A stretch of DNA of 33,753 nucleotides from a bacterium (GTDB taxonomy: Bacteria; Bacteroidota; Ignavibacteria; UBA10030): the NCBI GenBank assembly GCA_007280275.1, contig QYQB01000046.1:1-33753 (forward strand), given 5' to 3'. How positions within the stretch are numbered: the stretch's first letter is position 1; every line of letters begins with the position of its first letter. Both the position numbers and the translations under genes were made by a program. The notes beneath the pieces are model-generated. The model was not told where the DNA came from. It was given only the letters and a program-made list of their open reading frames with translations, and searched no databases. Shown in pieces: positions 1 to 33,753 of this stretch.

Positions 1-663
1 ATGCACGGCTGGCCCTAAAGTCAGCACACTGACACCGAGCACAACAAAAGCTGTGAGTGCGGCAGTCGCGACAGCAATCCAACGCTTATCAAGCAGGAAG
101 AAAACCACCAAAGCGAGGGGGAAATACTTGATTGGAATGAAGAGTCCGGCCAATACGCCACTCAGGATATCTTTCTTTTGTGTGTAGAATCGAATGCTTA
201 AAGCGAGACAGAGGGTTAATAGAAGATAGGACTGACCGAGATAGAAATTGTTGATGAGCGCGAAGCCTGAACCAAGGAGAACCAGGAAGGACTGGTAATA
301 GTCCAGGGCGCTGAGCCGGGAAAGCACCGATACCAGGGCGGCTAGGATGCCCAGATTAATCACAGTCCAGAGTGTCTTGGCTGTCCGCATGTCAAAGGAC
401 GCCAGCGGCGCCATCAGAAGTGCGGTGGGCGGAGGGAAGGGTTGGAAGATTCCCCCTTCACGACTTCCCAACATTCTCGCGCGTTGACTGAACCACTGGG
501 AGTCATAGAGCCTCTCAACGTTCTGGCTCTCGTGGACAAGCACGTACGAACTTGTATAGTAGTTCGAAAAGTCTGTCCCGATCGTGGTAAACGCCGGTAT
601 GATTCCTTTCACGAGGAGCAGAATGCTGAGAGCTACCATGAGAGACACTTTCGCAGCTTTCAT
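1..663 (-). CDS. GT87/DUF2029-type polytopic glycosyltransferase, C-terminus cut by window edge
   Basis: The minus strand is open from an ATG at 663 to the window edge (221 codons, no stop), so the ORF track misses it. The translation starts MKAAKVSLMV with a hydrophobic first helix. It continues with an extracytoplasmic loop containing TDFSNYYTSS and a PFPPPTALLMAPL motif, then several further hydrophobic helices. An acidic residue soon after the first helix and a PPP..L..PL motif are characteristic of the GT87/DUF2029 membrane glycosyltransferases, which use polyprenyl-phosphate sugars outside the membrane. The start overlaps the stop of the upstream GT9 gene (ATGA) and has a GGAGG ribosome site 7 nt upstream, so it is the last visible gene of the operon. 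Donor and acceptor cannot be read from the sequence. The family call is fairly secure, the substrate unknown. Confidence 0.8.
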   Translation of the reverse strand, partial: MKAAKVSLMVALSILLLVKGIIPAFTTIGTDFSNYYTSSYVLVHESQNVERLYDSQWFSQRARMLGSREGGIFQPFPPPTALLMAPLASFDMRTAKTLWTVINLGILAALVSVLSRLSALDYYQSFLVLLGSGFALINNFYLGQSYLLLTLCLALSIRFYTQKKDILSGVLAGLFIPIKYFPLALVVFFLLDKRWIAVATAALTAFVVLGVSVLTLGPAVH

Positions 664-1847
664 AAAGCCGCCTCCACCAACGTTTCGTTCGAAACGTCCT
701 CCCTCAAGAGAATGCGGGCTGCATCGACGACCTGCTCAACTGAAATATCTTTCATACATTTTGCATTGATAGGACACCGGAACACTTTTGCGTTGTACAT
801 GTTCAGGCACGGGCTGCACGGGAGTGATGCAAAAAGATTGATGGATTTATTGCCGAGAGGGCTGTAGAATTCAGGAGACTCGGGACCAAACAGCGAGACA
901 GTCGACAACCCGACCGCAGCCGCAATGTGCATCGGTCCGCTGTCATTTGTTATCAGGAGCCTGGATCGGGAGAAGAGAGCCATGAGCTCGTTCAGCGTCA
1001 ATTGACCGGCGAGGTTCAGAATGCGGATCGACCTGAATTTCATCTTCTCGACAATACCCGCGACGTAGTCCCTCTCCTCAGCGGATCCAATGAAACAGAA
1101 GAGGGCATCCGGATTGTCTCCCTGAAGTATGTCGATTGTGCGGGCAAAGCAGTCACCACTCCAGCGCCGGTCAAGTGAAGTCTCACCGGCATTTGGATCC
1201 ACGCAGATAATCTCTTCATGCGGAGAGGCCGCAGGCAATCCTGGAAGAGTACGAGTCGCTGCTCTATTGACGCGGATGTGGGGGAGCACAAGATCGGAGC
1301 CATCAATCCCAAGTGGAGCTACGGTGCGCAAGAATGTCCTTGACACGTGTCGATCGTTCTTGAGAGCGATCGAATCTGTGAGATTCCACGATCTCCAGCG
1401 CGTCGGTAGAGCGAAACCGATGTGTTTTCCTGGTCGTGCAATTGCCCCGATGAGCGTAGAGAACTTCGAGAAGAATTCGAGATCGAGGACGACATCGATC
1501 TTGGCCGTGAGCAGCCGGGTCGTGATGACGGCGAAGGACTTCAGGAAAGAACCGGGCGTCCGTGGATCGATGAACCATCGTTCATCAATCATTGGTATCT
1601 GTTCCAGAAGCTCGAAATTTGACGAAAAGGTGAGAAAGATGATTCTTGCTTCTGGAAACTGTATCCGCAATAGTCGAAGCGTCGGAGTTGACAGCAGGAT
1701 GCTCCCAAGTCCGAAGAATTTGATAACCAGAATTGATTCGACAGGAGCCGCAGCCCTCCGCTTGAACGTCATTCTGACAAGTCCGGAGATCCAGCACAGC
1801 GGGACCCCGAGAAATCGGTCAATGTGACGCATCAATGGGATCCTCAT
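660..1847 (-). CDS. Glycosyltransferase family 9 (heptosyltransferase-like)
   Basis: The 395-aa protein has the GT9 layout. An N-terminal Rossmann half begins VIKFFGLGSILLSTPTLRLL, equivalent to the G-D-x-I/L-L-T-P motif of ADP-heptose:LPS heptosyltransferases. A C-terminal donor-binding half carries NDSGPMHIAAAVG (about residues 301-313) and SLFGPESP. A four-cysteine patch (about 344, 347, 358, 364) near the end recurs in some GT9 subfamilies and may form a structural or metal site. The track start (1877) would overlap the upstream gene by 34 nt. The ATG at 1847 overlaps its stop as ATGA and follows an AGAGG ribosome site, so it is preferred. The enzyme probably adds a sugar to a lipid-linked or LPS-like acceptor on the cytoplasmic face. 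True heptose specificity is not established. Confidence 0.85.
   Translation of the reverse strand: MRIPLMRHIDRFLGVPLCWISGLVRMTFKRRAAAPVESILVIKFFGLGSILLSTPTLRLLRIQFPEARIIFLTFSSNFELLEQIPMIDERWFIDPRTPGSFLKSFAVITTRLLTAKIDVVLDLEFFSKFSTLIGAIARPGKHIGFALPTRWRSWNLTDSIALKNDRHVSRTFLRTVAPLGIDGSDLVLPHIRVNRAATRTLPGLPAASPHEEIICVDPNAGETSLDRRWSGDCFARTIDILQGDNPDALFCFIGSAEERDYVAGIVEKMKFRSIRILNLAGQLTLNELMALFSRSRLLITNDSGPMHIAAAVGLSTVSLFGPESPEFYSPLGNKSINLFASLPCSPCLNMYNAKVFRCPINAKCMKDISVEQVVDAARILLREDVSNETLVEAAL
671..675 (-). promoter_or_regulatory. Shine-Dalgarno GGAGG for the GT87 gene
   Basis: GGAGG on the minus strand lies 7 nt before the ATG at 663 and inside the end of the GT9 gene. It fixes the start of a gene that the ORF track does not list. 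Confidence 0.7.
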
Positions 1848-2653
1848 CGCAGCCTCTTTCGGAGGACCACCACACAATGATCACCGATGGACCGGAGGAC
1901 AGGGAGACGGCAAAGCTTGTCATCAATAGCCTCCAGCCCGGCTGTGAGTGCTGGGAAGCGCTTTGCAGTCTTCCAGGCATGGGGTGGAGGGCTGAACACG
2001 TTCAGGCTAAATGTCTCTATCACCTCAAATCCGGCTGAGAGCGCCCGAGCCACCTGTCCGGGAGAGTAGTAGTAGACTATGAAGCCGATGCCATTCAGTT
2101 GAGTTTCCCTTCCGGTTCGCTTCAGTCTTCGGAACGCTTTTGTGAACTCTCCCCGAATCGCGAAGGAGCAGGTCTCCCACAAGGAGAACGATGGCATCAC
2201 GACTGCGATGAAATACCCGCCTGGCTTGAGCCGGTCTGCAACTTGTCTTCCCACTCTTGTGAGGTCCAGCGTGCAATTCAGCCCGCCGAAGTTTGAGAGG
2301 ACCAGATCAAATTGATTCGCTGCGATATGGTCGAGGTTCTCATAGGATGCTACAAGGAACTGAGCATTTGTGAGCCCTTGAGATTTCCGGTCGGCTTCTG
2401 CTATCATCCGCGACGAAAGGTCAACCGCCACAATTGAAAAACCCTTTTGTGCAAGATAGATCCCGTCTGTCCCGGTCCCGCAATTGATATCCAAAATCCT
2501 TGCCGGAGGACGCACATAGAAATCAATCGTTGAATAGAGTATATGGCGAAGTCTCTCGATAATTGCATTGTGCCCGAACACTGCGTCGTATTGCCCGGCC
2601 AGGGAATCGAAGGCTGATGCAACATCGGTATGCTCGTGTGCCTGTTGTGCCAT
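1844..2653 (-). CDS. Class I SAM-dependent methyltransferase
   Basis: The 269-aa protein carries a class I methyltransferase fold. Motif I is ILDINCGTGTDGIYLA (about residues 53-68), the acidic end of beta-2 is VAVDLSSRMI, and LVLSNFGGLNC corresponds to motif IV. The opening (AFDSLAGQYDAVFG) resembles small-molecule methyltransferases of the UbiE/Methyltransf_11 group. The track start at 2746 runs 30 residues into the upstream radical SAM gene and adds a Cys/Arg-rich stretch without family similarity. The ATG at 2653, 4 nt after that gene's stop, is the likelier start. Its position between radical SAM and glycosyltransferase genes suggests modification of a lipid or sugar intermediate. The substrate is unknown. 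Confidence 0.85.
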   Translation of the reverse strand: MAQQAHEHTDVASAFDSLAGQYDAVFGHNAIIERLRHILYSTIDFYVRPPARILDINCGTGTDGIYLAQKGFSIVAVDLSSRMIAEADRKSQGLTNAQFLVASYENLDHIAANQFDLVLSNFGGLNCTLDLTRVGRQVADRLKPGGYFIAVVMPSFSLWETCSFAIRGEFTKAFRRLKRTGRETQLNGIGFIVYYYSPGQVARALSAGFEVIETFSLNVFSPPPHAWKTAKRFPALTAGLEAIDDKLCRLPVLRSIGDHCVVVLRKRLR

Positions 2654-2657
2654 GATT

Positions 2658-4049
2658 CTAGCTCTTCGAATATCTCGTCGACAGCATACCGAGATGAGCA
2701 ACTTTTGCTTTCGCAAATGCCGACACCCTGTCCAGCAAGCGCCCATTCTTCCTGATTTTCAGCGAGTGAAAAAGGACTTCATTCGTCAATCTCCGCTGAG
2801 CAAACCAGTAGAAGAGGTCAGAATGTCTTCCTCGAATCCGCACATCTCTCTCAGTTCGTTCTTCCCAGGGCTCAAGTGTCTCAACGCGTTCTTGGTTTTC
2901 GCGGTAGTACGCCGTTCCTTTGATGGGATAAGCAACCGTGGTAAGAAACGTGTTTGCCTGCGTCACTTTCAGATGGTCGATCGTTGCATCGATGTCCTCT
3001 ATCGTTTCTCCATCATATCCAAGCATCACAAAGAGGCCGGCCTCGATCCCATGACGCTGGGCGCGTCGGGTGGCCTCTTGGATCTCCGTGACAGTGACTC
3101 CGCGAGACATTGCGTCGAGCACGCGTTGTGAACCGCTCTCCGACCCAAACCAGATGCGATAGCAACCCAGGTTCGCCATCACCTCCATGACCTGATCATT
3201 CAAGCGATCGGCCCGCGAGATGCACTCGAATGGAATGCGCACATTGCGTCGATTCATCTCGGCCGCGTACTCGTGCAACCATTTGTGGTTGATTGTGAAG
3301 ACATCGTCGGCAATCCACAGCATATCAGGTTTGTAGCGGCCAACAACAAGCTCTATTTCATTCACCACGTTCTCAGGGCTTCGCCGCCGGTGAGAAAAGC
3401 CATAGACTCCGTGGCTGCACCATTTACATGTGTACGGACATCCGCGTGCCGTAATCAATGAAAGCGATCCTCGTTCGTGATGTTCGCGCCAGGTCGACAC
3501 ATAGCGATCAATGTCGATCGCTTCCCGATCAGGAAACGGGAGCGTATCGAGATCCTGGATCAATGGTCGCGGGGGAGTGTGAAGGATAGTACCTGATTCA
3601 TCCCTGAAAGCAATCCCGTGAACATCGTGGAGGCGATGGACACCAGCTCTCACAATACTGTGCATGACAGCTTCAGTCGTAATTTCTCCCTCGCCAATGA
3701 TGATTACATCAGCCCCCGAGTCAAGGAATTCTTTGGCGTAGGAAGATGGCTCCGGCCCGCCAAGCAGGACTGTGGACCCCATGGATTTGCACAGTCGAAT
3801 CATTGCCAACACGTTCAGCTTCGTCATCAGGTTGCAATAGATCCCGACGATCGAAGGGCGGTGTTCCTTGAGATAACCCGTGAAGTCTTCCATACGGCGA
3901 AACGTCGAGTCGAACACGCTGACGCTTATCCCTTTGGACTTCAGGTACGACGACAGATACAGGATCCCCAACGGCGGATACGGCTTCATGACGCGTTTCT
4001 CGTGTTCATCCTTCTCGAGGAAGTAACCATGGGTCAGAAGCAATTCCAT
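2658..4049 (-). CDS. B12-binding-type radical SAM protein (copy 2 of a tandem pair)
   Basis: The 463-aa protein starts with a B12-binding-like Rossmann domain, including the KPYPPLGILYLSSYL signature at about residues 22-36. A radical SAM core follows, with CPYTCKWC (Cys204, Cys208, Cys211), the CxxxCxxC ligands of the [4Fe-4S] cluster. Downstream conserved stretches are WIADDVF, ISRADRL and WFGSESGSQRVLDAM. The architecture is that of the large BchE/HpnJ/P-methylase-like group, which carries out methylations, cyclisations or ring contractions on lipids and natural products. Its ATG overlaps the upstream stop as TGATG, so the pair is translationally coupled. It aligns by eye along its whole length with the next gene, which indicates an old tandem duplication. 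The reaction is not identifiable. Confidence 0.88.
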   Translation of the reverse strand: MELLLTHGYFLEKDEHEKRVMKPYPPLGILYLSSYLKSKGISVSVFDSTFRRMEDFTGYLKEHRPSIVGIYCNLMTKLNVLAMIRLCKSMGSTVLLGGPEPSSYAKEFLDSGADVIIIGEGEITTEAVMHSIVRAGVHRLHDVHGIAFRDESGTILHTPPRPLIQDLDTLPFPDREAIDIDRYVSTWREHHERGSLSLITARGCPYTCKWCSHGVYGFSHRRRSPENVVNEIELVVGRYKPDMLWIADDVFTINHKWLHEYAAEMNRRNVRIPFECISRADRLNDQVMEVMANLGCYRIWFGSESGSQRVLDAMSRGVTVTEIQEATRRAQRHGIEAGLFVMLGYDGETIEDIDATIDHLKVTQANTFLTTVAYPIKGTAYYRENQERVETLEPWEERTERDVRIRGRHSDLFYWFAQRRLTNEVLFHSLKIRKNGRLLDRVSAFAKAKVAHLGMLSTRYSKS

Positions 4050-5545
4050 CAGCGTGTGCTCGGGTCTTTCTTTTCTTGATGTTCCTGCGATGCGAGAGCA
4101 TTGAGCCTGGAATAGAGGCTGGGTGCCGTAAGCACGTGAAATGCGGATTTCGCGAGCCGTTCAAGATCGGCTTTGTCCAGTGAGAGCGGCCTGGCAATCG
4201 CTTTTCTCAGGATGTTGCTCGCCTCCCAGATTCTGAACTTCTTGTGCGTGAATCGGTGAAGCAGGCGATAGAAATCCGGAGTGTAGGTTCCCCGAAACAT
4301 CAGTGCAAGGTCCCCGCTGTCGATCCAGTTCTGCTTCTGTTTGAGCTCCGCCTTCACTGTCTCAAAAAATGTCGTGCCGGGCAGTGGATAGGAAACTGAA
4401 ATTCCAATTTCATCAGGCATACACTCCCGCACCATTCGAAGCGTTCTCTCGATGTCATCGCGGGTTTCGCCGGGATAACCGTACTGCAGAAAAAACCCAA
4501 CCCGAATGTTGTTCTGGTGAAGGAGGGAGGTGGCCTCATAGATTTGTTCCACCGTTGTTCCCTTCTCCATTGAGTCCAGGACCTTTTGCGAGCCGGATTC
4601 GGCCCCAATCCAGACGGTATGGCATCCTGCCTTTCTGAGGTGGCGGATGTTGTCTTCCTTCAAGAGCAGGTCGGCTCTTGAAAGGCACTTGAACGGAATC
4701 GCTGCATTTCGGGCGTTGACGAGCTCATCGAAGCGGCTGATCCAGCCAGGCTTCAGCCCAAAGATATCGTCAGCAAACCATATGTGATCCGGATTTGCTG
4801 TTTCCCTCAGAGCCAGCATTTCTTCTACAACATTCTCAGGGCTTCGGCTGTGATACACCTGCCCATAGATCGGCTTTGCACACCAATTGCAGTGGAATGG
4901 GCAGCCCCGTGTCGTCACCATATTGAGTGAGAAATACCCATGCTTCTGCTTCCAGACCTGCCGGTATTGCTCAAGTTCCACAAGGTCCCACGCCGGAAAG
5001 GGGAGGAGGTCCAGGTTCTCGAAAATTTTGCGCGGGGCTGTCCAAACGACCTCGCTGCCTTTCATGAAGGTCAGACCCTGGATTGACTCGACGGGAGCGA
5101 CTGGATTTCGCAGAAGGTTCTCCATCAATTGCCGGAGCGTTTCCTCGGCTTCCCCGCAGATCACATAGTCCGCGCCATGCTCAAAATACTTTTCGATGTG
5201 ATCGGAAGCGTCGGAACTGAAGATGACGACTTTACACCCCCGCAACTTCGCGATTTTCGTCATTGCAAACGCCGCTTCACGCATTCGCGTCAAACACATT
5301 TTTGTAAGGTAGCTGAACTGGTCGTCGTAGATGACCACAACGCCCGGACGATGATGGGCGAGCGCCTCTCCAATGTCCCCTTCATGGTGGGCAAGCATAA
5401 CGTCGTGCAACGCTACCGAGAACCCCGCGCCTCGGAGATAACTCGCTGCGTAGAGCGTCCCCAGCGGAGGATAAGGCATCATGGCCCGAAGTTCTTTCGG
5501 GTCAAAATGCAGGAAGTATGAATGCGTGAGAAGGATCTGTGCCAT
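4049..5545 (-). CDS. B12-binding-type radical SAM protein (copy 1 of a tandem pair)
   Basis: The 498-aa paralogue of the preceding entry has an N-terminal B12-binding-like domain with MPYPPLGTLYAASYL. The radical SAM motif CPFHCNWC lies at about residues 215-222, and the conserved stretches WFADDIF, LSRADLL and WIGAESGSQKVLDSM follow. The C-terminal 100 residues differ most from copy 2, which suggests a different substrate. Where copy 2 has LLGGPEPS in the B12 domain, this copy has IFSSDASDH. The track start is a TTG at 5569 that overlaps the upstream stop. The ATG at 5545 aligns exactly with the paralogue's N-terminus (MAQILLTHSYF against MELLLTHGYF) and is chosen. The TTG remains possible because it would form a TTGA overlap. 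Confidence 0.88.
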   Translation of the reverse strand: MAQILLTHSYFLHFDPKELRAMMPYPPLGTLYAASYLRGAGFSVALHDVMLAHHEGDIGEALAHHRPGVVVIYDDQFSYLTKMCLTRMREAAFAMTKIAKLRGCKVVIFSSDASDHIEKYFEHGADYVICGEAEETLRQLMENLLRNPVAPVESIQGLTFMKGSEVVWTAPRKIFENLDLLPFPAWDLVELEQYRQVWKQKHGYFSLNMVTTRGCPFHCNWCAKPIYGQVYHSRSPENVVEEMLALRETANPDHIWFADDIFGLKPGWISRFDELVNARNAAIPFKCLSRADLLLKEDNIRHLRKAGCHTVWIGAESGSQKVLDSMEKGTTVEQIYEATSLLHQNNIRVGFFLQYGYPGETRDDIERTLRMVRECMPDEIGISVSYPLPGTTFFETVKAELKQKQNWIDSGDLALMFRGTYTPDFYRLLHRFTHKKFRIWEASNILRKAIARPLSLDKADLERLAKSAFHVLTAPSLYSRLNALASQEHQEKKDPSTR

Positions 5546-5565
5546 AACTCGTCGTGAATTCGCTC

Positions 5566-6528
5566 TCAATTGCGTTGTTCGAAGCCAGAGATACCATAGT
5601 GCCGGAGCCTGTATGCATACTGTGCGAGGACCTTCTGCTGGAAATCTTCACCGTACGCGGTCGAGATGCAAGAGTCGCAACGAAACTTATGATTGCGCTC
5701 CTCTTCGCTCAGATGAGCGTAGCGCCGCTGCCACAGGTGCCTCCAACGGCCGAGAAGCCAGGTGTCCAGCTTGTCTCCAGCCTGCGTCGGCAGGAACAAT
5801 TCGACGACCCGTTGAACAATGCTTCTCGAATCCTTTCCCTCAACACAGCGGGTTGATCCCATATTCCACTGAGGGAAGAATTCCCTGATCCACTGATTTG
5901 CTTTGATGTACTCCATATACTGTGGATGATTCCAAAGAGGCTTGAGCGTTGCGATCTCGGTCGCAGAATAGATATTTCTCAACTCAACCGTCAAGTAGTC
6001 CTCAGTGATGAAGTGGTTCAGGCAAAAGTATTTCTTACTGTTGAAAAGGAAGGCTTTCTTGAAGAGAATCAACAGAGACCTGCTGATCCAGAGTCTGCGT
6101 CTTTTAGTGACGATCACAAAATCGATATCGCTGTTCTTGCTAGCGACCCCCTTCGAGAGTTCGCCTGAGAGCATCACAGCGCGCACGAAAGGGAACATGC
6201 GTATGAAGCGTGCCACTGCCATCGCGGTCTTTATTCTGCTTCCGGCCAGGCGCTCTTTCTCGGACCTTGTCTCAACGCATGATTCGGTTGCAGAATGAAG
6301 GAAATAGTACCCGTTCTTCGATTTCACTATCCCTTGAAGAGCCTTTGATTCCAGCACTCTCACAAGCCGATCGAGAGTGATCGCAGTGGAACTGCAGAAT
6401 GAAAATACCTCGGCGGCTGTCAGGGGATGATCGAAGATGTTGAAGTAGAGGAGGACTCTGAGAATGCTCTGCTCATGAGGCGACAATCCGGGGATGGATT
6501 GAGGTGCGTGGACAATTGGTGCGTTCAT
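5566..6528 (-). CDS. Winged-helix plus nucleotidyltransferase-fold protein, first gene of the minus operon
   Basis: The 320-aa protein has an N-terminal helical region resembling a winged helix (LSPHEQSILRVLLYFNIFDHPLTAAEVF). A pol-beta-type nucleotidyltransferase segment follows (VMLSGELSKGV, then SDIDFVIVT at about residues 133-141). The DxD metal pair is intact (about Asp134 and Asp136), but the usual Gly-Ser of the fingerprint reads Gly-Glu, so catalysis is uncertain. The C-terminal half is basic and aromatic and I do not recognise it. Proteins of this kind occur beside envelope polysaccharide genes in related bacteria, but no reaction is known to me. A GTG at 6588 would lengthen it by 20 residues; the ATG at 6528 has a GGAG 10 nt upstream and is preferred. 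Confidence 0.65.
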   Translation of the reverse strand: MNAPIVHAPQSIPGLSPHEQSILRVLLYFNIFDHPLTAAEVFSFCSSTAITLDRLVRVLESKALQGIVKSKNGYYFLHSATESCVETRSEKERLAGSRIKTAMAVARFIRMFPFVRAVMLSGELSKGVASKNSDIDFVIVTKRRRLWISRSLLILFKKAFLFNSKKYFCLNHFITEDYLTVELRNIYSATEIATLKPLWNHPQYMEYIKANQWIREFFPQWNMGSTRCVEGKDSRSIVQRVVELFLPTQAGDKLDTWLLGRWRHLWQRRYAHLSEEERNHKFRCDSCISTAYGEDFQQKVLAQYAYRLRHYGISGFEQRN

Positions 6529-7090
6529 TACTTCGGGCTCCGCGGGGGATGCAATCGACTCTCGCTTATGATGAACAGCGCGTTTCACCGAAAAGCAAGT
6601 CCAGGTGCCGAATCAAGGGGTCAAGAAAAGGGAGACACCGTCTGATCCTGTCAGCTTTTCGAGCAACGTCGTCGGAGGAATTAGTCTCGATATGAGTGTC
6701 CTGCAATCCTGGTGCCAGGAGAATATTCCAAGGGATCTACGTTTCAGCTCCATTTTCTTCACACCTGAAACCCGGAATCCGCTGGAACTGTGGAGGACAC
6801 GCAACATGCGTAGGGGAGTGTGAGGACCTCATTCCTCGCGATTGTGTATCCGTCGACCAGGACCTTTTTTCAATAGACCTCTTCTTTCCAGGCCATCCAG
6901 TTCCCGCAATCTATGACTTCATTAAGATAATGCTGATTCATAACAAGACGGGCTTCCGAGTCCGGCAGCGCAATGCTGCGAAAAGTCTGCGGATTTCCGT
7001 GCTTGCTTTTCCAATCCATTCAAGGTCAGGCCCTGATCGCTGATGTTGTAACTCTGGCGAAGTTTGGCTATATTTTTTGAAGTTATTCAA
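6529..7090. other. Divergent intergenic region without a convincing gene
   Basis: This 562-bp gap separates the minus-strand envelope operon from the plus-strand PASTA-rpe-nagA operon. The listed ORFs (for example 6613-6807 minus and 6696-7043 plus) have no recognisable motif, hydrophobic pattern or ribosome site and look like chance frames. The only clear element is the promoter next to the PASTA gene. A small GCAGC/GCTGC stem (6965-6979) is visible. No tRNA or riboswitch fold was recognised. The promoter of the minus operon must lie here but has no obvious consensus. Confidence 0.5.
7046..7074 (+). promoter_or_regulatory. Candidate promoter of the PASTA-rpe-nagA operon
   Basis: TTGTAA (7046-7051) and TATATT (7069-7074) are separated by 17 nt. 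The -10 runs into a T-tract ending in G, close to the Bacteroidota TAnnTTTG element. The predicted transcript start (about 7081) is only about 10 nt before the ATG at 7091, so the leader would be very short. Confidence 0.45.
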
Positions 7091-7858
7091 ATGACAGCAT
7101 GGAAGAACATACGGCTTAAGGACCTTCGAACACCTGCAATCATACTCGGGGTATTCCTGATCCTCCTCTACATCTTTAACAACATCGTAATGCCTCGGTA
7201 CGTTCAGCAGGGAAAGACCACAACGGTGCCAAATGTCGTAGGCAAGACGCTTGACGAAGCTGTCACAATACTTGCCGGGTCAGGCCTGCCGGGAAAGAAA
7301 GCAGACGTTCGCAACGACAAGCAATACCCCGAGGGAACGGTCGTGGTTCAGAATCCGCCGGCTGGTGCTGAAGTCAAGTTCGGACGCGGAGTGTATCTGA
7401 CCGTCAGTGGCGGAGAGGCTCTCGTGGCAGTTCCGTCACTTCGTGGACGTTCTCTGCGCGATGCAACGTTTGCCCTGGAACGGTTTACTCTTGTGATGGG
7501 ATCGGCGACATATCAGGTCTCTGAAGAGTATCCGCAGGGCACGATTATCGACCAGGATACACCTGAGAATTCGAAGGTTCCAGGCGGAAGAGTTATCAAT
7601 GTCACCGTCAGCCAGGGGAAGAGCGCGGATCAGGTGCCTGTTCCTGATGTAACCAAGAAGACGTTCTCTGAAGCTGAGCGCATTCTGATTCAAGCGGGAT
7701 TTCGCGTTGGCAACATCACGTATCAGGTCAATGCGGATCTCCTGCCCAACACCGTCCTCGAGCAATCCCCCAAAGCCGGAGAGTCGACCCCTGCCGGACA
7801 AGCCGTCGACCTCGTCGTTGCGCAAAAGGGGGAGAAGCCAAACGATCTTCAGAACTAG
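7091..7858 (+). CDS. Membrane-anchored protein with three PASTA domains
   Basis: The 255-aa protein has a short basic N-terminus and one transmembrane helix (about residues 15-35, PAIILGVFLILLYIF). Three PASTA repeats follow at about residues 44-108, 112-176 and 182-245. Each opens with a VP.V/L..-type strand and carries the P.G.V..Q.P..G pattern. PASTA domains bind muropeptides or beta-lactams in other proteins, but here there is no kinase or transpeptidase domain. The topology places the repeats outside the cytoplasmic membrane. The track start is a TTG at 7064 inside the promoter; the ATG at 7091 is the likely start. It ends 14 nt before rpe, in the same orientation. A role in sensing or binding cell wall is inferred from the domains only. 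Confidence 0.88.
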   Translation: MTAWKNIRLKDLRTPAIILGVFLILLYIFNNIVMPRYVQQGKTTTVPNVVGKTLDEAVTILAGSGLPGKKADVRNDKQYPEGTVVVQNPPAGAEVKFGRGVYLTVSGGEALVAVPSLRGRSLRDATFALERFTLVMGSATYQVSEEYPQGTIIDQDTPENSKVPGGRVINVTVSQGKSADQVPVPDVTKKTFSEAERILIQAGFRVGNITYQVNADLLPNTVLEQSPKAGESTPAGQAVDLVVAQKGEKPNDLQN

Positions 7859-7872
7859 TCCAGACCAGACCT

Positions 7873-8553
7873 ATGATCTACATCGCCCCCTCTGTTCTCG
7901 CCGCTGATTTTTCCCATCTCGCAGATCAGGTGGCACAAGCCGAAGCCGGCGGAGCCGATTGGATACACCTTGACGTGATGGACGGGCAGTTCGTCCCCAA
8001 CATTACCATTGGTCCTTCGATCATCAACGCAGTCCGTCAATCGACCAAACTGCCTCTGGACACTCACTTGATGATAGTGAACCCCGATAAGCACCTCGAA
8101 ACGTTTCGCAGTGCCGGGGCCGATATTATCACAGTTCATCAGGAAGCGTGCACTCATCTGCACCGGACTATCACGCAGATCAAAAATCTTGGCGCAAAGG
8201 CGGGTGTATCAATCAATCCGGCGACGCCATGTTCGACTTTGGAGGAGATCATCTCGGAGGTCGATCTCATCCTCATCATGTCAGTCAATCCCGGATTTGG
8301 CGGGCAAACGTTCATCGAAGGGACGCTGCGGAAACTTCGTGAAGTGAAGTCGATGATCGAAGAGTCCCGCCGTGACATCAGGCTTGAGGTCGATGGAGGC
8401 ATTGACACGGTCACAGGACCTCGTGTGGTGCAAGCGGGCGCCGATGTGCTTGTGGCTGGTACCTCAATCTTCAGAACATCTGACATCAAGAAGGCGATCG
8501 CGGAGCTGCGATCAATCATACAAACAGGAGCAGAGAAGAAGCCGCTCACATGA
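7873..8553 (+). CDS. rpe: Ribulose-phosphate 3-epimerase
   Basis: The 226-aa TIM-barrel enzyme interconverts ribulose 5-phosphate and xylulose 5-phosphate in the pentose phosphate pathway. Family signatures are complete: IAPSVLAADFSHL at the N-terminus, the metal and catalytic strand HLDVMDGQFVPN, LPLDTHLMI with the second histidine, MSVNPGFGGQ for phosphate binding, and LEVDGGI with the second catalytic aspartate. Length is normal for the family. The start is the first ATG, and the N-terminus aligns with known Rpe proteins. Its stop overlaps the nagA start as ATGA, so the two are translationally coupled. Confidence 0.97.
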   Translation: MIYIAPSVLAADFSHLADQVAQAEAGGADWIHLDVMDGQFVPNITIGPSIINAVRQSTKLPLDTHLMIVNPDKHLETFRSAGADIITVHQEACTHLHRTITQIKNLGAKAGVSINPATPCSTLEEIISEVDLILIMSVNPGFGGQTFIEGTLRKLREVKSMIEESRRDIRLEVDGGIDTVTGPRVVQAGADVLVAGTSIFRTSDIKKAIAELRSIIQTGAEKKPLT

Positions 8554-9722
8554 CCTTTGCCATTCGAAATGTCGATATCGTAACGCCGTTCCGAATCATT
8601 CCAAATGGATCGATTCTCGTTGAAGGGAAGAAGATCGCCGCCATAGGAAAAACCTCGGAGGTTGCGATTCCTTCGGGAACAAAGACCTTTGATCTCGACG
8701 GGATGGTGCTGACTCCCGGCTACATCGATCTCCTTGTCCATGGGGGCGGTGGCTTCGGATTCGCTGATATGAGCATAGAGGCCGTTGAGCACATTTCCCA
8801 GCACTTCTTTCAACACGGCACGACAGGGCTCCTTGCATCGCTCTACAGCAAGCCAGAAAAAGATATGCTGGCCGACGTAACGAGAATTGCCGAATTCTGC
8901 AGCGCTTCGAAGAACTCGAATGTCTGGGGAATGCACTTGGAAGGGCCATTCATCAACAAGAAGTGGCACGGTGCGATGTTGGTGGACTACCTCTGGCAGC
9001 CAAGTGTCGAGGGGTGGAAAAAGCTTCACGCAGCCGGCAATGGATATATTCGCCTTATGACCCTCGCTCCGGAGCTTCCAGGGATGGAGGACGTTATGAG
9101 GGCGGCTGCCAAGAATGGCGTCGTTCTGTCGATCGGACACTCAGCTGCAACCTTTGAAGAGGTCCTCGTTGCGATCGATAACGGAGCGGCCCATATAACA
9201 CACATGTTCAATGCAATGACCCCGTTTCATCATCGCCAGCCGAGCGTCACAGTGGCGGCACTGCTTCAGAATGAGCTCAAGGTGGAGTTGATCGCTGATG
9301 GATTTCACGTTCATCCCGCCGTGATGAAGCTGATTTACAATATTAAGGGAGATGGGGGAATCGTCCTGATCACGGATGCAATTCGAGCCAGCGGCATGCC
9401 GGATGGTGAATATGCATTTATGGACCAAAAAATCATTGTCAGACAGAAGAAGGCCTACCTGGAGAATGGAACCCTGGCGGGAAGTACACTGACGATGGAA
9501 CAGGCCGTCAAAAACATGGTCGAACTCGTTGGAGTCCCCCTGACCGATGCGGTTCGGATGGCCTCACTCAACGGCGCCAAGGTTCTGGGTCTCGAGCACA
9601 AGAAGGGCATCCTCGCCGTCGGCAAAGACGCAGACCTCGTCGTCCTGAACAAGGGCTTCGACGTTCAAATGACGATCTACGAAGGAACCATCAAGCACAA
9701 CGCCTTCACGGCTGCCGCCTGA
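8550..9722 (+). CDS. nagA: N-acetylglucosamine-6-phosphate deacetylase
   Basis: The 390-aa amidohydrolase removes the acetyl group from GlcNAc-6-phosphate in amino-sugar and peptidoglycan recycling. Visible signatures are the first barrel strand PGYIDLLVHGGGG, the metal glutamate in HLEGPFINKKWHG, the metal histidines in SIGHSAATFEEV and HITHMFNAMTPFHHR, and the catalytic aspartate in LITDAIRASGMPDG. A small composite beta-sandwich domain is formed by both termini (the C-terminus has GKDADLVVLN). It overlaps rpe by 4 nt. The expected partner nagB is not in the window. The combination with a PASTA protein fits cell-wall turnover, but this is an inference from position. Confidence 0.95.
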   Translation: MTFAIRNVDIVTPFRIIPNGSILVEGKKIAAIGKTSEVAIPSGTKTFDLDGMVLTPGYIDLLVHGGGGFGFADMSIEAVEHISQHFFQHGTTGLLASLYSKPEKDMLADVTRIAEFCSASKNSNVWGMHLEGPFINKKWHGAMLVDYLWQPSVEGWKKLHAAGNGYIRLMTLAPELPGMEDVMRAAAKNGVVLSIGHSAATFEEVLVAIDNGAAHITHMFNAMTPFHHRQPSVTVAALLQNELKVELIADGFHVHPAVMKLIYNIKGDGGIVLITDAIRASGMPDGEYAFMDQKIIVRQKKAYLENGTLAGSTLTMEQAVKNMVELVGVPLTDAVRMASLNGAKVLGLEHKKGILAVGKDADLVVLNKGFDVQMTIYEGTIKHNAFTAAA

Positions 9723-9749
9723 AGCTCCATCTGATTAGAAGAGTTTTTC

Positions 9750-9784
9750 AAAAGCCCCGTCGCAGTTGCCTCGGGGCTTTTTTT
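9750..9784 (+). terminator. Rho-independent terminator after nagA
   Basis: AAAAGCCCCG (9750-9759) pairs perfectly with CGGGGCTTTT (9772-9781) around a 12-nt loop. The strand continues into a run of seven T. It closes the PASTA-rpe-nagA operon. Confidence 0.92.
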
Positions 9785-9797
9785 GTGCAGAAAAGAC

Positions 9798-9828
9798 TTG
9801 ACATGAAGAATCCCGTACCTTATATTTG
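9798..9828 (+). promoter_or_regulatory. Strong promoter of the lrp-like/glnA unit
   Basis: A perfect -35 TTGACA (9798-9803) lies 17 nt before TATATT (9821-9826). The -10 extends to TATATTTG, an exact match to the Bacteroidota TAnnTTTG element. It immediately follows the nagA terminator and gives a leader of about 65 nt before the ATG at 9901. Confidence 0.8.
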
Positions 9829-9833
9829 TAGGT

Positions 9834-9848
9834 CATAATGACATTATG
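9834..9848. promoter_or_regulatory. 15-bp palindrome at the predicted transcription start, candidate operator
   Basis: CATAATG, one base, CATTATG: a perfect 7-1-7 inverted repeat placed 6-20 nt after the -10. A weaker CTTA..TAAG repeat (9850-9863) follows directly. Lrp/AsnC operators are about 15 bp and palindromic, so autoregulation by the downstream regulator is plausible but unproven. Confidence 0.5.
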
Positions 9849-9900
9849 TCTTAGTTTATTAAGTATTCCCTCATAATCCCTAATAAATTACTGTATCACC

Positions 9901-10359
9901 ATGCTTGACGACATCGACCACAAGATTCTTGACATTATCCAAAAAGAGGGCCGTACGAGAAGGAACGACCTCGCCGATCGCGTTGGCCTCTCTCTCCCTT
10001 CGGTCAGCGAACGCCTCAGAAAGCTCGAGGATGCGGGCATCATCACCGGCTATTTTGCCAAGCTGAATCACCACAAACTTGGGAAGGACATTACGGCGTT
10101 CGTACTCGCCACCGTCGACTCATCGAAACACTACAGCTCGTTTGTCGAACATGTGGATGGAACAGACGATATCCTCGAATGCCACGCAATTACCGGTGAA
10201 GGGACGCATCTTTTGAAGATCCGGACGGAGAATACCGCGAGTCTGGAGAAACTCCTCGCGAAGATCCAATCGTGGACCGGCGTTGTGAAAACGACCTCAA
10301 GTGTTGTCCTCTCCAGCCCAAAGGAGACGAGTGCCATAAAAATTCACTATCACAAATAA
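9901..10359 (+). CDS. Lrp/AsnC family transcriptional regulator
   Basis: The 152-aa protein has the standard two-part structure. The N-terminal helix-turn-helix reads DDIDHKILDIIQKEGR, then NDLADRVGLSLPSVSERLRKLEDAGIITGY (about residues 3-50). The C-terminal RAM ligand-binding and oligomerisation domain includes the ECHAITGEGTHLLKIRTE beta-strand region. Length matches the family. It lies 27 nt before glnA on the same strand and probably shares its transcript. This suggests control of nitrogen assimilation by an amino-acid effector, perhaps glutamine, though the ligand cannot be read. A palindrome at its promoter suggests autoregulation. Confidence 0.92.
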   Translation: MLDDIDHKILDIIQKEGRTRRNDLADRVGLSLPSVSERLRKLEDAGIITGYFAKLNHHKLGKDITAFVLATVDSSKHYSSFVEHVDGTDDILECHAITGEGTHLLKIRTENTASLEKLLAKIQSWTGVVKTTSSVVLSSPKETSAIKIHYHK

Positions 10360-10386
10360 CATATCGTTTACCCAACGAGGAGTCTC

Positions 10387-11823
10387 ATGGCCACAAAAAC
10401 AAAATCGACGTCAGGAGTGGAGCACGTTCTGAAGTTGATCAAGGAACACTCCATCAGAATCATCGACCTCAAGTTCACAGATCTGATAGGGCAATGGCAG
10501 CATTTTTCTGTTACGGCTACGGAGTTTTCTGCCGAGATTTTCGAACAAGGCATTGGATTCGACGGCTCGAGCATCCGTGGTTTTCAAAAGATCCACGAAA
10601 GCGATATGCTTCTTTTTCCTGATCCGGCATCCGCATTTTTGGACCCCTTTACTGCGGTGCCGACGCTCAGCCTGGTGTGCGACATTGCTGATCCCATAAC
10701 TCACGAGAGTTATTCCCGGGATCCGAGGCATATTGCGAAAAAGGCAGAAGCCTATCTGAAAACCACTGGACTCGCCGATGTGGCTTTATTCGGACCGGAA
10801 CCCGAGTTCTTCATCCTCGACCATGTCCGGTTTGATCAGTCCCATCAATTCGGATACTACTATCTCGATTCCGAAGAAGGATCCTGGAACAGCGGTGCGA
10901 ACGAGGAACAGAATCTCGGCCACAAGCCACGACTAAAGGAAGGATACTTCCCGACATCTCCCATCGACAGTTTGCAGGATCTCCGGTCCGCCATGGCGTT
11001 GACGCTCGAAGCCGTCGGAATTCCGATTGAAGTTCACCACCACGAAGTCGCCACAGCCGGGCAAACCGAAATCGATATGCGGCGCGACACATTGGTCAAA
11101 ATGGCAGACAATTATCTGCTCTTCAAATACGTTACCAAGAACGTCGCCAAAAAACACGGCAAAACCGTGACGTTCATGCCAAAACCGATTTTTGGTGACA
11201 ATGGCTCTGGAATGCACGTCCACCAAAGTCTCTGGAAGGGAGGGAAACCCCTCTTCGCTGGCAATGGCTATGCCGGCTTGAGTGAAATGGCCCTGTACTA
11301 CATCGGCGGACTCCTCAAGCACGCACCTGCTCTTTGCGCCTTCACCAATCCGACAACGAACTCCTACAAGCGCCTTGTACCCGGCTTCGAAGCACCCGTG
11401 AACCTCGCCTACTCCCAGCGTAATCGTTCTGCCTCGGTCCGTATCCCGATGTACTCTTCCAACCCGAAATCAAAACGAATTGAGTTTCGCTGTCCGGATC
11501 CGACATGCAACCCCTACATCGGGTTCGCGGCATTGTTGATGGCAGGCCTCGATGGCATCATCCACAAAATCGATCCGGGAAAGCCACTGGACAAGGACAT
11601 TTACGACATGACGCGAGAGCAATTGCGCGACGTTCCTTCCACGCCCGGCTCGCTCGCCGAGTCGCTGGAAGCGTTACAGAACGACCACGAGTTCCTCTTA
11701 CGGGGCGATGTGTTCTCCGAGGATGTCATCAGTACATGGATCGAATACAAAACGGCGAAAGAAATTCAGCCGATGCAGCTGCGGCCGCATCCGTATGAGT
11801 TCTTGTTGTACTACGATGCCTGA
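10387..11823 (+). CDS. glnA: Type I glutamine synthetase
   Basis: The 478-aa enzyme makes glutamine from glutamate, ammonia and ATP. Family motifs appear in order: FDGSSIRGF in the N-terminal beta-grasp domain, the metal glutamates in [24 protein letters not shown], the ATP/glutamate segment [20 protein letters not shown], and [22 protein letters not shown]. The C-terminal DIYDM motif carries a tyrosine (about Tyr406) at the site adenylylated in GSI-beta enzymes. Length matches the dodecameric GSI class. A GAGGAG ribosome site lies 4 nt before the ATG. Upstream is an Lrp-type regulator in the same unit. Adenylylation is possible from the motif, but no adenylyltransferase or PII gene is in the window. 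Confidence 0.97.
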
Positions 11824-11855
11824 TCTTTCATTCTGCATCGGTGCGTGGAATACAT

Positions 11856-11889
11856 GAAGGTCCCGGCTCTCGAGTCGGGACCTTCTTTG
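11856..11889 (+). terminator. Rho-independent terminator after glnA
   Basis: GAAGGTCCCG (11856-11865) pairs perfectly with CGGGACCTTC (11876-11885) around a 10-nt loop, followed by a short T-rich tail. It lies inside the over-long N-terminus of ORF 11845-12729, which shows that this extension is not coding. Confidence 0.8.
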
Positions 11890-11946
11890 CTACTGCCGGC
11901 TTCCTTGCATTTCAGGCGCCTTCTTGGTACTTTCATCCACGGCACT

Positions 11947-12729
11947 ATGGACTATACCCGAATCAAATACCAGACCGACCGCCACGTCTGCACGATAACG
12001 CTCAGCCGTCCGGATAAGCACAACGCTCTCGATGACCTGATGATCACCGAGTTAACGTCAGCCTTCCAGACCGCACAGCGCGACGCCGGCGTGAAGGTCA
12101 TTCTGCTCAAAGGAGAGGGAGAATCGTTCTGCTCCGGCGCAGATCTTGCCTACATGCAACGCATTACGAAATACGACTTCAATCAGAACCAGGAAGATTC
12201 TAACCACCTGATGCGGCTCTTCCTCCAGATCTACACACAGCGCAAACCTGTGATTGCACAGGTACAGGGTAATGCTCTCGCGGGCGGATGTGGACTCGCT
12301 ACGGTGTGTGATATTGTGGTCGCCTCAAAAGAAACGGCGCATTTCGGCTATACCGAGGTCAAGATCGGCTTCATTCCGGCAATCGTTCTCTTCTTCCTGG
12401 TTCGCCGGGTTGGAGAGGGAAGAGCGCGTGAGCTCACGCTCCGCGGCAACATCATTTCGGCTGAAGAAGCATACCGGACAGGACTGGCTAACTATGTGGT
12501 TCCGGAAACGGAGATCGAACAATTTAGCATGAACCTGGCCGAAGAAATTGTGAAGAATTGCAGTTCTTCATCTCTCGGATTGATCAAGGAGTTGCTTTCC
12601 CGCATCCACGGCATGTCCGTCACCGACGCGCTTAGCTATGCCGCCAATCTCAATGCTCTTACGCGCATGACTGATGACTGTAAGAAGGGGATCGACGCGT
12701 TCCTGAAGAAAGAACCCATAAAATGGTAG
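11947..12729 (+). CDS. Enoyl-CoA hydratase/isomerase (crotonase) family protein
   Basis: The 260-aa protein has the crotonase fold. ITLSRPDKHNALDDLM lies near the start, and GEGESFCSGADLAYM forms the CoA-binding region and first oxyanion-hole strand. QGNALAGGCGLATVCDIV supplies the second oxyanion glycine, and FGYTEVKIGFIPAIV includes the glutamate typical of hydratases. The EVKIGFIPAIV stretch with RRVGEGRARELTLRG resembles methylglutaconyl-CoA hydratase-like members more than the FadB type, but the substrate is uncertain. The track start (GTG 11845) lies before the glnA terminator. The ATG at 11947 matches the family N-terminus (MDYTRIKYQ). It is 27 nt upstream of apt. Confidence 0.9.
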   Translation: MDYTRIKYQTDRHVCTITLSRPDKHNALDDLMITELTSAFQTAQRDAGVKVILLKGEGESFCSGADLAYMQRITKYDFNQNQEDSNHLMRLFLQIYTQRKPVIAQVQGNALAGGCGLATVCDIVVASKETAHFGYTEVKIGFIPAIVLFFLVRRVGEGRARELTLRGNIISAEEAYRTGLANYVVPETEIEQFSMNLAEEIVKNCSSSSLGLIKELLSRIHGMSVTDALSYAANLNALTRMTDDCKKGIDAFLKKEPIKW

Positions 12730-12756
12730 TTCGCTCATTCCCTTCGCCCTCACATC

Positions 12757-13293
12757 ATGGACACTGAACGCCGCTCTCTCTCTTCCGTTGTACGGACGGT
12801 CCCCGATTTCCCTAAGAAGGGCATCATGTTTCGTGATATCACCACCCTCCTGAAAGATCCGGATGCGTTCCGGGAGGCGGTCGACATTCTCTCCTCGCGC
12901 TACACAGATCAGCGGATAGATAAGGTCGTATGCGTGGAATCGCGAGGTTTCATCCTTGGCGCTGCCATTGCCCTCAGGCTCAACGCAGGCTTTGTGCCGA
13001 TCAGAAAAAAGGGGAAACTTCCCGCGGCCACATTGCGGCAGGAATATGCGCTGGAGTACGGGACTGACGTGATAGAAATTCATCAGGATGCCATCACCCC
13101 GGGTGAACGTGTTTTGATGCATGACGACCTGCTCGCAACGGGAGGCACCATCTCAGCCGCCTGCAAACTGGTGGAGAATCTTGGCGGGACGATCGCGGGG
13201 CTCTCATTCTTGATAGAGCTAAGTTTTCTGAAAGGAAGGGGAAAACTTGGCGCGTACGATGTTTTTTCTATCATTCAGTACGATGCTGAATAG
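12757..13293 (+). CDS. apt: Adenine phosphoribosyltransferase
   Basis: The 178-aa enzyme salvages adenine to AMP using PRPP. It shows the complete family pattern: VRTVPDFPKKGIMFRDITTLL at the N-terminus, VESRGFILGAAIA, the flexible-loop region IRKKGKLPAAT..QEYALEYG, and the PRPP-binding motif VLMHDDLLATGGT. Length is normal. The start ATG aligns with known Apt N-termini. It follows the hydratase gene closely and may be co-transcribed with it. After its stop lies a 319-bp gap with several inverted repeats before tnaA. Confidence 0.97.
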   Translation: MDTERRSLSSVVRTVPDFPKKGIMFRDITTLLKDPDAFREAVDILSSRYTDQRIDKVVCVESRGFILGAAIALRLNAGFVPIRKKGKLPAATLRQEYALEYGTDVIEIHQDAITPGERVLMHDDLLATGGTISAACKLVENLGGTIAGLSFLIELSFLKGRGKLGAYDVFSIIQYDAE

Positions 13294-13311
13294 GAACTCA
13301 GTGGTATGTCA

Positions 13312-13350
13312 CCCCTCTCAGTGAGGGGATATTCATTTTAGGGAGAGGGG
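13312..13350. repeat. Competing C-rich/G-rich hairpins downstream of apt
   Basis: CCCCTC (13312-13317) pairs with GAGGGG (13323-13328) over a 5-nt loop. The longer CCCCTCTC (13312-13319) can instead pair with GAGAGGGG (13343-13350). The left arm therefore has two alternative partners. It may be the apt terminator or part of a dispersed intergenic repeat; there is no strong T-run. Confidence 0.4.
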
Positions 13351-13384
13351 CGTGCTCAACCCCGTGGCTAACGCATCCAAATTC

Positions 13385-13435
13385 CGAGGAGTCTCCTCGC
13401 AGAAGAGTTATTCCCGGATCGGCATCTTCTGAGCG
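13385..13435. promoter_or_regulatory. Two adjacent inverted repeats upstream of tnaA
   Basis: CGAGGAG-T-CTCCTCG (13385-13399) is a perfect 15-bp palindrome. It abuts a larger hairpin in which CGC+AGAAGA (13398-13406) pairs with TCTTCT+GCG (13425-13435, two bulged bases). The spacing suggests either an operator next to a structured leader or alternative RNA folds. The remainder of 13294-13612 shows no clear promoter. Confidence 0.4.
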
Positions 13436-13496
13436 AACAGTATCTCATACTTTTCTTCTACTCAAAGCACTTCACGTACAACTCCACGAAAGAAAC

Positions 13497-13616
13497 ATGC
13501 CCTTGAGAGATCAATTCGAAGGGGTGAGACAGCCGGGTGCGAAGGTTTTAGGCATAAGCCGCGATTCTCTTGAAAGCCGCCGTGCTCTTGGACGTTTGAA
13601 CAGGACATCTTCATGA
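13497..13616 (+). CDS. Possible 39-codon leader ORF overlapping tnaA
   Basis: An ATG at 13497 opens a 39-codon frame (MPLRDQFEGV...) whose TGA overlaps the tnaA ATG as ATGA. It is too short for the ORF track. No strong ribosome site is visible (ACGAAAGAAAC upstream), no homologue is recognised, and it contains no tryptophan, so it is not a TnaC-type sensor peptide. Translational coupling is the only argument in favour; chance is quite possible. Confidence 0.25.
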   Translation: MPLRDQFEGVRQPGAKVLGISRDSLESRRALGRLNRTSS

Positions 13617-14983
13617 AAACAATCATCGAACCATTCAAAATCAAATCTGTAGAGCCCATTCGCTTTACCACGCCTGAGGACAGGGAGGCAATTCTCCGCA
13701 CGGCATGCTTCAATCCGTTCCTCATTCATGCAGACGATGTACTGATCGATCTACTCACGGACAGCGGGACTTCCGCCATGAGCGCAAAACAGTGGGCCGG
13801 GATCATGGACGGGGATGAAGCGTACGCCGGATCAAGGAGTTTCTTCCGCTTCGAAGCAGCCGTGAGGAACCTGACCGGATTCAAGCACATCATTCCGACT
13901 CACCAAGGGAGAGCTGCCGAAAAGATTCTCTTTACAATCGTCGGTGGCAAAGGGAAGTGCATCCCTAACAATACGCACTTCGATACTACGCGTGCGAACA
14001 TCGAATTCTCCGGAGCAGAGGCTTTTGACTTTCAAACGGAGGAAGGGAAGAGACCGGACTTCATCGCCGACTTCAAAGGCAACATGAACATTCCAGCGCT
14101 GGAAGAATTTGTCAAGAAGGTGGGACCGGCGAATATTCCGCTCTGCATGATCACCGTTACGAACAATTCCGGCGGAGGTCAGCCGGTGTCAATGGCAAAC
14201 ATACGGGAAACAAAGAGGGTCCTCGAACGTTACGGTATCCCTCTTTTTCTCGACGCCTGCCGGTTCGCCGAAAACGCGTATTTCATCAAAACACGCGAAC
14301 CGGGGTATGCGACGAAATCGGCGGAGGAGATTGCTCGGGAGATGTTTTCGTATGCGGACGGCTGTACCATGAGCGCCAAGAAAGACGCGCTGGTGAATAT
14401 GGGAGGCTTCCTGGCGCTGAACGACGATACCATCGCTTTGAATGCGCGCAATCTCTTGATCGTGACAGAGGGCTTCACAACCTACGGCGGCCTGGCCGGG
14501 AGAGATCTTGAAGCCATTGCACAGGGCTTGGAAGAAGTGCTGGATGAGCACTACCTGACCTATCGCATCCGTTCTGTCGGGTATCTCGGTGAGAAGCTTG
14601 TTGCGGGCGGAGTTCCAATTGTTGAGCCCCCAGGGGGACATGCCATCTACCTTGATGCGAAGCGATTTGCCCCGCACATCCCACCACACCAGTACCCCGG
14701 CCAGGCAATAGTGTGCGAACTCTATCGTGCCGGAGGGATTCGATCCGTGGAGATTGGGAGCGTGATGTTCGGAAAATATGATGTGGACGGCAAGCTGATA
14801 CCTCCGCCCATGGAACTGGTCCGCTTGGCCATACCTCGCAGGGTCTACACCCAGAGCCATATCGACTACGTGATCGAGGTCGTTCTTGACGTGTTCGCCC
14901 GAAGGATGGATCTGCATGGGATGAAGATCACCGAAGAGGCACCCATCCTCCGGCATTTCACGGCGAAGTTCGCGATGATTTGA
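13613..14983 (+). CDS. tnaA: Tryptophanase (beta-eliminating lyase)
   Basis: The 456-aa PLP enzyme belongs to the tryptophanase/tyrosine phenol-lyase family. Visible motifs are GDEAYAGSRSFFRFEAAV, PTHQGRAAEKILF, VTNNSGGGQPVSMAN, DACRFAENAYFIK and SYADGCTMSAKKDALVNMGG, which contains the PLP lysine; the C-terminus is ILRHFTAKF. The two activities are separated by the residue after the conserved SVE/SME: tyrosine phenol-lyase has Arg (MERG), tryptophanase a hydrophobic residue (VEIG). This protein has RSVEIGS, so tryptophanase is favoured, giving indole, pyruvate and ammonia. Some segments (GVPIVEPPGGHA, GLAGRD) look more lyase-like. An AGGA lies 6 nt before the ATG. The start aligns with family N-termini. 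Confidence 0.85.
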   Translation: MKTIIEPFKIKSVEPIRFTTPEDREAILRTACFNPFLIHADDVLIDLLTDSGTSAMSAKQWAGIMDGDEAYAGSRSFFRFEAAVRNLTGFKHIIPTHQGRAAEKILFTIVGGKGKCIPNNTHFDTTRANIEFSGAEAFDFQTEEGKRPDFIADFKGNMNIPALEEFVKKVGPANIPLCMITVTNNSGGGQPVSMANIRETKRVLERYGIPLFLDACRFAENAYFIKTREPGYATKSAEEIAREMFSYADGCTMSAKKDALVNMGGFLALNDDTIALNARNLLIVTEGFTTYGGLAGRDLEAIAQGLEEVLDEHYLTYRIRSVGYLGEKLVAGGVPIVEPPGGHAIYLDAKRFAPHIPPHQYPGQAIVCELYRAGGIRSVEIGSVMFGKYDVDGKLIPPPMELVRLAIPRRVYTQSHIDYVIEVVLDVFARRMDLHGMKITEEAPILRHFTAKFAMI

Positions 14984-15028
14984 TTACAATATTCCCCGAA
15001 TCCGATACGCCAAATCGCGAGAAAACCG

Positions 15029-15057
15029 TTGCATGCGAGGCTCAATCTTCATAAATT
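15029..15057 (+). promoter_or_regulatory. Candidate promoter of the zinc-ribbon/Yip1 gene
   Basis: TTGCAT (15029-15034), a 17-nt spacer and TAAATT (15052-15057), extended to TAAATTTTG. The predicted leader is about 18 nt to the ATG at 15082. The -35 is identical to those of the two divergent promoters near 20961. Confidence 0.5.
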
Positions 15058-15081
15058 TTGCGAGAAATTCTCCGGACCTCA

Positions 15082-15795
15082 ATGATAAAATGCACCGTCT
15101 GTCTTGCAGAAAATGATGATTTTGCCATTACGTGTCCAAGTTGCAAGGCGTTTCTGCAGGATCGTGTCCCTAATCTAGATCTGTTTGACATGGGGTGGAG
15201 GGTGCTGGAGTCGCCGCGGAAAGCATTTCGGACGATCACCCTCGCTGATCACAAGAACTATGCTCTCCTTCTGTTTACTCTCTTTGGCATAAGCCTTTCA
15301 TTTACTGGTTTCTGGTACTTCCGGCTCGGAACTCAATTCGCGTCCCTTCTCGATTTGATGCCAGCGGCAGTTGGCGTCGGAATCGTCCTCGGGCTTGTTG
15401 CGTCGGTGCTCATGACAGCTGTCTACTACGCATTTGCGAAACTTCTTGGCGGAGCATCTGGGTTTCGGGGATCACTCGGAGTGCTCGGGTATTGCTTAAT
15501 GCCTCTTGCGCTTACACTATTTATCGTTCTCCCCATCGAACTGCTCACGTTTGGGATGTTTCTCTTTACGTCGAATCCTCACCCCTATGCAATCAAACCT
15601 CTTTCGTACACGCTCCTCGTGGGGTTCAACGTCGTGGTTTCCCTGTGGAGCATCGTGCTTGCAGTTCTCGGTACGCAGGTGGGGCATAGGATAAGCCTCA
15701 TGAGGTCCATCGTTGTGGTGCTTGCGACACTGGGGGTTTTCTTTGGGGGCATGTTTCTGGTTGCACACCAGCTACATCTGACAGATCGCGTCTAA
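15082..15795 (+). CDS. Zinc-ribbon plus Yip1-type integral membrane protein
   Basis: The 237-aa protein starts with a small zinc ribbon (Cys4, Cys7, Cys18, Cys21; CTVC then CPSC). A cytoplasmic linker with LFDMGWRVLESPRKAFRTI follows, which is the typical entry to a Yip1 domain. About five hydrophobic segments then occur, separated by short loops. Bacterial Yip1-domain proteins have no established function. The TTG at 15058 in the track precedes a better ATG at 15082 with a promoter at the expected distance. The next gene starts 19 nt downstream, so they probably form a unit. Fold assignment is moderate to good; no role is proposed. Confidence 0.75.
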   Translation: MIKCTVCLAENDDFAITCPSCKAFLQDRVPNLDLFDMGWRVLESPRKAFRTITLADHKNYALLLFTLFGISLSFTGFWYFRLGTQFASLLDLMPAAVGVGIVLGLVASVLMTAVYYAFAKLLGGASGFRGSLGVLGYCLMPLALTLFIVLPIELLTFGMFLFTSNPHPYAIKPLSYTLLVGFNVVVSLWSIVLAVLGTQVGHRISLMRSIVVVLATLGVFFGGMFLVAHQLHLTDRV

Positions 15796-15814
15796 TGGCG
15801 GAAGCGGGGGAAGA

Positions 15815-16192
15815 GTGACGCGAGAACAATTTGAGGAGATTGCGCAGCGTGCCTTCGACAGTCTCCCTGATACATTCAAACACAACGTAGAGAACGTACA
15901 GATCGTGGTCGAGGATTACCCTTCCGACGAGGCGTTATCACGAACACGATCAGGTAAACACGGTCTTCTCGGGCTCTACCAAGGGGTGCCGCTCCCGCAT
16001 CGGGGAACATCGTACGGCATGTATCCCGTCGGACCGGACAAAATAAGTCTTTACCAAAAGAACATCGAAAGCACCTGCTCAACCAGCAAAGAGACTGAAC
16101 ATCGAATTGTGGAAGTGCTGTTTCACGAACTTGGACATTACTTTGGAATGAACGAACGAGAAGTCCGAGAGGCCTTGAAAGATTTCGAATAA
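15815..16192 (+). CDS. Small zincin-like metallopeptidase family protein
   Basis: The 125-aa protein carries HELGHYFGMNE (His104, Glu105, His108), an HExxHxxG zinc motif near the C-terminus. The N-terminal pattern is FEEIAQRAFDSLPDTF, with NVQIVVEDYP and GLYQGVPL in the middle. This matches the small metallopeptidase family typified by TTHA0227 (formerly DUF1025), whose substrate is unknown. The start is GTG at 15815, preceded by a GGGGGAAGA purine run. The only nearby ATG (15795) opens a seven-codon frame ending at the GTG. It is probably cytoplasmic, since no signal peptide is seen. Confidence 0.85.
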   Translation: MTREQFEEIAQRAFDSLPDTFKHNVENVQIVVEDYPSDEALSRTRSGKHGLLGLYQGVPLPHRGTSYGMYPVGPDKISLYQKNIESTCSTSKETEHRIVEVLFHELGHYFGMNEREVREALKDFE

Positions 16193-16227
16193 GAGGACCA
16201 CGCACCAAATTACGGAGAAATCAGCCT

Positions 16228-16527
16228 ATGCCGAAAGTACTGTTACAGATTTCCTATGATATCGATCCTGAGAAGCGCGAGCAGTTTCTCGCTCTTGCGA
16301 TGGAAATGAAGGCTCACTTCAGCCAGGCGAGAAAGAAGAACTATGCCGTGTACGAACAGAAGGGGAAGAAGAACTCCTTCGTGGAGGAGTTCACATGCGC
16401 TTCCATTGAGGAGTATGACGCCCTTGAAGACAACCTCGACGAGAAAAGCGAAGATCTCGTGAACAAGCTTGAGAGCATTCTCAAGGGGGGCAAAGCAAAA
16501 TACACAACGCTCACCGAAATCGAATAA
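16228..16527 (+). CDS. Small uncharacterised protein, possible ferredoxin-like alpha/beta fold
   Basis: The 99-aa soluble protein starts MPKVLLQISYDIDPEKREQF and continues with an amphipathic helix, a NYAVYEQKGKKNSFVEEF strand pair and a charged C-terminal helix. The order strand-helix-strand-strand-helix-strand and the length resemble dimeric alpha/beta-barrel proteins of the ABM type. I recognise no specific family and no catalytic residues. A GGAGAA ribosome site precedes the ATG. It lies 35 nt after the metallopeptidase gene and is the last gene of the plus-strand block. Confidence 0.7.
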   Translation: MPKVLLQISYDIDPEKREQFLALAMEMKAHFSQARKKNYAVYEQKGKKNSFVEEFTCASIEEYDALEDNLDEKSEDLVNKLESILKGGKAKYTTLTEIE

Positions 16528-16583
16528 AAAAGGGTGACCGTCACCTGATCTGCCAACCGCTATGGCAAGGTGACGGTCACCCT
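16526..16583 (-). terminator. Long hairpin terminator for the minus-strand peptidase operon
   Basis: Sixteen perfectly complementary bases at 16531-16546 and 16568-16583 enclose a 21-nt loop with a further TGCCA/TGGCA stem. Read on the minus strand, the stem is followed by six T (16526-16531). Each arm is itself nearly palindromic (GGTGAC-N-GTCACC). The plus strand has no T-run after the stem, so it may only weakly stop the plus-strand genes. Confidence 0.8.
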
Positions 16584-16604
16584 GTAAGGTTATTGCCTTT
16601 CTGC

Positions 16605-18413
16605 CTAGTTTCTTTTCTCCAGTTTCACTCGTACTGTCTTCGTCTCGGTTCCCCGCTTGACCACCACATCAACTTCGTCTCCAGGTTTGTACTCGCCCAG
16701 CGCATAGTTATAGTCGTATAGATTCTTGATGTCGACCTTTCCGAATTTGACGATGATATCACCTCCCGCCATACCAGCCTTCGCAGCAGGACCTCCTTCG
16801 CGTACTCCAGAGATCTTCATTCCCTGAACTTGCTCGCCGAAATCAGGAATAGTCCCCATGTATGCGCGCGTACTTCGGCCTGCACCTGGTTGCCGGGGGG
16901 CTTCTACCGCGACATACTGCGGACGCTCAATCGACTGGCTAAGTTCCTTCGCAATCCCCTCGATGTAGCGAACAATCTGTTCCTCCCCCTGGTAGTTCAG
17001 CTTGTCATACGTATCCGAAGGCCTGTGATAATCTGAATGGATGTCGGTAAAGAACTGGAAAACGGGGATCTGTTTTCCATAGAATGAGGCGTGATCACTC
17101 GGACCATATCCGTCTTTGTTCAGTTTGAGCACGAAAGCCGAATCCTTGTTATGTTTTTTTACAAGTTCCTCGAATCCGGGCGATGTGCCAACCCCATACA
17201 CGATCAGTGATCTGTTGTTGAGCCGCCCTATCATATCCATATTGATCATCGCGACCGCCCGATCAAGCGGCAAAAGGGGGTGATTGACATAGTACGCGGA
17301 ACCCAACAGTCCCAATTCCTCACCTGTGAATGCGATGAACAGGAAACTCCGCTTCAAATCGCTTTTCGCCCCCGCGAATGCTTGTGCAAGCTCGAGGACT
17401 CCTGACGTCCCAGAGGCATTGTCATCCGCTCCGTGATGAATGGCAACAGTATCAGGTTTTAGCGATCCCGAACCTTCGCCCCCCATGCCAAGATGGTCGT
17501 AGTGCGCTCCGATCACTATGAGCTGATTGTTGAGACCCGGGTCGCTACCCTCAAGAAAACCAATAACGTTTCGTGTTACTTGTCGAATTTGGTTTAAGTC
17601 AGTTTTCAGCCGAATGGACACACTTGAGAGCTCCAAGGACCTCGGGGCTTTCGCCCGGTTGATCTCTTGCTGAAGGTCCTTCACATTTTTCCCCGAGTTG
17701 CGCAAGAGTTCGTCTGCCGCCTTTCGGGTAATGTTAACCGCAGGGAGACCGGCGTTTCCACTAGTATTGTCGTAAGCCAGCTTCATCAGATCATCAGTGT
17801 CAGAATCTTCTGGCCCTGTAACCACGATCAACGCTTTTGCTCCGAGTTCCCGAGCCTTCGCTGCCTTGTATCGCAGACTGGAATACTGTCCTAAGTCGCG
17901 CATTGCCTCAGCAGGAGGGGTGTTTCGCAGGACGAGCACCGCCTTCCCCTTGACATCCACACCCGCGTAATCATCATACTTCTTTAGTGTATCTGAAATA
18001 CCATAACCGACGAAAACAACAGGTCCCTCGAACGATTCGTTCAAGGAAAACCCGAGAGGTCGAAAGTCTCGGTCGAGAGACATTGGAGCTAACTTTCCAG
18101 CTGCATCAAACGTCAGGCTATTGCTCTCTCCCAACTTGACACCGGCCACGAAGTCAAAATTCTGGAAGTATGATCCCTGGTCACCGATTGGCTTGAGACC
18201 ATATAATTTAAACTCATTCGCGATATATTGCGCAGCTGCTTCGCCTCCCTTTGAGCCACTCTTTCGTCCTTCGAGCTGGTCGGACGCCAGGTATTTGACA
18301 TGCTTAGCGAGCTCCGCCGCCGTAATCTCAGGACTTGATTGGGCAAAGAGATCCGGCCGGAATGCCAACAAAACTACGAGCAATGCGAAAGCGAATCGAT
18401 GAATCTGTTTCAT
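16605..18413 (-). CDS. Secreted M28 family aminopeptidase with PA and PDZ domains
   Basis: The 602-aa protein has a signal peptide (basic start, LLVVLLAF core, cleavage near LFAQ) and a PA domain at about residues 120-240. The M28 zinc-peptidase domain holds all expected ligands: IGAHYDH (His304), GADDNASG (Asp330), GEELG (catalytic Glu365, ligand Glu366), NMDMIG (Asp393) and DYHRPSDT (His463). A C-terminal PDZ domain (about 515-600) includes GPAAKAGMAGGDIIVKFG. It should act in the periplasm or outside the cell, removing N-terminal residues from peptides. The start overlaps the upstream SDR stop as ATGA, so the two are coupled. There is no lipobox. Function is secure at family level; preferred residue unknown. 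Confidence 0.93.
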   Translation of the reverse strand: MKQIHRFAFALLVVLLAFRPDLFAQSSPEITAAELAKHVKYLASDQLEGRKSGSKGGEAAAQYIANEFKLYGLKPIGDQGSYFQNFDFVAGVKLGESNSLTFDAAGKLAPMSLDRDFRPLGFSLNESFEGPVVFVGYGISDTLKKYDDYAGVDVKGKAVLVLRNTPPAEAMRDLGQYSSLRYKAAKARELGAKALIVVTGPEDSDTDDLMKLAYDNTSGNAGLPAVNITRKAADELLRNSGKNVKDLQQEINRAKAPRSLELSSVSIRLKTDLNQIRQVTRNVIGFLEGSDPGLNNQLIVIGAHYDHLGMGGEGSGSLKPDTVAIHHGADDNASGTSGVLELAQAFAGAKSDLKRSFLFIAFTGEELGLLGSAYYVNHPLLPLDRAVAMINMDMIGRLNNRSLIVYGVGTSPGFEELVKKHNKDSAFVLKLNKDGYGPSDHASFYGKQIPVFQFFTDIHSDYHRPSDTYDKLNYQGEEQIVRYIEGIAKELSQSIERPQYVAVEAPRQPGAGRSTRAYMGTIPDFGEQVQGMKISGVREGGPAAKAGMAGGDIIVKFGKVDIKNLYDYNYALGEYKPGDEVDVVVKRGTETKTVRVKLEKRN

Positions 18414-19144
18414 GCCATCTCCTTTTGGTTTTTAAGAAATTTCTGTGCTTCGAAATACTGCCCTGTCGTTCCGCGGCTCTCATCGGAAGCGAGAAAGACA
18501 AACACATCGGCGATCTCAGAAGGTGACTTGAGCTTTGAGCGATCTTCGTCGGGATACGCTGCATGCCGCATTTCCGTGTCTATCGGCCCCGGATTGACCG
18601 AATTTACTTTTATTCCAAGGTGCTTCACTTCGTCTGCGAGCGTTTGCGTGAAACCCTCGACTGCGAATTTCGATGCGGAATAAGCCCCCCAGCGCTGTCC
18701 GCCTTTCTTTCCGACAGACGAGCTCACGTTGATTATTGATCCCGATCGTTGCCTCATCATCAGCGGCAAGAAGGCTTTCGTCACCGCGAAGAGTCCGTTC
18801 ACGTTGACATCAATAACCCGTTCCCATGTCGCTGTCGTCCATTCAACGATTTCAATTCGAGGTCCGAGCAACGAGGCGTTGTTCACCAAGACATCCACTG
18901 ACCCGAATTCCGCCAGGACTGTTCGAGCGAAAAGTTCAACCTGCCCGTGGTCGGCGATATCGCAAGCGACAGAAAGGGGGGGAGCCCATCGCAAACTCAG
19001 TTCCAGCGCCACTCTGTTGAGTTCATCAGAGGATCTGGCACACAAAGCAATCCTGGCACCCTCCTCAGCGAACCTAAAGGCGAGAGCGCGGCCCAGTCCC
19101 CTGGAACCGCCTGTAATGACAATCCTTCTATCCTTGAGTTTCAT
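18410..19144 (-). CDS. SDR family NAD(P)-dependent oxidoreductase
   Basis: The 244-aa classical short-chain dehydrogenase has the cofactor motif TGGSRGLGRALAF (about residues 11-23), the NNAS motif, the catalytic serine in INVSSSVGKKGG, and YSASKFAVEGF with the Tyr-x-x-x-Lys pair. NPGPIDTEM follows. The track start (19210) adds 22 residues without family similarity. The ATG at 19144 gives MKLKDRRIVITGG and has a GGCGGA ribosome site. The substrate cannot be predicted. It lies 102 nt after the propeller gene and overlaps the aminopeptidase gene by 4 nt. A 7-bp inverted repeat (19216-19233) sits in the upstream gap. Confidence 0.93.
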   Translation of the reverse strand: MKLKDRRIVITGGSRGLGRALAFRFAEEGARIALCARSSDELNRVALELSLRWAPPLSVACDIADHGQVELFARTVLAEFGSVDVLVNNASLLGPRIEIVEWTTATWERVIDVNVNGLFAVTKAFLPLMMRQRSGSIINVSSSVGKKGGQRWGAYSASKFAVEGFTQTLADEVKHLGIKVNSVNPGPIDTEMRHAAYPDEDRSKLKSPSEIADVFVFLASDESRGTTGQYFEAQKFLKNQKEMA

Positions 19145-19246
19145 GTTTCCGCCAACGGTGAGCAACGAATGACCCGGAACAGCTGGGTGTGCACAATAAG
19201 TAGCATTCAATCGGAGATCGACAATGGTCGATCCAACATGAAGAGT

Positions 19247-20290
19247 TCATTCGACCCAGTCGGCGACGAAAATATTGAACTCATACCGGCCCTTTGCATT
19301 TCGGTCGGACACGAACACAATCTTCTTCCCGTCCCTCGAGAACATGGCGAACGCATTGAAGTGTCCAGCGAACGTAATCTGTTCCAATCCTGAACCGTCA
19401 TTTGACATCGCAAAGAGGTCGAAATATCTTCCGCCGGGGTCTTTCATGTTTGACGCGAAAACGATCCGCTTATCCCCCGGGAAGAAGAAAGGGGCAAAGT
19501 TTGCTTGGCTGTTATGGGTCAATTGCCTGCGGTTTTTCCCATCAGCATCGCAGACGAAGATCTCCATCTTCCCCGGCTTGACCAACTGTTCCGCGAGTAG
19601 TGATTTGTATTCTGAAATCTCCTGGGGATCTGTGGGGTGATTCCCCCGGTAGACGATCTTCTTTCCATCCCATGAAAAGAAGGCTCCTCCGTCATATCCG
19701 ATGTCCTGAGTGATCCGTTTGACATCTGAGCCGTCAAGATTCATCGTGTAGAGCTCCAGGTCGCCATCGCGGGACGAAGTAAAGACGATTTTATCTCCCT
19801 TCGGTGAAACTGTAGCTTCCGCATCGTAACCGGCGCTTGCTGAGAGAATTTGCAGCCCGGATCCATCCGCGTTGGCTTTGAAAATGTCATAGTCGTTGAA
19901 GACACCCCAGACATAACCTTTCGATTTGTCCGGTGAGGGGGGACACGCCTCTCCGTGACCGTGCGTTGACGCATAAAGGACCCTTTTATCATCGGGCAAG
20001 AAGTACCCGCATGTCGTTCGACCCATGCCTGTGCTGACGAGTTGCTGGGCGGAACCATCGATCTTCATAGTAAACATTTGATCGCAGCTGTAGGGGGGAC
20101 GTGTCGATTGGAAAATCAGCTGTTGACCGTCAAAGGAAAAGTACGCCTCGGCGTTCGTGCCGCCAAACGTCAACTGGCGCACGTTTCGGAAATGCCGTTC
20201 GTTGGCATGCCGCAGCGAATCCGGTCCATCAGCGTATGCTGTTGATACAAGACTTATGACAACAAGAATCATGGATCCAAATCGCAACAT
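19247..20290 (-). CDS. Exported TolB-like beta-propeller protein (PD40 repeats)
   Basis: The 347-aa protein has a signal peptide (MLRFGSMILVVISLVSTAYA). About six PD40-type blades follow, each with a [FS]..DG..I.F.S.R..-like core: YFSFDGQQLIFQSTR, SPKGDKIVFTSSRDGDLELY, FSWDGKKIVYRGN, FFPGDKRIVFASN and FSRDGKKIVFVSDR. Such propellers are usually periplasmic binding or scaffold modules, and no enzyme domain is attached. Only the propeller is seen, not the N-terminal domain of true TolB. The ATG at 20290 follows GGTGAGC and is preferred to the GTG at 20299. A sigma70-like promoter lies upstream. Binding partner unknown. Confidence 0.87.
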   Translation of the reverse strand: MLRFGSMILVVISLVSTAYADGPDSLRHANERHFRNVRQLTFGGTNAEAYFSFDGQQLIFQSTRPPYSCDQMFTMKIDGSAQQLVSTGMGRTTCGYFLPDDKRVLYASTHGHGEACPPSPDKSKGYVWGVFNDYDIFKANADGSGLQILSASAGYDAEATVSPKGDKIVFTSSRDGDLELYTMNLDGSDVKRITQDIGYDGGAFFSWDGKKIVYRGNHPTDPQEISEYKSLLAEQLVKPGKMEIFVCDADGKNRRQLTHNSQANFAPFFFPGDKRIVFASNMKDPGGRYFDLFAMSNDGSGLEQITFAGHFNAFAMFSRDGKKIVFVSDRNAKGRYEFNIFVADWVE

Positions 20291-20326
20291 GCTCACCACC
20301 GGAATTGTCTTGGGTTGATAGGATTG

Positions 20327-20355
20327 ACCATACAGCAGGGTTGGGGATCTTTCAA
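20327..20355 (-). promoter_or_regulatory. Candidate promoter of the PD40-SDR-aminopeptidase operon
   Basis: On the minus strand TTGAAA (20355-20350), a 17-nt spacer and TATGGT (20332-20327). The expected transcript start lies about 30 nt before the ATG at 20290. Confidence 0.4.
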
Positions 20356-20375
20356 CCGGCTCATCTGCGACATTC

Positions 20376-20915
20376 TCATTTTATCAAAACAAGGGCAGAT
20401 TTCAGCTTTTCAAAATCCTGCAGGTCGGCAACGCTGTACTTCAGATTCGCGTAAGCGATGTTCCCCTTCTTATCCACGACAAAAACGGTCCGCCGGTTGT
20501 AGAGAGATTTGTCGTTGAAGCTGTCGTAGAGTTTCGCGACAGCGTGGGAATGATCACTGAGCAACTTGAACGGCAGGCTGTGAAACTTGGCCCATTCGTA
20601 ATGAGACCAAACATAGTCTCCGCTGATCGCCAGAATCTCAGCGTCCAGGCTCTGCAGCGCGGCAAAGTTGTCCCTCATTGTGCAGACTTCCTTGGTGCAT
20701 CCTGTGCTCCAATCGGCAGGATAGAAAGCAACGATGACGGCTTGCTTTCCTGCATAATCAGAAAGCTTCAGAAACACCTTGGCAATGGAGTCTTTTGTTG
20801 CATAGGGGAGGATGAAATCGGGAGCAATTGAGCCCACAGCCGGCGCCGTCAGGCTCTGGGCATGAAGAATAACTCCAAAAATGAGGAACAATACAGCCGA
20901 AAAAATGGTTTTCAT
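20376..20915 (-). CDS. Exported AhpC/TSA-type peroxiredoxin
   Basis: The 179-aa protein has a signal peptide (MKTIFSAVLFLIFGVILHAQ) followed by a thioredoxin-fold peroxiredoxin domain. VGSIAPDFILPYATKD lies at the start. The active-site loop FYPADWSTGCTKEVCTMRDNF has the peroxidatic cysteine and a second cysteine five residues later, as in BCP/PrxQ enzymes. ISGDYVWSHYEWAK and FKLLSDHSHAVAKLY follow. It should reduce hydroperoxides outside the cytoplasm. The track start at 21176 runs through the oppositely oriented gene and is wrong; the ATG at 20915 has AGGAAAG upstream and a fitting promoter. It diverges from the metal-uptake operon. Confidence 0.9.
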   Translation of the reverse strand: MKTIFSAVLFLIFGVILHAQSLTAPAVGSIAPDFILPYATKDSIAKVFLKLSDYAGKQAVIVAFYPADWSTGCTKEVCTMRDNFAALQSLDAEILAISGDYVWSHYEWAKFHSLPFKLLSDHSHAVAKLYDSFNDKSLYNRRTVFVVDKKGNIAYANLKYSVADLQDFEKLKSALVLIK

Positions 20916-20935
20916 ACTGTGTCTTTCCTTTTTTC

Positions 20936-20966
20936 CAAAGATAGGGCAAGTTCGACAGAAATGCAA
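20936..20966 (-). promoter_or_regulatory. Promoter of the peroxiredoxin gene (divergent)
   Basis: On the minus strand TTGCAT (20966-20961), a 17-nt spacer and TATCTTTG (20943-20936), an exact TAnnTTTG -10. The leader to the ATG at 20915 would be about 15 nt. Confidence 0.6.
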
Positions 20967-20984
20967 TAAATGAGAATCTTGCAT
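20961..20984. promoter_or_regulatory. Inverted repeat shared by two divergent promoters
   Basis: ATGCAA (20961-20966), 12 nt, TTGCAT (20979-20984). Each arm is the -35 element of one of the back-to-back promoters. A dimeric repressor bound here would block both; the central AATGAGAATC vaguely resembles Fur-family sites. A regulator cannot be named. Confidence 0.4.
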
Positions 20985-21007
20985 CTCTCTCAGGCGGTGC
21001 CTACATT
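20979..21007 (+). promoter_or_regulatory. Candidate promoter of the metal-uptake operon
   Basis: TTGCAT (20979-20984), a 17-nt spacer and TACATT (21002-21007), extended TACATTTA. The predicted start (about 21014) is only some 4 nt before the ATG at 21018, so either the mRNA is nearly leaderless or the true promoter lies elsewhere. Confidence 0.35.
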
Positions 21008-21017
21008 TAGACGGAAG

Positions 21018-21368
21018 ATGAAGAACCATAAGAAGCAATTTGCAGTCGTCGTCCTGATCGCTTTCCACATCTGCGCATCGTTCTTCATGCAGCATGCCCA
21101 TCAGCACGTCCTTTACGGGAGTGCCGATGGTCATCGGACCATTCAAAATCACAGTTGTGGTGCAATCGCGATTCACCGGTCACTCGATGAATGCCGCCAT
21201 TGCCTCCTTTGCCTTCGCAATTCAACCTCCAACGCTATCCTCGAGTCTTCTTTTTCTGTACCGGGGGCGTGTGTCCAGCCCATCGTCGATTCCGAAATCA
21301 TGCGGATCCTCGCTGTCGGGATGCACTTCTCGGAACCTGACAGAGGGCCACCGTCCTTCTCTGCATAA
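21018..21368 (+). CDS. His/Cys-rich small membrane or exported protein, first gene of the metal operon
   Basis: The 116-aa protein starts with a basic stretch and one hydrophobic helix (FAVVVLIAFHICASFFM). It then carries MQHAHQH, further histidines and a cysteine group DECRHCLLC, ending GPPSFSA. It resembles the loosely defined DUF2946-like small proteins found beside metal transporters, but I cannot assign it firmly. The potential metal ligands and its position before an outer-membrane barrel, ZnuA and ZnuB suggest periplasmic zinc (or related metal) binding. The track start (TTG 20970) lies inside the promoter; the ATG at 21018 is preceded by CGGAAG. Function is inferred from composition and context. 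Confidence 0.65.
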   Translation: MKNHKKQFAVVVLIAFHICASFFMQHAHQHVLYGSADGHRTIQNHSCGAIAIHRSLDECRHCLLCLRNSTSNAILESSFSVPGACVQPIVDSEIMRILAVGMHFSEPDRGPPSFSA

Positions 21369-21434
21369 GGGAGATTCATCGCTCCACCTTCTTCACATTG
21401 AATTCACTGGACAATCCTCTTTTAGGTGAGCCGT

Positions 21435-22598
21435 ATGATCTTTTACAGGACCATCAGCGTTATCCTTGTTTTGCACTGTGTGGCATTGGCCGGTGCAGAA
21501 GCACAACAAACGGACTCAAGTACGGTCGCAGATTCACTCCTTCTCCTGCAGCTTCAGCGATCGATGCAGCAGGCTGCTGCAATCCCAACCATTCAGCAGG
21601 CTCCAGCTGCTCCGCGGTCAACGCTGAGCACAAATCCGGATCTCAGTGCAATTGGAGATTTTCGGTCGTCCTATGTCAGCGTTGGGAAACGAAAGATCGA
21701 TTTGTACCTGAATCAACTGGAATTTCAGGTATCCTCGGTGGTAGATCCATATGCCCGAGCAGATTTCATGTTTTCCTACGGGAAGGACTTGAATACGGGC
21801 GAGCTTGCTCCTGGTCTCGAGATTGCCACGCTGACATCTACTTCACTCCCATATCAGCTACAGCTAGCTCTCGGGAAATTCAAGCCTGCATTCGGGAAGA
21901 TCAATATTCTTCATCCACATGCATTCAGCTTTGTCGATTTCCCGAAATTGACAGAGAATTACTTCAGCCCCGAAGGGATGTTCATGGAAGGAGCATCCGT
22001 GAGCTGGTTGGTACCGAATCCGTACGATTTCTTCCAGGAGCTCTCGCTCGAAATTGGTCGGATCGAATCGAACGCTTCACTGGTTCGAGGGGAAAATGGA
22101 CAGCTTTCCTACGTCGGTCATCTCAAGAATTTCTTCGACCTGACCCAGAATTCGACGCTTGAGCTTGGGTTTTCCGGAGCCAACGGCCCGAATCAGACGG
22201 GATTCTCCAGCAAGATGGGGGGAGTGGATCTGACGTACAAATGGAAGCCCGTGCAGTACAACGTACTCCAATCCTTCACGTGGCAAAGCGAACTCCTGTT
22301 TTCCAACGTGCGGTTAGATGAGACAACTGCAGCCAAAACGCACGGCGTCTATTCGCTTGCGGAGTACCAATTTGCGCAACGCTGGTTTGTCGGGGCGCGG
22401 TACGACTATTCACAGTATCCGGACGATGTCGGACGACGGGATGTCGCTGGGACAGTCTTGTTCCGCTTTCAGCCGACAGAGTTTCAGATTCTCGCTCTGG
22501 AGTATCAATACACAGATCGGAACTATGATCGAAACAGTCAAGGTGTCATCTTCCGAATCATATTCGGAATTGGAACACATGCAGCACATCAATACTAG
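21435..22598 (+). CDS. Outer-membrane beta-barrel protein, probably metal-uptake related
   Basis: The 387-aa protein has a signal peptide (ISVILVLHCVALAGAEAQ) and a Gln/Ala/Pro-rich linker. The barrel shows alternating beta-strand patterns (DLYLNQLEFQVSS, YQLQLALGKFKPAFGK, QILALEYQYTDRNYD) and a C-terminal FRIIFGIGTHAAHQY ending in an aromatic residue, as outer-membrane barrels do. The terminal GxHxAHxY resembles histidine motifs of putative zinc-regulated outer-membrane proteins. Length and lack of a plug domain argue against a TonB receptor. An AGGTGA ribosome site lies 5 nt before the ATG at 21435, so the GTG at 21426 is rejected. It sits directly before znuA. The transported metal is an inference. 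Confidence 0.75.
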   Translation: MIFYRTISVILVLHCVALAGAEAQQTDSSTVADSLLLLQLQRSMQQAAAIPTIQQAPAAPRSTLSTNPDLSAIGDFRSSYVSVGKRKIDLYLNQLEFQVSSVVDPYARADFMFSYGKDLNTGELAPGLEIATLTSTSLPYQLQLALGKFKPAFGKINILHPHAFSFVDFPKLTENYFSPEGMFMEGASVSWLVPNPYDFFQELSLEIGRIESNASLVRGENGQLSYVGHLKNFFDLTQNSTLELGFSGANGPNQTGFSSKMGGVDLTYKWKPVQYNVLQSFTWQSELLFSNVRLDETTAAKTHGVYSLAEYQFAQRWFVGARYDYSQYPDDVGRRDVAGTVLFRFQPTEFQILALEYQYTDRNYDRNSQGVIFRIIFGIGTHAAHQY

Positions 22599-22641
22599 GA
22601 ATCTGGCAATTTTCCATTTCACGTCTCGGAGACGAATCATC

Positions 22642-23556
22642 ATGATGAATAAACGAGCTACGCTTTTTCTCTTCCTCCCGGTCGTCTGCCTTCTGTTGAG
22701 CTCCTCTGCGCTGGCTCAACTCAAGGTCGTTACGACGTTGACCGATCTGCAGAGCATCACGAGTCTGATCGGCGGCGACAAGGTCGACGTGTTTGCCATT
22801 GCGACGGGGTATCAAAATCCGCATTTCGTCGATCCAAAACCAAGTTACATCCTGAAGCTTTCCCGCGCGGATGTCTTTGTGACCGTCGGTTTGGATCTGG
22901 AAATCGGCTGGGTTCCTCCACTCCTCAACAGCGCGAGAAATTCAAAAATCCAGAAGGGGGGAGACGGATACGTGGATGCGTCAGTCAATATTCCTTTGCT
23001 CCAGGTTCCAACGAGTGCGAGCAGGGGACAGGGCGATATTCACGTGTTTGGCAATCCGCATTATTGGCTCGATCCTCAGAATGGCAAGATTATCGCGAAG
23101 AACATCTTCGACGCACTGGTCAGGGTAGATCCTGACCGACGCTCATTCTATGAAGCGAATCTGAAGAAGTTCAATGAGACGATCGACGCTAAGACAAGGG
23201 AATGGACGGAGAAGTTGCGACCCTATGCGGGCACGAAGGTGATCGCGTATCACAATGAATGGCCCTATTTCGAGCAGCGCTTTGGCCTTCAAATCGTTGA
23301 CTTCCTGGAGCCGAAACCGGGCATTCCTCCAACTCCCTCGCAACTTCTTAAAGTTATTAACGAAATGAAACGTGATCACATCAAGATCATTATTATTTCC
23401 CCCTATTTCACGACCGAGTCCGCTGATATGGTCGCACGCAATGCCGGCGGCAAAGTTGTCACGATTGCCACATCCGTGGGTGCCAACGAAAAGATCAAGA
23501 CGTACTACGATCTCTTTGAATATAACATCTCGCAATTGATCGAGGCATTGCGCTAG
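22642..23556 (+). CDS. znuA: Metal ABC transporter substrate-binding protein (ZnuA/TroA family)
   Basis: The 304-aa protein has a signal peptide (LFLFLPVVCLLLSSSALAQ) and the cluster A-I solute-binding fold. Family metal ligands are visible: His61 in NPHFVDPKPS, His140 in GNPHYWLDP, His204 in AYHNEWPYF and an acidic residue in YFTTESAD (Glu259). The His-rich loop of classical ZnuA is absent; only a short SASRGQGDIH segment lies before His140. Zinc is favoured by context but manganese is possible. The track start (22318) is a frame running through the barrel gene. The ATG at 22642 follows GGAG by 10 nt. It precedes the permease gene by 31 nt. Confidence 0.88.
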   Translation: MMNKRATLFLFLPVVCLLLSSSALAQLKVVTTLTDLQSITSLIGGDKVDVFAIATGYQNPHFVDPKPSYILKLSRADVFVTVGLDLEIGWVPPLLNSARNSKIQKGGDGYVDASVNIPLLQVPTSASRGQGDIHVFGNPHYWLDPQNGKIIAKNIFDALVRVDPDRRSFYEANLKKFNETIDAKTREWTEKLRPYAGTKVIAYHNEWPYFEQRFGLQIVDFLEPKPGIPPTPSQLLKVINEMKRDHIKIIIISPYFTTESADMVARNAGGKVVTIATSVGANEKIKTYYDLFEYNISQLIEALR

Positions 23557-23574
23557 ATTTCATAACGAAAGACT

Positions 23575-23578
23575 GGAG
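23575..23578 (+). promoter_or_regulatory. Ribosome binding site GGAG that decides the permease start
   Basis: GGAG directly abuts the ATG at 23579 (no spacing) but lies 9 nt before the in-frame ATG at 23588, which is therefore the likelier start. Confidence 0.55.
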
Positions 23579-23587
23579 ATGACTGTT

Positions 23588-24457
23588 ATGTCTGACTTGC
23601 TGAGCCAGAGTTTTGTTGTAAACGCATTGATCGTGAGCACTATCCTCGGACTGTTGCTCTCCTACATGGGAGTGCATGTGGTGGGTCGCGGCATCGTGTT
23701 CGTAGATCTCGCCCTTGGACAAATTTCCATGCTGGGAGTGGCGTTCGCGGGATACGTTGGGGGAGGAGGAGAGACAATTATCTCGATTGCATTCACCATG
23801 GTTGGGGCTTTCTTGCTGTCCTTCATCAAGGTCAAAGACAAACGTTTGAAGCATGAAGCGATCATCGGAATCGTTTACGCCGTTGCCTCCGCGGGAACAG
23901 TTCTCCTGATTTCAAAGACACCGCATGGGGAATCGGACATCTCAGAAGTCCTGTTCGGCAGCCTCTTCACGGTGACGACTGCTCAAATCATAACCCTCGC
24001 CATCGTGTTTGGAATCATCGGCATCGTGCAGTTCCTTTTCCGGAAGAGGTTCTTTGAGCTGACGGAACAGTTCGAGAATCGGCAGGTGGAACATATGCGA
24101 ATCTTCGACCTGTGGAATTTTCTTTTCTATCTCTGCATCGGTCTTTCTATTGTCTTCGCGGTCCGGGTTGCCGGCGTCATCCCCGTATTCTCCTATCTGA
24201 TTGTTCCTCCGGTTGCTGCCGTCCTGTTCTCGGAAAGCAAGAAACTGGTCGTTGGAATCTCGATGCTGATCAGTGTCTTGGGGGGTTTCCTCGGAATCTT
24301 TTCTTCAGTCCGTTTTGATTTCCCGGCCGGTTCCTCCGTGGTTGCGGCGCTTGGAGTCCTCTTTGTTGTAGTATCCCTCATCAAGTTCAGCAGATTCATG
24401 AAATTGCGATTCTTTAGCGAGAATGGTTCCTCGGAGAGCACAGATGGTGAGGATTGA
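23588..24457 (+). CDS. znuB: Metal ABC transporter permease (ZnuB/TroC family)
   Basis: The 289-aa integral membrane protein has about eight to nine hydrophobic helices. Family features are GVHVVGRGIVFVDLALGQISMLGVAF (the region after helix 2), VLFGSLFTVT and the conserved VAGVIPVFSYLIVPPVAAVLF segment. It should form the channel for metal delivered by the preceding binding protein. No ABC ATPase (ZnuC) is present upstream or downstream in the window, so the ATPase must be encoded elsewhere or have been lost. The C-terminus ends in an acidic SESTDGED tail. A decayed SDR fragment follows directly in the same frame. Confidence 0.9.
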   Translation: MSDLLSQSFVVNALIVSTILGLLLSYMGVHVVGRGIVFVDLALGQISMLGVAFAGYVGGGGETIISIAFTMVGAFLLSFIKVKDKRLKHEAIIGIVYAVASAGTVLLISKTPHGESDISEVLFGSLFTVTTAQIITLAIVFGIIGIVQFLFRKRFFELTEQFENRQVEHMRIFDLWNFLFYLCIGLSIVFAVRVAGVIPVFSYLIVPPVAAVLFSESKKLVVGISMLISVLGGFLGIFSSVRFDFPAGSSVVAALGVLFVVVSLIKFSRFMKLRFFSENGSSESTDGED

Positions 24458-24685
24458 ACAATCGTGCCTGTAACGGGGGGAGCTGGCGCGCTCGGTTCGG
24501 TTATTGTCGACCGGCTGAGCTGTCAGTGAGCCCGTGCCACAGCTACGCACCGCCATGAAGAAGGATTGGTAAAAATCCTTGGGGCCTTCAGGGATAAGGT
24601 TACGTTGGTCAAAGCAGATGCGACCGATGAACAGGAGGTCATAGCATGCTTGAGAAATATGGAGGTGTGTGACGGCAGTGGTTGA
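24458..24685 (+). pseudogene. Decayed N-terminal fragment of an SDR oxidoreductase
   Basis: Reading on in the znuB frame after its stop gives VTGGAGALGSVIVDRL, a classical SDR cofactor motif, then one TGA (24527-24529). In the same frame RHEEGLVKILGAFRDKV and TLVKADATDEQEV follow, the second with the usual Asp before the SDR second loop, up to a TGA at 24683. Only about 75 of about 240 residues remain, with no active-site Tyr-Lys. A GTG (24464) could have been the start. The following 143 bp (24686-24828) hold no recognisable gene. It is too short for the ORF track. Readthrough of the TGA would still give only a fragment. Confidence 0.75.
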
Positions 24686-24828
24686 TTTTCTTCAACAATT
24701 TGAATACCATGAATGAGGAACGATCAAGGGAGCACCCACAAATCGTATGGCACATCACTGGGAATGGTCACGAAAGGGCAAGCAGATCCATCGCTTGCCT
24801 TCTTCATTTGAATGAAATGATTGGAACT

Positions 24829-25278
24829 ATGACTCTCAACGAACAGATCAGCAATGATTTGAAGGCTGCGATGAAGTCGGGCGAAAAAGTCCGGTTGGAT
24901 ACTCTGCGTTTGCTTCGGGCACACATGATCGAACTTTCGAAACGAGGCGAGGGAAAAGAGATTACTCCCGAGGAAGAATTGTCCGTGCTGATGGCGGCCC
25001 TCAAAAAACGCAAGGAGGCCATCGAGGTCTACGAAAAGGCCGGGCGATCGGAACTGGCACAGCAGGAGCGGTCTGAGCTTGAGATAATCTCGTCGTATCT
25101 TCCCAAGCAACTCAGCTCTGAGGAGGCTGGTGAAATCATCCAGCGGATTGTATCTGAGACCGGAGCGAGTTCTGCGAAGGACTTCGGCAAAGTAATGCCT
25201 CTTGCCATGAAGGAGTTGAAGGGAAAAATTGATGGGAAAGTCGTTCAAGAGATTGTGAAAGCAAAACTGGGGGCCTGA
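24829..25278 (+). CDS. GatB/YqeY domain protein
   Basis: The 149-aa protein matches stand-alone YqeY proteins. It has MTLNEQISNDLKAAMKSGEK, the basic helix DTLRLLRAHMIELSKRGEGKEIT, KKRKEAIEVYEKAGR, ERSELEIISSYLPKQL, and a C-terminal domain with DFGKVMPLAMKELKGKIDGK. The domain is homologous to the tRNA-binding tail of the amidotransferase GatB, but the role of free YqeY is not settled. The track start (24682) adds 49 residues from the pseudogene spacer; the ATG at 24829 matches the family N-terminus. The cvpA-like gene follows 2 nt after its stop. Confidence 0.93.
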   Translation: MTLNEQISNDLKAAMKSGEKVRLDTLRLLRAHMIELSKRGEGKEITPEEELSVLMAALKKRKEAIEVYEKAGRSELAQQERSELEIISSYLPKQLSSEEAGEIIQRIVSETGASSAKDFGKVMPLAMKELKGKIDGKVVQEIVKAKLGA

Positions 25279-25280
25279 CC

Positions 25281-25883
25281 ATGATCATCGATGTCATCAT
25301 CTTGTTGCCCTGGGTCGTATTTGGGGCGTTGGGCTTTCGGGACGCTTCGGTCCGGAAGCTTAGTGCAATTGTTTCGTGCATTCTCGGAATGTTTCTTGGC
25401 CAATGGCTGATGCACGATGTCGGAACTCTCTTGCGGGAAAAGCTCCAAGTGCTGCCTGAAGACGCCCCCGTACGGGCGTTTGCTATCATTTTCTTCTTCA
25501 CACTGTTTCTCCAGTCAATCCTCTATCGCTTCTTGACGGGCAATTACAAGGTCGGTGGTATTTTCGACCGCATTGGCGGCGTTGCCCTCGGCCTCGTACA
25601 AGGTGGGATTGTCATCAGCGTCGTGATTTTCATGTTCGCGATGCAGGAACCGCCATCCGAAAGGACAACCCGGGATTCCAGACTTTATCATTTTACTGCT
25701 TCCCTTGCTCCGGGTATCATGGACCTGTTCTCATCCACGCTCTCAAGGGCGGGCCAATCTATGCGGGATGTCGCTTCACCCGGATCGAGAGACCTTGACT
25801 CGCTGAAGAAAGAAGACATTGAGAGCCTCGTATCTCCGGGCGCGGCAAAAGTCGATTCCACGCTCCGTGCTCCGCGGCGGTGA
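25281..25883 (+). CDS. CvpA family membrane protein
   Basis: The 200-aa protein has four hydrophobic helices. The first pair is IIDVIILLPWVVFGALGF and KLSAIVSCILGMFLGQWL. The third is FAIIFFFTLFLQSILYRFL. The DRIGGVALGLVQGGIVISVVIFMF segment is the conserved CvpA signature (DR..G...G...G). A polar C-terminal tail of about 70 residues follows. CvpA proteins have been linked to colicin V export and envelope stress, with no defined mechanism. It sits between yqeY and mutS2 with 2 and 16 nt gaps, an arrangement that CvpA and MutS2 genes often show. A purine-rich GGGGG precedes the start. Confidence 0.9.
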   Translation: MIIDVIILLPWVVFGALGFRDASVRKLSAIVSCILGMFLGQWLMHDVGTLLREKLQVLPEDAPVRAFAIIFFFTLFLQSILYRFLTGNYKVGGIFDRIGGVALGLVQGGIVISVVIFMFAMQEPPSERTTRDSRLYHFTASLAPGIMDLFSSTLSRAGQSMRDVASPGSRDLDSLKKEDIESLVSPGAAKVDSTLRAPRR

Positions 25884-25899
25884 GGATTGAGATTCCCTC

Positions 25900-28242
25900 A
25901 TGGCCGATTTCTCTACCGCAATACGCAAACTCGAGTTCGACAAGATCCTTGCTCGTCTGCAGCAGTTGGTTACATCGGAGCCCGGGCGCGATCTGGCGGC
26001 TCATCTCGTTCCGATGACCGACGCATCGTTCGTTCGCCTGGAGTTGAATCGTGTTTCAGAAGCAAAGGAGCTCTTGATCGTTGAGGGCGTCGCACCCCTC
26101 GATGGCATCAAAGACATTGTTCCCGCCCTCAAACGCTCCACCATTGAAAACCATATCCTCAATAGTCGTGAGCTGCTCGACATAGCGTCCACACTTCGTG
26201 CGTCAAGAACTCTCTCCATCTTCATCTCGAAACGACAGAAGGACTACCCCGAACTTGGAGAACTTGCCTCGGGTTTGTTCAGCGACAAGATTCTGGAGTA
26301 CAACATCGTCGAGTGCATCGATGAAGATGGTCGCATTCGCGATTCGGCGAGCAAAGATCTGAAGCGCATCCGCCATGATATGATCTCGACTGCAGAGATA
26401 CTCCGCAAACGTCTGGCGTCGATCCTGAAGCGCATCTCTGAGAAGGACTTCCTTCAGGAAGAGATCATCACAACTCGTGATGGGAGAATGGTCGTGCCGG
26501 TGAAGACCGAACACAAGAACCATGTTCCCGGGTTCATCCATTCGAGCTCTGCCAGCGGAGCAACGGTATTTATCGAACCGGCGGAGACGCTCGATCTCAA
26601 TAACACTCTGACAGAACTGCAATTGAGCGAGCAACGCGAGATCACGCGCATCCTGGGTGAACTCACCGTTCAAGTGGGGGAGATTCGCCCCCAGCTTGAA
26701 CCTGCGATGGCAACCCTCGCCACGCTGGATCTCGTCTTCGCCAAAGCGAAATATTCGATCGAAGTGCTGGGCAATCCTCCGGCCATTTCAGATCAGATGC
26801 ACTTTCGCCTGCTTCACGCACGCCATCCAGTCCTGCTTCAGCGCCACAGGCGCGACGAAGTGGTGCCGATGGATCTCGAGCTTGGCGGAGACGTGCGAAC
26901 ACTCGTCATCACGGGCCCGAATGCCGGCGGCAAGAGCGTAGCAATGAAAAGCATAGGCCTGCTCGTCCTCTGTGCGCAATCAGGGTTGCATATCCCGGCA
27001 GATCCTGAGTCTGAACTTTGCATGTTCGAGAATGTATTCGTCGATATCGGTGATGAGCAGTCAATCGAGAATGACCTGAGCACGTACAGCTCGCACTTGT
27101 TGCGGATGCGGGATATTCTGCTTGGAGCGAATGACCGCAGCCTGGTCCTTATCGACGAAATAGGAGCCGGAACCGATCCGGCAGAAGGAGGGGCTTTGGC
27201 GGCATCCATCCTCAGTGAACTTACATCAAGAGGATCGATGACCGTGGCCACAACGCACCACGGCATGTTGAAGGCATTTGCGCATGAAGCCGCCGGTGTC
27301 TCCAACGCGTCGATGGAGTTCGACCAGGAAACACTCAAACCGACGTATCGATTTCGTTTCGGCGTTCCCGGCAGCAGCTACGCATTGGAACTCGCCAAGC
27401 ATCTCGAGTTGCCTCTTCCTGTCGTGAATCGGGCTCGAGAATTCGTCGGCGGTGAGAAAATCAAACTGGAAAACCTCCTCACAGAATTAGAACGTCAGTC
27501 TCAAGAATATCGGGCACAGATACAGCAGGTTTCTTCGGAACGCGACCGTCTGAATTCGTTGGTTCAAGCCTACGAGCAAAAGACGAAGGATCTCCGTCAC
27601 GAACTTCAGCTCATTCGTAAACAAGCGGTGGAGGAAGCGAAAGAGATTGTTCGTGGAGCGCAGTCGCTCATCGAACGGGCGGTGAAAGAAATCCGGGAGT
27701 CTTCTTCAGACAAAACGATCATCCAATCCGCCAGAGAGAGCGTTCAGCAGATGCGGACGAAGATCGAGGAAATGACTGTCGCAGATGCACCTGCCACCGC
27801 AGAGGATTTGCAGGTCGGCGACGCCGTGCGGGCCAGGGATGCTTCACAAGAGGGGGAAGTCGTCGAAATCAAACCTCCATTCGCGACTGTTCTCATCGGG
27901 AATACAAAGCTGAAGGTCAGGCTCGAGACACTACAGAAGGTGAGCGCACGGCAAGGGACATCAGCGGGAGCTGTCGGAAGCTCAATCTACACCCCTGAAG
28001 GCAAAACCGAGATTGATCTGCGTGGGATGTTCGGCGATGAGGCAATTGCGCAGGTGGAGCGATTTCTCGATGATGCAATCGTGGCGGGATTACACCGGGT
28101 CGATATTATCCATGGCAAGGGGACCGGGGCTCTCCGAAAGCGCATTACCGAGTTCCTCAAGACCTATCCGCACATCCAGGCTTTCCGGCTCGGTGAGTGG
28201 AACGAGGGAGGCGCCGGCGTGACAGTCGTCGAACTTGACTAA
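25900..28242 (+). CDS. mutS2: Endonuclease/ATPase MutS2
   Basis: The 780-aa protein has the MutS2 layout. An N-terminal lever/core region (KLEFDKILARLQQL) is followed by the ATPase with Walker A GPNAGGKS at about residue 339, Walker B LVLIDEIGAGTDP (Asp419, Glu420) and ATTHHGMLKAFA. A long coiled coil (about 515-620, QEYRAQIQQVSSERDRLNSL) comes next, then a KOW-like segment (LQVGDAVRARD). A C-terminal Smr nuclease domain (EIDLRGMFGDEA at about 704, HGKGTGALR at about 738) ends the protein. It lacks the mismatch-recognition domain of MutS. Known roles are suppression of recombination and, in some bacteria, rescue of collided ribosomes. Length is normal. Confidence 0.96.
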   Translation: MADFSTAIRKLEFDKILARLQQLVTSEPGRDLAAHLVPMTDASFVRLELNRVSEAKELLIVEGVAPLDGIKDIVPALKRSTIENHILNSRELLDIASTLRASRTLSIFISKRQKDYPELGELASGLFSDKILEYNIVECIDEDGRIRDSASKDLKRIRHDMISTAEILRKRLASILKRISEKDFLQEEIITTRDGRMVVPVKTEHKNHVPGFIHSSSASGATVFIEPAETLDLNNTLTELQLSEQREITRILGELTVQVGEIRPQLEPAMATLATLDLVFAKAKYSIEVLGNPPAISDQMHFRLLHARHPVLLQRHRRDEVVPMDLELGGDVRTLVITGPNAGGKSVAMKSIGLLVLCAQSGLHIPADPESELCMFENVFVDIGDEQSIENDLSTYSSHLLRMRDILLGANDRSLVLIDEIGAGTDPAEGGALAASILSELTSRGSMTVATTHHGMLKAFAHEAAGVSNASMEFDQETLKPTYRFRFGVPGSSYALELAKHLELPLPVVNRAREFVGGEKIKLENLLTELERQSQEYRAQIQQVSSERDRLNSLVQAYEQKTKDLRHELQLIRKQAVEEAKEIVRGAQSLIERAVKEIRESSSDKTIIQSARESVQQMRTKIEEMTVADAPATAEDLQVGDAVRARDASQEGEVVEIKPPFATVLIGNTKLKVRLETLQKVSARQGTSAGAVGSSIYTPEGKTEIDLRGMFGDEAIAQVERFLDDAIVAGLHRVDIIHGKGTGALRKRITEFLKTYPHIQAFRLGEWNEGGAGVTVVELD

Positions 28243-28265
28243 ACTACCACCCGTATGACGGGACG

Positions 28266-29774
28266 ATGAAAAAACGGCAGATCAATAAGCTCCTCATAGC
28301 AAACCGGGGCGAAATTGCGCTACGAGTGATCCGAGCCTGCAAGGAACTGGAAATCTGTTCGGTTTCAGTCTTCTCTGATGTGGATCGGAAGTCGCTCCAC
28401 GTGCTGCAAGCGGACGAGGCATACGCATTGGGCGGATCCACGCCTCGAGAAAGCTACCTGAATCAGGCCAAGATCATTGAGATCTCAAGAGCCGCCTCTG
28501 TGGACGCCATTCACCCGGGATATGGCTTCCTGGCCGAGAATCCGGACTTTGCTGATGCCGTGGCCGCAGCCGGTGTTCTCTTTGTCGGTCCTTCTGGAGA
28601 TGCCATTCGCTTGATGGGCGACAAGACGCAAGCTCGAAAGGCGGCTCGCCAACTTGGGATTCCAACAATCAGCGGGACCTTTGAACCCGTCAAGGACGTA
28701 AGCGACGGGCTCTTGCACGCAGCAGATATCGGCTATCCGATCCTGTTGAAAGCTGCGGCAGGAGGTGGTGGGAAGGGAATGAGGGTTGTCCGTGCATCAG
28801 GAGACTTTGAGGTTGCCCTACGGATGGCTCAATCGGAAGCGCAGGGCGCATTTGGCGATGATCGGGTATATATGGAGAAGTACCTCGAATCACCTCGTCA
28901 TATCGAAATGCAGATTCTCGCCGACAGCTATGGCAATGTGCTTTACCTTGGGGAGCGCGAATGCTCCATTCAGCGCCGCCATCAGAAGGTGATTGAGGAA
29001 TCGCCATCGACGGCAGTGGATGAGAAACTTCGCGGGGAGCTGGGGGAAGCGGCTGTCCGACTAGCGAAGACGGCAGGTTACACGAATGCCGGCACGATGG
29101 AGTTCTTGCTTGAACCCTCGGGGAAGTTCTATTTTCTGGAAATGAACACCCGACTTCAGGTTGAACACCCCGTCACAGAAGAGATCACTGGTCTTGACCT
29201 TGTGAAGCAGCAAATTCGAATTGCAGAAGGAGAACGGCTTTCAATTCGGCAGGAGCAACTCAAATTCCGGGGTCATGCCATCGAGTGCCGGATATGCGCA
29301 GAAGACGCGGAAAACGGCTTCATGCCATCCACAGGAAAGCTGGTCCGCTATCAGCTACCTCAGGGCAGAATTCGAGTTGAGAATGGGTTTCAGGAGGGCG
29401 ACGAGATATCTGTTTACTACGACTCATTGATGGCAAAGGTGATTTCCTGGGGAGAGACGCGCACAGAGGCAATCACGACGATGAAGCGGGCCTTGGCCGA
29501 CTTCACGATCGAAGGAGTGAAATCAACAATTCCATTTTGTGCGTTGGTCCTCAACTCTAGCAGTTTCGTCGAAGGAAATGTGGATACTGGCTTTGTGGAC
29601 AAGCACTTTGACCCAAGTATCTTGAGTATAGTCTCTACCGATCAGATGCTTGCGGCAGCAGTCAGTGCGGTTCTGATCGGTGTTCACAGCAAGCGACCGA
29701 CTGAATCACGACACAACGGTTTGAGTCCCGCGAGCAGTGGATGGAAAGATAGCAGGAGGGAGGGCTTTCGATAA
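28266..29774 (+). CDS. accC: Biotin carboxylase subunit of an acyl-CoA carboxylase
   Basis: The 502-aa ATP-grasp enzyme carboxylates biotin with bicarbonate and ATP. Motifs: KLLIANRGEIALRVIRACKEL, IHPGYGFLAENPDFA, the glycine loop KAAAGGGGKGMRVV, RHIEMQILAD, ERECSIQRRHQKVIEESPS and the catalytic EMNTRLQVEHPVTE. The C-terminal 45 residues extend past the usual AccC end (MLAAAVSAVLIGV onward). This resembles the start of the linker in fused acyl-CoA carboxylase alpha chains, so the gene may derive from a split fusion. Its stop overlaps the carrier-protein start (TAATG). No carboxyltransferase gene is in the window, so acetyl-, propionyl- or methylcrotonyl-CoA specificity is open. Confidence 0.92.
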   Translation: MKKRQINKLLIANRGEIALRVIRACKELEICSVSVFSDVDRKSLHVLQADEAYALGGSTPRESYLNQAKIIEISRAASVDAIHPGYGFLAENPDFADAVAAAGVLFVGPSGDAIRLMGDKTQARKAARQLGIPTISGTFEPVKDVSDGLLHAADIGYPILLKAAAGGGGKGMRVVRASGDFEVALRMAQSEAQGAFGDDRVYMEKYLESPRHIEMQILADSYGNVLYLGERECSIQRRHQKVIEESPSTAVDEKLRGELGEAAVRLAKTAGYTNAGTMEFLLEPSGKFYFLEMNTRLQVEHPVTEEITGLDLVKQQIRIAEGERLSIRQEQLKFRGHAIECRICAEDAENGFMPSTGKLVRYQLPQGRIRVENGFQEGDEISVYYDSLMAKVISWGETRTEAITTMKRALADFTIEGVKSTIPFCALVLNSSSFVEGNVDTGFVDKHFDPSILSIVSTDQMLAAAVSAVLIGVHSKRPTESRHNGLSPASSGWKDSRREGFR

Positions 29775-30325
29775 TGGCAGGGACATTCACGGCGACGATT
29801 GATGGGCACTCGTTCAAAATCGTCCCCCTCTCTGATCAGAAAGTCGAAATCGATGGTAACGCCCACCGTTACAATCTTGTCGAGTTGGATGGGCGGGGTT
29901 TTTCTCTCATTCTCGATGGAAAGTCTTACCTCGTTGAGATGCTGCCATCATCTGAAGCCTGGCAGGGCACGAGCGCATCAGGCAAAGGTGATCTTGGCCA
30001 TTCTGTGCCCTTAAGCATCAAAGGTAAACAGTATCGTGTCCGTGTTGACGATGAACATTCGCTGCTCGTCAAGTCACTATCCGCCGAGCCTGAGTCCGAA
30101 AAAGGGGCTCAAGTTGTGAGGGCCCCTATGCCAGGATTGATATCACGAATCGAGGTCCAAGTTGGCGAGGAAGTCGTTTCTGGAAGTGGCCTCCTCGTTC
30201 TCGAGGCAATGAAGATGGAGAACGAGATACGCTCACTGAAGCATGGAACGATCCAGACCATACACGTCGAGAAGGGGAGAGCCGTTGAGAAAGGCGAACC
30301 GCTGATAACCATCGCAGAACGCTAA
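29774..30325 (+). CDS. Biotin carboxyl carrier protein with N-terminal beta domain
   Basis: The 183-aa protein ends in a biotinyl domain (about residues 108-182). It has APMPGLISRIEVQVGEEV and the biotinylation motif EAMKMENE with the target lysine at about 147. The first 100 residues are beta-rich (GTFTATIDGHSFKIVPL, FSLILDGKSYLVEML, LSIKGKQYRVRVDDEH). They resemble the region between the carboxylase and carrier domains of propionyl/methylcrotonyl-CoA carboxylase alpha chains, unlike the Pro/Ala-rich linker of AccB. It overlaps the biotin carboxylase gene by 1 nt, so the two are made together. It shuttles carboxybiotin to an unseen carboxyltransferase. Confidence 0.88.
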   Translation: MAGTFTATIDGHSFKIVPLSDQKVEIDGNAHRYNLVELDGRGFSLILDGKSYLVEMLPSSEAWQGTSASGKGDLGHSVPLSIKGKQYRVRVDDEHSLLVKSLSAEPESEKGAQVVRAPMPGLISRIEVQVGEEVVSGSGLLVLEAMKMENEIRSLKHGTIQTIHVEKGRAVEKGEPLITIAER

Positions 30326-30340
30326 TTCTGCCATACTAAG

Positions 30341-30354
30341 TTGTTTAAAAACAA
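30341..30354. repeat. Small AT-rich palindrome before purL
   Basis: TTGTTT-AA-AAACAA lies 20 nt before the purL ATG in the only gap between the carrier protein and purL. It could be an operator or chance; no purine riboswitch fold was recognised. Confidence 0.25.
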
Positions 30355-30373
30355 AAGGCTAAGTGCATATCCG

Positions 30374-32620
30374 ATGAACCAATCTCTAGGGCAAATAGAA
30401 CCAGTTGTTGATCTCGATCTTGCGCTCGAACACGGTCTCACCGAAGAGGAGTATCGAAAAGTCCTGGTGATTCTCGACCGGACGCCAACATACACTGAAC
30501 TCGGCATCTACAGTGTCATGTGGAGCGAGCACTGCAGCTACAAGAATTCCATTGCGATCTTGAAGACTCTCCCTCGTAGTGGCGAGAGGTTGCTTGTCAG
30601 TGCCGGTGAAGAAAATGCCGGACTGGTCGATATTGGAGATGGTTTGGCCGTTGCCTTCAAGATTGAGAGTCATAACCACCCATCGGCGGTCGAACCTTAC
30701 CAGGGGGCCGCAACAGGAGTTGGTGGAATTCTTAGGGACATATTTACCATGGGGGCGCGGCCAATTGCAGCCCTTAATTCTCTCAGGTTCGGTGAACTCA
30801 CCAATGATCGTGTCCGGTATCTCTTCAAGGGAATTGTGAAGGGTATCGGGGATTATGGGAATAGCTTCGGAGTTCCCACTGTCGCCGGTGAAGTGTATTT
30901 TGATAGCTCATATACTGGAAATCCACTCGTCAATGCAATGGCGGTCGGGATAGTAAAACATGGAAACGTGGCACGAGCGATCTCCAAGGGGGTCGGCAAT
31001 CTTGTCATGATCGTAGGATCATCCACGGGCAGAGATGGCATCCATGGTGCCACATTTGCTTCTGAGGAGATATCTGAGAAATCAGAGGCAAAGAGGCCTT
31101 CCGTTCAAGTAGGTGATCCCTTTACCGAGAAGCTCTTGCTCGAAGCGACGCTTGAGGCTATCCAGGCGGGAATTATTGTTGGCATCCAGGACATGGGTGC
31201 TGCTGGACTGACTTGTTCCAGCATGGAGATGAGTGCTAAAGGGAACTGTGGAATGCGGTTGGATCTCGATGCCGTCCCGCTCAGGGAAGAAGAAATGAGC
31301 AGCTACGAAATCATGCTCTCTGAGTCTCAGGAAAGGATGCTCCTTGTAGTTAACCCTACGGATGAAGCCGCGATCAAAAAGATCTTTGATAAGTGGGACT
31401 TACATGCCGTTGCCATTGGTGAAGTGGTGGAGGGCGACCGCGTCAAAGTTTATCAAGGCGGAACGCTGAAAGCTGACGTACCAGCTGAGACCCTGGTTCT
31501 GGGCGGTGGTGCTCCTGTCTACGACCGGGAAGCCAAGGCGCCTGCTTACCTCGCGGAGGTCCGTTCATTTGACCCTCAGGCGCTTACCCCACCGTCTGAT
31601 TACAACGAGGTGCTGTTGAACCTTCTTTCTTCGCCAACTGTTGCGTGCAAGAGGTGGGTATATGATCAGTACGATTCTATGGTTCGAACGGGTACAATTC
31701 CAGCAAGTTACGATGCGGCTGTGGTCAGAATCAAGGGAACAAAGAAAGCGCTGGTGCTTAAGACCGATTGCAACGCGCGCTACGTCTACTTGAATCCGCG
31801 GAGAGGTGGACAAATTGCTGTAGCCGAGGCGGCTCGGAATGTTGCCTGTACGGGAGCTGCACCCGTAGCGATCACAAATTGCTTGAACTTTGGCAATCCT
31901 TACGACCCCGAGATCTACTGGCAATTCAAGGAGGCGGTGGCCGGCATAGGCGATGCGTGCCGGATTTTGGGAACTCCGGTGACTGGGGGAAACGTCAGCT
32001 TCTACAATGAAAGTCCAGATGGTGCTGTGCTTCCGACGCCGGTTATTGGAATGTTGGGACTTCTGGATGATGCTCGGTTGGCAGTCCCGTCCACGTTCAA
32101 GCGCAGCGGCGACATCATTCTCCTCCTTGGTGACGAACTGGGTGAGGTAGGAGGCTCAGAGTATTTGTTTCAGCGAATGTCAAAAATTCTTGGCCAGGCT
32201 CCACTTTTGGATCTTGCCGCTGAGAAATCACTTCAGGCTCTCCTCGTGGATTTCTCCAAACGCTCACTCATTTCATCGGCGCACGATTGCTCTGAAGGTG
32301 GCCTAGCAGTCGCGCTTGCCGAGGCGCTGTTTGACAACCGTGGCCAATTTGGTGCGACAATAGACCGCTATGTCAATGCGCAGCTCCGCTCGGACTTCAG
32401 CTTGTTTGGCGAGACTCAGTCCAGAGTCATTGCTTCCACAAATCCCGAAAACTTAACCACCATCCTGAGTTTGGCCAAATCCCGAGGCGTGCCCGCAACA
32501 GTGATTGGTTCAGTCAACGGAAATGGCCTGCTTAACATCGGTGGCGAGATTTCGATTTCAGTACGGGAAGCAGAAAATGCTTATCGAAGGGCTATTCCAG
32601 AAGCGGTGGGAGAGGTATAG
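30374..32620 (+). CDS. purL: Phosphoribosylformylglycinamidine synthase subunit PurL (small type)
   Basis: The 748-aa enzyme carries out the fourth step of de novo purine synthesis (FGAR to FGAM). It shows the two-fold AIRS-like domain arrangement with [14 protein letters not shown], the catalytic region [46 protein letters not shown] and, in the second half, [16 protein letters not shown] and [18 protein letters not shown]. The length is that of small PurL, which needs separate PurS and PurQ, neither in the window. The track start is TTG at 30341; the ATG at 30374 gives [22 protein letters not shown], which fits family N-termini, but no clear ribosome site is present. Confidence 0.96.
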
Positions 32621-32673
32621 TCAGCGGATATTGTGTCCTGATTATCTGCCGTTCCAATAACCACTGACTTTAC

Positions 32674-32687
32674 ATAATACCTATTAT
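32674..32687. repeat. AT-rich palindrome in the convergent gap
   Basis: ATAATA-CC-TATTAT lies between purL and the convergent Rieske gene. It is too AT-rich and has too small a loop for a clear terminator; no other terminator was found for either gene in 32621-32723. Confidence 0.25.
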
Positions 32688-32723
32688 ACGACAACGGAAG
32701 CCTGAGCGAAGCCGGATAAGGCG

Positions 32724-33182
32724 CTACAAACCAGCTGCATCGCCAACAGCCGACAGTTGAATATCCCCTTTGGCTACCTCAATCTTGTATTGACGTAGCG
32801 GCATGACTGCCGGGCCAGAGAGATTCACGCCTTCGAGATCAAACTTGCTGTTGTGACAATTACAGACAAATATGCCTTGGTCATTCTCTTCCTCAAACCT
32901 CACTGAGCATCCCAAATGTGTGCATACCGCGCTCACTGCGTGAAAACTCCCGTTGTGTGACCGACCAATGATCACCTTTTCCCGTCCAAAGTAGACTACC
33001 TTGCTGGTTTTCGCCTGGAATTCATCCGCTCTGCCAAGAATCGAGGTTTTCCCAAAGCTCTCACTCGCATGGGGTAACTGTCGGCGAATCAACCCATAAG
33101 CCGTCGGCCCAATAACCAGAGCTATCCAGCCAACCATGCTTTCTTTGAGAAATATTCTGCGTGTCCAGGTCACTTCAAGCAA
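32724..33182 (-). CDS. Tat-exported Rieske [2Fe-2S] protein
   Basis: The 152-aa protein opens with the twin-arginine motif TRRIFLK followed by a hydrophobic helix (MVGWIALVIGPTAYG), so it is probably folded before export and membrane-anchored. The Rieske fold holds CTHLGC (Cys87, His89) and CNCH (Cys107, His110) as cluster ligands, with Cys92 and Cys109 for the disulfide. It resembles the iron-sulfur subunit of bc-type complexes, but no cytochrome b gene is adjacent on the visible side. The start is TTG at 33182; a GTG at 33173 would also keep the Tat motif, while the internal ATG would remove it. The gene lies 33 nt after dapF. Confidence 0.88.
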   Translation of the reverse strand: MLEVTWTRRIFLKESMVGWIALVIGPTAYGLIRRQLPHASESFGKTSILGRADEFQAKTSKVVYFGREKVIIGRSHNGSFHAVSAVCTHLGCSVRFEEENDQGIFVCNCHNSKFDLEGVNLSGPAVMPLRQYKIEVAKGDIQLSAVGDAAGL

Positions 33183-33215
33183 TAGACTATTTTGGAAACA
33201 TTTTGATGGAGCAAA

Positions 33216-33753
33216 TCAGAACTCTACCAATCCCGTGTAAACCACCTTAGCCGGCCCAGCCAGCCGCACATTCTGGATCGATCCATCAAGCACACTGAAA
33301 TCAACCCGCAATGGCACACGACTTCTCGGAATAACTGTCACAGGCGGGACAATATTCCACCGTCGCGTGGCTACTATCGCCGCGGCAATCGAGCCGGTTC
33401 CGCATGCTAATGTCTCATCTTCAACACCACGCTCATATGTCCGTATACGTATTGAGTTATCACGAATTCTCTCAATGAAATTCACGTTTGCTCCAGCCGG
33501 TGCAAACTGTCCGTGCTCACGAATCATCCTGCCGAGACGCAAAACATCGAGATCGTCCAAAGACGCAGCACCGGTCAAACTCTCCATGAGCACAACAGCG
33601 TGAGGAGATCCTGTATCGATGAAACTCACTGGAAGCCATTGCGATTCAAGGGCAATTTCTATATCTGACAATGCATTCCTAGGATCCTTCATCGTAAGAA
33701 TGACTTCAGTCTTGCTAACGGTTGCGCTGTATATGTGATCCAAAGCCTCAAAT
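33216..33753 (-). CDS. dapF: Diaminopimelate epimerase, N-terminus beyond the window
   Basis: The visible C-terminal 178 codons remain open at the window edge, so the TTG at 33743 in the track is internal. DapF signatures are IDTGSPHAVVL, FAPAGANVNFIERI, and RTYERGVEDETLACGTGSIAAA with the second catalytic cysteine. The first catalytic cysteine must lie outside the window. The enzyme converts LL- to meso-diaminopimelate for lysine and peptidoglycan. In some Bacteroidota-related lineages the LL-diaminopimelate aminotransferase gene follows dapF, but here a Rieske gene does. Confidence 0.93.
   Translation of the reverse strand, partial: FEALDHIYSATVSKTEVILTMKDPRNALSDIEIALESQWLPVSFIDTGSPHAVVLMESLTGAASLDDLDVLRLGRMIREHGQFAPAGANVNFIERIRDNSIRIRTYERGVEDETLACGTGSIAAAIVATRRWNIVPPVTVIPRSRVPLRVDFSVLDGSIQNVRLAGPAKVVYTGLVEF

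Follow-up and report, generated by a model that had tools for sequence, protein, structure and literature searches.

A conserved nucleotidyltransferase–radical SAM–methyltransferase gene module, a candidate sugar-tailoring unit of Bacteroidota surface glycans

The genes at the left end of the window (the entire 33,753-nucleotide stretch of DNA analyzed) belong to a linked set in which a nucleotidyltransferase-like protein (NTase), a radical SAM protein (rSAM1) and a methyltransferase (MT) form a conserved core. Gene content, conservation, co-occurrence, glycan context and catalytic motifs point, with modest confidence on our part, to a surface-glycan biosynthesis operon with a conserved sugar-tailoring module, whose substrate and product we infer at most. 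For the majority of B12-type radical SAM enzymes, the substrate is not known; in this module, three families of them, ancient and each conserved in its own right, are tied phylum-wide to one NTase and one or two methyltransferases. A literature search retrieved no description of this NTase–rSAM gene set.

Gene layout at the contig end

Six genes are encoded on the minus strand from position 6528 to 1, and Pfam and sequence analyses agreed with the families that an earlier note had assigned to them:

NTase, 5566..6528, minus strand: N-terminal winged helix, polymerase-beta/MNT-type nucleotidyltransferase domain and helical C-terminal part; the module's marker gene
rSAM1, 4049..5545, minus strand: radical SAM protein with a Rossmann domain of B12 type at the N-terminus (PF04055, PF02310)
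rSAM2, 2658..4049, minus strand: second radical SAM protein (PF04055, PF02310) with intact GGP cobalamin-domain motif
MT, 1844..2653, minus strand: class I SAM-dependent methyltransferase (PF13649 etc., Methyltransf_25) with LNCGTG ... SNFGGLNC motifs
GT9, 660..1847, minus strand: heptosyltransferase-superfamily glycosyltransferase (PF01075); exchangeable part
GT87, 1..663, minus strand: first 221 residues of a membrane glycosyltransferase whose gene runs off the contig (PF09594, 80.7 bits)

The junctions are overlaps of 1–4 bp or gaps of 4–20 bp, which bears out the tight same-strand linkage described before. The NTase gene (ATG 6528-6526, TGA 5568-5566) is followed after 20 bp by the conserved rSAM1 ATG at 5545-5543; the longest rSAM1 open reading frame would start at an upstream TTG (5569) and overlap NTase, whereas relatives align from 5545. 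A TGATG at 4051-4047 joins rSAM1 and rSAM2, and the TAG of rSAM2 (2660-2658) is separated by 4 bp from the MT ATG at 2653 (the longest MT open reading frame starts at 2746; alignment to the family profile begins near 2641). MT and GT9 are joined by an ATGA at 1847-1844, GT9 and GT87 by an ATGA at 663-660.

The window corresponds exactly to contig C85 of its genome. Position 1 truncates the gene set, and since the operon runs past the contig end, the six genes do not represent a complete operon. For the part left of position 1, to which the earlier note proposed extending the sequence, a same-genus locus (L038) serves as a guide: there, a GT87 of 412 amino acids is followed by a third B12-type radical SAM gene (rSAM3) and a second methyltransferase gene (MT8). 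In the window's own genome, contig C104 starts within the rSAM3 gene. rSAM3 and the second methyltransferase belong to the operon and lie off the window's contig.

Conservation of the core and its glycan context

The core NTase–rSAM1–MT, often with rSAM2, is kept from Ignavibacteria to Flavobacteriia within the phylum Bacteroidota. Of 98 genomes from the order, 41 carry rSAM1; all 41 also have NTase, and about 15 of them have rSAM2. In the NTase neighborhood data (within Bacteroidota, best 80 loci), NTase and rSAM1 adjoin in 79 of the 86 distinct loci, most of them with an NTase sharing 31–50% identity with that of the window; the linkage is therefore far beyond chance. MT is located ≤6.5 kb downstream of NTase in 60 of the 86 loci, and distance-matrix correlations gave r = 0.78 for NTase–rSAM1 and r = 0.83 for NTase–rSAM2. 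GT9 and GT87 are replaced elsewhere by GT4, GT2 or GT39-type genes. The proposal of an unassigned, linked gene set with neighbors conserved in related genomes thus stands, but not as a fixed six: the operon consists of a conserved core and an exchangeable glycosyltransferase set rather than of six equal partners. Bacteroidales loci without rSAM keep NTase together with a distant MT relative and Wzy_C, and in several loci (L099, L100, L104, L114) NTase–rSAM1 stands alone, with no recognized glycan genes. The MT of L097 is fused to a GT29-like domain (22.1 versus a Pfam cut-off of 23, no PDB match), which is a hint only.

The glycan genes of the window are GT9 and GT87 only, and the contig ends there. 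GT9 matched PF01075 with 91.7 bits (cut-off 22); its nearest NCBIfam model was heptosyltransferase III with 122.9 bits, under the cut-off of 170.2. Related loci encode Wzy_C O-antigen ligase/polymerase (Wzy/WaaL; L113, L123, L129, L151), Wzz (L113), NusG (L122), Wzx, polysaccharide deacetylase, sulfotransferase and ABC exporters. Directly downstream in L156, a HAD phosphatase, an epimerase, a PfkB and CTP-transferase fusion and a SIS_2 isomerase accompany a GT9 homologue; the four fit the ADP-heptose pathway (GmhB, HldD, HldE and GmhA). The preference for surface-glycan tailoring derives from these Wzy/WaaL, Wzz, Wzx, ABC exporter and ADP-heptose genes. They favor the modified glycan among the two products considered earlier, and nothing supports a membrane lipid as the other. 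Glycan-type genes were enriched in the NTase run (76/261 versus 59/804), a comparison biased by profiles seeded from the same loci. HldE co-occurrence was uninformative as a discriminator, with PfkB-type kinase matches in 85 of 98 genomes that mostly covered the kinase half only. Near the module of some genomes lie genes for redox proteins (c-type cytochromes, YceI-like, cupredoxin-like), partly identified by eye from sequence; these and the loci with no recognized glycan genes speak against the surface-glycan reading.

Radical SAM proteins and NTase

rSAM1 and rSAM2 both contain a radical SAM core with CX3CX2C and an N-terminal Rossmann domain, the features of class B (cobalamin-dependent-type) enzymes, as judged from Pfam, alignments and the rSAM1 fold. 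The cysteines were invariant in 42 rSAM1 and 26 rSAM2 sequences. The two proteins share 36% identity and are ancient paralogues, rSAM2 forming a separate clade with a support of 99. The GG motif of the cobalamin-binding Rossmann domain was found in 36/36 rSAM2 and 31/31 rSAM3-like sequences versus 0/96 for rSAM1; it is present in CysS, TokK and MgmA, whereas cobalamin-binding OxsB reads GN. Since rSAM1 is devoid of the double glycine kept by rSAM2 and rSAM3, its use of B12 is doubtful and it may do without. The earlier description of a B12-binding-type radical SAM pair accordingly holds for the domains of both proteins, with a reservation for the cofactor of rSAM1. The rSAM1 model matched the folds of MgmA, AprD4, OxsB, TsrM, TokK and CysS. 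The best PDB match by sequence and fold was MgmA (9ccb; E = 1.5e-25 by profile), the second-best fold match AprD4 with paromamine (E = 5.9e-19).

None of the characterized NCBIfam radical SAM subgroups reached its cut-off with the rSAM proteins. The best scores were obtained with BchE (TIGR02026; 143.9 bits for rSAM1 and 149.1 bits for rSAM2, cut-off 481.35); lower scores came from HpnJ (121.6 and 128.5, cut-off 577.6), the ladderane-type lipid B12 rSAM (TIGR04072; 112.8 and 114.9, cut-off 360), HpnR (84.6 and 99.5, cut-off 650) and the AprD4 family (NF033070; 66.9 and 60.0, cut-off 500). No squalene-hopene cyclase (PF13249) was detected in any of the order's 98 genomes, with a positive Bacillus subtilis control. 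With scores below the cut-offs and this enzyme absent, the hopanoid, ladderane and BchE readings fail, and assignment to a known subgroup, named at the outset as a possible refutation, did not materialize. A membrane-lipid pathway, in which a hopanoid-, ladderane- or GDGT-like lipid (isoprenoid or fatty) would be altered by the rSAM pair and receive its head group from the glycosyltransferases, is therefore improbable: the HpnJ, HpnR and ladderane models do score, and the GT87 family uses lipid-linked donors, but the HpnJ and ladderane scores are far too low and the annotated neighbors include no recurrent gene of lipid biosynthesis.

The BchE scores, weaker ones to RiPP methylases and the fold similarity to MgmA, a methyl-coenzyme M reductase glutamine C-methylase, would agree with rSAM and MT proteins modifying a protein, peptide or cofactor (RiPP-like, tetrapyrrole-like) with glycan genes as mere neighbors. 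We consider this quite unlikely, as BchE falls so far short, neither a precursor peptide nor a target gene stood out as recurrent, and Wzy/Wzz/GT neighbors recur across classes. Unlike rSAM1, MgmA has a GGP motif along with its protein substrate; the MgmA family model gave 103.6 bits for rSAM1 (cut-off 360).

The window NTase had no Pfam match at the default threshold; weak, sub-threshold matches to NTP_transf_2 (PF01909) and weak ones to PF18765 occurred in 23 and 20 of 31 relatives, respectively. A PDB sequence search with NTase gave no significant match. In Foldseek searches with the AF2 model (pLDDT 90.5), the nucleotidyltransferase part resembled MntA (top match) and AadA/ANT and the wing IclR-type proteins, none at E ≤ 0.001. 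The signature GSx10DxD is present, with G142, D154 and D156 invariant in 61 sequences and residue 143 being Ser in 39 of these, otherwise mostly Glu/Asp. By this signature, shared with the MntA antitoxin and ANT/AadA aminoglycoside adenylyltransferases, NTase is assigned to the polymerase-beta/MNT nucleotidyltransferase superfamily, in line with its original designation as nucleotidyltransferase-like; it differs from both in its extra winged helix and C-terminal helices. Invariant Asn191 occupies the strand expected to carry the third carboxylate (Glu211, likewise invariant, is close by in sequence), so NTase catalysis is considered putative.

The winged helix could mean that NTase is a regulator. 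A regulator or toxin-antitoxin-like modifier controlling the operon, with only the rSAM and MT proteins being biosynthetic, would account for the IclR-like matches, MntA as top match, Asn191 and the usual position of NTase as first core gene. Such a role appears rather unlikely given the invariance of GSx10DxD and many more residues, the strict co-occurrence and co-evolution with rSAM1, and the loci L103, L119, L130 and L145, in which NTase stands after rSAM3–MT8; moreover, no HEPN-type partner was seen. A phage or virus origin of NTase/rSAM1 was discarded: IMG/VR contained no NTase relative and only distant rSAM1 relatives, and the viral structure library was uninformative.

Proposed sugar tailoring and related systems

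For the surface-glycan operon, we infer substrate, order of steps and reaction types as follows. GT9 and GT87, or other glycosyltransferases elsewhere, would assemble a lipid-linked oligosaccharide, one sugar of which is altered by the module. The MNT/ANT-like NTase would transfer a nucleotidyl group to a hydroxyl of the sugar or sugar phosphate, thereby providing a handle or an activating group. rSAM1 may then initiate radical chemistry at a carbon of the same sugar (dehydration, epimerization or C–C chemistry), possibly without cobalamin, and C-methylation with cobalamin, or a reaction akin to it, may fall to rSAM2 and the off-window rSAM3. O- or N-methyl groups would come from the class I methyltransferases, and proteins of the Wzx/ABC and Wzy/WaaL types would export the finished unit and polymerize or ligate it. 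Sugar-acting enzymes are among the fold matches of both proteins, aminoglycoside adenylyltransferases for NTase and AprD4 with paromamine for rSAM1. A speculative extension, to which we assign a low probability, is a new carbohydrate pathway: a sugar would be nucleotidylated for a time by an enzyme of polymerase-beta fold, and a radical SAM series, one member having lost cobalamin and one or two still using it, would rebuild the sugar's carbon skeleton, giving an undescribed branched or deoxygenated sugar in Bacteroidota surface glycans.

In fosfomycin biosynthesis (Fom1–Fom3–FomD), transient cytidylylation is followed by C-methylation of the cytidylylated substrate by the B12 radical SAM enzyme Fom3 (PMC8158854). 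The module likewise pairs a nucleotidyltransferase with B12-type radical SAM proteins; that the rSAM enzyme of the Fom system acts on the nucleotidylated intermediate serves as an analogy only. The module differs in having one to three rSAMs and in its location in glycan loci. The nucleotidyltransferase fold of the Fom system is unrelated to that of NTase, and its substrate is a phosphonate. AprD4, the radical SAM diol dehydratase whose substrate is paromamine, resembles rSAM1 in fold, works on a sugar and has a B12-like Rossmann domain that holds no cobalamin, a situation also suspected in rSAM1; the score of rSAM1 against its family model sets the two apart. Heptosyltransferase LPS-core operons share the GT9 gene and, in L156, ADP-heptose-type pathway genes; we know of no heptose operon with NTase or B12-type rSAM genes.

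Carriers of the module include strains with names indicating culture (Aquimarina, Tenacibaculum, Roseivirga, Acidiluteibacter), with Aquimarina latercula and Tenacibaculum soleae as named culturable representatives, so that the substrate question is open to simple deletions and sugar analysis. A natural comparison is provided by rSAM2, which kept the cobalamin-domain motif, and its sister rSAM1, which lost it.

Gene layout and continuation of the operon

The minus strand of the window carries six genes, read from 6528 down to position 1, where the contig ends:

5566..6528, minus, nucleotidyltransferase-like protein (NTase)
4049..5545, minus, B12-type radical SAM protein (rSAM1)
2658..4049, minus, B12-type radical SAM protein (rSAM2)
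1844..2653, minus, class I methyltransferase (MT)
660..1847, minus, glycosyltransferase GT9
1..663, minus, glycosyltransferase GT87

The junctions read from the sequence bore out the overlaps or tiny gaps between six same-strand genes described in the earlier note: a 20 bp gap between NTase and rSAM1 (given the conserved ATG at 5545 as rSAM1 start), a 1 bp TGATG overlap between rSAM1 and rSAM2, a 4 bp gap between rSAM2 and MT (conserved start at 2653), and 4 bp ATGA overlaps at the MT/GT9 and GT9/GT87 junctions. The families named there were recovered by Pfam, with Radical_SAM and B12-binding domains in both rSAM1 and rSAM2, and assignments to class I methyltransferase, GT9, and GT87 for the others.

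As the window is the entire contig G000:C85, the operon is cut at position 1. In locus L038 of a relative from the same genus (G050), the six genes recur and are followed by rSAM3, a third B12-type radical SAM protein (489 aa, PF02310 and PF04055), and a second methyltransferase (MT8); past MT8 lie cytidine deaminase-, thymidine kinase-, and purine nucleoside phosphorylase-like genes (named by eye). Base 1 of contig C104 from the window's own genome falls within rSAM3 (residues 319–489, 89% identity to L038), and MT8 and the same downstream genes follow. Based on the L038 gene order and the start of C104 inside rSAM3, we take rSAM3 and MT8 to belong to the window's operon, with C85 and C104 presumably joined.

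Conservation of the gene families

The search for NTase relatives covered the phylum and the first 590 pattern matches in the genome collection, and metagenome-assembled genomes make up most of the carriers. The NTase was found in 47 of 98 genomes of the order (two weak) and in 34 of 396 genomes of the phylum sample, and the collection gave at least 80 loci with flanks, including Aquimarina, Tenacibaculum, Roseivirga, and Acidiluteibacter. rSAM1 (E ≤ 1e-100) was present in 41 of the 98 genomes, all NTase-positive. Four genomes with a strong NTase had no rSAM1 match: in G022 rSAM1 is present in fragments, in G072 and G073 the NTase lies at a contig end, and G037 is partial. rSAM2 occurred in about 15 genomes of the order, and MT in 43, a few of them without NTase.

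Among distinct NTase loci having at least 1.7 kb downstream (n = 86), rSAM1 lay on the same strand within 1.3 kb of the NTase in 79; within 6.5 kb, MT was found in 60 and rSAM2 in 36, and an rSAM3-like gene occurred anywhere in the locus in 26. The six-gene synteny considered in the earlier note held for NTase–rSAM1; MT and rSAM2 were less constant and orders differed. The typical order is NTase-rSAM1-rSAM2-MT-GT9-GT87-rSAM3-MT8 in Ignavibacteria-type genomes and rSAM3-MT8-NTase-rSAM1-MT-rSAM2 in Bacteroidia-type genomes. That one set of families recurs in rearranged orders speaks for a single pathway. Pairwise distances correlated for NTase–rSAM1 (r = 0.78), NTase–rSAM2 (0.83), rSAM1–rSAM2 (0.87), and NTase–MT (0.67; Mantel p = 0.001 for each), with shared species history partly responsible.

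Predicted properties of NTase and radical SAM proteins

The window NTase gave no Pfam match at the default threshold; its relatives matched NTP_transf_2 (23/31) and Polbeta (20/31) weakly. The AlphaFold2 model (pLDDT 90.5) and the Foldseek matches point to a polymerase-beta/MNT-type nucleotidyltransferase domain set between an N-terminal winged helix and a C-terminal helical part. The Foldseek list comprised MntA and AadA/ANT adenylyltransferases, and IclR-type regulators for the N-terminus, none of the matches reaching E ≤ 0.001. The GSx10DxD signature fits the NTase, with Gly142, Asp154, and Asp156 invariant in 61 sequences and Ser at residue 143 in 39 of them. In strand 189–195, the expected place of the third carboxylate, Asn191 is invariant, as is Glu211 further on. 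Catalytic activity is plausible.

The CX3CX2C cysteines were invariant in 42 rSAM1 and 26 rSAM2 sequences, and rSAM1, rSAM2, and rSAM3 were all nowhere near any NCBIfam equivalog cut-off. The rSAM1 model (pLDDT 86.1) matched the folds of MgmA, AprD4, OxsB, TsrM, TokK, and CysS. A 74-sequence tree, built by a quick method and with long branches, gave three groups with rSAM1 and rSAM2 as sisters, from which the split appears to predate the divergence of the sampled classes. A new detail concerns a double glycine in the Rossmann domain, kept in rSAM2 (36/36) and rSAM3-like proteins (31/31) and absent from rSAM1 (0/96), which has an invariant Ser-Asp (119–120) with Asp82, Asp83, Cys92, and Asp123 instead. 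Known enzymes carry it as ILGGP (CysS), VAGGP (TokK), and VVGGP (MgmA). A B12-like fold that does without cobalamin has a precedent in AprD4. OxsB has GN at this place, yet binds cobalamin (PDB title); the missing glycines are therefore no proof of cobalamin loss in rSAM1.

Glycan context, proposed pathway, and recurrent neighbours

Genes outside the Pfam scan were labelled by local similarity or by reading of the sequence. Related loci carry GT4, GT2, and GT39-like genes, ABC exporters, a Wzx-type flippase, polysaccharide deacetylase, sulfotransferase, Wzy_C O-antigen ligase/polymerase (L113, L123, L129, L151), Wzz (L113), and NusG (L122). Downstream of the core in L156 (Flavobacteriaceae) come genes for a HAD phosphatase, an epimerase, a PfkB+cytidylyltransferase-like fusion, a SIS_2 isomerase, and a protein that the local GT9 profile matches, a set consistent with GmhB, HldD, HldE, GmhA, and a heptosyltransferase. 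In four Bacteroidales-type loci the NTase stands without rSAM; an MT relative and a Wzy_C family protein adjoin it or lie close by in L113, L115, and L125, and both are on the opposite strand in L139. Glycan-type genes were enriched in the same-strand NTase run (76/261 versus 59/804), which supports the glycan reading and falls short of proof because the profiles were seeded from these same loci.

From the observed gene content, conservation, and context we infer the individual reactions of the favoured reading: the NTase would nucleotidylate a sugar hydroxyl, rSAM1 would perform radical chemistry at carbon, rSAM2 and rSAM3 would catalyze cobalamin-dependent modification, MT and MT8 would methylate, and GT9, GT87, or substitutes would carry out transfer. 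Fom3, which methylates cytidylyl-2-hydroxyethylphosphonate (PMC8158854), is the precedent for nucleotidylation paired with a B12 radical SAM enzyme. Recurrent in the operon (L044:14105-15340, L059, L094, L206, L207, L208, L211) is a membrane-anchored calcineurin-like phosphoesterase (PF00149), which might cleave off a nucleotidyl or phosphate group.

Divergent to the operon, window 7064-11823 is a conserved block, also found in L038–L043, L047, L054, and L060 and kept in several families of the order, with genes for a PASTA-domain protein, ribulose-phosphate 3-epimerase, N-acetylglucosamine-6-phosphate deacetylase-like protein, AsnC/Lrp-type regulator, and glutamine synthetase (by eye). G057 (L211) retains this block beside MT and a phosphoesterase, even though NTase and rSAM1 are gone there. 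Second NTase copies without rSAM1 occur in L084 (G048), amid cupredoxin-like and cytochrome-like genes and a two-component system (by eye), and in L095 (G040). L207:246-13998 (G012:C169) clusters six radical SAM genes: rSAM1, one unplaced, rSAM2, SPASM-type, rSAM3, and a further rSAM3-like. The MT of L097:12466-14166, L048, and L050 carries a fused C-terminal domain that resembles glycosyltransferase family 29 (sialyltransferase) at a sub-threshold score (22.1 versus 23 bits). YceI-like and outer-membrane beta-barrel-like proteins recur upstream (L132, L147, L148, L156) or downstream (L103, L153) of the core, in differing gene orders; the Flavobacteriaceae loci among these have an additional c-type cytochrome-like lipoprotein. 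In an Ignavibacteria group (L086, L089, L093, L099, L100, L104, L110), NTase–rSAM1 mostly adjoin a Crp/Fnr-type regulator, often beside an iron-sulfur repair (RIC)-like protein (both by eye), and in L093 and L110 rSAM2–MT lie a few kilobases away.
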